50,242 nucleotides of DNA from Verrucomicrobiota bacterium (lineage in GTDB: Bacteria; Verrucomicrobiota; Verrucomicrobiia; Limisphaerales; UBA1100): the NCBI GenBank assembly GCA_028343615.1, contig JAOLZA010000013.1, positions 1 through 50,242 of the forward strand, read 5' to 3'. This document shows positions 1 through 50,242 of this stretch, one piece after another. Numbering within the stretch: the stretch's first letter is position 1; each line of letters begins with the position of its first letter. The position numbers and the translations under genes were made by a program. Under the pieces are notes generated by a model. That model saw nothing but the letters and a program-made list of their open reading frames with translations. It searched no databases and was not told where the DNA came from.

Positions 1-2
1 GG

Positions 3-239
3 TCAGATGACAGCAAACTCTATGCCATTAATGGTAAGATGGGGAGTAAGCTTTGGGAATTTGAAACGGGAGGTGGTGTGTTCTCCTCCCCCACCATCGG
101 ATCTGATGGCACGGTTTACGTCGGGTCAGCTGACAAAAAGCTCTATGCCTTCAAGACCGACTCCAAAGGCCCCGCCAAAAGCCCGTGGCCTATGCGTGGG
201 CAAAATGCCCGGCACACGGGTCGAGTGATGAAGAAGTGA
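3..239 (+). CDS. PQQ-type beta-propeller repeat protein, C-terminal fragment
   Basis: Only the last 78 codons lie in the window; the gene starts upstream of base 1. Two propeller blades are visible: a repeat with SKLYAINGKMGSKLWEFETG and another with GSDGTVYVGSADKKLYAF. The Gly-Thr-Val-Tyr-Val-Gly-Ser followed by KLYA is the usual pattern of PQQ-like (YVTN/WD-like) blades, and the closing WPMRGQNARHTGR is a tail common in PVC outer-envelope PQQ-repeat proteins. The role is probably sugar or alcohol dehydrogenase-like or purely structural, but it cannot be assigned from the C-terminus alone. The stop codon is at 237-239 and the next gene begins 37 bases later on the same strand. Confidence 0.75.
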   Translation, partial: SDDSKLYAINGKMGSKLWEFETGGGVFSSPTIGSDGTVYVGSADKKLYAFKTDSKGPAKSPWPMRGQNARHTGRVMKK

Positions 240-276
240 CCTTGTATGGCGTGGGCGTGGCGCATATTCTTTGGCC

Positions 277-801
277 ATGCAAACACGCATTCTTCCCCTG
301 ATCGCATCGGTTGTTCTAGTTGCCACTTTATTTGCCGCGGAACCGGCCAAGTTTGCCAGTGGCATTGTCGATATCGGCATGGTGGCCAAGGATTTGGGCA
401 AGACGGCAAAATTTTATACCGAGGTAGTAGGGCTCAAGGAAGTGAAGGGCTTTGAGGCATCGGCAGAAAAGGCGACGGCATTTGGTTTAACTGACAATCA
501 ACCGGCCAAGATTCGTGTGTTTGTGCTGGGCGAGGCTCCAACCTCTACCCGTCTTAAAATTATGGCTTTCCCCGAGCGGCCGGGCAAAATGCCCAACCAG
601 AAGTTTATCCACTCATCTATTGGGATCAGCTACCTCACCCTGCGGGTGGAGGATATGACGGCCGCTTTGGCGCGCCTTAAAAAAGCCAAGGTCAAACTGC
701 TGGGAGAAACTCCGGCTTCACTGGGGGGTAATAATCGTATCACCGTTTTTCATGACCCCGATGGCAACTTTGTAGAGCTCATCGGGCCAGTGAATGAATA
801 A
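277..801 (+). CDS. Secreted VOC (glyoxalase/bleomycin-resistance fold) protein
   Basis: A 174-residue protein with a Sec signal (hydrophobic LPLIASVVLVATLFAAE) followed by one vicinal-oxygen-chelate module. The module has the paired beta-alpha-beta-beta-beta layout: IVDIGMVAKDLGKTAKFYTEVVGLKEVKGF, then ISYLTLRVEDMTAALARLKKAKVKLLGE and the closing VFHDPDGNFVELIGP. The Glu of FVELIG is the usual VOC metal ligand. VOC proteins are glyoxalases, dioxygenases or epimerases and the substrate is not predictable here. Export is unusual for the family but fits the secreted neighbourhood. An in-frame TTG at 271 would add two residues; the ATG at 277 is preferred. No clear Shine-Dalgarno is seen. Confidence 0.8.
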   Translation: MQTRILPLIASVVLVATLFAAEPAKFASGIVDIGMVAKDLGKTAKFYTEVVGLKEVKGFEASAEKATAFGLTDNQPAKIRVFVLGEAPTSTRLKIMAFPERPGKMPNQKFIHSSIGISYLTLRVEDMTAALARLKKAKVKLLGETPASLGGNNRITVFHDPDGNFVELIGPVNE

Positions 802-854
802 TTGAAAAACGGGGGCTTCTACCCCATAATAAATCCTTGATTGAGGACTGATAG

Positions 855-2225
855 ATGAACACGAATCGCCGCCAGATGTTGAAGGGGCTCTCGCTGGGAG
901 CAGGGTCTATGCTGCTTTCCCCGATGATCCAGCGGGTGATGGCTAATGCTGAAGGTAAGGAGCGTCCGCCACGTTTTGTTTTCGTTCTTCAAAGTAACGG
1001 CTTTGATGCCGTGCAGGCGTGTCCGGAGAGTATTCCGTTTCAGAAATATGCGGACCGCGAAAAATTTGAATCGATTGATCTCACACAGCACAAGCTGCCC
1101 AAGGGGCTCGCGGCTCTGGAACCTTTAAAGAGCAAGACCACAATTGTGCAGGGGCTTTCGGGTCGCTGCACCGGTGGTGGTCATTCCACTTGGGGTGGCT
1201 CCCTCGGCCAGTACCGGATATCCGGCGCCAATCTTTCACCTCAAAATGTCACGATCGATTACCAACTTGGGCAGGCCGTTCCCGGCATCCTGCCTTGGGT
1301 TGGGGTGGGAATGGCTTCGGGTGCGCGTGATGCGTTAATGAATATTACCGCGCGCGCAGCGCATAAAACCATGCCGATCATCCTGAGCCCGGAGAAGGCC
1401 TATAACTCTTTCTTCAGCGTGGTGGCCGGTGGCGAGCGGGAAAAGAATTTTCATCTGAAGCGTAACCTGCTCGATTACATGGTGGGTGACGTGAAAAAAA
1501 CCCGCAAGGCGTTGGGTTCGCTGGGTGGTGAAGAGCTGGACGCGTACTTGAGCGCTTACGATCAATTGGCCGCGCGGCAGTATCAGTTGCTGGCCAATAA
1601 GGAAGTACTCAAGAAGTCGGCACCCAAGTTGGATGACCGGTTTACCTCCACGGTGGCGACCAAACGGCTGGAGGCCCAATTCGAACTCGCCGGCTCTGCG
1701 CTTATTGGTGGGCTGAGCAACGTGGCGACCCTTACCTGTGCGGCGACCGAGATCAACGCCCAGCCTTACCTTGGAATCGGCGTAGACGTAAGCAATCACG
1801 GCTATGGACACATGGGGGGCAACAAGCGCGATGCCAAAGGCATTCCTTATTACGAGAAAACCCGCGGATGGCTTTTCAGTCTCATTGCCAAGCTCGCTCA
1901 ACGTTTGGAGAAAACTCCCGAGGGCGATGGCAACATGCTGGATAATACCATTATCGTTTACATGAGTGACGCGCCTGACACCCATCACTCGACGGGTTAT
2001 GAGTGGCCGCTGGCGATTGTCGGAAATCTCAAGGGCAAAATGAATTTGGGTGGCCGCTACATTAATTTCCCCGGATACGGAAAACCGGGCCACTACACGG
2101 TGGGCGCGTTGTACACGACGTTCCTTAATTGTGTCGGTCAACCGCAGCAAACTTTCGGTCGCCTTGATCCGGATCTGGACGAGAAGGCAATGCAAACCGG
2201 GCCGCTTTCCCAGTTGATGGCGTAA
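855..2225 (+). CDS. DUF1552 family protein with Tat-like signal
   Basis: A 456-residue DUF1552 protein. The N-terminus NRRQMLKGLSLGAGSMLLSP has twin Arg followed by a Gly/Leu-rich hydrophobic stretch, so folded export by the Tat route is likely. The DUF1552 body is recognised from RPPRFVFVLQSNGFDA near residue 35, the GGGHSTWGG region, and the late SNHGYGHMGG and YMSDAPDTHHS segments, which are His/Asp-rich and resemble the alkaline-phosphatase-like fold of the related DUF1501 family. Biochemical function is not established. GAGGA about ten bases before the ATG is a good ribosome site and fixes the start. The gene leads an operon with 2235-3899 and 3899-5830. Confidence 0.88.
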   Translation: MNTNRRQMLKGLSLGAGSMLLSPMIQRVMANAEGKERPPRFVFVLQSNGFDAVQACPESIPFQKYADREKFESIDLTQHKLPKGLAALEPLKSKTTIVQGLSGRCTGGGHSTWGGSLGQYRISGANLSPQNVTIDYQLGQAVPGILPWVGVGMASGARDALMNITARAAHKTMPIILSPEKAYNSFFSVVAGGEREKNFHLKRNLLDYMVGDVKKTRKALGSLGGEELDAYLSAYDQLAARQYQLLANKEVLKKSAPKLDDRFTSTVATKRLEAQFELAGSALIGGLSNVATLTCAATEINAQPYLGIGVDVSNHGYGHMGGNKRDAKGIPYYEKTRGWLFSLIAKLAQRLEKTPEGDGNMLDNTIIVYMSDAPDTHHSTGYEWPLAIVGNLKGKMNLGGRYINFPGYGKPGHYTVGALYTTFLNCVGQPQQTFGRLDPDLDEKAMQTGPLSQLMA

Positions 2226-2234
2226 CGCAGGCTC

Positions 2235-3899
2235 ATGATGAAGCGCCTGTTCTCTATTCTTCTTTTTAGCCTTAGCATCAGTTTCTGGCTTGAGGCGGCG
2301 GCGGGTTCCAAGTGGACGGAGCATCGTCGCGCACTGCTCATCAACGCCAGTAACGACAAGGCACATGTGCAGACCGTTAAGGCGCTCGAAAAAGCGCTGC
2401 ACACCAAAGGCTTTGTTGTCACCACGCTGGGTGATGCACCCAAGACAGACGGGGTTACTTACGAGAAATGGGTCCGCAGCATACCTACCATGGGGGTAAG
2501 TGTGTTTTATTATCTGGGCCATTTGGAAACGGAAAAGAGCACGGACGGCAAGCGCCTCTGCTACTCCATGAAAATCGGAGGCTACCGGGAAATCCCGCCC
2601 GCACGCGACCCGGCTTTGGGGCGAGCCCAAGTGGAGGACAAGCCCTGGCTTAGTTTGGAGCGGTTATCCCAGAAACTAAGCAAGAATACCGCCCGGGCAA
2701 ACATGGTGGTGATCGATTGCCTCGGCATTGATGACAAGGCCAAGTCCGGACTCAAGGACGAGGACCTGTTTGGCCAAGCTCAAGGACAGTTCCGGGGCGA
2801 GTTGTTTTCCAGTTTCTACCCGGGCAAAGGAGCTTTTCATCCCAGTTTGGAGATTCCTAAGTTCGGCCCATTGATGGCGGATGTATTGATCCAGTCCCTG
2901 AAAACGAATGGCTCACTCCCACCGCGCATTGATAAACTTGGCTATACCGTCACGCCGCGAGAGATCACCTTCGCCTTGAAGCACGAGGCGGCCAGAGTGT
3001 CCGCTCCCCCCGCGGTTTTGCAGGAAGGGCGTTTCGCGGGTGATCAGTGGGTCGACCAAAACGGTTTCTGTTTTGTTTGGTGTCCTGCGGGCACTTTTAT
3101 GATGGGCGACAAGGCCTTCGAGGATTCTCAGCCGGTGAAGGTCACCCTCTCGAGGGGGTTCTGGATCGGCAAGTACGAGACTCTGGGCGACGAGGCCAAT
3201 CTCTTCAATGCAGGTGGACAAAAGCTCGGCAACAAATACGCGAAGTTCCTGCCGCCGAGCATCGGCAGCATCGACAAGGTTTCTCCCGAAATTGTGAAAT
3301 GGCAGCTCTATGGAGTCAGTAAAGGCCTCGCTTACAAGGGCTGGACTTACGATTACCCCACCGAGGCGGAGTGGGAGTATGCAGCCCGCGCAGGCACACG
3401 GGCGGGTTATCCCTGTGCTATCAAGGACCTCGGTAAGTACGGCAACTTCGCCGACCGTACCCTCTACGAGGATCGTGAGCTGGCGCATTACATCTATGCC
3501 AACCGTGAAGCGGATGATGGCTACGGCCGGGTCTTTGCCCCCATTGGTCAGTACCATCCCAATCCTTGGGGTATACACGACATGCTGGGTAACTTGGCTG
3601 AGTTGTGCTGCACCTATTATACCGACCAGTTGATCACAGGGGCTGATCCCAATGATCAATCACTTCCTGACCCGAGAGGGTCGCGGCACCGGATATCGCG
3701 TGGCGGTTCCTGGTGCAGTCCGCCTGAATATCTGCACGTGGCTTTTCGCAACGCATTCACCGGCGCCCAGACCCCGCATGTCGGTATGCGTCTTGTACTG
3801 CGGCAAGGGGAACGGATCACACGAACCCGCACTGAAGTCACGAAGGCCCTTCAGGCGAAACTGGATGCCGAGAAAAAATCCAAGCAGAAGAAAAAGTGA
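2235..3899 (+). CDS. Caspase-like domain fused to FGE/SUMF1-like domain, both apparently degenerate
   Basis: A 554-residue secreted protein (signal within residues 1-24). Residues about 29-250 resemble a bacterial caspase-like (peptidase C14) domain: RRALLINAS opens the fold, VFYYLGH carries the presumed catalytic His96, and MVVIDCLG corresponds to the strand normally ending in Asp-Ala-Cys, here with Cys162 one position early. Residues about 277-522 are a formylglycine-generating-enzyme-like (FGE-sulfatase/SUMF1) domain: WCPAGTFMMGD, YPTEAEWEYAARAG, WGIHDMLGNLAEL, RGGSW and the closing VGMRLVL. The two catalytic Cys of true aerobic FGE correspond to Ser495 and Leu500, so maturation activity is doubtful. 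The tail is Lys-rich (KKSKQKKK). It sits 9 bases after the DUF1552 gene and overlaps the next start. Confidence 0.8.
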   Translation: MMKRLFSILLFSLSISFWLEAAAGSKWTEHRRALLINASNDKAHVQTVKALEKALHTKGFVVTTLGDAPKTDGVTYEKWVRSIPTMGVSVFYYLGHLETEKSTDGKRLCYSMKIGGYREIPPARDPALGRAQVEDKPWLSLERLSQKLSKNTARANMVVIDCLGIDDKAKSGLKDEDLFGQAQGQFRGELFSSFYPGKGAFHPSLEIPKFGPLMADVLIQSLKTNGSLPPRIDKLGYTVTPREITFALKHEAARVSAPPAVLQEGRFAGDQWVDQNGFCFVWCPAGTFMMGDKAFEDSQPVKVTLSRGFWIGKYETLGDEANLFNAGGQKLGNKYAKFLPPSIGSIDKVSPEIVKWQLYGVSKGLAYKGWTYDYPTEAEWEYAARAGTRAGYPCAIKDLGKYGNFADRTLYEDRELAHYIYANREADDGYGRVFAPIGQYHPNPWGIHDMLGNLAELCCTYYTDQLITGADPNDQSLPDPRGSRHRISRGGSWCSPPEYLHVAFRNAFTGAQTPHVGMRLVLRQGERITRTRTEVTKALQAKLDAEKKSKQKKK

Positions 3900-5830
3900 T
3901 GAAGCATTACCCGACGTTAATATTTGTTCTGTTTGCGTTTGGGCTGAAGGGGGATGAGGAATTTACCCGCAAGATTCAACCTTTCCTAAACACCTATTGC
4001 ATTTCCTGTCACGGCCCAGAAAAACAGAAGGGCAAAATCCGTTTCGACCAGCTCACAGCCAGCATGAGTGATCGTAAGGAAGCCAAATTGTGGGCACGTA
4101 TGTTGGAGGCCATGGAGTTTGGCGAGATGCCTTCAGACAGTGCCAATAAATTTCCCACCAAGGCAGAGGCACGCTTGGTGCAGGGCTGGATTAGCCGCGC
4201 CTTGGAAGCGCAGGGCCTCGCGGTGGAGGAAAAACGGGACAAGGAAGGCTACGGTAATCTTGTTTCACACGAGCTACTTTTTTCTCCTGCCGAAAATAAG
4301 AGAACCATTGATGTAGCCGCCCGTCTCTGGCGAATCACTCCCAAGGCCCTTGCCAACCTATTGCGCGGTGCGCGAATGGTTTCTAATCCTTTCGACCTGG
4401 AGAAGCCTCACGGCAATTTCCGCGACTTCAAGGGGAAATATCATTTCAACTCACTGATGGCCGAGCAAATCACCGAACTGGCCATTGCCCACTCCGATAA
4501 GGAGGCCAAGAACGCCCGCAAGATGATCGTTGGCTTGCGGGAAAAGGGGAGCACCATCGATGAAGCAAACCGGGAGGCAATCAAGCGACACTACAATACT
4601 GTGCTACGCCGGTCACCTGCGGAGAAAGAGATGGAGTCACTGATGGCTCTACTCAAGAAGGTGGATGCCGAGTTGGGAATTCCGCGTGGTCTTCAGGCTG
4701 CCTATGCCGCAATTATATTACAGCCGGAAACCTTATTTCGCTTCGAGGGAACCGGTGGGTCAGGTGATTCAAATCGGGTTAGTCTTTCCCGTCGTGAGCT
4801 GGCCACTTCACTTTCCTACGCCCTGACGGACCTGCCGTTGGATGGCAATATGCTGCGGGCATTTGAGAATAAAAAAACGCCCGTGCGTGATATTATCCGT
4901 GCTGAAGTTGGCCGTTTGTTCAAAGATGAAAAGCGACCCTACGCTAGGAATCGTCTACTGCAGTTCTTTCAGGAATATTTCGATTATCAGAAGGCTGAGG
5001 ATGTCTTTAAAGATCAGATCAAGGGCCATAAACATTGGGCTCCGGCATTGGTGTATGATCTGGATGCGCTGATCATTCATACGCTCAAAAAAGATAAGCA
5101 GGTTTTCAAGACCTTGTTGACCACCCCTGAATATTTAATTTTTGTTAATAGTCATCGCGATCACGGCAATCCGCTTGTTTACAATCTACCGCCGGACTGG
5201 AAACCAACATCCAAGCCGGTGCGATTTCCCAAGAATCAGCGGATGGGAGTACTAACCCACCCGGCGTGGTTGGTGGCTCACTCTGGAAACTTTGATAATG
5301 ATCCTATTCGGCGTGGCCATTGGATTCGCTATAAACTTTTGGGCGGTAACGTCCCGGATATCCCTATCAATGTGGATGCCAAGCTGCCCGATGAGAAAAC
5401 GATGACTCTACGTGAACGTATGCATGTGACTCGGGCCGAGACTTGCTACAAATGTCACAGCAAGATGAATCCCCTAGGATTGCCTTTTGAATTGTATGAC
5501 CACTACGGTCGCCTTCGTTTTACTGAATTGGATAAGCCGGTTGATACCACCAGTAAGGTTGTGAACACCGGTGTTGTAGGAGTGGATGGAGAGGTGGGCA
5601 GCCCTTTTGAGTTGATCAAACGGCTGGCTGATTCAAAACATTGCGAACAGGTTTTTACCCGCTACGTATTCCGGTTCTTTTTAGGCCGCAACGAAACACT
5701 CGGCGACGCCAAAACTTTACAGGAGGCACACAAGGCCTACGTGGAGGGTGATGGTAGCATGAAGGCTCTGGTAGTTTCTCTGCTCAGTTCCGATTCGTTT
5801 ATCTACCGAGCCAAAATTGAAGAACGGTAA
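3899..5830 (+). CDS. PSCyt1/DUF1592-DUF1588-DUF1585 planctomycete-type cytochrome protein
   Basis: A 643-residue secreted protein. After a short signal, CISCH at 34-38 followed by GPEKQKGKIRFDQL is the PSCyt1 heme-binding segment. The middle contains the DUF1592-like helical part (LSRRELATSLSYALTDLPLDG, LLQFFQEYFDY). CYKCH at 516-520 followed by SKMNPLGLPFELYDHYGRLR is the DUF1588 signature, and FTRYVFRFFLGRNET to SLLSSDSFIYR is DUF1585. The usual DUF1587 segment seems shortened. It probably binds c-type heme outside the cytoplasmic membrane; function is unknown. The ATG at 3899 overlaps the preceding TGA by one base, indicating translational coupling. A GTG at 3896 would add one residue. Confidence 0.88.
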   Translation: MKHYPTLIFVLFAFGLKGDEEFTRKIQPFLNTYCISCHGPEKQKGKIRFDQLTASMSDRKEAKLWARMLEAMEFGEMPSDSANKFPTKAEARLVQGWISRALEAQGLAVEEKRDKEGYGNLVSHELLFSPAENKRTIDVAARLWRITPKALANLLRGARMVSNPFDLEKPHGNFRDFKGKYHFNSLMAEQITELAIAHSDKEAKNARKMIVGLREKGSTIDEANREAIKRHYNTVLRRSPAEKEMESLMALLKKVDAELGIPRGLQAAYAAIILQPETLFRFEGTGGSGDSNRVSLSRRELATSLSYALTDLPLDGNMLRAFENKKTPVRDIIRAEVGRLFKDEKRPYARNRLLQFFQEYFDYQKAEDVFKDQIKGHKHWAPALVYDLDALIIHTLKKDKQVFKTLLTTPEYLIFVNSHRDHGNPLVYNLPPDWKPTSKPVRFPKNQRMGVLTHPAWLVAHSGNFDNDPIRRGHWIRYKLLGGNVPDIPINVDAKLPDEKTMTLRERMHVTRAETCYKCHSKMNPLGLPFELYDHYGRLRFTELDKPVDTTSKVVNTGVVGVDGEVGSPFELIKRLADSKHCEQVFTRYVFRFFLGRNETLGDAKTLQEAHKAYVEGDGSMKALVVSLLSSDSFIYRAKIEER

Positions 5831-5905
5831 GAATGTTGGAATTGTTAATCCTAAAGACAGGCGTCTACCGGATATTCTTCGCCATCGGTTAAATATATCT
5901 TTTAG

Positions 5906-6775
5906 ATGAAGGTCGCTCTGTTAAGTACTGAGAACTTGGATGATTTTGTCTGTTACGACGAATTGTTAACAGCCCCGTTAGCAGAGTTGGGTTGGGAAAT
6001 GGAGGTGGTTCCCTGGCGTGCAGACGAAGACTGGAATCGGTTTGCTGCGGTCATTGTTCGTTCACCCTGGGATTATCAGGATGAACCAGAACGGTTTATA
6101 CAGGTTCTTAAAGAAATTGATGCCACTTCATGCCGGCTTGAGAATGCATTGGAATTAATAACATGGAACCTTGATAAACGATATTTGATAGATCTCAAAA
6201 ATCAAGGGGTCCCGATTGTTCCGACAAATTTTCACGATAATTTTGAATCGGATAACCTTTACCAAGCGTTCGATATTTTTTCGTGTGATGAGATAATACT
6301 CAAACCCTGTATTTCAGCCAACGCCGACGATACTTTCCGGCTGGCTCGTGAGGAGGTTGAGGATACAAAATTTCAGTTTGAATCGCTCTTTCAAGATCGC
6401 CCTCATATGGTTCAACCGTTCCTAAAAACGGTTGTTCGCAAAGGGGAATACTCATTCTTTTATTTTGATGGTGAATTTAGCCATGCCATCTTGAAAACAC
6501 CAAAGCCCGGTGATTTTAGGGTTCAGGAAGAACATGGAGGTGTTTTACAAAGTGTGAAGCCGTCGAGTGATTCACTCAAGGTATGCGAGGAAATTATGAA
6601 CTCGCTTAAACATACTCCTTTATACGCGCGGATTGACCTTATTTTTGAAAAACATGGGGATTTTTTAATGGAAATCGAGTTGATCGAGCCTTCGCTATAT
6701 TTTAATTTAGACTCACGCTCTGCCGGGCGTTTTGCTAGTGCGTTTAATAAGCGGATGGTCTCGCGTACAGATTGA
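5906..6775 (+). CDS. Cytoplasmic ATP-grasp ligase, RimK/glutathione-synthetase-like
   Basis: A 289-residue protein with no signal peptide. The N-terminal lobe (MKVALLSTENLDDF, AVIVRSPWDYQ at about 50-60) matches the preATP-grasp fold. The central part has WNLDKRYLIDLKNQGVPIVPT, then EIILKPCISANADDTFRL, the glycine-poor ATP-binding strand. The tail RIDLIFEKHGDFLMEIELIEPSLYF carries the Asp and Glu expected to bind Mg. The pattern resembles the ATP-grasp group that includes the D-cycloserine ligase DcsG and RimK/glutathione-synthetase relatives, so an amide-bond-forming ligase is likely; the substrate is unknown. It stands alone, 75 bases after its neighbour, and its codons are more AT-rich than those of the flanking genes, which could indicate separate acquisition. 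Confidence 0.82.
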   Translation: MKVALLSTENLDDFVCYDELLTAPLAELGWEMEVVPWRADEDWNRFAAVIVRSPWDYQDEPERFIQVLKEIDATSCRLENALELITWNLDKRYLIDLKNQGVPIVPTNFHDNFESDNLYQAFDIFSCDEIILKPCISANADDTFRLAREEVEDTKFQFESLFQDRPHMVQPFLKTVVRKGEYSFFYFDGEFSHAILKTPKPGDFRVQEEHGGVLQSVKPSSDSLKVCEEIMNSLKHTPLYARIDLIFEKHGDFLMEIELIEPSLYFNLDSRSAGRFASAFNKRMVSRTD

Positions 6776-6800
6776 TAAGAACGCCAAATTAAAGGCGGAT

Positions 6801-6977
6801 ATGGACAAGACGCTGGAAACCAGATGGCAGCTCAAGTTTCAGGGCGGGGCGGTTCTTAAGGCTTACCATGCACGCATTGATATTCCCAAGGACCAGACCA
6901 ACCTCCCCACGCGCCGCGTTGGGGTTATTTTCTGCGACCACGACCGTATCTCGATAGCGTTTCCATTCACAAAGTGA
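6801..6977 (+). pseudogene. Possible short ORF or gene remnant in the gap before sulfatase 1
   Basis: The 262-base gap 6776-7037 holds an open frame of 58 codons from ATG 6801 to TGA 6977 (KTLETRWQLKFQGGAVLKAY ... CDHDRISIAFPFTK). Codon use looks coding-like, with C or G at many third positions, and the frame is open upstream into the end of the ATP-grasp gene. I do not recognise the product. It may be the 3' remnant of a lost gene or a chance frame. A reverse-strand frame covers the same bases but reads less like protein. Confidence 0.25.
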
Positions 6978-7023
6978 CACGGGCAACTTCCCAGCATTGA
7001 GGTTGACCTATCGGGAGAGTAGT

Positions 7024-7035
7024 CGGAAGCTTCCG
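7024..7035. promoter_or_regulatory. 12-bp perfect palindrome next to a sulfatase start
   Basis: CGGAAGCTTCCG is a perfect 12-base palindrome ending two bases before the ATG of the sulfatase at 7038. It occupies the position where a ribosome-binding site would be and no other Shine-Dalgarno is visible there. It could be an operator or a small occluding hairpin, or chance. Confidence 0.25.
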
Positions 7036-7037
7036 CC

Positions 7038-8735
7038 ATGCGACACGTTTCTCTTTTTATCGCGGTGCTTTGTCTTCTAATAGGCACGCAAACCCATGCG
7101 GCCAAGCAACCTAATATTGTCATTATTATGGCCGATGACATGGGGTTCTCGGATATTGGCTGTTACGGCAGTGAGATCAAGACCCCCACGCTTGATAAGC
7201 TGGCGGCAAACGGATTGAGATTCACGCAGTTTTACAACACCTCGCGCTGTTGCCCTACGCGAGCCTCCCTGCTTTCAGGTATGTACCAGCATCAGGCTGG
7301 CATCGGATTGATGACGGGCGACAACAAGCTGCCTGGTTACCGTGGTGAGCTGGGCCGTGACGTGGTGAGCATTGCCGAGGCTTTGAGCACGGGTGGTTAC
7401 CGCCGCTATATGAGCGGCAAATGGCACGTTACCAAACACACACGTCCACAGGGCCCCAAGGATAACTGGCCCTTACAACGCGGTTTTGAAAAGTTTTACG
7501 GGACCATCACTGGTGCGGGCAGTTTTTTTGATCCAGCTACTTTGTGTCGCGCAAATACCTTCATCACGCCGATGAACGATGAGAAGTATCAGCCAAAGAC
7601 GTATTACTACACCGATGCCATCAGCGACAACGCGGTAACGTTTCTGAAAGAACACGCAACGGAGTCGCCGGACAAGCCGGTTTTTCTCTACGTAGCCTAT
7701 ACCACCGCGCATTGGCCAATGCATGCGTTGCCCAAGGACATTGCGAAATACAAGGGCGTGTATGACGGCGGCTTTGCCAAGGTGCGTGCTGCGCGTTTTG
7801 AGCGGCTCAAGAAACTGGGGTTGATTGAAAAAGACATGAAAATTTCCGCACGCTCTGATGACTGGGAGAAGGCACCTAACAAGGAGTGGGATATTCGTAA
7901 CATGGAAGTGTATGCGGCGATGATCGACAACATGGATCAGGGCATCGGTCGTATTGTGTCGGAATTTGAGCGGCAAGGCACACTGGACAATACGCTTATT
8001 TTTTATCTGCAGGATAACGGAGGCTGCGCCGAGGGCTTCGGCCGTCACAAGCCGAGGAAAGAGTATCGCACTGATTATAAGCCATTGGGGCGCGATGGGT
8101 TCCAAACCAAAATATGGCCGCCCATGCAGACACGAGATGGTCGGCCGGTGAAAAACGGCCCCGATGCCATGGCCGGCCCAGAGGATACCTTCACCGGAGT
8201 AGGGCGCGGTTGGGCGAATGTATCCAATACCCCTTTTCGCGAGTACAAGCACTTCGCCCATGAGGGAGGAATATCCTCACCGTTAATTGCTTATTGGCCC
8301 AAGGGCATCAACGCCAAGCACAACGGCAATCTCGAGAGCCAGCCCGGACACCTCATTGATCTCATGGCCACCTGCGTGGATGTTGCGGGGATCAAGCATC
8401 CCAAGGAATTTGCGGGAAACAAAATCCAACCGCTGGAAGGCGTGAGCCTGAAGCCGGCTTTCAATGGGAAGAAACTTGGGCGCACAGATGCGCTTTATTT
8501 TGATCATCATCTTAATGGCGCGATCCGTGACGGGCAGTGGAAGCTGGTTCGCTACGGCGATTCCGGTCGGAATGCCAAGCTGCATCCCTGGCAACTCTAC
8601 GACATGGAGAATGATCGCTCCGAACAAAATGATTTGGCAAAAAAATATCCTGACAAGATAAAGGAGCTGGCTGCCAAATGGGAAAAGTGGGCTGTCCGGG
8701 CTCGAGTGAAACCGTGGCCATGGAACGTTGATTAG
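7038..8735 (+). CDS. Secreted arylsulfatase (sulfatase 1, Cys-type)
   Basis: A 565-residue sulfatase of the alkaline-phosphatase superfamily. A Sec signal (LFIAVLCLLIGTQTHA) precedes KQPNIVIIMADDMGFSDIGCYG, whose Asp pair binds calcium. The modification motif is CCPTR with Cys71 as the expected formylglycine residue, followed by ASLLSG. The second metal site appears in LIFYLQDNGG, and EGGISSPLIAYWP is the typical late segment. A large insert between these two, rich in WPPMQTRDGRPV and GVGRGWANVSNTPFREYKHF, resembles the arylsulfatase subgroup S1_4. It likely hydrolyses sulfate esters on saccharides outside the cytoplasm; the exact substrate is unknown. It is apparently monocistronic. Confidence 0.92.
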   Translation: MRHVSLFIAVLCLLIGTQTHAAKQPNIVIIMADDMGFSDIGCYGSEIKTPTLDKLAANGLRFTQFYNTSRCCPTRASLLSGMYQHQAGIGLMTGDNKLPGYRGELGRDVVSIAEALSTGGYRRYMSGKWHVTKHTRPQGPKDNWPLQRGFEKFYGTITGAGSFFDPATLCRANTFITPMNDEKYQPKTYYYTDAISDNAVTFLKEHATESPDKPVFLYVAYTTAHWPMHALPKDIAKYKGVYDGGFAKVRAARFERLKKLGLIEKDMKISARSDDWEKAPNKEWDIRNMEVYAAMIDNMDQGIGRIVSEFERQGTLDNTLIFYLQDNGGCAEGFGRHKPRKEYRTDYKPLGRDGFQTKIWPPMQTRDGRPVKNGPDAMAGPEDTFTGVGRGWANVSNTPFREYKHFAHEGGISSPLIAYWPKGINAKHNGNLESQPGHLIDLMATCVDVAGIKHPKEFAGNKIQPLEGVSLKPAFNGKKLGRTDALYFDHHLNGAIRDGQWKLVRYGDSGRNAKLHPWQLYDMENDRSEQNDLAKKYPDKIKELAAKWEKWAVRARVKPWPWNVD

Positions 8736-8808
8736 ACTCTTCGAATTACATTTTTATGTTAAAATCCCTGTCGCCTCTGAGCGCGATATTTATTAAAAAA
8801 ATAAAAGT

Positions 8809-10077
8809 ATGAGCACAAGAGAACCTCGCCCCATCGACCGCCGCAGCTTCCTTCAGGGTGCCGGTTTGTCTCTGGCCCTGCCGTTCCTGAAAAGTGGAGC
8901 TCCGCGGGCCTTCGCCGCAGCACCTGAAGAACGCCCCCGGCGGATCCTGGCCATCGGCAATCACCTGGGCTTTTATCCTCAGGCATTCTTCCCAAAGGAG
9001 GCCGGTGCGGACTATGTCAGCAGCCAGACCCTGAAGAACATTGAGAAGCACCGTAAGGATTTCACCGTATTCTCGAATCTGGATGATGGGGCCCATGGAG
9101 GTCATTCAGGGGTGCATACTTTCTTAAGTGGTGGCATCCGCAAGGAGGAATCGGGGGGGTTCCCCGAGAAGAATATTTCCCTGGATCAGGTAGCCGCCGA
9201 ACACAGCGGCAGCACCGCCCGTTTCCCCTCGATCAACGCCGGATTGGCGGGAGGCACGGATATGTGCTGGACTCGCACGGGCGTGCGAATCCCGCCGGTG
9301 AACAATCCCGCCCGTCTTTTTGAAGCCCTTTTCGTTCAAAGTTCAAAAGCCGAGCGCGACTTGGAGCGAAAGCGTCTGGGCCATCGGGGGAGTGTCCTCG
9401 ATGCGCTTCGTGAGTCCGCAAAATCGCTGCACGGCAACCTGAACAACGCCGATCGCGACAAGCTCGATCAGTACCTGACATCGGTGCGCGAGGTCGAGCG
9501 CAGGCTGCAGATGTCCGAGGCCTGGCTCGACAAGCCGAAGCCCAAGCCGGCCATCGACCCGATAGCCGATGAAGAACGCATGCACATCGAGGAGTTGCCG
9601 CTTTTTTTCGATCTGCTGACCCTGGCGCTGCAGACCGACTCCACCCGGGTCGCGACCTTCGAGATTCCGATGGGATTTACGACCTCCGACCTGGACAACG
9701 TCACCTCCGGCTACCACGGCCTCTCACACCATAGCAAGGGCGAGGACAAGCTGGAACAACTCAAGGTGGTGGAGGATTACATCTTCACCCAGGTCAACCG
9801 ACTCTTCGACGGTCTGCAGGAGGCAAAGATCTTCAACGACACTCTGGTGGTCATGGGCAGTGGCATGAGCGACGGTTCCCAGCACAGCAACAAGGATCTA
9901 CCCGTGCTCCTGGCCGGCGGAGGTCTCAAGCATCAGGGCCACGTGGTCAGCCCCGCGGACAAGCATAAGCGCGTGCCCCTGTCCAATCTGTGGTTGTCAT
10001 CCCTGCAATGGTTTGGTGTCGAGCGCGATCGTTTTGGCAAGAGCAACGGCACTTTTTCACAGATGGATTTTTCCTGA
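8809..10077 (+). CDS. DUF1552 family protein with Tat signal (second copy)
   Basis: A 422-residue DUF1552 protein. IDRRSFLQGAGLSLALPFLKSG is a clear Tat signal (RR-S-F-L-Q then a hydrophobic run). The body shows RRILAIGNHLGFYPQAFFP, GGHSGVHTFLSGG, the charged middle LDQYLTSVREVERRLQ, and the late GYHGLSHHSKGEDKL and VVMGSGMSDGSQHSNKDLPVLLAGG segments with His/Asp clusters. Molecular role is not established. It lies 3 bases before the PSCyt1 gene 10081-12549, so the two are clearly co-translated. Codons are strongly C/G-ending, in contrast to 12626-16050 downstream, hinting that the pair moved as a unit. Confidence 0.9.
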   Translation: MSTREPRPIDRRSFLQGAGLSLALPFLKSGAPRAFAAAPEERPRRILAIGNHLGFYPQAFFPKEAGADYVSSQTLKNIEKHRKDFTVFSNLDDGAHGGHSGVHTFLSGGIRKEESGGFPEKNISLDQVAAEHSGSTARFPSINAGLAGGTDMCWTRTGVRIPPVNNPARLFEALFVQSSKAERDLERKRLGHRGSVLDALRESAKSLHGNLNNADRDKLDQYLTSVREVERRLQMSEAWLDKPKPKPAIDPIADEERMHIEELPLFFDLLTLALQTDSTRVATFEIPMGFTTSDLDNVTSGYHGLSHHSKGEDKLEQLKVVEDYIFTQVNRLFDGLQEAKIFNDTLVVMGSGMSDGSQHSNKDLPVLLAGGGLKHQGHVVSPADKHKRVPLSNLWLSSLQWFGVERDRFGKSNGTFSQMDFS

Positions 10078-10080
10078 ACG

Positions 10081-12549
10081 ATGAATCGCTCACATCATAT
10101 CGCGATTGCCTTCCTCGGACTCTTCTCAGTAGGTGCTCTGCAGGCCGAGTTGCCCGAAACCTTCCTCAAGCAGTACTGCTACAAGTGTCACGGACCGGAC
10201 AAGCAAAAGGCCAAGCGCCGCTTCGACACCTTGCCCGCTACCATCAAAGATTTTCGACAGCAGGAGCAATGGCAGGAGATCATCGATCAGCTTAACCTGA
10301 GTGAGATGCCGCCCGAAGACGAAGAGCAACCCACCCAGGAAGAGAGGCTTGCTGCGGTTAAGAGTATGACCGTTGCCATCGCTGATGCCCGCGAGAAATT
10401 CGCCGGCGCCAGTCAACACACGACTCTCCGTCGCCTGAACAAAGTGGAGTATCAAAAAACCATCAGCGACCTGCTCAGTCTTAACATTGACGTATGGAAC
10501 CCGGCAGAGGATTTTCCTGCGGAAGTAACGGCCGAAGGGTTCGATAACGACGGTGCTCAACTCGTGACCTCCGGCCTGCTGTTGCAAAAATACCTCCCTG
10601 CGGCCGAGGCGGCAGTTAAACGCGCCACGCACTTCGGGGAAAAGCCAGAAACCAAACTATACGCGCAGCAAACGCCGTTTTATTTCAAGGGCAATGAAGC
10701 CAAGGGCTTGCCCAAGTTATTTCAGACTGGCCGGTTTCGTTTTGTTCCTGAGACGCCTTACACCGATCTCTACGGCCGTCATTATCGCGGCGGACATATC
10801 GGCTTCCTGCCACTGTTTCGACAAGGAGGAGTTACTTATAGCGGCATTTACACCATTCGAGTTCGGGCTGCAGCGGTGGGCCGCGTCCATGACTACGGCA
10901 AAGCTCTGGGCGATTTTCGAAATGGTGATCCATTGGTAATGGAGATTGCAGCAGTGGATCGACGTGGCAGTGTCACTAGCACGGGCAACGTTTCGAAAAT
11001 GACTTCGCTGGCGCGCATAGAGCTAACCAGCGAGAAGCCGAAATGGTTCCAATGGAAGGTCTACATGGAAGCCGGCTACGAGCCGGAAGTCCGCTTTCGC
11101 AATGGCCCTCTGGCGGCTAAGCGAATGGTCCGAGTACTAACGACTCAGGCCGCCGATAAACCGGAATTCAAGCCTTTCATCGGCATGAAGGCCGGCATCG
11201 AGAAGGGGAACGGCGTACTCAAGGCCTATAAGGGCCCCCGCCTGCGGATCTGGGAAATCAAAGTCGAAGGCCCGCATCAGCAGAGCTGGCCGCCGCTAGG
11301 GCACCGCGTGCTCTTTGGGAATCTCAAGCCGGGCGAACTGAACCCGGAAACAATTAACGAGCGCCTGAGTGCCTTCGCCAGAAGTGCCTTCCGGCGTCCA
11401 CCGACCGAGGGCGAGCTTAAGCCGATCCGCTCCCTGGTCGCAGCCAAACTGGAGGCCGGACTCAAGCCTCTCGATACATTGCAGCTCGGGTTCCAGGCCA
11501 TCCTGTGCGCGCCAGGTTTTCTCTACCTGAATGAGGGTGAGGGACAACTTGAAGGCTACGCCCTGGCCTCACGCCTCTCCTATTTCCTGTGGTCTTCCAT
11601 GCCTGATGATGAACTGCTCAAGCTCGCCGCTGCCGGCACACTCGGTGAACCTGCGGCTCGGCGCAAGCAGGTGGAACGTATGCTTGCCGATCCGAAGGGG
11701 CAGCGCTTCGTGAGTAACTTCACGCGGATCTGGCTCGAACTCGATAATATTGGCAAGATGCCGCCGTCCAAGGACTTCCTGACCTACTATCGGGATAACC
11801 TGGATAACGCCATGGGCAAGGAGACCGAGCATTTCTTCGGGCACATACTCAAGGAGAACCTGCCGCCCCGCGAGTTTCTCACGGCCAACTACAGTTTTCT
11901 CAACCGCGAGCTGGCGGAGCATTACGGAATGCCTGGGCTCAAAGGGAATCACTTCCGTAAGGTTATTCTGCCGAAGGCATCGCGCGGTGGAATCCTGGGG
12001 CACGGCAGCTTTCTAACAGCTTCGGCCAATGGCGTTGACACCTCGCCGGTAGTGCGGGGAATTTACGTGATGAACAAACTCCTGGACTATACCCCGCCGC
12101 CACCGCCAGACGACGTGCCTGCCATTGAACCAGACCTTCGCGGCGCGACCACCCTGAGGGAGCAATTAATCAAACACCGGGCGGATGCCACCTGCGCCCA
12201 GTGCCACAACAAGATCGACCCGCCGGGCTTCGCCTTGGAGAACTATGACGCCATCGGCGCTTGGCGCGATCAATACACCGGTAAACTGAAAATAGACTCC
12301 TCCGGCAAGCTCCCTGGCGGCAAGAGCTTCGAATCGAACGCCGAGTTCAGGAAGTTGATTGGCTTGCAGGACGAAACCTTCACCCGTTGCCTGACCAAGA
12401 AGCTGCTCACCTACGCCATCGGCCGTAAACTCAACAGCAGCGACCGCCCGAGCATCGACAAGATCACCAAGGAAATGGCCAGCAAGGATAAAGGCCTCCG
12501 TGATCTCATCCAAGCCGTCGTCGCCAGCGAGAGCTTCCTCCAGAACTAG
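10081..12549 (+). CDS. PSCyt1/DUF1587/DUF1592/DUF1588/DUF1585 protein
   Basis: An 822-residue secreted protein with the full family architecture. Signal residues 1-22; CYKCH at 33-37 with GPDKQKAKRRFDTL (PSCyt1); TTLRRLNKVEYQKTISDLL (DUF1587); a middle beta-rich part of about residues 200-420 with GIYTIRVRAAAVGR, perhaps a sugar- or ligand-binding module; ALASRLSYFLWSSMPDDELL (DUF1595/1592); REQLIKHRADATCAQCHNKIDPPGFALENYD with CAQCH at 705-709 (DUF1588); and the C-terminal FTRCLTKKLLTYAIGRKL to VVASESFLQN (DUF1585). Two c-type heme sites suggest a periplasmic electron-transfer or structural role; no reaction is known. It is coupled to the DUF1552 gene upstream. Confidence 0.92.
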   Translation: MNRSHHIAIAFLGLFSVGALQAELPETFLKQYCYKCHGPDKQKAKRRFDTLPATIKDFRQQEQWQEIIDQLNLSEMPPEDEEQPTQEERLAAVKSMTVAIADAREKFAGASQHTTLRRLNKVEYQKTISDLLSLNIDVWNPAEDFPAEVTAEGFDNDGAQLVTSGLLLQKYLPAAEAAVKRATHFGEKPETKLYAQQTPFYFKGNEAKGLPKLFQTGRFRFVPETPYTDLYGRHYRGGHIGFLPLFRQGGVTYSGIYTIRVRAAAVGRVHDYGKALGDFRNGDPLVMEIAAVDRRGSVTSTGNVSKMTSLARIELTSEKPKWFQWKVYMEAGYEPEVRFRNGPLAAKRMVRVLTTQAADKPEFKPFIGMKAGIEKGNGVLKAYKGPRLRIWEIKVEGPHQQSWPPLGHRVLFGNLKPGELNPETINERLSAFARSAFRRPPTEGELKPIRSLVAAKLEAGLKPLDTLQLGFQAILCAPGFLYLNEGEGQLEGYALASRLSYFLWSSMPDDELLKLAAAGTLGEPAARRKQVERMLADPKGQRFVSNFTRIWLELDNIGKMPPSKDFLTYYRDNLDNAMGKETEHFFGHILKENLPPREFLTANYSFLNRELAEHYGMPGLKGNHFRKVILPKASRGGILGHGSFLTASANGVDTSPVVRGIYVMNKLLDYTPPPPPDDVPAIEPDLRGATTLREQLIKHRADATCAQCHNKIDPPGFALENYDAIGAWRDQYTGKLKIDSSGKLPGGKSFESNAEFRKLIGLQDETFTRCLTKKLLTYAIGRKLNSSDRPSIDKITKEMASKDKGLRDLIQAVVASESFLQN

Positions 12550-12625
12550 GGAATCAGAGCTGACGTGAAAAGTAAGAAGCCTCCCGAAAATACGCACTGA
12601 ATAAAGATCCACTGCAGAATCCTTA

Positions 12626-13807
12626 ATGAACATCACTAGATTATTCTTGGTTCAGATAATGTTACTCCTTTCCTTTGCTTACGCAGAGAAAAGCGATCCG
12701 CAATTGGACCTTATTGTTTCCGCTTTGCAAAAAGTTGATAATCCAAAAGTTCAGGTCAGCTTTTTACGGGGGATGCTTTCCGGGTTAGTAGGGCAGCGAA
12801 ATGTAACTGCGCCAAAAGGTTGGGCAATCTTGAAGGCCAAGCTTGAAAAACAGAATAACGCGGAGGTGAAAAAACTGGTTGCGCAGTTGAGCCAAATTTT
12901 TGGTGATGAATCGGCTAGTCAAGCTGCCTTGGCAACCTTACGTGATAACACCGCTAAGCTTGAGGCCCGAAGAAGTGCCCTCAAGTCGCTGGTGGCCCAA
13001 CGGCATGCCGGAGTGCCGGTCGTTCTTGAAAGCTTATTGAGTCAGTCGTTCCAGCTGGATGTGATTCGTGCCTATGCATCTTATGATCACCCGAAGGCAC
13101 CGGTTGTTCTCCTTAAGAAATATCCCAAGTTTGATCCCAATGCGCGACGGGCAGTGATCGAGACCTTGTCCTCACGCAAGACTTATGCCCGGGCGCTGCT
13201 TAAGGCCATTGAGCAAGGTCAGGTGAAAAAGGTGGAAGTCCCGGCTTATGTGGCACGGAGCCTGAAAGCACTGTTGGGGGAGGGCTTTGAAAAGGTTTAT
13301 GGAAAGGTAAAGGAAGTGTCGGCTGATAAAGGCAAGTTGATGGCCCAATACAAATCCAAAATACTATCACCTGCAATGAACAATGCAGATGCTTCGCGCG
13401 GGCGGGCAGTATACCAGAGAACCTGTGCGGCATGCCATGTGATGTACGGCGAGGGAGGTAAGATCGGGCCGGAGCTCACGGGGTCCAACCGTGCTGATAC
13501 TGACTATATACTGCTTAACATTCTCGATCCCAACTTCGACGTGCCTGAGGGTTATCGTATGGTTACGATAACCGGTAAGGATGGTCGCGTTTATGCCGGC
13601 AACGTGACTGAGGAGGATAATGCCAAGGTAGTCTTGACCATGGTTGGCCAGACCAGCGTCATTCCCAAAGCCGATATCAAGACGCGTCTGGTATCTAAAA
13701 TATCTCTGATGCCTGAAGGGCTTCTATTGACTCTGAAGGATGAGGAATTTCTTGATTTGATTAAATACCTCAAAACTGAGAAACAAGTGGAGCTACCTAA
13801 GCAATGA
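12626..13807 (+). CDS. PVC-type c-heme protein with N-terminal helical repeats
   Basis: A 393-residue secreted protein (signal ITRLFLVQIMLLLSFAYA). Residues about 25-240 are helical, HEAT-like repeats (LATLRDNTAKLEARRSALKSLV, VIRAYASYDHPKAPVVLLKK). The C-terminal part is the PVC heme-binding domain (TIGR02603-like): RGRAVYQRTCAACHVMYGEGGKIGPELTGSNR with CAACH at 267-271, then the domain's beta-strand tail with GRVYAGNVTEEDNAKVVL. It probably passes electrons from the dehydrogenase-like protein encoded next. The stop overlaps the next start by four bases (ATGA). The usual arrangement is one fused polypeptide; here heme and propeller are separate genes, with heme first. Confidence 0.86.
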   Translation: MNITRLFLVQIMLLLSFAYAEKSDPQLDLIVSALQKVDNPKVQVSFLRGMLSGLVGQRNVTAPKGWAILKAKLEKQNNAEVKKLVAQLSQIFGDESASQAALATLRDNTAKLEARRSALKSLVAQRHAGVPVVLESLLSQSFQLDVIRAYASYDHPKAPVVLLKKYPKFDPNARRAVIETLSSRKTYARALLKAIEQGQVKKVEVPAYVARSLKALLGEGFEKVYGKVKEVSADKGKLMAQYKSKILSPAMNNADASRGRAVYQRTCAACHVMYGEGGKIGPELTGSNRADTDYILLNILDPNFDVPEGYRMVTITGKDGRVYAGNVTEEDNAKVVLTMVGQTSVIPKADIKTRLVSKISLMPEGLLLTLKDEEFLDLIKYLKTEKQVELPKQ

Positions 13808-16050
13808 ATTACCGAATAATTACCGCCATCACCCTCGTTTTTGGATCAGCCCTCTGGTTTTGGTCTGCCACACCCACGAGTAACGCCAAATTTCTAAAGC
13901 CAGCCGAGGCCATTAAGCAAATGACGGTGCCCGAGGGATTTGAAGTGACTGCCTTTGTTGCTGAACCTGATATTGGTGAATGTATTGCCTTTTGTTTTGA
14001 TGATCGCGGTCGGTTATGGACCCTGGAGAATTACAATTATAAAACCCGAAAGTCTCACAGTGAGGATCAGCGTAATCGAATCCAGATATTTGAGGATGTG
14101 AATGGAGACGGCGTTTTTGATACCAAAAAACTTTTTACTGACAAACTTACTTTTAGCTCAGGTATTGCTGTTGGAATGGGTGGAGTTTATGTCGGCAAAC
14201 CGCCTGAACTGATTTTTATTCCTGATACCGATGGGGATGATAAGCCCGATGGTGAACCCAAGGTTTTATTGGATGGTTGGGGTATCAATGATCGGCATGA
14301 GACTTTGAACAGTTTTATCTGGGGACCTGACGGTTGGCTTTACGGATGTCACGGGGTTTTCACGCGTTCGCAGGTAGGCAAGCCGGGCACTCCGGAGAGT
14401 GAGCGGCAGTATATCGATGGAGGTATCTGGCGTTGGCATCCTGTGAGTGAGGAGTTTGAGGTTTTTGCCGAAGGGTTATCCAACCCGTGGGGGTTTGATT
14501 TCAATGACCATGGGCAGGGTTTTGCCACCTGCTGCGTAATTCCCCATCTGTTTCATATTGTTCAGGGAGGAGTTTATCACAAGCAGAGCAAGCAAAACGT
14601 GAACCGTTTTGTTTATGATAATATTAAAACGATTCGAGACCACGCCCACAAATCGGCTCATGGTGGCGCACGATTTTACCTAGCGGATGTCTTTCCCAAG
14701 AAATACCGGGATCAGCTCTTCATGTGTAATATTCACCAGCACAGTGTGCTTACCGACTATATGGTGCCGAAAGGCTCGAGTTTTATTGGAAAGCACGGGG
14801 AGGATTTCTTGCCGGCCAATGACCTTGCCTGGGTTGGGTTTAGTGTGGAAACGGGTCCTGAAGGGGCTGTCTATATACTTGATTGGCACGACCAGAATAT
14901 CTGCGGAAACGAGGTTAAGTTCCCAAATTCCAGCCGGGTTTATCGGATTATGCCAAAAGGCATTAAGCCTATTAAGCGCCCAAACCTCCGTTCATTGAGC
15001 GACCTGGAATTGGTTGAGATGCAGAAACATTCCAATGATTGGTATGTGCGTCATGCCCGGGTCATTCTTCATCACCGATCGATCATCGGGAAACTGGATG
15101 CGCCCAAGGTTCACGCAAAGCTTGAAGAGATGCTCAAGCAAGCCAAAACCCAAGCCAAACGGCTGCGGGCTTTGTGGGCACTTCATGTGACTGGAGGATT
15201 AAAAGCAAAAAGTGGCGCACGTTTGGTTGAGCTGCTTTCCCATTCTGATGAGTATGTTCGGGCATGGTCGATTCAGTTTCTATGCGAAGATAAAAAACCT
15301 TCATCAAAGGCTCTGAATAAATTCAATGACATGGCCAAGAGTGAAAAATCCCCAGTGGTTCGACTTTACTTGGCCGCCGCCTTACAACGCCTGCCTTTCG
15401 AGCAACGCTGGTCTATTTTAGAATCCTTGGCAGCTCATGAGGAGGACGTGGAAGATCATAACATCCCGCGTATGCTTTGGTTGGCGCTTGAGCCAATGGT
15501 TCCGGAGAACCAAGCCAAGGCCCTGACCTTGGCGGTGAGTTCAAAGATGCCAAAGTTGCAAGAGTTTGTGCCGCGTCGGATCTTAGGAGAAGTGAGTGCT
15601 CCTACGCCCAAAGGGTCTTGGCAAAGAGTGATTAAAAAAGTGGCTCCGGGCTTTTCCGTGAAGAATGTTGGGAAGGGGGGAGTCGTTCATCATGCCGTCT
15701 TTCGAAATCGGCCTGCTGTCCAGACGCATCCATTAAAGCAGGGTGTTCCGTCCGAATTAACCAGGGAACTTGATATTCCAAAGAATAAGAAAACTATTCT
15801 CACCACCGTGGTCAGTCATCATCCGCACGGGGACTGGTTGTTGCGTGTTAGAGTAAATGGGAAAATAATTTCCGAACAATCGGTCTCTTCAAAAACAGTT
15901 GAAAATGAGTGGTTCACTCACACGGTTGATCTTTCAAAGTACGCAGGGAAAAAGATTAAACTCCAATTAGAGAACCAGCCTTCTGGCTGGCGTAATGAAT
16001 GGGCCTATTGGAATGAAGTTAAAGTGATTAGCATACCGGCTACCGAATAA
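13804..16050 (+). CDS. PVC dehydrogenase-like beta-propeller with HEAT repeats and C-terminal module
   Basis: A 748-residue exported protein. Residues about 40-400 form the membrane-bound-dehydrogenase-type propeller (TIGR02604-like): MTVPEGFEVTAFVAEPDIGE, DRGRLWTLENYNYKTR, DVNGDGVFDTKKLFTD, IWGPDGWLYGCHGVFTRS, GLSNPWGFDFND, GPEGAVYILDWHDQN. Residues about 410-590 are HEAT-like helices. Residues about 613-748 form a beta-rich module (THPLKQGV, HGDWLLRVRVNG, VDLSKYAGKKIKLQLENQ) also found at the end of the sulfatase at 21194-23209. No CXXCH is present; the heme is on the co-translated upstream protein. It is probably a sugar or polyol dehydrogenase, but the cofactor (PQQ or other) cannot be told from sequence. 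Confidence 0.87.
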   Translation: MNYRIITAITLVFGSALWFWSATPTSNAKFLKPAEAIKQMTVPEGFEVTAFVAEPDIGECIAFCFDDRGRLWTLENYNYKTRKSHSEDQRNRIQIFEDVNGDGVFDTKKLFTDKLTFSSGIAVGMGGVYVGKPPELIFIPDTDGDDKPDGEPKVLLDGWGINDRHETLNSFIWGPDGWLYGCHGVFTRSQVGKPGTPESERQYIDGGIWRWHPVSEEFEVFAEGLSNPWGFDFNDHGQGFATCCVIPHLFHIVQGGVYHKQSKQNVNRFVYDNIKTIRDHAHKSAHGGARFYLADVFPKKYRDQLFMCNIHQHSVLTDYMVPKGSSFIGKHGEDFLPANDLAWVGFSVETGPEGAVYILDWHDQNICGNEVKFPNSSRVYRIMPKGIKPIKRPNLRSLSDLELVEMQKHSNDWYVRHARVILHHRSIIGKLDAPKVHAKLEEMLKQAKTQAKRLRALWALHVTGGLKAKSGARLVELLSHSDEYVRAWSIQFLCEDKKPSSKALNKFNDMAKSEKSPVVRLYLAAALQRLPFEQRWSILESLAAHEEDVEDHNIPRMLWLALEPMVPENQAKALTLAVSSKMPKLQEFVPRRILGEVSAPTPKGSWQRVIKKVAPGFSVKNVGKGGVVHHAVFRNRPAVQTHPLKQGVPSELTRELDIPKNKKTILTTVVSHHPHGDWLLRVRVNGKIISEQSVSSKTVENEWFTHTVDLSKYAGKKIKLQLENQPSGWRNEWAYWNEVKVISIPATE

Positions 16051-16066
16051 GTGGGATAATTTAAAA

Positions 16067-16942
16067 ATGAAAAATCTGATTCTAAATATCATTGTGCTGG
16101 CCGGGTTGATGTCCGGTACCGGGAGTGAGGCGGCTGATAAAAAGGCAAAGGTGGTGTTCATCTCCGGCAAACCGAGTCATGGTCGATTAGCTCATGAACA
16201 TCGGGCAGGAAATATGCTTTTAGCCAAGGCCCTTAATGAATCGGGCCTGCCTGTCGAGGCGGTGGTCCTCAAGGATGTAGGTTACCCGAAGAATGAGTCG
16301 GTTTTGGATGATGCCTCCACCATTGTGATTTTTTGTACCGGCCACGGCGGGCATGTGCTCAATCCTAAGCTTAAGGAGTTTGACGCCCTGATGAAAAAAG
16401 GCAAAGGCGTGGTAATGATTCACTGGGCTACTGAGGCGATCAAGGGCGATCCGGGTAATAAATTCCTCGAATGGATGGGGGGGTTCTGTGATCTGAACTG
16501 GTCGGTGAACCCACACTGGACACCGAATTTCAAACCCCAGAAGCATGAAATCTGGAATGGTGTGAAATCCTTTAGTGCGAACGATGAGTGGTATTACCAC
16601 ATGCGTTTTGTGAAGGGCCTCAAGGGTGTGACGCCGATTCTTACTGATTTACCTCCTGCGAAAACCCTGCGCCGCAAGGATGGGGCACGCAGTGGTAACC
16701 CGACCGTACGCAAGGCGGTTGCCAATGGGGAAAGTCAACATGTGGGCTGGGCTTATGAGCGTTCGGGGGGTGGAAGAGGTTTCGGGTTTACCGGTGGTCA
16801 CGTGCATATGAATTGGCAGAATGACGACAACCGCAAATTGATGCTTAATGCCATTCTGTGGACTGCGAAGGTAAAGATTCCCAAGGATGGGGTTCCTTCC
16901 AAGACTCCGACTAAAGAGGAAATGCTCTCCAATCTGGATTAG
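16067..16942 (+). CDS. Secreted ThuA-like protein
   Basis: A 291-residue protein with a signal peptide (ILNIIVLAGLMSGTGSEA) and a ThuA-like glutamine-amidotransferase-like fold: KAKVVFISGKPSHGRLAHEH, STIVIFCTGHGGHVLNPKLKEFDALMKKGKGVVMIHWATEA, then FTGGHVHMNWQNDDNRKLMLNAILW at the end. In the family these segments form a flavodoxin-like core, and trehalose-utilisation ThuA proteins have been linked to 3-keto-sugar metabolism. It lies 16 bases after the dehydrogenase-like gene, consistent with handling keto sugars made by that enzyme. That link is inference. The start is the first ATG, preceded by an A-rich leader without a strong ribosome site. Confidence 0.88.
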   Translation: MKNLILNIIVLAGLMSGTGSEAADKKAKVVFISGKPSHGRLAHEHRAGNMLLAKALNESGLPVEAVVLKDVGYPKNESVLDDASTIVIFCTGHGGHVLNPKLKEFDALMKKGKGVVMIHWATEAIKGDPGNKFLEWMGGFCDLNWSVNPHWTPNFKPQKHEIWNGVKSFSANDEWYYHMRFVKGLKGVTPILTDLPPAKTLRRKDGARSGNPTVRKAVANGESQHVGWAYERSGGGRGFGFTGGHVHMNWQNDDNRKLMLNAILWTAKVKIPKDGVPSKTPTKEEMLSNLD

Positions 16943-16962
16943 TTCTAATCAGGTAAATCACG

Positions 16963-18468
16963 ATGTTGTTTCGCTACGTTCTTGTTTTTCTATTCACGGT
17001 ACTGGGCTTGTTTGCCGGCCCCCCCAATATACTTTTCTGTATTTCGGATGATCAGTCCTATGCCCACACCGGTGCCAATGGTGATCCGGTGGTCAAGACG
17101 CCCGCCTTTGATCGGGTGGCCCGTGAGGGCATTCGGTTTACGCATGCTTTTTGCGATGCTCCGACCTGCGGGCCGTCTCGCAGCGCCATCCTCACCGGAC
17201 AACCGATTTGGAGGCTTGAAGAGGCGGGCAATATTCACAGCACTTTGCCGAAGAAATTCCTTACTTATGCGGAATTACTAAAGAATGCAGGTTACGCCAC
17301 AGGTTTCACCGGAAAAGGATGGAGCCCGGGTCGTCTCGCTGCAGGTGGGCGTGATGCCAATCCTGCTGGAGAGGAGTTTAAGAAGAAAACGCTTAAACCT
17401 TCATTTAGGCATATGTCCAATAAGGATTATGCATCCAACTTCGAGGATTTCCTCAGCCAAGTTAAAAAGGATCAGCCGTTTTGTTTTTGGTTGGGAACTC
17501 ATGAACCGCATCGCGGGTTTGAGGCTGGAGCTGGAGAAAGATCGGGCAAAGATCCATCGAAGGTGATTGTCCCAAAAATTTTTCCCGACCACCCCGTGGT
17601 GAGGAGCGACATCCTCGATTACTACGTCGAGGTCGAGCATTTCGATCAAATGGTTGCCCGGGCCATGAAATCCTTGGAAAAATCGGGCCAGCTGGACAAC
17701 ACAATCGTGGTCGTGACAAGCGACCACGGCATGCCTTTTCCCCGGGCTAAGGCAAGCCTTCACGACGACGGTTCACGAGTTCCATTGGCCATTCGCTGGC
17801 CCAAGGGCATCAAGGATTCCGGTCGCACGGTAGATGCCTGCGTGAACCTCAGCAGCCTTGCCCCAACCTTTCTGACAGCGGCCGGCTTGCAGGTGCCGGA
17901 CATGATGACTGCAGCAAGCCTGATGCATGTGTTCAGCAACGCGGGAACGCCGAACCTAAGAGCTTATCAAGACAAGTCCGCCGCCTTCATTGCCATGGAA
18001 CGCCACGACGGGTGCCGCAAGGGAGGCAAGGGCTATCCCTGTCGCGCTATCCGCACAGGGGAATATCTCTATATCAAGAATTTCAAGCCCGACCGCTGGC
18101 CGGCGGGTAACCCGGACCGTGAATTCTGCGCCCGCTACATTCCCTTCGGCGAAGTCGATTCCTCGCCTACCAAGTCGCTCCTCATGGACAACAAGGACAA
18201 GCCCGGGTTCAAGCGCTTCTACGATCTAGCCTTTGCCAAGCGTCCGGCCGAAGAACTGTACCACGTCACCAAGGATCCGGGGCAGATCGTCAACCTCGCC
18301 GGGAACTCCAAGTATGCTGTGGTTCAAAAGAAATTGGCAGCCCGATTGCAGGAGCACCTAGTTCGCACCAAAGACCCTCGTGTGCTTGGCCTGGATGCCC
18401 CGTGGGATTACTATCCTTATTACGGTGCTCGGCGAAACAAGAATTGGCGGGTTGATCCCAAGCCATGA
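16963..18468 (+). CDS. Secreted sulfatase (sulfatase 2), N-sulfoglucosamine-sulfohydrolase-like
   Basis: A 501-residue sulfatase. Signal RYVLVFLFTVLGLFAG; PPNILFCISDDQSYAHTGANG; CGPSR with Cys69 as the formylglycine site; LGTHEPHRGFEAGAG; TIVVVTSDHGMPFPRAKASLHDDGSRVPLAIRWPKG. The short GMPFPRAK after the second metal-site Asp-His, and the tail with DPRVLG, match heparan N-sulfatase-like (S1_8) proteins, so an N- or O-sulfated hexosamine is a fair guess. Codon use changes inside the gene. In the 24 codons from 17251, 9 end in G or C; in the 21 codons from 17584, 18 do, as if two histories were joined near 17570. The stop overlaps the next start by four bases. Confidence 0.92.
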   Translation: MLFRYVLVFLFTVLGLFAGPPNILFCISDDQSYAHTGANGDPVVKTPAFDRVAREGIRFTHAFCDAPTCGPSRSAILTGQPIWRLEEAGNIHSTLPKKFLTYAELLKNAGYATGFTGKGWSPGRLAAGGRDANPAGEEFKKKTLKPSFRHMSNKDYASNFEDFLSQVKKDQPFCFWLGTHEPHRGFEAGAGERSGKDPSKVIVPKIFPDHPVVRSDILDYYVEVEHFDQMVARAMKSLEKSGQLDNTIVVVTSDHGMPFPRAKASLHDDGSRVPLAIRWPKGIKDSGRTVDACVNLSSLAPTFLTAAGLQVPDMMTAASLMHVFSNAGTPNLRAYQDKSAAFIAMERHDGCRKGGKGYPCRAIRTGEYLYIKNFKPDRWPAGNPDREFCARYIPFGEVDSSPTKSLLMDNKDKPGFKRFYDLAFAKRPAEELYHVTKDPGQIVNLAGNSKYAVVQKKLAARLQEHLVRTKDPRVLGLDAPWDYYPYYGARRNKNWRVDPKP

Positions 18469-19847
18469 ATGTTTTGAAGTGTCTGCTATTACTTTTCTTC
18501 TTGGCAGGTAACCTGTGGGCTCGTCCCAACGTGCTCTTCATCGGGGTTGACGACTTGCGCGACTGGGTCGGGCACTTAAGTGGTCACCCGAATGCTAAGA
18601 CTCCCAACATTGATCGTCTAGCAAAGCGTGGGGTTTCCTTTACCCGTGCCTATTGCTCAGCCCCACTCTGCAATCCCTCCCGCATCAGCCTGCTGACCGG
18701 CGTTGCCCCGTCCAAGTCGGGCGTTTACGGTAATGGGGAGAAGCTGCGGCAGAAGCTCCCGGATGCCGTTACCCTGATGCAGCACTTTCGGGCATCAGGA
18801 TACTCGGTTCGAGGCGCTGGGAAGATTTTCCATGGAACTTCTGCTTATGACATGGACTCTTGGGATATCTTTTTTAAATCTCCTGGCTCGAAAAAACACC
18901 GCGTCAAACGCGATAGTAGTTTGCCAAAGTCTGCGTGGGTTCCTTGGGGTGCTCTTGCGTGCAGTGATGATGAGATGTTGGACGGCATAAATGCCAAATG
19001 GATAATTACTGAGCTGAAGAAGCCTCAGGAAAAACCTTTTTTTCTGGCATACGGACTAACAAAGCCACATTTGACATGGAGCGTTCCTCAGAAATATTTC
19101 GACCTGCATCCCCTCGAGGGAATTAAACTGCCTCCAACAAAAAAAGGAGATTTGGACGATCTTCCTGCCTTTGGGGAAAAATTGGCACGGGAAGTCTACG
19201 ATCCTTCCGGAGAGAGAGATTTCGCGGTCAAGCCAAATGGGGATCATGTAAACGTAATCGCGAACAACCAATGGCTCAAAGGGATTCAGGCCTATCTCGC
19301 TACCATCAGCTTTGCAGATGCCCAGATAGGACGGGTGCTCGATGCACTGGACCGCAGCGGGCATGCCGGCAATACCATTGTCGTTTTATGGGGAGATCAC
19401 GGTTGGCATTTGGGCGAGAAGGAGCATTGGCGCAAGCATGCTTTGTGGGACGTTTCAACCCGTACACCCCTTGTATTTTCAGCTCCACACGGCGTGGCGA
19501 AGGGCAAGCTATGCCAGCGTCCGGTTAGCCTGATCGATATCTATCCCACGCTCCTTGATCTCTGTGGCTTGCCGGAACTGAAAGGTTTGGATGGGCAAAG
19601 CCTCAAGCTCCTTTTGGAGAATCCGGATAGGCAATGGGAGCGTCCCGTTGTGATCACCTACGGATTAAACAATCATGCCATACAAACTGAACGCTGGCGC
19701 TACATTCGATACCGCGATGGCGGGGAGGAATTGTATGATCACGAACGCGATCCGAATGAATGGACGAACCTCGCCTCAATCTCTAAATATTCGCTACAAA
19801 AGTCCAAGCTTTCAAAGTGGTTGCCGGTAAAAAAACTTGTAAACTAA
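18465..19847 (+). CDS. Secreted sulfatase (sulfatase 3), iduronate-2-sulfatase-like
   Basis: A 460-residue sulfatase with a short signal (LKCLLLLFFLAGNLWA) and RPNVLFIGVDDLRDWVGHLSGHP. The formylglycine motif is CNPSR with Cys69, then ISLLTG. The late metal site is IVVLWGDHGWHLGEKEHWRKHALWDVSTRTPLVF, the hallmark of the iduronate-2-sulfatase-like S1_7 group. YGLTKPHLTWSVPQKYFDL is a further group feature. It is translationally coupled (ATGA) to the S1_8-like sulfatase before it, so two sulfatases of different specificity are made together. The stretch from about 18800 to 19250 is visibly AT-richer than both ends of the gene. Confidence 0.92.
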   Translation: MNVLKCLLLLFFLAGNLWARPNVLFIGVDDLRDWVGHLSGHPNAKTPNIDRLAKRGVSFTRAYCSAPLCNPSRISLLTGVAPSKSGVYGNGEKLRQKLPDAVTLMQHFRASGYSVRGAGKIFHGTSAYDMDSWDIFFKSPGSKKHRVKRDSSLPKSAWVPWGALACSDDEMLDGINAKWIITELKKPQEKPFFLAYGLTKPHLTWSVPQKYFDLHPLEGIKLPPTKKGDLDDLPAFGEKLAREVYDPSGERDFAVKPNGDHVNVIANNQWLKGIQAYLATISFADAQIGRVLDALDRSGHAGNTIVVLWGDHGWHLGEKEHWRKHALWDVSTRTPLVFSAPHGVAKGKLCQRPVSLIDIYPTLLDLCGLPELKGLDGQSLKLLLENPDRQWERPVVITYGLNNHAIQTERWRYIRYRDGGEELYDHERDPNEWTNLASISKYSLQKSKLSKWLPVKKLVN

Positions 19848-19914
19848 TCAATAGAGAAGATAAACATGAAAAATTCAGTGCTAATCAATAAAGCATCACA
19901 CAAAGAATGACACT

Positions 19915-21150
19915 ATGAAATTACGCCTGCTAATCGCTCTTCTTTTCCTCCCACTTGCCGTCCTCCATGCAGTCCAGGAAGGTATCACCGGCCCACTTGT
20001 CGGCGCCATCGAACCTGATCGGGTAACCTTGTGGATGTTCGCTCCGGCCGAGTCCCAATGCAACTACACCTATCATTCCGACAGCCCCGATTCGCCCAAA
20101 AGTGGCAAAGGGCAAATTACGGCAGTCTCCAAACCGGCAGCCGAAGGCCCGGGGCGCCCATTTAAATCAGTCATCGAAGGATTGTCGCCGAACACGCGCT
20201 ACCACTACACAATCACCGTAAATGGCAAATCCGACCCTGCTTGGGCGGGATCCTTCAAGACGGCCCCGGCAGAGGGAAAGCCTGCGTCTTTCAGGCTGGC
20301 GCTCACCTCCTGCATGAAGATCGGACAACCTCAGGCCTCCTGGTATCTCCTGCTCGCCCAGCAGCCCGATATTCACCTTACTGTGGGCGACACGCACTAC
20401 GCCGACACCACCGATCCGACGGTTCAGTTGAAACACCACGTTACCTATCGCCGCCAAAAGGAATTCGCCACCGTGCTGCGCAACATCCCGACCTATGCGA
20501 TCTGGGATGACCACGATTACGGCCCCAATAATTCCGATGGCACCGCGGAAGGCAAAGAACGTTCGCTGGCGGGCTGGAAGCAGGCTTGGGCTAATCCAGT
20601 GCTCGGAACTCCCGATATCCCTGGCGCCTTCTTTAAATTCTCTCATGGCGACGTTGATTTCTTCATGGTGGACAGCCGCTACTACCGCTCGCCCGACAAG
20701 GCTCCGGATGACGACGAGAAGCGCATGCTGGGCGACGCGCAGTTTGCGTGGTTGCTGGACGGTCTCAGGAATTCGAAAGCCCGCTTCAAAGTCATCGTCT
20801 CTGGCAGCACGCTTAACCACAGTAAGGTGGACGGCTGGCGTATCTACACCTTTTCACGCCACCGCCTCTTTGATGCCCTCAAGGAGCATCGGATCTCCGG
20901 TGTGATGTACATGTCGGGTGACATCCACAAATCTCTCGTCTGGGAGCACCACGAATCCGATCGCGTGGGCTATCCCTTGGTAGAGGTTATTTCCTCCGGG
21001 GTGGCGAACAGTAAAACACTCAGCTTTGCGACCGTGGATTTCGATACCACTCGCCAAGATCCCACTGCTCGGGTTCGTATCGTATATGGCGACGGCACAA
21101 TCCGCACCGATAAGACTTGGAAGCTTTCGCAACTGGGGTCGAAGCAATAG
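19915..21150 (+). CDS. Secreted PhoD-like metallophosphatase
   Basis: A 411-residue protein with a Sec signal (LLIALLFLPLAVLHA). Residues about 25-120 are the N-terminal fibronectin-like PhoD domain (VTLWMFAP, IEGLSPNTRYHYTITVNG). The metal-binding phosphoesterase part follows: LALTSCMKIGQ, HLTVGDTHYADTTD, IPTYAIWDDHDYGPNNSDG, FFMVDSRYYRS and MYMSGDIHKSLVWEHH. These are the usual PhoD ligands, so phosphomono- or phosphodiesterase activity in the periplasm is likely. It lies between sulfatase genes, suggesting substrates that carry both sulfate and phosphate, or phosphate scavenging. Codons are strongly C-ending. A 14-codon open frame with a GAGAAG-like site precedes it at 19866-19910. Confidence 0.9.
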   Translation: MKLRLLIALLFLPLAVLHAVQEGITGPLVGAIEPDRVTLWMFAPAESQCNYTYHSDSPDSPKSGKGQITAVSKPAAEGPGRPFKSVIEGLSPNTRYHYTITVNGKSDPAWAGSFKTAPAEGKPASFRLALTSCMKIGQPQASWYLLLAQQPDIHLTVGDTHYADTTDPTVQLKHHVTYRRQKEFATVLRNIPTYAIWDDHDYGPNNSDGTAEGKERSLAGWKQAWANPVLGTPDIPGAFFKFSHGDVDFFMVDSRYYRSPDKAPDDDEKRMLGDAQFAWLLDGLRNSKARFKVIVSGSTLNHSKVDGWRIYTFSRHRLFDALKEHRISGVMYMSGDIHKSLVWEHHESDRVGYPLVEVISSGVANSKTLSFATVDFDTTRQDPTARVRIVYGDGTIRTDKTWKLSQLGSKQ

Positions 21151-21193
21151 AATCCGTCTGAATGGCGAACCCCAAAAGATAGATAAGACAAAT

Positions 21194-23209
21194 ATGAAGA
21201 AATCAATCCTGGCAGTCTCATTATTTCTCCTTACTTCCCTTCTGGGGAGTTTTGCCCTTGGCGCGGAGAAAAACCGGAAACCTAACATCGTCTTCTTTCT
21301 CGTCGATGATCTGGGACAGCGGGACATCGGCTGCTACGGTAGCAAGTTCCATGAAACCCCGTTCATCGATCAGTTGGCGAAGGAGGGCATACTTTTCTCC
21401 AATGCCTATGCCACCTGTCATGTCTGCTCGCCCAGCCGCGCCAGCATTCTGACCGGGAAGTATCCGGCCAGGACTGACTTGACGGAGTGGCTCGGTGGGC
21501 GGCCCGAGCGGGGTTACGAGCTGCTGCATCACGGGGAAAAGCTGACCGCTTTGCCGGACGAGGAGGTCACCCTGGCCGAGACACTCAAGCGCCATGGCTA
21601 CGCTACCGCGAACTACGGTAAAGCGCACCTGAGGGTGGACCCGAAGGCCTATGGTTTCGATGAGGAGATCACGGGGTGGGTGCGTTCCTATCACTACCCT
21701 TTTGGCGGCGATTACAATGACAAGCTGCCGGCTAAAAAAGGGGACTACTACACGGACAAACTGACCGACGCGGCGTTAGATTTCATTGAGCGCAACAAGG
21801 ACCAGCCCTTCTTCGTGCATCTCGAACACTTCGCAGTGCACGACCCGATTCAGGGGCGCCCGGATTTGGTGGAGAAATATCGCAAGAAGCTTGCGGCGAT
21901 GCCAAAACGGGTCGGGCCGGACTTCATTCTTGAATCCAATCCGGACGGACCGCCGTTGACGGAGGAAGAACTTAAAGCGCTGGCGGAGAATGACGAGCTA
22001 CAGCCGCATCAGGACGCGCGTGTCTGGTGGGTGAAACAAAAGCAGGACAATATCGAGTTTGCCGGCATGCTCGAGGCTACCGACGAAAGCCTTGGGCGAA
22101 TTCGGGCCAAGCTTACCGAGTTGGGATTGGCCGAGAACACCATCGTCATCTTCACGGCAGACAACGGAGGCATGTCCGCATCGAACCAGTACCGCGGGGT
22201 CAATCATCCTAGGAAGTCTCTGGACAGTCGCTTTGCTTCCTCAAACCTCCCGCTGCGTGGAGCGAAAGGCTGGAACTACGAAGGTGGAATACGCGTGCCG
22301 TTGGTTGTGCATTGGCCTGGAAAAATTAAGCCCAACACCACTTCGCAAGCAGTCGTCACCGGAACGGATTACTACCCAACCCTTCTTGAAATGTTGGACC
22401 TCCCGGCGTTACCGGATCAACATAAAGACGGTCGTAGCTTCGTCCCTGCTTTGAAAGCTCAAGACTACGAACGGGGGCCGATCTACTGGCACTTCCCTCA
22501 CTACAGCAATCATGGTTACCAAAGTCCAAATGGCGCCATTCGTTCCGGGCAATACAAATTGATCGAATACTACGAAAACGGAAATGTGCAGCTCTTCGAC
22601 CTGGAAAAAGATCTTGGTGAGCAAAACGACCTTTCCAAGGCCAAGCCCGAGATCACCAAGAGGCTCTTGAAGATGCTTCATGGCTGGCGCGATGAAGTGG
22701 ATGCCAAAATGCCCTATCCGAAAACCACAACTTCGAAACCAGCCAAGGGATCGCGGGTTGCCAAGCCCAACAACGACCGCAGATCAGGATCGAATTTACA
22801 TACCGATGTCGCAACTTTCGCTCCGGGTTGGAAGGTCCGCGATTGGGGCGGTCCGGGCATGAAGCCTGGGTTGCGGACGGAATGGGATGGGCGCAAGAAG
22901 GTGCTGCTTACGCACCCGCTCAGTAAGACCGTTCCCTGCGTGCTTTCGCGAAAGATCGAGGTGCCGGTAGGAAAGAAAACCATGCTTGATTTAGAGGTGA
23001 CCAATCATTCGAAAGGCAACTGGAAGCTGGTCGTCTTGGTCAACAACAAGGAAGCGCTCAGCAAGGACATTGAAGAAACGAAGTGGCAACGGTTTGAAGT
23101 CGACCTAAGCAAACACGCCGGCAAGACGGTCAACGTCGAGCTGCAGAATCAGGCCACGGGCTGGTCCCACGAAGCCGCCTACTGGAGCCGAATTAAAATC
23201 GTCCACTAG
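21194..23209 (+). CDS. Secreted sulfatase (sulfatase 4) with C-terminal beta module
   Basis: A 671-residue sulfatase, longer than the family norm. The ATG at 21194 starts a clean signal peptide (KKSILAVSLFLLTSLLGSFALGA), so the open frame upstream is not counted. Key parts: RKPNIVFFLVDDLGQRDIGCYGS, CSPSR with Cys78, HLEHFAVHDPIQG, TIVIFTADNGGMSASNQYRG, and GWNYEGGIRVPLVVHWPGK, typical of the S1_16-like arylsulfatases. The catalytic domain ends near WRDEVDAKMPYPKT. Residues about 543-671 add a module with THPLSKTVPCVLSRKI, VDLSKHAGKTVNVELQNQ and AYWSRIKIV that closely matches the end of the dehydrogenase-like protein at 13804-16050. That module may bind polysaccharide; this is inference. Confidence 0.92.
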   Translation: MKKSILAVSLFLLTSLLGSFALGAEKNRKPNIVFFLVDDLGQRDIGCYGSKFHETPFIDQLAKEGILFSNAYATCHVCSPSRASILTGKYPARTDLTEWLGGRPERGYELLHHGEKLTALPDEEVTLAETLKRHGYATANYGKAHLRVDPKAYGFDEEITGWVRSYHYPFGGDYNDKLPAKKGDYYTDKLTDAALDFIERNKDQPFFVHLEHFAVHDPIQGRPDLVEKYRKKLAAMPKRVGPDFILESNPDGPPLTEEELKALAENDELQPHQDARVWWVKQKQDNIEFAGMLEATDESLGRIRAKLTELGLAENTIVIFTADNGGMSASNQYRGVNHPRKSLDSRFASSNLPLRGAKGWNYEGGIRVPLVVHWPGKIKPNTTSQAVVTGTDYYPTLLEMLDLPALPDQHKDGRSFVPALKAQDYERGPIYWHFPHYSNHGYQSPNGAIRSGQYKLIEYYENGNVQLFDLEKDLGEQNDLSKAKPEITKRLLKMLHGWRDEVDAKMPYPKTTTSKPAKGSRVAKPNNDRRSGSNLHTDVATFAPGWKVRDWGGPGMKPGLRTEWDGRKKVLLTHPLSKTVPCVLSRKIEVPVGKKTMLDLEVTNHSKGNWKLVVLVNNKEALSKDIEETKWQRFEVDLSKHAGKTVNVELQNQATGWSHEAAYWSRIKIVH

Positions 23210-23239
23210 AATCTTGAAGCGGAGTGAAATCGGAAGCGG

Positions 23240-23251
23240 TGGAGCGCTCCA
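23240..23251. promoter_or_regulatory. 12-bp perfect palindrome upstream of isochorismatase gene
   Basis: TGGAGCGCTCCA is a perfect 12-base palindrome in the 126-base gap between the sulfatase end and the isochorismatase-like gene. A partial repeat of its GGAGCG half follows a few bases later. It could be part of a terminator, an operator or a dispersed intergenic repeat. No T-tract follows it, so a simple intrinsic terminator is unlikely. Confidence 0.25.
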
Positions 23252-23335
23252 AGGAGCGACGAACGGTCTGGAATGATTGGTGGGAAACCCTTATGATTTT
23301 TTGGAAGTTGGAAGATCGACCATTAACTTAAATAT

Positions 23336-24220
23336 ATGAGAACTTTTAAAAAAACTATTCTGGCGAGCGTTCTGATCGCCATGACGACTTCAATTTGGGC
23401 AGAGAACCTCAAGCTCAACTTTCGCTCCCAGAGTAAAGCCGGTGCCGGGGCCAAGGTGAAAACAGAGCGGATAACGTGGAAGCCGGAAAAAACCGCCATT
23501 ATCGTCTGCGACATGTGGGACGACCACTGGTGTAAGTCAGCTTCCCGCCGTGTCGGAGAGATGGCGCCGGCATTGAACGCCATGCTCAACGCCGCTCGCG
23601 CCAAGGGCATCTTCATCATCCATGCGCCGAGCAGTGTGGTCGACTTCTACAAGAACACGCCACAGCGAAATCTCGCTCAAAAAGCTCCATTTGCAAAAGC
23701 CCCGATCAAGCTTTCAACTTCTCCACGTTGGGGCACTGCCTGGTGTTGGACGGATGGAAAACGCGAAGGTGTTCTTCCCATCGATGACTCCGACATGGGT
23801 TGCAGTTGCAAGGGTGAGAAGTGCGAGATTCGCGAGGCATGGAAACGCCAGAACAAACTCATCGATATGGTTAAAGGTGATGCTTTAACGGACAACGGTC
23901 AAGAGACCTACAACTTGCTCGCAGAACGGCAGATCGACAATGTCATCCTATGTGGTGTGCACCTCAATATGTGCGTCCTCGGTCGCCCTTTTGCGATCCG
24001 CCAGATGGTCAAGCTCGGTAAAAACGTGGCCCTGATGCGAGACATGACCGATACGATGTACAATCCGGAGAGACCACCGGGTGTCGACCACTTCACTGGT
24101 ACCGATTTGGTGGTAGAGCATGTCGAGAAATTCTGGTGCCCGTCATTTACCAGTACGGATATTACCGGTAAGGAGTCTTTTCGCTTCAAGGAGGACAAGC
24201 GCAAGAAGTCCAGAAAGTGA
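23336..24220 (+). CDS. Secreted isochorismatase-fold cysteine hydrolase
   Basis: A 294-residue protein with a signal peptide (FKKTILASVLIAMTTSIWA) and an isochorismatase-like fold. TAIIVCDMWDDHW gives the catalytic Asp59, and NVILCGVHLNMCVLGRPF gives the nucleophile Cys213 in the usual cis-peptide loop. An insert with CSCKGEKC (Cys156, 158, 163) is extra and could bind metal or form disulfides. The family includes isochorismatases, nicotinamidases and ureidoacrylate amidohydrolases. Export makes a housekeeping role unlikely and the substrate is unknown. The tail is Lys/Arg-rich (DKRKKSRK). Its stop overlaps the first bases of a sulfatase remnant. Confidence 0.86.
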   Translation: MRTFKKTILASVLIAMTTSIWAENLKLNFRSQSKAGAGAKVKTERITWKPEKTAIIVCDMWDDHWCKSASRRVGEMAPALNAMLNAARAKGIFIIHAPSSVVDFYKNTPQRNLAQKAPFAKAPIKLSTSPRWGTAWCWTDGKREGVLPIDDSDMGCSCKGEKCEIREAWKRQNKLIDMVKGDALTDNGQETYNLLAERQIDNVILCGVHLNMCVLGRPFAIRQMVKLGKNVALMRDMTDTMYNPERPPGVDHFTGTDLVVEHVEKFWCPSFTSTDITGKESFRFKEDKRKKSRK

Positions 24221-24221
24221 T

Positions 24222-24305
24222 GCGGCAATTTTTGGCGCAGTTAAAGAATTGGCGCAAGGACGTGAACGCGAAGATGTTACGCCTAAAGGGTGGACTGTAG
24301 TGTGA
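24222..24305 (+). pseudogene. Frameshifted 3' remnant of a sulfatase gene
   Basis: Right after the isochorismatase stop, one frame reads LAQLKNWRKDVNAKM (ending 24276) and the next reads TPKGWTVV then stop (24279-24305). Joined across a one-base loss, this resembles the C-terminus of arylsulfatases; compare LKMLHGWRDEVDAKMPYPKT in the sulfatase at 21194-23209. The rest of that sulfatase is absent here, so this looks like a scar left when the upstream block was inserted or the gene was deleted. The tail overlaps the start of the NTF2-like gene. Confidence 0.45.
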
Positions 24306-24745
24306 CGGCTTCTTTGTCATCTGGCTTGATGCAGTACATGGCTGGTCTCAAGGCGCACGATGTGGAGATGATCGGTGCGTCACTGGCTGAGGATGTTCAG
24401 TTTGTTACTCCAGCTAAGACGATGGATAAACCCATGATCCTTGAGTTTCTGGCCGCACTCTATCGTGGGTTTCCTGATTGGAATTATGACCATGATAAAC
24501 CTGAACTACTTGAGGACGGTTCTTTTGGCGTACTCTGGCGGCAAGGCGGTACGCACACAGGCACGTTGTCTTTTCCTGACTTTGATGCCGTGGAGGCTAC
24601 TGGTAAATCCGTGAGGATTCCGCCGCATCATTTCTTTTACCGCGTGTGTGAAGCTGGCCTGACTGAAATCCGTCCTGATCCCATTCCCGGGGGAGCACCC
24701 CGCGGTATTTTTGAACAGATCGGCGTGGAGTTGCCACCGGTCTAA
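24302..24745 (+). CDS. SnoaL/NTF2-like protein
   Basis: A cytoplasmic protein of about 147 residues with the cone-shaped NTF2/SnoaL-like pattern: LMQYMAGLKAHDVEMIGASLAEDVQFVTPAKTMDKPMILEFLAALYRGFPDW, then the beta strands FGVLWRQGGTHTG, GKSVRIPPHHFFYRVCEAGLTEIRPDP. The family includes polyketide cyclases, ketosteroid-isomerase-like enzymes and many binding proteins without catalysis, so no reaction is assigned. GTG at 24302 is chosen because AAAGGG lies at suitable distance; GTG at 24290 would add four residues and overlap the sulfatase remnant more. The next gene, a sulfatase, begins 21 bases after its stop. Confidence 0.75.
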   Translation: MTASLSSGLMQYMAGLKAHDVEMIGASLAEDVQFVTPAKTMDKPMILEFLAALYRGFPDWNYDHDKPELLEDGSFGVLWRQGGTHTGTLSFPDFDAVEATGKSVRIPPHHFFYRVCEAGLTEIRPDPIPGGAPRGIFEQIGVELPPV

Positions 24746-24766
24746 CTTTCGGGCAGACTTTTGGCC

Positions 24767-26875
24767 GTGATCCGTTTCTTTTTGATTCTTTGCCTGATTG
24801 CGTTGTCCACCCGTGCAGCTGATAAGCCCAATATCATTTTCTTCATGGCTGATGATATGGGGATGGGCGATACCAGTGCCTTTCAGGATTTTACCGGCAA
24901 CGCCGATAATGTGCAGTTGCACACGCCGCAGATGGAGCGGTTGGCGCGGATGGGTGTGCGATTTACTGATGCCCATACACCATCCTCACGCTGTACGCCC
25001 ACTCGTTATGGATTGATTACGGGTCGTTACCCGTGGCGTAGCCGGATGAAATGGTGGGTACTTTTCGGTGCTCAAGGAGATCCTATGATTGAAGCGGACC
25101 GGCCAACCATAGCGACGATGTTGCGTGATTCAGGATATGGCACCGGCATGGTAGGGAAATGGCATGTGGGTCTGCGTTACCGCCAGAGTAACGGTAAGCC
25201 AGCTGCGGGTTGGCAGGATGCGGATATTAGTCAGCCTTTACACACGACTCCTCTGGATCATGGTTTTGATTTTGCACGGTTTACCTCCCGTTCTCACGGG
25301 ACCTCAGGACCTAGTGCGGCATACAGGAACCCGGCCAAGCGTAATAACCCAAATCAATCGGCGGGCCCCGGCCATATTCATGGGCGCGTTGCGATTGGGG
25401 CGACAAAGAATGGCAAGCAATTAGTGAGTGAAGGCCCTAAAGCCTACATTCTAAAGGAACTGGGCAGTCGCCATTCAGATCATGCACTGGAGTTTTTGAA
25501 TGGTCATATTCAAGAGAAGGGAACCAAGACGCAGCCTTTCTTTTTATATTACCCTGCTAATTCCAACCATGGCCCTTACACGCCCGATGATAAAATAGGT
25601 GGTAAACCTGTGGCTGGTGCAGCCCGTACCAAAAGCGGGGCACCTATGGATGCACGGCATGATTACATTTATGAAAATGACGTGGCTTTGGGGCGGTTGA
25701 TTGACTGGCTGGAAGCAACACCCGATCCAAGACTGCCAAAGAGAAAACTGATTGAAAACACACTGGTGATTTTTACCAGCGATAATGGGGCCGAAAAAAA
25801 TAGTGATATTGCCACTGGTCCCTTTCGCAGTAACAAGGGTAGTTGTTATGAGGGAGGGCATCGGGTGCCTTTCATCGCTTCTTGGCCGGCGGGTCGGGTT
25901 GGGGATGGCAAAGCTTTAACTCCCGGTAAAACAAATAGTTCGGTGATCGGGTTAACCGATATGTACGCTACTTTTGCTGAGGTCGTTGGCACCAAGTTAC
26001 CGAATCTAGCGGCGGGCGAGAAAGGGGCTGAAGACAGTGTAAGCGTATTCGAAGCCATGCGAAGTGATGTTGAACTGGAGGATCGCCCGCCCTTATTTTT
26101 TAATGACCATAAGGAAGCCAAGACCGATCCGGCTGCTGTTGCCATGCGTTTGGGAATGTGGAAAATATTCTTTGATGCGAGCCTGTTACGCGAAGGTAAA
26201 ACCAAGGCGGTTGAATTATACAATTTGTCAGCCGATTCAAAGGAAGAGAAAAACCTGATTAATAATTCAGACTCTCAAGCCATTATTCGTTTACTTACTC
26301 TTGAGGCATTGAATTACCGGCGGACTGCTACGCGACTGGTTAAACAGGCTAAAAGCCAGCGGTTTGTATTTGATTGGCGTTCGGCCCCGGAAGAGAAAAG
26401 TAAGTTGGCAGAAGAGTTTGATGCCAAACCTGCAAGTGGGCACAGCGTTAAGAGGGAGAAGCCCAGCCTGATTAAAGCTGGAGTGGTTGACTTGGAGATG
26501 ACTATTAAGGGGCAAAAGTCTACGAATTTTTCCACTAATTTCAGAGGTCTTGGGTTGGTTGGTAGTAATTTTGACCAAGTGAATGATGGGGAAGCTTTAC
26601 ACATCAAGTTTAGCCGAGATGTCATTGTCGAATCAGTGGCGATTGTGGCCGGGAACGGCGTATGTGGTGGGTTCTACCAAATGGGTGCAGGAGCTCCCTT
26701 GGCAATCTATTGTGTGGACGCAGATAATGACGCGAAAACGCAAGAAGGCATCATCAGCGATCTTGGTGTACTTCGAACCGGCCAAATTTTAAAGTTGGCC
26801 AGTAGCCCGCACTATGGTGTGGAGGCAGCCGGCCAATGGCGATTGGGAGCCATCTCAGTACGGATTTTAAAATGA
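24767..26875 (+). CDS. Secreted sulfatase (sulfatase 5) with long C-terminal extension
   Basis: A 702-residue sulfatase. Signal IRFFLILCLIALSTRA; DKPNIIFFMADDMGMGDTSAF; CTPTR with Cys76 as formylglycine site; GMVGKWHVGLRYR; FLYYPANSNHGPYTPD; TLVIFTSDNGAEKNSD and CYEGGHRVPFIASWPAGR. This resembles arylsulfatase A-like/S1_15-type proteins. After the catalytic part, about 135 residues (26465 onward: VVDLEMTIKGQKSTNFS, FSRDVIVESVAIVAGNG, GQWRLGAISVRI) look like a beta-sandwich with no family I recognise; it differs from the module on the sulfatase at 21194. The start is probably GTG 24767; TTG 24761 is possible. The stop overlaps the next start (ATGA). Confidence 0.9.
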   Translation: MIRFFLILCLIALSTRAADKPNIIFFMADDMGMGDTSAFQDFTGNADNVQLHTPQMERLARMGVRFTDAHTPSSRCTPTRYGLITGRYPWRSRMKWWVLFGAQGDPMIEADRPTIATMLRDSGYGTGMVGKWHVGLRYRQSNGKPAAGWQDADISQPLHTTPLDHGFDFARFTSRSHGTSGPSAAYRNPAKRNNPNQSAGPGHIHGRVAIGATKNGKQLVSEGPKAYILKELGSRHSDHALEFLNGHIQEKGTKTQPFFLYYPANSNHGPYTPDDKIGGKPVAGAARTKSGAPMDARHDYIYENDVALGRLIDWLEATPDPRLPKRKLIENTLVIFTSDNGAEKNSDIATGPFRSNKGSCYEGGHRVPFIASWPAGRVGDGKALTPGKTNSSVIGLTDMYATFAEVVGTKLPNLAAGEKGAEDSVSVFEAMRSDVELEDRPPLFFNDHKEAKTDPAAVAMRLGMWKIFFDASLLREGKTKAVELYNLSADSKEEKNLINNSDSQAIIRLLTLEALNYRRTATRLVKQAKSQRFVFDWRSAPEEKSKLAEEFDAKPASGHSVKREKPSLIKAGVVDLEMTIKGQKSTNFSTNFRGLGLVGSNFDQVNDGEALHIKFSRDVIVESVAIVAGNGVCGGFYQMGAGAPLAIYCVDADNDAKTQEGIISDLGVLRTGQILKLASSPHYGVEAAGQWRLGAISVRILK

Positions 26876-28377
26876 TAAGATTAATGCGATTAAAAACTTT
26901 TGTTCCTTTCCTTTTTCTTTCGTGGTTCGTCCACGCTGAAAAACCTAATGTACTATTGATACTGGTCGATGATTTGAAGCCGGCTATGGGTTGCTATGGG
27001 GACAAGCATGCGATTACCCCGGCCATGGATGCTTTGGCGAAGCGCGGGATGCGTTTTGATTTGGCCTATTGCAATCAGGCGGTGTGTGCGCCCTCACGCT
27101 TTACGTTGATGTTGGGTTCACACTCCACCTCCACGGGCCTCTATGGGCTGGGAAGCCAGTTGCGTCAGGTTTTACCCAATGCGGTGACCATGCCGCAGTA
27201 TTTTGCGAAGCACGGTTACCGTACTGAATCGTTGGGTAAGGTGTTTCATATCGGCCATGGTAATCTCGGTGATCCCGAGTCCTTCAGTATTCCTCATTTT
27301 TATGACAAGGTAATTGAGTATCTTGACCCTGAGAGTACTGATGGCGGCAAGCTCACCCGTGAGGAGGCTCTATTCACCAACCAGAAGCTTGGGAGCATTC
27401 GTTCGTTGCCGCGGGGCGCGGCGTTTGAGGCTCCGGTGGCAAAAGATGATGATTACGCCGATGGCCGCGTGGCAACTGAAACTATTGGTCGGTTGCAGGC
27501 TGCCAAGGTGCGGCGTGAAAAGGATGGCACCCCCTTCTTTATTACTGCCGGTTTCGTGCGTCCGCATCTACCATTTTCCGCGCCAAAAAAATACTGGGAC
27601 ATGTTTGATCCGGCCAAGTTGCCCATGCCCAAGATTAAAACTTTTCCTAAGGACGCTCCACCTGTGGCATTGAAAAAAGCGGGTGAAATATCTGCCTACA
27701 AACCAGTGCCAGTCAATGGACAGGTAGATGAGGCACTTACACGTGAACTCATTCATGGATATTATGCGAGTACAGCCTATGTGGATGTACAGATTGGGAG
27801 GGTGACAGCAGCTCTGAAAAAATTGGGGTTGGAGAATGACACGATTGTGGTTCTGTGGGGAGACCACGGATGGCATCTGGGTGACTTAAGTATCTGGACC
27901 AAGCATACCAACTATGAGCAGGCCAACCGCATCCCGATTCTGATTGTGGCACCGGGCGTGGCCAAAGGTGGCAGCGTCACCCGGCAACTGGCTGAGACGG
28001 TGGATATTTATCCGACGGTTGCAGAACTGGCCGGGTTGCCTGTGCCCAAAGGGCCGCAGTCCATTGATGGCAAAAGCTTGGTGCCGGTTTTGAAAAACCC
28101 CAAAGTACGGGTGCGGGATCATGCCTTTCATGCCTACCCACGCCGGCGGTTAGGGCGCGCGATTCGTACTGAACGCTACCGGCTGGTGGAATGGCGCAAC
28201 CCCGGTGAGCCGGTTAGTAAGGCGGAATATGAGTTATATGATTATTCCACGGGAGGAGTAGAGACAGTGAACCTGGCCAACCAGAAACCCGCGTTGGTGC
28301 GACAATTAGCGGCAACACTGGCTAAATATCCAGAGCCTGTCTCACGTGGCGGGCGTAAACCAAAAAAGAAGAAGTGA
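26872..28377 (+). CDS. Secreted sulfatase (sulfatase 6), iduronate-2-sulfatase-like
   Basis: A 501-residue sulfatase coupled by ATGA to the one before it. Signal LKTFVPFLFLSWFVHA; EKPNVLLILVDDLKPAMGCYG; CAPSR with Cys72; TESLGKVFHIGHGN; FVRPHLPFSAPKKYWDMF; IVVLWGDHGWHLGDLSIWTKHTNYEQANRIP; RAIRTERYRLVEWRNP near the end. The WGDHGWHLG segment and the RPHLPF segment place it in the iduronate-2-sulfatase-like S1_7 group. The C-terminus is SRGGRKPKKKK, a lysine tail shared in kind with several proteins in this window. An in-frame upstream ATG at 26836 lies inside the previous gene and is rejected. Confidence 0.92.
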   Translation: MIRLMRLKTFVPFLFLSWFVHAEKPNVLLILVDDLKPAMGCYGDKHAITPAMDALAKRGMRFDLAYCNQAVCAPSRFTLMLGSHSTSTGLYGLGSQLRQVLPNAVTMPQYFAKHGYRTESLGKVFHIGHGNLGDPESFSIPHFYDKVIEYLDPESTDGGKLTREEALFTNQKLGSIRSLPRGAAFEAPVAKDDDYADGRVATETIGRLQAAKVRREKDGTPFFITAGFVRPHLPFSAPKKYWDMFDPAKLPMPKIKTFPKDAPPVALKKAGEISAYKPVPVNGQVDEALTRELIHGYYASTAYVDVQIGRVTAALKKLGLENDTIVVLWGDHGWHLGDLSIWTKHTNYEQANRIPILIVAPGVAKGGSVTRQLAETVDIYPTVAELAGLPVPKGPQSIDGKSLVPVLKNPKVRVRDHAFHAYPRRRLGRAIRTERYRLVEWRNPGEPVSKAEYELYDYSTGGVETVNLANQKPALVRQLAATLAKYPEPVSRGGRKPKKKK

Positions 28378-28439
28378 AAAAACCTCCTCGGCACATTCCT
28401 AGACAGTATTGAAGAAGGTGTGATTAAATACGAAGGCCG

Positions 28440-30035
28440 ATGGACATCCACATCACTCGCAATGGAGAGCAGCACGGCCCGTATCCGGAGGCCAATGCCC
28501 GCGAGATGATGGCGGCCGGACAGCTATTGCCCACGGATTTGGCATGGCATGCCGGGGCGGATGGCTGGAAGCCATTGAGTGAAGTGTTGGAAGCTGCTAC
28601 CCAGCCACCGGCAACACCTCCCCCGTCGCCACCTCCTTCTGGAGGCGGAATACCCAAACGTACGATGGCAGGGGCTGCTCCAGCTGCAGAAAAACCGGCT
28701 GAGGAAAAGCCTGAAGATTCAGAACCGGATGATCCGGACAAAATCAGCGTTACGCGCAAGGGCGAACCCATCGGCCCCTACTCGCGTGAGAAGGCGAAGG
28801 AATATTTTGCCTCTGGTCAGCTATTGCCCACCGACTGGGGTTGGCATGATGGCATGGATGACTGGAAGCCGATTAATGAAGTGCTGGGAATGGCGGTGCC
28901 GGCCCAAGCTACTGCGGCTGCAGGCAAGTCGGGCAAAGGCAAGAAGGTGGCGATGATTGCCGGGATTGTGGTTCTGATTTCGGGATTGATCTTTGCTGGT
29001 ATCACCTACGGGCCTGAATTAGTCGCCAAAGTTTCTGGCGGCGGTAAAATTGAAACTCCGAAAGAATTGGCAGAGCGTGTAGTGAAGGCATTGAAAGACA
29101 ATGACAAAGACGCGATGTTTGAACTGTCCCTCTATGGTTCTTCAAAGAGTGATGTGAAGAGAATTGCTGATGATATAGAGAAAACTATGGAGACTTTAGC
29201 CAAGGAAGGTGGATTGTCCGTTGATGAATTGATAGGGGAAATGGGAGATTTAAGGGAAAATTTTGTTTCTTCTGTCGAAGAACAGAAAGAAGGAGTTCGC
29301 AACAATTTAAGTTCACTTTTGGAAGAAATCCGTTCTTCCGCAATAGAAGATGGAGTGGACTGGAGCGATGTCACCATTAGTGAGGTAAAAGTATTGGGCT
29401 TGCCTGACGCCCTTGAGGTGATTGGTTTTGATGTACGCGTTTATGTTTCCATAACCAGCAAGGGGAAGGAATTTGCGCTTACGTTACAGTGTATGTATGC
29501 CCCATCTGTTGGGTTATTTATGAATGGATTTCCAAGCTGGGAAGGTTCTGGAGGGATTGGAAGCTGGGGATTAGCGTCGAATTCCATGGCTCAGAGAGCT
29601 AATGAGATTCTAAGCAAACGAAACATAGGAGACCTCGGGAAAGGTGTCAGTGACTACGCTGATATTAATAAGAAACTGCCGGCAGCCAACAATTGGTGTG
29701 ATGTGATTTTCAAAGAAATGGGAGGGGGAAAGGCGTTTATTTCACTACAGGCTCCCAATGCCAAGAAACTAAATCCGAATGAAAAACATTGCCACTATGC
29801 CATAAATGCAGCAGTGGCCGAAAAACAATCCGATGAAATAAGATGGCCGATCGATGATAAGAAAATAGTCGTTTTGTTTGAAGCTGACTTAGGGTGGAAC
29901 GGGGTTGGGAATCTTGAGGATGCAAAAAAATTTGCCAAGGATCACAAGCCTAGAAAGCTGGCCGTATTCTTTGGCGATGGTAGCTCCGAGCTCGTTTCTC
30001 CGGAGGATCTAGATAGTTTGAAGTGGACCCCATGA
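28440..30035 (+). CDS. Tandem GYF_2-domain single-pass membrane protein
   Basis: A 531-residue protein without N-terminal signal. Two GYF_2 domains lie at about residues 1-52 (HITRNGEQHGPYPEANAREMMAAGQLLPTDLAWHAGADGWKPL) and 102-150 (SVTRKGEPIGPYSREKAKEYFASGQLLPTDWGWHDGMDDWKPI), joined by a Pro/Glu-rich linker. One membrane helix spans about 169-190 (VAMIAGIVVLISGLIFAGITY). The roughly 340-residue remainder is probably outside; its first part (ELAERVVKALKDNDKDAMF) is helical and I recognise no family. GYF_2 domains bind proline-rich peptides in eukaryotic relatives; in PVC bacteria they recur on membrane proteins of unknown role. It stands alone between sulfatase blocks. Confidence 0.82.
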   Translation: MDIHITRNGEQHGPYPEANAREMMAAGQLLPTDLAWHAGADGWKPLSEVLEAATQPPATPPPSPPPSGGGIPKRTMAGAAPAAEKPAEEKPEDSEPDDPDKISVTRKGEPIGPYSREKAKEYFASGQLLPTDWGWHDGMDDWKPINEVLGMAVPAQATAAAGKSGKGKKVAMIAGIVVLISGLIFAGITYGPELVAKVSGGGKIETPKELAERVVKALKDNDKDAMFELSLYGSSKSDVKRIADDIEKTMETLAKEGGLSVDELIGEMGDLRENFVSSVEEQKEGVRNNLSSLLEEIRSSAIEDGVDWSDVTISEVKVLGLPDALEVIGFDVRVYVSITSKGKEFALTLQCMYAPSVGLFMNGFPSWEGSGGIGSWGLASNSMAQRANEILSKRNIGDLGKGVSDYADINKKLPAANNWCDVIFKEMGGGKAFISLQAPNAKKLNPNEKHCHYAINAAVAEKQSDEIRWPIDDKKIVVLFEADLGWNGVGNLEDAKKFAKDHKPRKLAVFFGDGSSELVSPEDLDSLKWTP

Positions 30036-30081
30036 GCGTTTAAAAACCTAACAGAGCTTCCTTTTTTTCGGTCGATGCGTC

Positions 30082-30996
30082 ATGGTTTCGCGCATGCAAT
30101 CACTTTCTCGACGGACCTTTATTCGTAATGCCGCGCTGGCTGCTCCGGTAATTTCATTCGCCCCCACGCTTTTGGCTAAGGACAAGAATGATCCGAACCG
30201 TTTTCAGATTGGTATTCAGGAATATACATTCCACCGCTGGATTGGGTCCGGTAAACTCGACCACTTGGACTATCCCGCTTTGGCCAAGGAAAAGTTGGGC
30301 ATCACTCATATTGAGTACTGGAACCGTCCTTTTAACGGGAAGCATACTAATAAGCCGTTCATGAAGGAATTAGTTAAGCGCACCACGGGTGAGGGTATGA
30401 AAAATGTACTCATTCTGGTCGATGCCAAGAACCAGCTCGATTCGCGCGATGCCAAGGCGCGAACCCGCGCGATTGATGAACACAAGGGCTGGGTGGATTG
30501 CGCTGCGCAACTAGGCTGTGATGCGATTCGTGTTAATTGCCGATCGGGAGGTGATCGCGATGAAAATCTTGATAATGCCGCCAAGGGTTTGGGTGCTTTG
30601 TGTGATTACGCCAAAGGCACCAAAGTGAAGATTGTGATCGAGCCGCATGGCGGCAATTCGCAAGATCCGGATTGGCTTCTAGCTGCGATGAAAAAGATTG
30701 ATCGTCCCAATGCGGGTCTGTTGCCTGACTTCAATAACTTTGGTCGCTATAATCGCTACGAAGGGGTGACCAAGAGCCTCCCTTTTGCTCCGGCAGTGTG
30801 TGCCAAGGCATTGAAGTTCGACGCCAAAGGTAATGAAACCAATACTGACTACTATCGGATGCTGAAGATCATTTACGAGTCCGACTTCTCCGGCGTCATT
30901 TCGATTGAGTTCGAAGGCGGCGGCATAGACCCAATCGAAGGCTCGCTGAAGACCAAGGCGCTGATCCAAAAAGCGATCAAGGCGGCAATGGCGTAA
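30082..30996 (+). CDS. Tat-exported xylose-isomerase-like TIM-barrel protein
   Basis: A 304-residue protein with a Tat signal (LSRRTFIRNAALAAPVISFAP) followed by a sugar phosphate isomerase/epimerase (AP endonuclease 2-like) TIM barrel. Visible strands are FQIGIQEYTFHRW, ITHIEYWN, NVLILVDAKNQL, CDAIRVNCRSGGD, VKIVIEPHGGNSQ, AGLLPDFNNFGRY and GVISIEFEGGG. Glu in IEPHGG, Asp in LPDFNNF and Glu in ISIEFEG are the likely metal ligands. It probably isomerises or epimerises a sugar, or acts on 3-keto sugars, outside the cytoplasm; the substrate is unknown. An internal ATG at 30094 is an alternative start. It is monocistronic. Confidence 0.88.
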   Translation: MVSRMQSLSRRTFIRNAALAAPVISFAPTLLAKDKNDPNRFQIGIQEYTFHRWIGSGKLDHLDYPALAKEKLGITHIEYWNRPFNGKHTNKPFMKELVKRTTGEGMKNVLILVDAKNQLDSRDAKARTRAIDEHKGWVDCAAQLGCDAIRVNCRSGGDRDENLDNAAKGLGALCDYAKGTKVKIVIEPHGGNSQDPDWLLAAMKKIDRPNAGLLPDFNNFGRYNRYEGVTKSLPFAPAVCAKALKFDAKGNETNTDYYRMLKIIYESDFSGVISIEFEGGGIDPIEGSLKTKALIQKAIKAAMA

Positions 30997-31070
30997 ATTT
31001 TGTATCCTATTAGCTTGGGACGCGTCTGCTGATTCAGAACCGTTTTATTAAATATTTGAATACTAACCTT

Positions 31071-32459
31071 ATGCTGTCAGCAGCAATGATTCGGAAAATC
31101 CCCCTCATTTTTGTAAGCCTCTTTGTCGTGTGTGTAAACGCGGCGCAGAAACCCAACATCATTTTCATTTTCGCTGATGACTTGGGCTACGGCGATCTCG
31201 GTTGTTATGGGCATCCTTACGCGAAGACCCCGTCCTTAGATCAGTTGGCTAGGGAAGGCACACGGTTTACTCAAGCCTATGTCACAGGTGTTACTTGTTG
31301 CCCTAGCCGCACGGGCATGATGACCGGCAAGTATCCCGCTACCTTTGCCAAGTACATGTCTGACCACGGTTTTGGAGATCGGGTAACGATCACCGAGCTG
31401 TTGAAAAAGAACGGGTATCGCACCGGTCATTTTGGTAAATGGCATATTGGGCCAAAGACTGAGAATGGCACATACGGTATTGATGTCATTAATGGTAACA
31501 AGCGCGATACAAAGGATCGTGCCACGCGTGGGCGCGATGCATATATCATTGATACGGCGATTGAATTTCTCGAAGCGAATGCGAAAAAAGATAAACCCCT
31601 CTACATGAATGTATGGGGGCATATCACTCATTTTCCGGTCCAGCCTCCCAAGGCGTTTAGTGACCAGTTTAAGGACGTGGTGGTGGATGAATCGAAGTTT
31701 AATTCTACCATGCGCGAGAAGTTTCAGCATTGCCGTGAATTGAGAGGTGATATTGATGAGGGGATGCGCAATTACCTTGGCGATGTTTGGAATATGGATG
31801 CCGGCATCGGGCGTTTACTCAAAAAAGTGGATGAACTGGGTTTGCGCAAAAACACGATCGTGGTTTTCTCCAGTGACCATGGGCCGGCACCGGTTAAGTT
31901 AGGTGGCGGTCGTAATGAAGCCCCATCTCGCATTGATGCCGCGCGCAATATGCTCGGTTCACCCGGGATTTACCGGGGGGGGAAACACACTCAGTTTGAA
32001 GGGGGTGTTCGCGTACCTTTCATTGTTCGCTGGCCGGGCCACGTGCCGGCTGGACGAGTGAATGAAAGCTCCGTTATCTCATTTATCGACTGGCTACCTA
32101 CCATCTGCAAGCTCACCGGCACCAAAAACACCGCACCTAATCTGGATGGTGAGAATGTCTCCGATATCTGGCTGGGTGCTAATCGCACCCGCACCAAGCC
32201 ACTCTTCTGGCGGGTGGGCAATGTGAATGCCCGCCCGGCTGTTCGCGTAGGCGATTGGAAGTATTATCAATACAACAGCAAGCAAACAGGACCGATGCTC
32301 TATAATTTGGCTGAAGATCCGGGTGAGAAACGAAACTTGGTTAAAGAGAAGCCTCAGGTTGTTCACCGATTGACCGGGATGATCAATGACTGGATTGCGA
32401 CCTTGCCCAAAGAGTACACAAAACCGAACAAACAGAAAAAGAGAGACAAAAAGAAGTAA
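31071..32459 (+). CDS. Secreted sulfatase (sulfatase 7)
   Basis: A 462-residue sulfatase. Signal IRKIPLIFVSLFVVCVNA; QKPNIIFIFADDLGYGDLGCYG; CCPSR with Cys76 as the formylglycine site, then TGMMTGKYPA; GHFGKWHIGPK; NTIVVFSSDHGPAPVKLGGGRNEAPS; FEGGVRVPFIVRWPG. It is an arylsulfatase A-like S1 enzyme whose substrate I cannot assign. The start is uncertain: ATG 31071 is used, ATG 31086 (MIRK) is nearly as good, and neither has a strong ribosome site. The C-terminus is KPNKQKKRDKKK, a lysine-rich tail. Its TAA overlaps the ATG of the next sulfatase by one base. Confidence 0.92.
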   Translation: MLSAAMIRKIPLIFVSLFVVCVNAAQKPNIIFIFADDLGYGDLGCYGHPYAKTPSLDQLAREGTRFTQAYVTGVTCCPSRTGMMTGKYPATFAKYMSDHGFGDRVTITELLKKNGYRTGHFGKWHIGPKTENGTYGIDVINGNKRDTKDRATRGRDAYIIDTAIEFLEANAKKDKPLYMNVWGHITHFPVQPPKAFSDQFKDVVVDESKFNSTMREKFQHCRELRGDIDEGMRNYLGDVWNMDAGIGRLLKKVDELGLRKNTIVVFSSDHGPAPVKLGGGRNEAPSRIDAARNMLGSPGIYRGGKHTQFEGGVRVPFIVRWPGHVPAGRVNESSVISFIDWLPTICKLTGTKNTAPNLDGENVSDIWLGANRTRTKPLFWRVGNVNARPAVRVGDWKYYQYNSKQTGPMLYNLAEDPGEKRNLVKEKPQVVHRLTGMINDWIATLPKEYTKPNKQKKRDKKK

Positions 32460-33898
32460 TGAAGCGTGTTAAGTTATCTTATGTCTTCGCGTTCTTAACG
32501 TGGGGTCTTTTGGGTTCCGCTACTGCAGCTAAGCAGCCTAACTTCATTTTCATCCTCGCTGATGACATGCCGTGGTACGGAACGGCGGTCCAGATGGAGC
32601 AAGGGGTTAAGGTGTCCGCGGGGCAGACCCGGCAAACGCCGGTGATTGATCAACTGGCCAAAGATGGCATGATCTTTAGTCGCGCCTTCGCTCCGGCCAG
32701 CATGTGTGCTCCATCTCGTTGTAGTATTCAGACGGGTATGAGCGCAGCTCGTACGCGCTTTAGTGGGAACGGTAATTTTGGCACCACCTCGCGTGAGGTC
32801 ACCTACGGAGGGCGCCGCAATAAAGGGAAACTTGTCCTTGAACCTCAACCCATTGGATCACTTGATCCCAAACAGGATACCATTGCTGAATACCTGAAGC
32901 CATTGGGCTATGCCACTGCGCACGTTGGCAAGTGGCACATCTATGGCGGTGGGCCCGGCAAACATGGTTATGATGTGCATGACGGAGCAACCACCAATGC
33001 TGAGGGAAATTCCAAGGATCCGAAAGACCCTAAGCTTATCTTCAGTATGACACGCAAGGCGATTGGGTTCATGGAGACACAGGCGAAAGCCGGCAAGCCA
33101 TTTTACCTGCAGGTTTCTCACTACGCCGAGCATAACGCCGTGCAATGCCTGCCTGAGACTGCCGCTCAATGCCTGAAGCTGAAAGGCATCCGGGATATTG
33201 AGTCCAATGGCCTGCGTAAACGAGTGGCCGAGCGTACGGCCATGGTACTGGATATGGATCGTAGCATAGGCGCACTCCTGAAGAAGCTCGATGAGCTTGG
33301 TCTGCGGGATAATACTTATGTGGTGTTTATGTCCGACAACGGTCATCACCGCGATACCGGTGCCAAGAAATTTTTGCGCGGCAACAAATGGTGGCTTTGG
33401 GAAGGTGGCATCCGCGTGCCGATGATCGTGGCTGGTCCCGGCATCAAGACAGGCTCTCGCTGTGATGTGAATGTGGTGGGTTACGATTTCCTTCCGACCT
33501 TTGTCGATTTGGCCGGCGGCTCAATGGAAAAGCTACGCGACATTGATGGAGTCACGATTACTCCGCTTTTGAAGGGGAAAAGGGACAGAGAATTGGCCAA
33601 GCGGTTTCTCTATTTTCATTATCCCCACCATCGCAACACCGCGCCGCATTCGGTGGTGCTACAGGGGGATTACAAGTTTTTCCGGTTCTACGAGAAGCCC
33701 GATTCACACTACCTTTATAATCTTAAATATAGCATTGGTGAAAAAGAAAACATCGCGCCCCAAAATAAAGCTCTTGTGACCCGATTGGCTGCTGAAATGG
33801 ATCGATATCACAAGGCCATCAAGGCTTGCCTGCCAAAGCCGAACCCGGATGCTGCAATTGGATACGTTCCGTTTGATCCGGACAAAACTTGGGAGTAA
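32459..33898 (+). CDS. Secreted sulfatase (sulfatase 8)
   Basis: A 479-residue sulfatase. Signal SYVFAFLTWGLLGSATAA; KQPNFIFILADDMPWYGTAVQM, with the second segment diverging from the usual GCYG; CAPSR with Cys83, then CSIQTGMSAARTRFSG; AHVGKWHIYGGGPGKHGYDVH; TYVVFMSDNGHHRDTG; LWEGGIRVPMIVAGPG. The C-terminus IGYVPFDPDKTWE replaces the lysine tail of its neighbour. Subfamily is uncertain. It is translationally coupled to sulfatase 7 (stop and start share one base), so the two likely act on the same polymer at different positions. A 224-base gap with stem-loops follows. Confidence 0.92.
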   Translation: MKRVKLSYVFAFLTWGLLGSATAAKQPNFIFILADDMPWYGTAVQMEQGVKVSAGQTRQTPVIDQLAKDGMIFSRAFAPASMCAPSRCSIQTGMSAARTRFSGNGNFGTTSREVTYGGRRNKGKLVLEPQPIGSLDPKQDTIAEYLKPLGYATAHVGKWHIYGGGPGKHGYDVHDGATTNAEGNSKDPKDPKLIFSMTRKAIGFMETQAKAGKPFYLQVSHYAEHNAVQCLPETAAQCLKLKGIRDIESNGLRKRVAERTAMVLDMDRSIGALLKKLDELGLRDNTYVVFMSDNGHHRDTGAKKFLRGNKWWLWEGGIRVPMIVAGPGIKTGSRCDVNVVGYDFLPTFVDLAGGSMEKLRDIDGVTITPLLKGKRDRELAKRFLYFHYPHHRNTAPHSVVLQGDYKFFRFYEKPDSHYLYNLKYSIGEKENIAPQNKALVTRLAAEMDRYHKAIKACLPKPNPDAAIGYVPFDPDKTWE

Positions 33899-33923
33899 TT
33901 TATTTAGTGCGACAAAGATGTCA

Positions 33924-33997
33924 TTGGATAATGTGCAAAGGCGCATTATGGCCGATGCTTTTCCCTCATCCGAATGGTGATATGCACCATTATCCAA
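33924..33997 (+). other. Imperfect inverted repeat (stem-loop) between sulfatase genes
   Basis: TTGGATAATGTGCA at 33924-33937 pairs with TGCACCATTATCCAA at 33983-33997, with one bulged C, leaving a 45-base loop. A second small hairpin lies at 34030-34048 (CGACGGA/TCCTGTCG with a CTTG loop and one bulge). The gap 33899-34122 has no gene. No T-tract follows the large stem, so it may be a rho-independent terminator variant, a structured leader for 34123-35556, or an intergenic repeat. Confidence 0.4.
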
Positions 33998-34122
33998 GGG
34001 GCTGACTTAGGCGGCGTTGAGTTCCTTGTCGACGGACTTGTCCTGTCGCTTCGCTGATCAAATTGCACCGGCGGAGAGTATTTTCAGGCGACAAATACAG
34101 AATCGGGCGTTAGGTTTGGCCC

Positions 34123-35556
34123 GTGAAACAATTCCTCTTTACCGCCTTGGTCACTCTGGGCATCGCTTTGCCCGCCGAGGCTGCGCCGAAGTATAACGTG
34201 TTGTTCATCATTTCCGATGATCTCACTTCCACGGCGTTGTCGTGCTATGGCAACACGGTTTGCAAAACGCCGAATATTGATGCGATTGCCGCACGTGGCA
34301 CACGGTTCACGCGGGCGTATTGTCAGGGGACGTATTGCGGACCGTCGCGGGCTTCATTTTTGACCGGTTATTATCCGCACGCGATTGGGGTGCTGGGCTA
34401 CAAGAGTCCACGGCCGGCGATTGGGAATCGGGTCACCTGGCCGCAGCATTTCAAAAACCACGGCTACTATTCCGCACGCGTGAGCAAGATCTATCACATG
34501 GGAGTACCCATTGGCATAGAGCAGGGCAGTCACGGGGCGGACGACGAGGCTTCCTGGACGGAGCGGTTCAACAGCAAGGGCCCCGAATGGAGAGCTCCGG
34601 GTGATGGGGAAACCTTGCAGAACAATCCCGATGGCAAGAAGCCTGCCGTGGGCGGCAACACCTTCGTGGTCGTGGAAGCCGACGGGGATGACCTCGTGCA
34701 CTCCGATGGCAAAACCGCGGAAAAAGCGGCGGAACTGATTCATCTTCACAAGGACAAGCCTTTCTGGTTGGGCGTCGGATTCGTGCGTCCGCACGTGCCC
34801 TTCGTCGCCCCGCGATCCTATTATCCGCCCTTCAAGCCCTACAGCAAGATGGTCTTGCCCCCCAAGATACCCGGCAACTGGGACGATATCCCCAAGGCGG
34901 GCATCAATTATTGCACCAGCGCCAACATGAAGATGGATATCCGCCGCCAGAAGAAATCCGTCGGCGGCTACTATGCATCCGTCGCCTACATGGATGCTCA
35001 AGTTGGCAAGGTGCTGGCCGCGCTGAAAAAATCCGGCGTTGCCGATCGCACCATAGTCATCTTTACCAGTGACCATGGCTATCACCTTGGAGAGCACGAT
35101 TTCTGGGCCAAGGTAAGCTTGCGCGATGAGTCGGCACAAGTGCCGCTCATCATAAGCGTGCCCGGCCAAAAACCCGCCGTGTGCAAATCCTTCGTGGAGC
35201 TGCTCGACCTCTATCCCACCTTGACCAGTCTATGCGCTCTCCCTGCTCAACCCCGCCTTCAGGGCAAAGATATATCTCCTATGATTCAGGACCCTGAACA
35301 CAAAGTTCGTACTACCGCCTTTAGCGTGGCACCTATGCGTAAAGGTTTTCTGTTGCGCGACGACCAATGGGCGTACATTCAATACGGCGAAGACGCTGAA
35401 CGCGGTGTCGAGTTGTTCGATATGAAAGCCGACCTTAAACAATACACCAACCTCGCCAAAAATCCCGTCTATCAAAAAACTGTTACCCAATTTAAAACCC
35501 GCCTCGCCGCCAAATTAAAATCCCTTCGTGACAATGACTTACGGCGGCAAAAATAA
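34123..35556 (+). CDS. Secreted sulfatase (sulfatase 9), iduronate-2-sulfatase-like
   Basis: A 477-residue sulfatase starting at GTG 34123. Signal KQFLFTALVTLGIALPAEA; KYNVLFIISDDLTSTALSCYG; CGPSR with Cys72, then ASFLTGYYP; FVRPHVPFVAPRSYYPPF; TIVIFTSDHGYHLGEHDFWAKVSLRDESAQVPLIISVPG. The SDHGYHLGEH and RPHVPF segments place it in the S1_7 group with the sulfatases at 18465 and 26872. The first two-thirds use mostly G/C-ending codons, while the final 300 bases shift to A/T-richer codons. The gene stands alone, 224 bases after sulfatase 8 and 59 bases before the esterase. Confidence 0.92.
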   Translation: MKQFLFTALVTLGIALPAEAAPKYNVLFIISDDLTSTALSCYGNTVCKTPNIDAIAARGTRFTRAYCQGTYCGPSRASFLTGYYPHAIGVLGYKSPRPAIGNRVTWPQHFKNHGYYSARVSKIYHMGVPIGIEQGSHGADDEASWTERFNSKGPEWRAPGDGETLQNNPDGKKPAVGGNTFVVVEADGDDLVHSDGKTAEKAAELIHLHKDKPFWLGVGFVRPHVPFVAPRSYYPPFKPYSKMVLPPKIPGNWDDIPKAGINYCTSANMKMDIRRQKKSVGGYYASVAYMDAQVGKVLAALKKSGVADRTIVIFTSDHGYHLGEHDFWAKVSLRDESAQVPLIISVPGQKPAVCKSFVELLDLYPTLTSLCALPAQPRLQGKDISPMIQDPEHKVRTTAFSVAPMRKGFLLRDDQWAYIQYGEDAERGVELFDMKADLKQYTNLAKNPVYQKTVTQFKTRLAAKLKSLRDNDLRRQK

Positions 35557-35615
35557 TCCGATTATCAGCTTGCCAGTGAGTTGCTAAATTGCGGCGTAGA
35601 TGGCATCTTCTTTCC

Positions 35616-36884
35616 ATGCAAAAGAAAACTTGTTTATATCTTACAATACTAAGCTTGTTTGTCGTGACCCATGATGTCCGTTCAGCGGATTACACTCCCG
35701 GAAAGTTTCATAATTATTCGCATGCTGAGGGCACGGTTCCCAAGGCGAACTATCAGTATTCGGTTTATGTACCCAACAATTATGACCCGAAGAAATCCTA
35801 TCCAGTCGTGTTCTACCTGCACGGTGGGGGAAGGGGCCGGTTTCATCCTGATCAGGGCAAGCGGAACATGATTTCGGACAGGCTAAAGGACAACAAGTTA
35901 ACCACCGACGCAGGCTATAGTCGAAACGTTTCCGATTTCATCGGTTATATTCTCGTCTCGCCGGTTAAACCGGTTGCCAAATGGAATGCCACGGCCTTCA
36001 AACGGCTCCTTGCGCACGTCAAAAGCAAAGTAAGTATCAATGAGAACCGGGTTTACGTCACCGGTTTTAGCATGGGCGGCCAGGGCACTTGGATCGTCGC
36101 TTGCGGTAATGACGGCTCCTACAAAATCGCCGCTATGATGCCACTAGGTGCTTGGGGTTGCAGACAGGTCAAGCGAGGAACTACCGCTCAAACCTGCAAA
36201 ACTCTCAAAACCGCAGTCTGGAACTTGCATTGTCCGAAAGATCCGATTTCCAAGATATCCGAGCAGCTACCTTTGTTCCAATCGCATCTCGATCTTGGCG
36301 GCTATGGCCGTTTTACCATGATTCCCGGTTGGGGACACATCAGTCGCCCTCGCGGAAATGATCATGCGTTTTTCAGCATGCGTATGGCTTGGATGCTCTC
36401 CCAAACCTATGATACCCCTTTCAATTATGTTCTTAAGGTGAATGATGGTAAGATTGTGAAGGTGGCTAGTGGTAAACGGCCCTTCACCGGTGACACGAGT
36501 GACTATGGGTTTTATGAGCCCGGCACGGTTGTCAATATTACTGCTCCTGAATCAAAGGGGGACAAACCATTTGTGAAATGGGCAAGTGATCAGGGGGGAT
36601 TTGCTGAGGCGACTTCACGATCCACATCCTTTACCACACCATCGGGCGACGTGACCATTTCAGCAATTTATGGCAAGCAACCTTTCAAGCTAAATGTCGT
36701 CGGCGGCAAAGCAAACCCTGTCGCACCCAAGCCCGGCGAGGTCGTTACGGTAACTGCCGCTACGAACAAATTCTTTTACTGGAGGACTGATTCAAAGCTA
36801 ATCGATATCCCCCTTCCAAGTGCCCGGTCTTTCAGGTTTGCGATGCCTTCAGGCGATGTCACCTTGACTGCTCAAGAGAAATAA
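35616..36884 (+). CDS. Secreted alpha/beta-hydrolase esterase with bacterial-repeat tail
   Basis: A 422-residue protein with a signal (CLYLTILSLFVVTHDVRSA). Residues about 45-285 form an alpha/beta hydrolase of the LpqC/feruloyl-esterase type: oxyanion HGGGRG near 69-74, nucleophile Ser152 in GFSMGG, a probable acidic residue in HCPKDPIS, and His in PGWGHIS. The C-terminal 120 residues contain two InlB-B-like 'bacterial repeat' units (FYEPGTVVNITAPESKGDKPFVKWASDQG; GEVVTVTAATNKFFYWRTDS). It likely removes acyl groups from polysaccharide. ATG 35616 is preferred over a TTG at 35589. It converges on 36943-37806; no strong terminator hairpin is seen between them. Confidence 0.87.
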   Translation: MQKKTCLYLTILSLFVVTHDVRSADYTPGKFHNYSHAEGTVPKANYQYSVYVPNNYDPKKSYPVVFYLHGGGRGRFHPDQGKRNMISDRLKDNKLTTDAGYSRNVSDFIGYILVSPVKPVAKWNATAFKRLLAHVKSKVSINENRVYVTGFSMGGQGTWIVACGNDGSYKIAAMMPLGAWGCRQVKRGTTAQTCKTLKTAVWNLHCPKDPISKISEQLPLFQSHLDLGGYGRFTMIPGWGHISRPRGNDHAFFSMRMAWMLSQTYDTPFNYVLKVNDGKIVKVASGKRPFTGDTSDYGFYEPGTVVNITAPESKGDKPFVKWASDQGGFAEATSRSTSFTTPSGDVTISAIYGKQPFKLNVVGGKANPVAPKPGEVVTVTAATNKFFYWRTDSKLIDIPLPSARSFRFAMPSGDVTLTAQEK

Positions 36885-36942
36885 GCAGTAACTTCCCCGA
36901 ATTTTATGAGGCTGTTACAAATATGAGAATTGATCAAACGTG

Positions 36943-37806
36943 TTATTCCAGTTGCAACCATGCAGTTACAGGCTGGTGATCGCTGGGCAGTTGTTTGAAA
37001 TTTTTGAATAGAACGATCTCGGTACGGGTTACTTTCAGGGGTCCGTTGGTCAGTACCCAATCAATGCGACGCTTGCCCTGTTTAGTTTTTTGGAAGCTAT
37101 TGAATGTGTTCCATTCGGCATTTACTTTTTTCTGTGCGGTAGTGAAAGTGTCTTGGAAACCGCCGCCTTTGGTCAGCGTGTGATAGGCTTTGTTGGATTG
37201 AGCTATTGCGTTGAAATCGCCAACGAGAATAACCGGTAGTTTTGTTTGCAGCGCGGCAACGCGTTTGTTGATGAGAAGAGCAGATTTTTCCCGTGAAGGC
37301 TGTGAGCGGTGATCAAAATGGGTGTTCCAGAAATAAAATTCCTTATGAGTTTTGCGGTCGAGGAACCGGGCCCATGTAACCATTCGTTTGACAGTGTTGC
37401 CCCAGCTAGCCGAACCAACCACTTTCGGGGTATCGGACAACCAAAAATGTTTCTCTTCCAGAGGCTTTAAACGATCGGATCGATAAAAGATCGCCATGAA
37501 TTCACCGCGGTTTCCACCTTCACGTCCCACACCAATCCATTTGTATTCGGTCAATTCCTTGTCCATGTACAGTAGCTGGTGATGGAGTCCTTCTTGGGTG
37601 CCAATGATATCCGGTTTTTGCTCACGAATTACCTGCACCACGCCCGCTTGGCGCTTCGGCCACGAATTTGCACCAAATGCACTAGCGTATCTAATGTTGA
37701 AAGTCATCGCCTTAACGGTTTCGGCAGCTTCCGTTTTTTTCTCCGTCCACGTCAGGCAGAGTAGGAGAATCAGTAGAGCAGAGCTTGGAAAATAAGAAGA
37801 GTTCAT
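36943..37806 (-). CDS. Secreted EEP-superfamily phosphoesterase
   Basis: A 287-residue endonuclease/exonuclease/phosphatase (EEP) domain protein with an N-terminal signal (SSALLILLLCLTWTEKKTEAA). Catalytic motifs are in order: MTFNIRY (Asn37), GTQEGLHH (Glu72), NTHFDHRS, LVGDFNA, RRIDWVL and SDHQPV (His277). The family hydrolyses phosphodiester or phosphomonoester bonds in DNA, lipids or sugars; this length without extra domains is like secreted phosphatases and DNases, and the substrate is open. It is the first minus-strand gene in the window and is transcribed away from the sulfatase at 37912, with a 105-base shared upstream region. Confidence 0.9.
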   Translation of the reverse strand: MNSSYFPSSALLILLLCLTWTEKKTEAAETVKAMTFNIRYASAFGANSWPKRQAGVVQVIREQKPDIIGTQEGLHHQLLYMDKELTEYKWIGVGREGGNRGEFMAIFYRSDRLKPLEEKHFWLSDTPKVVGSASWGNTVKRMVTWARFLDRKTHKEFYFWNTHFDHRSQPSREKSALLINKRVAALQTKLPVILVGDFNAIAQSNKAYHTLTKGGGFQDTFTTAQKKVNAEWNTFNSFQKTKQGKRRIDWVLTNGPLKVTRTEIVLFKNFKQLPSDHQPVTAWLQLE

Positions 37807-37911
37807 CGCCGTCGAGTTTCTGAATTTATGGCCTTTTGGGCAAGTGGGAATTAGCTTGATTAAGCCTCTTGAGGTTTGACCCTTGTTCCAGTCTACCTAA
37901 TGCTCACGGCG

Positions 37912-39504
37912 ATGAAGTACTGGTTAATACTGATGATATTTGGAATGTTCGGAATTTCTATTGCCGCACCCCGGCCCAACGTCATTGTCTTTATGGTGGA
38001 TGATTACGACAAGTACGAGACCAGTGTTTATGGCGGGAAGGTTCTCACGCCAAATCTGGATCGGCTGGCCAGGGAAGGGATCACCTTCGAGAACGCGCAT
38101 GTCACCAGCACCGTATGCACACCTTCACGTTACACCTTTCTCACCGGCCGTTATGCGGGTTCTGCCTACTCGGCTGGTTTTTTGGAATTATTTCCCAAAG
38201 GGCAACAAAGTCTGCCTGCTTTTAATGTTCAATTGGAGCCGGATAACCAGAATGTGGCCGCCGTGCTGGCCAAGGCAGGGTATGCAACCGGCATGGTTGG
38301 CAAGTTTCATGTTGGACCATCACTCAGTGATCCAAAGTTTCGCAAAAAGTATGGTTTGCATGAGATTGAAAAGAATGCCCCTTTTACAGAAGCGCTCAAT
38401 CGTAAAAAGTATGAGAATGAAAAGGGCTACCGGAAAGCAGTGAAGGATTTCGGGTTCACTTGGGCCAAGAATATTTACTGGGATAATACCAAGGCCCCTT
38501 TTCAAAGTCACAATCCAGAATGGACTGCAGCGGCGGCAGTGGAGTTCATTGAGCAGCATAAAAATGGGCCATTTTATATGCATTACTGTACCACGCTTTT
38601 ACATGGGCCGAATGGCTCCTGGCATAAGTCATTGGATAAACCCAGGGTCACCGGAGAAGGAATCATTAAGAAGGATTTAAAAGTGCTTCCCCCGCGGGGT
38701 TCGGTGATGAAGCGGATTGAGGCCGCTGGCTTAACATCCGATCAGGCCGGCTACCTATGGATGGATGATTCACTCGGGCTCATCCTGGACAAGCTTGATG
38801 AACTCAAATTAACGGAAAATACCGTGGTTCTTTTTATTGCCGACCATGGATCCGGTCACAAGGGTTCACTTTACAAGGCCAAGGGCACTGAAGTGCCCTG
38901 TATCATGCGCTGGCCAGCGGGTATGAAAGCGGGGATTCGCAGCCAAGAGCTCATTCAAAATACCGACTTTGTCCCAACCTGGTTTGAGTTGGCCAGGGCA
39001 AAGCCGGCGGCGAAGTACCGGATGGACGGTGTGAGTTTGGTATCCCTCTTCCAGGAGCCGCATAAGCCTGTACGCAAACATGTTTATGCTGAGATTGGTG
39101 CGGCCCGGTCCATTAAAACCAAGACCCATAGTTACATCGCCCTGCGTTACACCCGCGAACAGGTTGCCGGGGTCAGGGAGAGTCACCGCAGGTATTTAAA
39201 AACTTTAACAGGCCTAAGTGGCGGGGTTTCCCGGTCCATTGCCACCCATCCGCGTGCCTATACAGGTGATCAGCTTTATGATTTGAAACGTGATCCGGAT
39301 GCCCAAAAGAATCTTGCGGGCTACCCAAGTCATGCGCGTACATTAAAGCAGTTGAAGCAAACACTCGCCGTCGAATTAAATAAATTTTCAGGGAGACCTT
39401 ATGGAGAATTTGTTCCTGGTGGAAACGCGGTTCCGGGGGGTGGATATGATCAAGTGTTTGAGATACTTCGCAAGGCTGCGGGGGGAAAGAAAAAGAAAAA
39501 GTGA
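37912..39504 (+). CDS. Secreted sulfatase (sulfatase 10)
   Basis: A 530-residue sulfatase. Signal KYWLILMIFGMFGISIAA; RPNVIVFMVDDYDKYETSVYGG, an unusual second segment; CTPSR with Cys69, then YTFLTGRYAG; GMVGKFHVGPS; CTTLLHGPNGSWH; TVVLFIADHGSGHKGSLYKAKGTEVPCIMRWPAG. It belongs to a divergent S1 group whose substrate I cannot assign. The C-terminus is AAGGKKKKK. Its stop overlaps the GTG start of the pentaheme cytochrome gene (GTGA), so sulfatase and cytochrome are co-translated, which is an unusual pairing. Starts at 37900 (ATG) and 37876 (TTG) are possible but make a less typical signal. Confidence 0.9.
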   Translation: MKYWLILMIFGMFGISIAAPRPNVIVFMVDDYDKYETSVYGGKVLTPNLDRLAREGITFENAHVTSTVCTPSRYTFLTGRYAGSAYSAGFLELFPKGQQSLPAFNVQLEPDNQNVAAVLAKAGYATGMVGKFHVGPSLSDPKFRKKYGLHEIEKNAPFTEALNRKKYENEKGYRKAVKDFGFTWAKNIYWDNTKAPFQSHNPEWTAAAAVEFIEQHKNGPFYMHYCTTLLHGPNGSWHKSLDKPRVTGEGIIKKDLKVLPPRGSVMKRIEAAGLTSDQAGYLWMDDSLGLILDKLDELKLTENTVVLFIADHGSGHKGSLYKAKGTEVPCIMRWPAGMKAGIRSQELIQNTDFVPTWFELARAKPAAKYRMDGVSLVSLFQEPHKPVRKHVYAEIGAARSIKTKTHSYIALRYTREQVAGVRESHRRYLKTLTGLSGGVSRSIATHPRAYTGDQLYDLKRDPDAQKNLAGYPSHARTLKQLKQTLAVELNKFSGRPYGEFVPGGNAVPGGGYDQVFEILRKAAGGKKKKK

Positions 39505-41732
39505 AAAAATCGGTTGGCATATTGTGTTTGGCTGCGACGGGGGTAATGGCTGCGCCAGTTGTTCCCGGGCTGACAGGTAAACATGGTTTGTCTGAAACTC
39601 AAAAGGGCCGACTTTTGTTTTCGGAGTTACGCTGCGCGTCCTGTCATGCCACTGAAACAGTTAAGCAAAAGAAAGGGCCGGATTTATCGCTGGTGGGTTC
39701 GCGTTTAAATCCAGATTTTATACAGAGATTTATTGCCAGCCCACAGAGCGTGGATCCGGGGACACAAATGCCGGATCTCCTGGAGGGTAACCCCGAAAGA
39801 AATGAGATTGCCGAGGCGTTAACACACTATTTGATCAGTCGTACGGGGAATTCTTTTATTGAAGGTGTTGTGAAGCAGGAGGAAGTTGATCCGGGTAAAA
39901 AACTTTTTGAAAAAATCGGGTGTATTAATTGTCATCTGCCAGGTAAAGGCGTGCAGTTATCACATGTGTCATCGAAGTATGGCGTGGATTCACTGTCCGA
40001 ATTTTTGTTTCAGCCCCTTCACGCACGACCCTCTGGGCGAATGCCTGATATGAATCTTACGCGTGAAGAGGCAAAATCGATTGCCAGTTACTTGATCGGA
40101 TTTAAAGCCGTTAAACTTTCGGATTTTAAACCCGTTGCAGCCAAGGTGGCAGCGGGCAAGAAATATTTTGGACAGCTGAATTGTGTCTCATGTCATGAGC
40201 TCGATGGGTTGAAGGGCAGCCCCTCCCTGACGCAGGAAAAACTGCGACTGGGTCGAGGTTGTTTGTCTGCAAAGCCCTCCTTGGTGCCTCATTTTCATTT
40301 ATCGCAGAAACAAAGAGAGGCAATCAATCAAGCTCTTCCTGCACTGGGTGATCCACTTGGAGATAAGGAGCAAATCCACCAGTCATTGGCTGCCTTCAAC
40401 TGTATTGTCTGTCATACGCGTGATGGGGCAGGAGGGGTGAGTAATGTGATGTTCCAATATTTCGGTACCGATGAGGATGGGTTGGGAAATCCTGCACGGA
40501 TTCCTCCGACATTGGATGGGGTGGGGGCAAAGTTGAAGCCCGAATGGTTGCGTAAGGTTTTGTTTGATGCAGAAACCGTGCGGCCCTATATGCACACGCG
40601 CATGCCGCAATTTGGTGAAACTAATCTTGGTCATTTGCCGGGGTTATTTGAAAAGGTTGATCAATTGCCAAAGGTGGAGTTGACCGAGCCCAAGCGTAAT
40701 GACCGGCGCAAGTACCGTGATGGCGGCCATTTGCTATTGGGTGACAAGGGGTTGAACTGCATCGCCTGCCACAACTTCAATGGCAAAGCTTCTCCGGGGT
40801 TAAAGGGGGTTGATCTACTCAATTCCTTTGAGCGGTTGCAGCCCAGTTGGTTCGTTCATTTCATGAAGAATCCGCAGAAGTACAGGCCGGGTATTGTGAT
40901 GCCTAATTATTGGCCTGGCGGTGAGGCGGTTCGCAAGGATGTTTTGGAAGGAGACACCGATGAACAAATGCGTGCCTTGTGGTACTATTTTTCCCTGGGC
41001 CGTTCTGCACGGGATCCTTCAGGGATTCGTTCAGTGGGGACGGATTTGAAGGTTGCAGATCGGGTGCGGGTGTACCGTGGTCGAAGCCGAATTGCGGGAT
41101 ACCGCGGAATTGCAGTGGGTTTTCCTGGCGGTATGAGTTACGCCTTCAATGCGGAGTATGGTTCATTGAGTGGCTTATGGAAGGGGGATTTTGTCAGTGT
41201 TGGCTGGGGTGGCCAGGGTGCCGGGAATTTTAATCCCAAGGGGCGACCGATTGAACTGGCACAGGATGTGGCGTTTTATCGTTTGGCAAAGGAAGATGAT
41301 TCGTGGCCGCTGCGGCCCAGGATGGATAAGGAAAACCCGGTGAATCCAGACCCGCTATATCCTCGTAATCGGGGTTACCAGTTTAAGGGCTACCGGCTCG
41401 ACAAGAATGGTGTGCCAACTTTTATCTACCAGACTGGGGAAGTGGAGGTTGAAGACACTTCAGTTTCCGGGGTGGCGGATGCGATCCGTGATGGTCTGGT
41501 GCGCAAAATTCAATTCACAGTTCCAAAGTCTGAGATACTTTATTTCCGCGCGCTTACAGGCAGATTGCAACAACGTTCGGCAACAGAATTTACCAGTGAT
41601 GCGGTGAAGTTGCAGGTGCCTGAAGGGGCTGCGCTATTGCGGGGTGAAGGCGAGGCGCGGGAACTTTTACTGAAACTGAAACTGCCCAAGGGCAAATCTA
41701 CGATTAAAATCCGTTATGAGTTATTGCGTTAA
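39501..41732 (+). CDS. Pentaheme c-type cytochrome protein
   Basis: A 743-residue secreted protein with five CXXCH motifs: CASCH 45-49, CINCH 141-145, CVSCH 228-232, CIVCH 301-305 and CIACH 420-424. The MPD and MPQ-type segments after several hemes (TQMPDLLEG, GRMPDMNLT, TRMPQFGET, IVMPNYWPG) supply the axial Met of cytochrome c folds. The last 240 residues are beta-rich (GIAVGFPGGMSYAFNAEYGSLSGLWKGDFVSVGWGG), a segment I know from PVC cytochrome/dehydrogenase proteins but cannot name. The start is GTG 39501 overlapping the sulfatase stop. It overlaps the next gene by 17 bases, so it probably accepts electrons from that propeller protein. Confidence 0.9.
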   Translation: MKKSVGILCLAATGVMAAPVVPGLTGKHGLSETQKGRLLFSELRCASCHATETVKQKKGPDLSLVGSRLNPDFIQRFIASPQSVDPGTQMPDLLEGNPERNEIAEALTHYLISRTGNSFIEGVVKQEEVDPGKKLFEKIGCINCHLPGKGVQLSHVSSKYGVDSLSEFLFQPLHARPSGRMPDMNLTREEAKSIASYLIGFKAVKLSDFKPVAAKVAAGKKYFGQLNCVSCHELDGLKGSPSLTQEKLRLGRGCLSAKPSLVPHFHLSQKQREAINQALPALGDPLGDKEQIHQSLAAFNCIVCHTRDGAGGVSNVMFQYFGTDEDGLGNPARIPPTLDGVGAKLKPEWLRKVLFDAETVRPYMHTRMPQFGETNLGHLPGLFEKVDQLPKVELTEPKRNDRRKYRDGGHLLLGDKGLNCIACHNFNGKASPGLKGVDLLNSFERLQPSWFVHFMKNPQKYRPGIVMPNYWPGGEAVRKDVLEGDTDEQMRALWYYFSLGRSARDPSGIRSVGTDLKVADRVRVYRGRSRIAGYRGIAVGFPGGMSYAFNAEYGSLSGLWKGDFVSVGWGGQGAGNFNPKGRPIELAQDVAFYRLAKEDDSWPLRPRMDKENPVNPDPLYPRNRGYQFKGYRLDKNGVPTFIYQTGEVEVEDTSVSGVADAIRDGLVRKIQFTVPKSEILYFRALTGRLQQRSATEFTSDAVKLQVPEGAALLRGEGEARELLLKLKLPKGKSTIKIRYELLR

Positions 41733-43206
41733 AACAAAATTATCCAGTGTGCTGGGGCTGTTCTTGAGTGTTGCGGTTCTTGCCGAGGAAGTGGGGGACC
41801 GATGGGGGACTGAGAAGCGCGAACGCGAATATTATCGTGTGGTAAGTATTCCCATGCCCAAAGGGCAAGTGGTTGAGGTCGGGGCATTTGAACTGATGCC
41901 TGATAACCGGTTGGCGGTGGGAACCCGTCGGGGAGATATCTTTTTTGTCAAAGGTATCGATGAGGAAAAGCCCAGGCCGCAGTTCCATCAATTTGCTGAG
42001 GGGTTGGATGAAATTTTCGGGTTGGCTCACCGAAAGGGGGCTCTTTATGTCACGCACAGTGCCGAGCTTACACGGGTTGTGGATTCTGATAATGATGGTC
42101 GCGCTGACCGGTTTGAAACGGTGTCTGACGCGTGGGGTTACGGGAACTACCATGAGTATGCTTTTGGATCCAAGTTTGATGAGAAAGGAAACCTCTTCGT
42201 GGCGCTGGGTCTTTCCAATTCCTACCATTCGCGAGCTCTCTTTCGCGGGTGGGCAATGAAGGTCACCCCTGAAGGCAAATCGATTCCTATCGCCAGCGGT
42301 TTACGTAGTCCAGGTGGAATTGGCCCCAATGAGCATGGCGCTCTTTTTTACATCGAGAGCCAGGGTCCGTGGAATTCCTCCTGCAGTCTCAAGTTCCTTA
42401 AGCCCGGCGGCTTCATGGGGCACCCGGTTAGTTTTAACTGGTACAAGTACGCGCCACACCTCAAGGAACCTGCCAAACCTGAAAGTGGCACACGCATCGT
42501 GACCGAGAAGGAAAATGTTAAGGAACTCATACCTTATGCAGTGATCTTTCCCTACATCCGTATGGGTCGCTCGATTACTGGTTATGTGGTAGACCGCACC
42601 GCCGGAAAGTTCGGCCCGTTTGAAAACCAGATTTTTCTCGGGGATTTCACGCAGTCGATCATCATGCGCGCGACCACCGAGCAGGTGAATGGCGTGTGGC
42701 AGGGAGCGTGTTATCCGTTTCGTGAAGGGCTTTCAACTGGGATTCTCAATGTGCAGTTTACTCCCAAGGGTCGGTTATTGTGTGGTGGCACCAACCGCGG
42801 ATGGCCGGTGCGCGGCATTAAACCCTTTGCTCTGGAACGACTGGACTGGACCGGGCGTATGCCCTTTGAGATCAAGCGGATCAATATTTCACATGATGGT
42901 TTTAAAGTTACCTTTACCAAGCCTGTTGAAGCCAAGACCGGTAATGATCCCAAGAACTATAAGGTTAGCACCTTCACCCATATCTATCATGGCGGCTATG
43001 GGGGGCCTGAAGTGGATCAAACCACACCGGAAGTAAAAAGCGCCAAGCTCGCAGCGGACGGCCTGAGTGCGAAAATTGTCTTAAGTGAACTCAAACGCGG
43101 CCACGTGCACGAATTTGACCTGGGTTACCTGCGTGATCATGACCAGAAGGAACTCCTTCATCGTCACGCCTACTACACTGTGAACGAAGTGCCCAAAGAA
43201 AAATAG
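41716..43206 (+). CDS. Secreted sorbosone/PVC-dehydrogenase-like beta-propeller protein
   Basis: A 496-residue protein with a signal (LSSVLGLFLSVAVLA). Six-bladed propeller features resemble PQQ-dependent aldose/sorbosone dehydrogenases and PVC dehydrogenases: YYRVVSIPMPKGQVVEVGAFELMPDNRLAVGTRRGDIFFV, VVDSDNDGRADRFETV, SKFDEKGNLFVALGL, SGLRSPGGIGPNEHGALFYIESQG, IFLGDFTQSIIMR. The final 100 residues (ISHDGFKVTFTKPVEAKTGNDPKNYKV) look like a beta-sandwich domain. No heme motif is present; electrons would go to the pentaheme protein encoded just before it. The 17-base overlap with that gene supports a single operon with sulfatase 10. Confidence 0.87.
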   Translation: MSYCVKTKLSSVLGLFLSVAVLAEEVGDRWGTEKREREYYRVVSIPMPKGQVVEVGAFELMPDNRLAVGTRRGDIFFVKGIDEEKPRPQFHQFAEGLDEIFGLAHRKGALYVTHSAELTRVVDSDNDGRADRFETVSDAWGYGNYHEYAFGSKFDEKGNLFVALGLSNSYHSRALFRGWAMKVTPEGKSIPIASGLRSPGGIGPNEHGALFYIESQGPWNSSCSLKFLKPGGFMGHPVSFNWYKYAPHLKEPAKPESGTRIVTEKENVKELIPYAVIFPYIRMGRSITGYVVDRTAGKFGPFENQIFLGDFTQSIIMRATTEQVNGVWQGACYPFREGLSTGILNVQFTPKGRLLCGGTNRGWPVRGIKPFALERLDWTGRMPFEIKRINISHDGFKVTFTKPVEAKTGNDPKNYKVSTFTHIYHGGYGGPEVDQTTPEVKSAKLAADGLSAKIVLSELKRGHVHEFDLGYLRDHDQKELLHRHAYYTVNEVPKEK

Positions 43207-43235
43207 AATAGGTCGACGGGCTGATGCGCCGTTTA

Positions 43236-43254
43236 TTCGGCGTGGTACGCCGAA
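43236..43254. terminator. Hairpin between convergent genes
   Basis: TTCGGCGT (43236-43243) and ACGCCGAA (43247-43254) form a perfect 8-bp stem with a GGT loop, in the 49-base gap between the plus-strand dehydrogenase-like gene and the minus-strand DUF1552 gene. Position favours a bidirectional terminator, but no T-tract follows on either strand. Confidence 0.4.
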
Positions 43255-43255
43255 C

Positions 43256-44674
43256 TTAAGCGCGAATCTTGTCGATTGCCGCTGGTTGTCGCTTTGCAGG
43301 GCCGAGGCGGTTCTTGGTGCCCATGGCGGTTAGCATTGTGTTGTAAACGTCAATCGCTTCGGCTTTCACATCCATGATTTGGCCGGTCTTGAAACGGCCG
43401 TTGGCGCTAGTGATGGCGTGGAAGACACCCGAAAGCTCGCGCTTCACATCGTTGTGGCGGCCATCACCGGACTCGGTGGAAATAGTAAGCAACGAGTTTT
43501 CTAAAATACTGTGGCCATTGGCTTCCTTTGTTTCGTCTAGGCGTTTCATGAAATAGGCGAGCTCGTTCATCTTCATGTGCGCGTGCGCTCGAAGCTGCTC
43601 ATTCTTTTTCTTCTCGTTGAACTTGTGCCACCACTCGTGACTACAGCCGCCGGAGCCGGAGCGCTTGTGCATAGCGGCATCATCAAAAGTGTAACGTGTA
43701 CGACCGTTATATTTGTATTCGCCCGTGAGCCGGATACGTTCGCCAGCGGCAAGGAATGTGATGGAGCCAAATCGCGTCCGGTCCATTTGGATGGCCAGCG
43801 CGTAAAGATCAGCCATTAGTCGCCACTCGGTGGTGAGTTCCTCCAGCGTGATGTCGATGCCCTCGCCGCCGGGATCAGCCGGACCTCCGTGAGGCACTTT
43901 GGATCGCGGAGGAAGCGCGGGCGAATTGGTGTCCTTGTGTTTCAGTGCGTAGGCGCGCTGCTCAAATTCGCGAATGCGATCAAGGTGTTCCCGCACACGC
44001 GCCTTGGAGGCTGGACCGAGGGGCGAGTTAGGGCCGGAATAAAAACGATACTGATCCACAACCGAGTCTAGCACGCTGCGCTTGAGGCGCGTATGGCGGG
44101 CATCTGGATCGTTGGCGAGGTTCACTCTGCCGAACACGCGCTCGAACAGGGCGCGCGGTTTTTCCTGCATCGTGCCGGCAACCGTGCCGTTTTCCCCATA
44201 GCTGTGCACGTAACGTCCCACGCGGCTACGGCGGAAAAATGTGCCGCCCACCAACGTGGAAACCATGCCGGTCGGCAGACCCTTGGGATAATGTGTCTTG
44301 CGGATGACTTGATCGATGGACGGACCTCCTGCCTTCGCCCCGCCGTCTGCGGGCATGGCGGTAAAGGATCCGGTAGCACCATCAAAATGCGCGTTGATGC
44401 CTCGCACATCACAACGCACCTGATCCACATTGCGCATGATGAGCAGCTTGTCTTTCAGCGGCTTGAGAGGCTCGAGCACGTCCTGAAATCCCTCCGCCTG
44501 CAACGGCGCTGGAATGCCGAGTCCGAAAAAAACATTAAACGCGCGGACGGGCACCTCGGTCTTGATCGCGCCGAGGGCGTTGGCGGCAATCATCTCCTCA
44601 AGGAGAGGGAAGCCGATGGCAACACTGCCGAGCCCCTTGAGCATGGTACGGCGGTTGATGTGGATTCGCTTCAT
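43256..44674 (-). CDS. DUF1552 family protein with Tat-like signal (third copy)
   Basis: A 472-residue DUF1552 protein. The N-terminus is HINRRTMLKGLGSVAIGFPLLEE, a twin-Arg signal. Family segments include VRAFNVFFGLGIPAP, AHFDGATGSFTAMPADGG, SIDQVIRKTHYPKGLPTG, the charged VREHLDRIREFEQRAYALK, and the late SHEWWHKFNEKKKNEQL and LTISTESGDGRHNDVKRELSG. Function is unknown. It is the second gene of a two-gene minus-strand operon: its ATG overlaps the stop of the PSCyt1 gene by four bases. Gene order is reversed relative to the other two DUF1552/PSCyt1 pairs in the window. Confidence 0.9.
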   Translation of the reverse strand: MKRIHINRRTMLKGLGSVAIGFPLLEEMIAANALGAIKTEVPVRAFNVFFGLGIPAPLQAEGFQDVLEPLKPLKDKLLIMRNVDQVRCDVRGINAHFDGATGSFTAMPADGGAKAGGPSIDQVIRKTHYPKGLPTGMVSTLVGGTFFRRSRVGRYVHSYGENGTVAGTMQEKPRALFERVFGRVNLANDPDARHTRLKRSVLDSVVDQYRFYSGPNSPLGPASKARVREHLDRIREFEQRAYALKHKDTNSPALPPRSKVPHGGPADPGGEGIDITLEELTTEWRLMADLYALAIQMDRTRFGSITFLAAGERIRLTGEYKYNGRTRYTFDDAAMHKRSGSGGCSHEWWHKFNEKKKNEQLRAHAHMKMNELAYFMKRLDETKEANGHSILENSLLTISTESGDGRHNDVKRELSGVFHAITSANGRFKTGQIMDVKAEAIDVYNTMLTAMGTKNRLGPAKRQPAAIDKIRA

Positions 44675-47286
44675 TCGTGGATTTCCGTTTGGGTGTTTAA
44701 CACCAAGTCACTCATTACGATGGCGGTGATTAGATTCCCATAAGTGCCACCATTTTTCCAAGCTGTATTATGAATCGTCCGGATGTGGCGCGCGTCATGG
44801 GACGTCAATGGTCGGCCGAGGCAGAATTGCGAGACCTTCCAGGTGAGCGTTTCGCGCACCCGCTCGCTACCGGCGAGATGGTCCATGAGTTCGGCAGAGG
44901 TTCTATAGGTGATAGATTTTGCACTACCGGGAAACAGAATCTCGCCGTCTTCACGCAGTCGGTTACCATGCTCGTCGGCATTATGGTAGGCGCCCATTCC
45001 ATTAAATTTTTCCAGACCAAAGGCCAGCGGCTCAAACTTGGAATGGCATCCGGCGCATTTGGTATTGGCGATGCGCTGCTCGGCGATGGCGCGCTGGGTA
45101 AGTCCAATCTTGGAGGGCACAGGCGTGGTGTCCACGCAAGGTGGCGGGTCCTTCACCACGCCCCGCAGCAGATTATGAAAAACGAAGAGTCCGCGTGCCA
45201 CCATTGATGCCTCGTCACCTCCTACTGTGAGCACGCTACCCTGGGTGAGCAATCCGCCACGACCGGGGACGGCGGCAAGGTTGTAGCGCGTCAGTTTGTT
45301 TCCAATCGTTTTTAGTCCATAGTGCGAGGCAAGGCGAGGAGAGGCGAAGGTGACCTGCGCGTTGAACAGGTCCGAAAGCGGGCGCTTTTGTTTCCAGGTC
45401 ACCTCGCGGAAAAATGCCAGCGTCTCTGTGCGCATATCAGCGGCCAGAGTGGCGTTCCAATGTGGAAACTTTTTTGCATTGGGGCGGAGGTTGGCAAGGC
45501 GATCAAGATCGAGCCACTCGCTAATAAACCGCGCCGACTGGTCAACCGTGCGCGGATCCTGCAGCATACGACGTACCTGCTCTGCGACACGATTGCGATC
45601 AGAAAGCTCACCGGCTTCCGCCGCGCGCAGTAGTTCCTTGTCCGGTGGACCGCCCCAGATGATGTAGCTCAACCGCGATGCTAGTTCGAAACCGCCCACC
45701 GGCCATGGGGTGCCGTCGCCCTGCTGATTTTCGATGCGGTAAATAAATCGCGGCGATTGCAGCATGACCTTAATGACCGCTCCCACGGCCTCTTGATAAC
45801 TGACACCGGCAGCCGCCAGAGTGGTGGTGATGCCGCGATATGCCACCACCTCGCGTTCCTCCAGCGGTCCACGCAGAAGCCATTGGCCCATCTTGGCAAT
45901 CAACGGCCGCATGTCCTTGTCAGTAAATTTTCGTCCTCGTGAAAACTTTTGAGCGAACGCAGGAACATCCATACGCTTCACGATGATGTCGGCAAGTTGC
46001 GCAAAGGCGTCCACGTGCTTGAGATCAACATTGAGATTGTAGGCTGTGTTACTGAAGCCATCGGCGCGCAAATCCGGTGGCAACACGCGCCGTGCGATCA
46101 CGCCGATGTCCACACCCACAGTGGCGCGCACGGTCTCGATATACTCGGGGATTGTCAGTCGTCGCACCCAGTTTTGCCGGGCATGAGATTCGTTTGTGTA
46201 ATTCGCAGGATCAATTACTGCCACCGTCCACGACGCACCGCCATCAATCCACTGTTTCAAAGCCATTTTTTCCTCAGCTGACAGCGGCGGGCGTTTCTTG
46301 GGCATTTCATTTTTGGAAACCACCTCCCACATCACACTTTCTCCGGCTTTACCCGCCACGATGCTTTCGCCGTCGGCAAACGCCGTGGCCTTGCGCGTAA
46401 GATCCAGTTTACCCTTGTGGGTTGCGGGGTCGTGACACTCCACGCAGTGCTTGGCGAAGAGCGGCGCAATTTTGGTTTCAAACAAATCCGCATTCGGCGA
46501 TACCGCCAATGTCGAGGCCTCAGCTTCGGCTCGTGCTCCTGCTGTAAAATTTTTTGCCACTTCTGCCGCTGACAAGGCGCGGCTATAAATTGCCACCAGA
46601 AAATACGTGCCCAGCCATGAGCGATTGCCTGAGAGTTCGTTTGCCAATGCCAAGCGAAATGTGTTTGTCCAGTTGGATATAGAGCCGGGCACAGTCTGCT
46701 CCGCCTTGAGCTTGCCGTTGATGAAGACTCGTGCGCGACCACTACGCTCGCGAGTGTAAACCACATGAGTCAGCGCCAATTTCGCGGTCTTTGCGGGGCC
46801 GGCTAGACCGGGAATGCCATTTAGGCTCGTGCCACTTGTGCGCATGCGCACTTCAAACCGATCCTTCTTCTGTCCAAGGGTGAAGTTGCGATTGGTTGAA
46901 TCACGGGAGAGCGTCACCACCCTCGCTGGGCCGTCCTGTTGTGTGTTGGCCGGCTTGATCCATGCCTCAATCGTGATCGCCCCCGATCGCCGGACTGCGT
47001 TAAAAATTTTTGCCGACGGCTTGTCCGAGCGAATCACCGTTTTTGCCCTTACCTCCAGAGATCCCTTGGTGCGCCGCACTGCCTTCAAATCCGCAATTCG
47101 CAAATCCAACGCCGGCTGCACGCCTGATCGATCCTTCACAACCGGGCCATCTGTTGAATTGAAATCGTAAATCGCCTGCAGTCCTGTTTTCACCCGACCC
47201 GCCCCATTCAAGGTTCCGGCCACAAACCCAAACAGCAAACATATGTAAACGATGTGTTGGCCGGTTCTGAAGGGAAATGTGTTCAT
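44671..47286 (-). CDS. LamG-PSCyt1-DUF1592/1588/1585 fusion protein
   Basis: An 871-residue secreted protein. After a signal (IVYICLLFGFVAGTLNGA), residues about 32-250 form a concanavalin/LamG-like domain (GLQAIYDFNSTDGPVVKDRSG, GAITIEAWIKPA, HVVYTRERSGRARVFINGKL, LGTYFLVAIYSRALSAAEV). CVECH at 281-285 with HKGKLDLTRKAT is PSCyt1. ELASRLSYIIWGGPPDKELL, CAGCHSKFEPLAFGLEKFNG with CAGCH at 744-748, and SQFCLGRPLTSHDARHIR to AIVMSDLVLN are the DUF1592, DUF1588 and DUF1585 parts. LamG domains often bind glycans, so this copy may anchor to a polysaccharide. A TTG at 47325 is the only earlier start; ATG 47286 is preferred. Confidence 0.9.
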   Translation of the reverse strand: MNTFPFRTGQHIVYICLLFGFVAGTLNGAGRVKTGLQAIYDFNSTDGPVVKDRSGVQPALDLRIADLKAVRRTKGSLEVRAKTVIRSDKPSAKIFNAVRRSGAITIEAWIKPANTQQDGPARVVTLSRDSTNRNFTLGQKKDRFEVRMRTSGTSLNGIPGLAGPAKTAKLALTHVVYTRERSGRARVFINGKLKAEQTVPGSISNWTNTFRLALANELSGNRSWLGTYFLVAIYSRALSAAEVAKNFTAGARAEAEASTLAVSPNADLFETKIAPLFAKHCVECHDPATHKGKLDLTRKATAFADGESIVAGKAGESVMWEVVSKNEMPKKRPPLSAEEKMALKQWIDGGASWTVAVIDPANYTNESHARQNWVRRLTIPEYIETVRATVGVDIGVIARRVLPPDLRADGFSNTAYNLNVDLKHVDAFAQLADIIVKRMDVPAFAQKFSRGRKFTDKDMRPLIAKMGQWLLRGPLEEREVVAYRGITTTLAAAGVSYQEAVGAVIKVMLQSPRFIYRIENQQGDGTPWPVGGFELASRLSYIIWGGPPDKELLRAAEAGELSDRNRVAEQVRRMLQDPRTVDQSARFISEWLDLDRLANLRPNAKKFPHWNATLAADMRTETLAFFREVTWKQKRPLSDLFNAQVTFASPRLASHYGLKTIGNKLTRYNLAAVPGRGGLLTQGSVLTVGGDEASMVARGLFVFHNLLRGVVKDPPPCVDTTPVPSKIGLTQRAIAEQRIANTKCAGCHSKFEPLAFGLEKFNGMGAYHNADEHGNRLREDGEILFPGSAKSITYRTSAELMDHLAGSERVRETLTWKVSQFCLGRPLTSHDARHIRTIHNTAWKNGGTYGNLITAIVMSDLVLNTQTEIHE

Positions 47287-47411
47287 TGTTTCAGGCTTTG
47301 ACAAGCCGCTCACTGGAAAATTCAATGAACGTAGATTGACATGAATCCCTTTACCGGAACAGTTTTTTCATTGGCATTGACCAATCCCGCGACACGCGAA
47401 AAGCTTGGGCG

Positions 47412-48884
47412 ATGAAGCACTTCCTGATGGCCCTCTACTGTTTTTGCACTCTAGGGATACAGGCAGCCGAAAATGCAGGGACGTGGAAACTGGTGCGAAC
47501 CTTGGCCGCACCGGAGGCGCATCAGGCGGCAGCGGCTGATCAGGATTTCGTTTATGCCATCACCAGCCGAGGGGTTGCCAAGTACGACCGCAAAAGCGGT
47601 AAACGCGTAGCAACGAGCGAGGGTGCGGCCAAGCATTTGAATAGTGGCTTCTTCTGGAAGGGTAAACTCCTGTGTGCGCACTCAAACTATCCCCTTAAGC
47701 CTGAACGCAGCGAAATCAAGGCACTGGATACTGACTCCATGAAACTGACCACCTTCAAGGATTTCGGTAGTGCCGGAGGTTCCCTGACGTGGGTATTGCA
47801 TAAGGATGGTTTCTGGTGGTGTAACTTTGCACTGTATGGAGCGGATAATCACAAGACGTTTCTGGTTAAGTACGATGAGAAGTGGAAGGAAGTGGCACGT
47901 TGGACCTATCCTGCGAAGGTCATTAGCCAACTGGGCCGGCACAGTTTATCGGGTGGAATTTGGCGCGGGGAAGAATTGTGGACGACGGGTCATGATGATC
48001 CGGTGGCCTTTCGGCTGGGTTTGCCCAAAGAAGCAAGTGAACTGGAGTATTTGGGTCAACACCCTGTTCCCTTTACCGGTCAGGGTTTGGCCAATGATCC
48101 GGTGACTGGAGGGTTGGTAGGGATCAGTCGGGCCAAGCGGCAGGTGATTTTTGCTTCTGCCAAGGCTGCTCCGGTCCGGTTGCGGGTCTTGTGTTATAAC
48201 ATCCATCACGCTGAGGGGGTGGATGGTAAACTTGATGTGCGGCGCATTGCCCGGGTGATTTTATCAGTGAAACCGGACCTGGTGGCCTTGCAGGAGATGG
48301 ATCAAAAAACCAAGCGCACCCAAAAGGCGGACCAGGTGGCTGAGTTGGCGCGCCTGACAAAAATGAAAAGTATCTTCGGAGCTAATATCGACTTTCAAGG
48401 CGGCCATTATGGCAACGCCATCCTCTCCCGATTTCCTATCACCCGTCACAAGAACCATCACCTGCCTAATGTGGATATGGGCGAACAACGAGGGGTACTT
48501 GAATCAATGATCAAGGTTTCGAAAGATCGAAACATTCTTTTTCTGGCGACTCACTTTGATCACCGGCGGCCGGACCAAGAGCGGCGTGCCTCGGCAATAT
48601 TCATTAATAAAATGATGGGTGAGCAAAAAAATATTCCGGCGATTCTGGCTGGGGATTTAAATGATGTGCCTAATAGCGCTACCTTAAAGGAGATCGGCAA
48701 ATTATGGGTCCGCACCAATTCTGAAGTTACTCCGACTGTTCCGGTGACCAAACCTTTGCGCCAGATTGATTATATCTTGGTGCGGCCAAAAGAACGGTGG
48801 AAGGTGGTTGAAACTAAAATATTAGATGAGGCCGTGGCTTCCGATCACCGGGCAGTTTTCGCGGTGATTGAGTTGATCGATTAG
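47412..48884 (+). CDS. Secreted propeller-like region fused to EEP phosphoesterase
   Basis: A 490-residue protein with a signal (FLMALYCFCTLGIQAAE). Residues about 25-250 form a repeat-containing beta region (FVYAITSRGVAKYDRKSGKRV, GGSLTWVLHKDGFWWCNFALYG, GQGLANDPVTGGLVGIS) that looks like a propeller of the glutamine-cyclotransferase or YncE type. Residues about 258-490 are an EEP phosphoesterase: VLCYNIHHAEG, VALQEMDQKTKR, ATHFDHRR, LAGDLNDVPNS, RQIDYILVRP and SDHRAVFAVIE give all catalytic positions. It probably cleaves phosphoester bonds outside the cytoplasm; the propeller may bind the substrate polymer. It is divergent from 44671-47286 over a 125-base gap with a TTGACA hexamer at 47336 but no matching -10. 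Confidence 0.87.
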   Translation: MKHFLMALYCFCTLGIQAAENAGTWKLVRTLAAPEAHQAAAADQDFVYAITSRGVAKYDRKSGKRVATSEGAAKHLNSGFFWKGKLLCAHSNYPLKPERSEIKALDTDSMKLTTFKDFGSAGGSLTWVLHKDGFWWCNFALYGADNHKTFLVKYDEKWKEVARWTYPAKVISQLGRHSLSGGIWRGEELWTTGHDDPVAFRLGLPKEASELEYLGQHPVPFTGQGLANDPVTGGLVGISRAKRQVIFASAKAAPVRLRVLCYNIHHAEGVDGKLDVRRIARVILSVKPDLVALQEMDQKTKRTQKADQVAELARLTKMKSIFGANIDFQGGHYGNAILSRFPITRHKNHHLPNVDMGEQRGVLESMIKVSKDRNILFLATHFDHRRPDQERRASAIFINKMMGEQKNIPAILAGDLNDVPNSATLKEIGKLWVRTNSEVTPTVPVTKPLRQIDYILVRPKERWKVVETKILDEAVASDHRAVFAVIELID

Positions 48885-48957
48885 TATAATGTTATTTGCC
48901 CTAACCGGCTTCCAAAACTTCTTGGCAAACACGCAGATGGGCAACAAGGTGCCAAAA

Positions 48958-50184
48958 ATGAAAAATGACAAAGCTGAGACCACGAATAGACGTGTATTCA
49001 TTAAACGCAGCGCTGGAGTTGGTACAGTGGCTGCGCTGAGCAGCTTGCCTATCGGGCAAACCGCTGCTGCACAGCCTTCGGGCAAGAAGACCAAGGTTGG
49101 CGTAATCGGATGCGGTAGCGTGGCGAATAAGTATCTGCCTCACCTGAAGAGCAGCCCGTTCGTTGAGTTGGTCAGCACATGCGACATCATACCCCAGCGA
49201 AGCAAAAAGGCGGCCGAGCGGTTCAATGTCCCCAATCATTATCCCCATATCGACAAGATGCTGGACGGTGCAGCGTTCGACCTGCTCGTCGATCTAACCG
49301 ACATGCAGGAACACTATCGGCTGAACAAGCAGGCCCTGGAGTCGGGCAAACACGTCTGGAGCGAGAAGCCCATGGCCAATGATCTGGCTGGAGGGCAGGA
49401 GTTGCTCGATCTGGCCAAGAAGAAGGGCGTTAACATATGGGGCGCTCCGACGGTGGTGATGAGTCCGCAGTTCCGCTTCATGGCCAAGACGCTGGGTGAA
49501 GGTAAGTTGGGACGCGTCGCCGCGGCCCACGCCAGCTATGGTAATGCCGGGCCGGGTTGGTCCAGTTTTTTTTATGATAAGAACGGCGGCAGCATGCCGG
49601 ATCTGGGCGTTTACAACTTAATGACACTGACCGGACTATTCGGACCTGCCCGTTCGGTCGTGGCCATGTTGAGCATCATCACCCCAACACGGAATATCAG
49701 GGGGAAAGGCAGAATCAAAGTCGAGGCCGAGGACAACGCCATGGTTCTAATGGACCATGACGATGGTGCCATTTCGCACATGCAGTGTGGGTTCAACTAC
49801 CATAAGGGCGGTCATCACGCGGCTACTAATCAATCTCATCACACGATTTCGATCACCGCCACGGGTGGTTCGATGTACTTGGCCGGATACGATTGGGCTC
49901 CCCATGGCGTCGATTTGGCGTTGCGTGCCCAAGGCAACAAGATCGTGCGTCATGCTGCCGACAAGCCGCGTCCTGGAACCGGCCTACATGGCGAGGGCTA
50001 CTCTTGGCAGCAGGGCGCCTCGCACGTAGCCGAATGTCTGGCCACGGGCAAACAGCCGGAGGTCTCAGCGAAACACGCCCTGCACGTGATTGAAATCATG
50101 AATGCCGCCCGAGAGTCTCAGCGGTCGGGCAAACGAATTGCCATCAAGTCGCGATTCACCCTGCCTGCCGTCAAAGGCTCCTAG
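48958..50184 (+). CDS. Tat-exported Gfo/Idh/MocA-family oxidoreductase
   Basis: A protein of about 408 residues from ATG 48958. The Tat signal is TNRRVFIKRSAGVGTVAALSSLP. The Rossmann fold begins with KVGVIGCGSVANKYLPHL; the family's EKP motif is present as HVWSEKPMAND; and the C-terminal sheet domain has GKLGRVAAAHASYGN, GGSMPDLGVYNLMTLTGLFG and the late HVAECLATGKQPEVSAKHALHVIEIMNAARESQ. These are NAD(P)-dependent sugar oxidoreductases; Tat-exported members usually carry bound cofactor and oxidise or rearrange glycans. ATGs at 48937 and 48889 exist upstream but give a longer N-region. It follows the EEP gene by 73 bases. Confidence 0.9.
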   Translation: MKNDKAETTNRRVFIKRSAGVGTVAALSSLPIGQTAAAQPSGKKTKVGVIGCGSVANKYLPHLKSSPFVELVSTCDIIPQRSKKAAERFNVPNHYPHIDKMLDGAAFDLLVDLTDMQEHYRLNKQALESGKHVWSEKPMANDLAGGQELLDLAKKKGVNIWGAPTVVMSPQFRFMAKTLGEGKLGRVAAAHASYGNAGPGWSSFFYDKNGGSMPDLGVYNLMTLTGLFGPARSVVAMLSIITPTRNIRGKGRIKVEAEDNAMVLMDHDDGAISHMQCGFNYHKGGHHAATNQSHHTISITATGGSMYLAGYDWAPHGVDLALRAQGNKIVRHAADKPRPGTGLHGEGYSWQQGASHVAECLATGKQPEVSAKHALHVIEIMNAARESQRSGKRIAIKSRFTLPAVKGS

Positions 50185-50242
50185 CATCGCTCACGCTTAA
50201 AGAACGAGAGGGAAGTAGTAGTAAAAATTTATTACATCGATT

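Follow-up and report, generated by a model that had tools for sequence, protein, structure and literature searches.

Predicted exported pseudo-caspase/FGE-like fusion proteins are encoded beside DUF1552 and PSCyt3-type cytochrome genes in Verrucomicrobiota

Background

Fusions of a metacaspase with a formylglycine-generating enzyme (FGE)-sulfatase domain make up 33 of the 671 prokaryotic caspase homologues counted in an earlier survey (PMC3501461). Pseudo-orthocaspases are also known, in which Tyr at the position of the catalytic His is the common form of loss (PMC6426788). Conflict systems include both caspase domains and FGE/C-type-lectin domains (PMC7159879, PMC10907252). A survey from 2017 described PSCyt3 genes that adjoin a family of unknown genes, the functions of both being unknown (PMC5615132).

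In the present study, we analyzed a stretch of 50,242 nucleotides (hereafter, the window) from a Verrucomicrobiota bacterium (contig JAOLZA010000013.1), which corresponds to contig 34 in a genome of 2.5 Mb with an estimated completeness of 59%. The window contains a gene for a caspase-like/FGE-like fusion protein, which we call CF, between a DUF1552 gene and a cytochrome gene. CF resembles the pseudo-orthocaspases and the metacaspase/FGE fusions in its p20 homology, its substituted dyad, and the presence of both domains in one chain. Unlike the proteins in the available parts of those two reports, CF of the window subfamily has a caspase domain too diverged for Pfam; the Arg (or His)/Leu pair at the dyad and the constant DUF1552 and PSCyt3 partners are likewise absent from those parts. 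Intact caspase/FGE-like fusions from the same class (L106, L113, L116, and L118) have the two domains in the same order as CF; however, their His/Cys dyad is intact, they have no DUF1552 or PSCyt neighbours, and they belong to a separate clade. The trio of genes also resembles the PSCyt3 pairs of the 2017 survey and two other pairs in the window, in which a Planctomycete-type cytochrome gene accompanies a DUF1552 gene, but these pairs lack the third, pseudo-caspase/FGE-like member. Finally, PorK/GldK and the C-type-lectin-fold variable proteins share with CF an FGE-like fold without FGE chemistry, although PorK/GldK are not equivalogs of CF and have different partners. In the open-licence papers that we searched, no description of the DUF1552-CF-PSCyt trio was found, and a literature text search for DUF1552 together with DUF1592 gave no match.

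Results

The CF gene and its neighbours

The CF gene (P0001; 554 amino acid residues) occupies positions 2235-3899 on the forward strand, exactly as given in the first-pass annotation of this DNA. The parts of the CF gene and its two partner genes described below are on the same strand. Inspection by eye suggests that residues 1-24 (2235-2306) form a hydrophobic Sec-type signal sequence, and signal-like N-termini were seen in the same way in the relatives of CF. The caspase-like (pseudo p20) domain with a linker, delimited with relatives and profiles, corresponds to residues 27-268 (2313-3038), and the FGE-like domain (SUMF1, C-type-lectin fold), delimited by Pfam, NCBIfam, and PDB matches, corresponds to residues 276-525 (3060-3809). 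They are followed by a charged C-terminal tail (residues 526-554, 3810-3896) that is found in the alignments only in the window subfamily. In the genome collection searched, the close matches to CF come nearly all from Verrucomicrobiota MAGs.

Upstream, a DUF1552 (Pfam HXXSHH) gene of 456 codons lies at 855-2225 and is separated from CF by 9 bases (2226-2234). Downstream, the stop codon of CF and the ATG of the cytochrome gene (3899-5830) share one base in the sequence TGATG (3897-3901). This tight spacing on both sides is as the first-pass annotation had described it, and the fusion is also borne out, by Pfam PF03781 for the FGE-like half and by relatives and profiles for the caspase half. 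The neighbours that it had named, DUF1552 and PSCyt1, are likewise present, but the type of the cytochrome partner had to be corrected to PSCyt1-PSD5-PSD4-PSCyt3-PSD2 with two c-type heme motifs (CISCH and CYKCH). In the window, PF07586, PF07627, and PF07635 all scored above their cut-offs; thus, the DUF1552-PSCyt3 pair could be assigned. The immediate neighbours of CF according to Pfam are a glyoxalase-like gene, the DUF1552 and PSCyt genes, an ATP-grasp gene, and a sulfatase gene.

The DUF1552 protein has a Tat-like N-terminus (RRQMLK), and the CF-linked DUF1552 proteins have HxxGH in place of the family signature HXXSHH. The CF-linked copy in the window scored 104 bits with PF07586, versus 255 bits for the copy at 8809. 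The latter belongs to one of two further DUF1552/PSCyt pairs in the window, at 8809-12549 on the forward strand and at 43256-47325 on the reverse strand; one of their cytochromes contains a Laminin_G_3 domain. No PSD3 domain was detected in the CF-linked cytochromes, unlike in these two pairs. DUF1552 gave 20 matches in the 59%-complete window genome. Pfam assigns a Sulfatase domain to ten genes between 7038 and 47325. Elsewhere in the same class, a caspase of the intact (His/Cys) type is fused to PSCyt1 (L110:802-2145, contig 18 of G527; Peptidase_C14, 96 bits; PSCyt1, 47 bits), which is a second link between a caspase and a Planctomycete-type cytochrome.

The caspase-like half and its dyad

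In the window protein, Pfam detected the FGE-like half alone and gave no match to a caspase domain. The homology of the N-terminal half to the p20 region of the Peptidase_C14/orthocaspase superfamily was found through relatives and profiles. We compared full-length orthologues with 62-97% identity to the window protein and remote members collected by order-level searches with an N-terminal profile. Distant members of about 30% identity matched Peptidase_C14 with 26-57 bits (cut-off, 21.4). In hhalign comparisons with intact orthocaspases, the window-clade profile gave a probability of 94.5%, the whole-family profile 99.6%, and an unrelated control 0.1%; among PDB sequences, the family profile matched the MALT1 paracaspase (E 9e-8). 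In the phylogenetic tree, the CF family formed one clade apart from the intact caspase-FGE fusions with support of 100/99.

Intact relatives have the motifs (Y/F)-x-G-H-G and D-A-C or D-C-C. The position of the catalytic His corresponds to residue 96 of CF (CAT, 2520-2522), and among 14 aligned orthologues this position is occupied by Arg in 11, His in two (the window and L044), and Tyr in one (L014). His96 of the window protein is thus not a feature of the family. The simplest reading is that it is a secondary change, which is probable because L009, which is 97% identical to the window protein, has Arg at this position. At the second motif (Asp161-Cys162-Leu163, 2715-2723), MAFFT alignment of the wider family and hhalign both aligned Asp161 with the motif Asp, so that Cys162 matches the middle, non-catalytic residue and Leu163 takes the place of the catalytic Cys. 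An earlier MAFFT alignment, which included just one remote member, had placed Cys162 opposite the Cys of D-G-C instead, which leaves some doubt about the register by one residue; whichever register is used, the intact dyad is absent from the CF family. The first-pass annotation had taken Cys162 for a catalytic Cys located one position early. The residues are as it stated, but the alignments favour Cys162 as the counterpart of the non-catalytic Cys found in motifs of the DCC type, the catalytic position being Leu163. Cys162 is invariant within the window subfamily.

In remote members of the family, the His/Cys positions are Tyr/Cys (with one further such case), His/Ala, Gln/Pro, and His/Gly. 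No CF member has both residues of the canonical dyad, the His position being Arg, His, Tyr, or Gln and the Cys position Leu, Cys, Ala, Pro, or Gly. The proposed loss of the caspase dyad therefore holds across the alignments of orthologues and distant members.

The FGE-like half

The FGE-like half matched PF03781 with 88 bits over residues 281-521 (cut-off, 23.3). As had been proposed, the active-site Cys pair of FGE (C336 and C341 in the human enzyme) is replaced by Ser495 and Leu500 (3717-3734). This loss is ordinary: none of 51 distinct related FGE-like domains keeps both Cys residues, 32 have neither, and 19 have one, so that missing FGE cysteines are the norm for this superfamily and do not distinguish CF. 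All aligned members of the CF family, including those of about 30% identity, have Ser at the position of Cys336 (3717-3719), which varies in other FGE-like domains. The position of Leu500 is Cys in several distant CF members.

Among PDB sequences, PorK/GldK lipoproteins and a variable protein of Treponema gave the best matches, better than those to true FGEs; the 58 bits scored with the GldK model fall short of its cut-off of 350, and CF is thus not an equivalog. A plasmid search with CF gave matches in the FGE domain only. A separate FGE-like gene on contig 74 of the window genome has the Cys-x4-Cys pattern (GGSYLCTDLYC), so that P0001 would be dispensable as a sulfatase maturase. We rejected CF as a dedicated sulfatase-maturing enzyme, given that it lacks the Cys pair and that another gene carries it.

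Linkage with DUF1552 and PSCyt3

Every one of the 20 distinct CF loci with sufficient flanking sequence carried both a DUF1552 and a PSCyt3 gene; these loci span two taxonomic orders and two gene orders within the one phylum sampled. In the same test, neither partner was found at any of 27 other caspase loci, in 22 of which the intact dyad was read directly and most of which had about 1.5 kb of flank per side; one of these loci, read over 12 kb, also had neither partner. The association of CF with DUF1552 and PSCyt3 is thus not due to chance. The first-pass annotation had read the three genes as one functional unit and suggested looking for the same gene order in other genomes; the 20 loci support such a unit, and they include one from another order (G788) that was absent from the building of the search profile and has all three genes.

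At every full locus of the window clade, CF lies between its partners in the order DUF1552-CF-PSCyt. The same order was found at remote loci in other families (G055, G159, and two loci in G174), and PSCyt-DUF1552-CF was found in G066 and at the second copy in G010. Four further loci are truncated by contig ends and retain a single partner, namely the cytochrome (G001, G016, and L050) or DUF1552 (G013). The spacing between the three genes in the relatives is mostly -4 to 21 bases; larger distances occur in L042 (about 155 bases from DUF1552 to CF) and in L103 (268 bases from PSCyt to DUF1552). In the case of G798 (contig 194), an apparent exception to the linkage was rejected, as the sequence is a fragment interrupted by stop codons that carries a GH motif but lacks the FGE part, and is not a CF gene. 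CF is an accessory gene, because it was not found in the genomes G003-G006 of the same genus.

Selection and structure models

The dN/dS between the window and two unsaturated orthologues was 0.10-0.27 for the caspase half and 0.06-0.08 for the FGE-like half; other pairs, which were saturated at synonymous sites, were excluded from this reading. Both domains are under purifying selection and not in decay. Compared with L039, the dS along the cassette (855-3899) falls from 0.89 in DUF1552 to 0.19 in the caspase half and rises again to 0.61 in the FGE-like half. This uneven synonymous divergence suggests recombination or local constraint.

AlphaFold2 models were built with alignments of the window and the nearer related loci, leaving out distant CF members. 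The full-length model (24-row alignment; pLDDT 43.6) was too poor for reading the geometry or an interface, and that of the N-terminal domain (11-row alignment; pLDDT 41.3) was too poor for the geometry of the pocket. Foldseek with the latter gave no match at E <= 0.001, as expected of such a model.

Discussion

The same two proteins, both predicted to be exported, adjoin CF wherever the flanking sequence suffices, and the catalytic residues are lost; for these reasons, CF is probably a structural partner of the DUF1552 protein and the cytochrome and not an enzyme of its own. The reading that we favour, with a confidence somewhat above even, is that CF is an exported pseudoenzyme that serves as a non-catalytic adaptor or ligand-binding scaffold in a complex of the DUF1552 protein with the diheme cytochrome. 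A catalytically dead caspase fold, joined to an FGE-like domain without the copper-binding Cys pair, would be exported alongside the Tat-exported DUF1552 protein and the diheme PSCyt3-type cytochrome. CF would then be a non-catalytic subunit of a putative exported complex with both neighbours and may act there as an adaptor or as a scaffold that binds a ligand. Export of the three proteins is predicted from their sequences, and their physical association and the role of CF are inferred.

The main rival is that the FGE-like domain has a non-FGE, perhaps redox, activity, for example as an oxidoreductase of the PvdO kind from which the diheme cytochrome would receive electrons; the caspase half alone would then be dead. 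PvdO is among the NCBIfam matches (E 6e-12, far below the model cut-off) and the PDB matches (E 4.5e-6), conservation is higher in the FGE-like domain than in the caspase half of CF, and the cytochrome gene adjoins. The invariance of Ser495, moreover, would be odd if the FGE pocket had no function and counts against reading the pocket as dead. However, the best matches are ring lipoproteins and a variable protein, whose roles are structural or binding, and we regard such an activity as unlikely.

CF might instead be one of several interchangeable accessory genes beside DUF1552/PSCyt pairs and not a constant member of a complex. The best-matching DUF1552 relatives that lack CF are likewise paired with PSCyt, their third place being taken by other genes. 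The CF-linked DUF1552 proteins, too, did not resolve as one clade, although a single clade was not rejected (AU p 0.17). Against this explanation, no CF gene was found apart from a DUF1552/PSCyt pair, and the trio has outlasted gene rearrangement with its tight spacing retained; we consider it somewhat less probable again. In seven of the pairs without CF (L167, L168, L169, L170, L173, L174, and L183), the gene after DUF1552 varies by locus, and by eye these genes are hydrolase-like, of a twin-arginine protein, or amidohydrolase-like, which would fit a slot with changing occupants in the third place.

A role of CF as a sensor or effector in a caspase-FGE type of conflict or phage-defence system is very improbable. 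Both kinds of domain occur in such systems, as noted above, and a PADLOC caspase model weakly matched two CF relatives, but PADLOC gave no match in P0001, the protease is dead, and the apparent signal sequence is at odds with the expected cytoplasmic location. Moreover, no NTPase, adaptor, or DGR was found by Pfam among the five immediate neighbours, which belong to other families. CF as a phage-defence gene was rejected on these grounds, and CF as a DGR variable protein was considered and also rejected. Least credible of all is an active protease using Cys162 and His96, for despite the invariant Cys162 of the window subfamily and the window's own His96, most orthologues have Arg for that His, Leu163 stands at the D-x-C position, and the distant members have other pairs.

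Conclusion

Beyond the role of CF itself, we propose, at slightly less than even confidence, that the trio forms an exported module of three components in Verrucomicrobiota, not described before, with the dead caspase/FGE-like fusion as a fixed structural subunit of a DUF1552-diheme cytochrome complex. DUF1552 and PSCyt genes are present in these genomes in many copies, and what PSCyt proteins and their neighbours do was still unknown to the 2017 survey (PMC5615132); a recurring third member whose folds can be recognised offers a handle for purification and structural work. In CF, selection keeps a caspase fold without its catalytic residues in a protein that is predicted to be exported, probably in a redox-linked setting. 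If the proposed module is real, the caspase fold would have been retained here for architecture and not for proteolysis.
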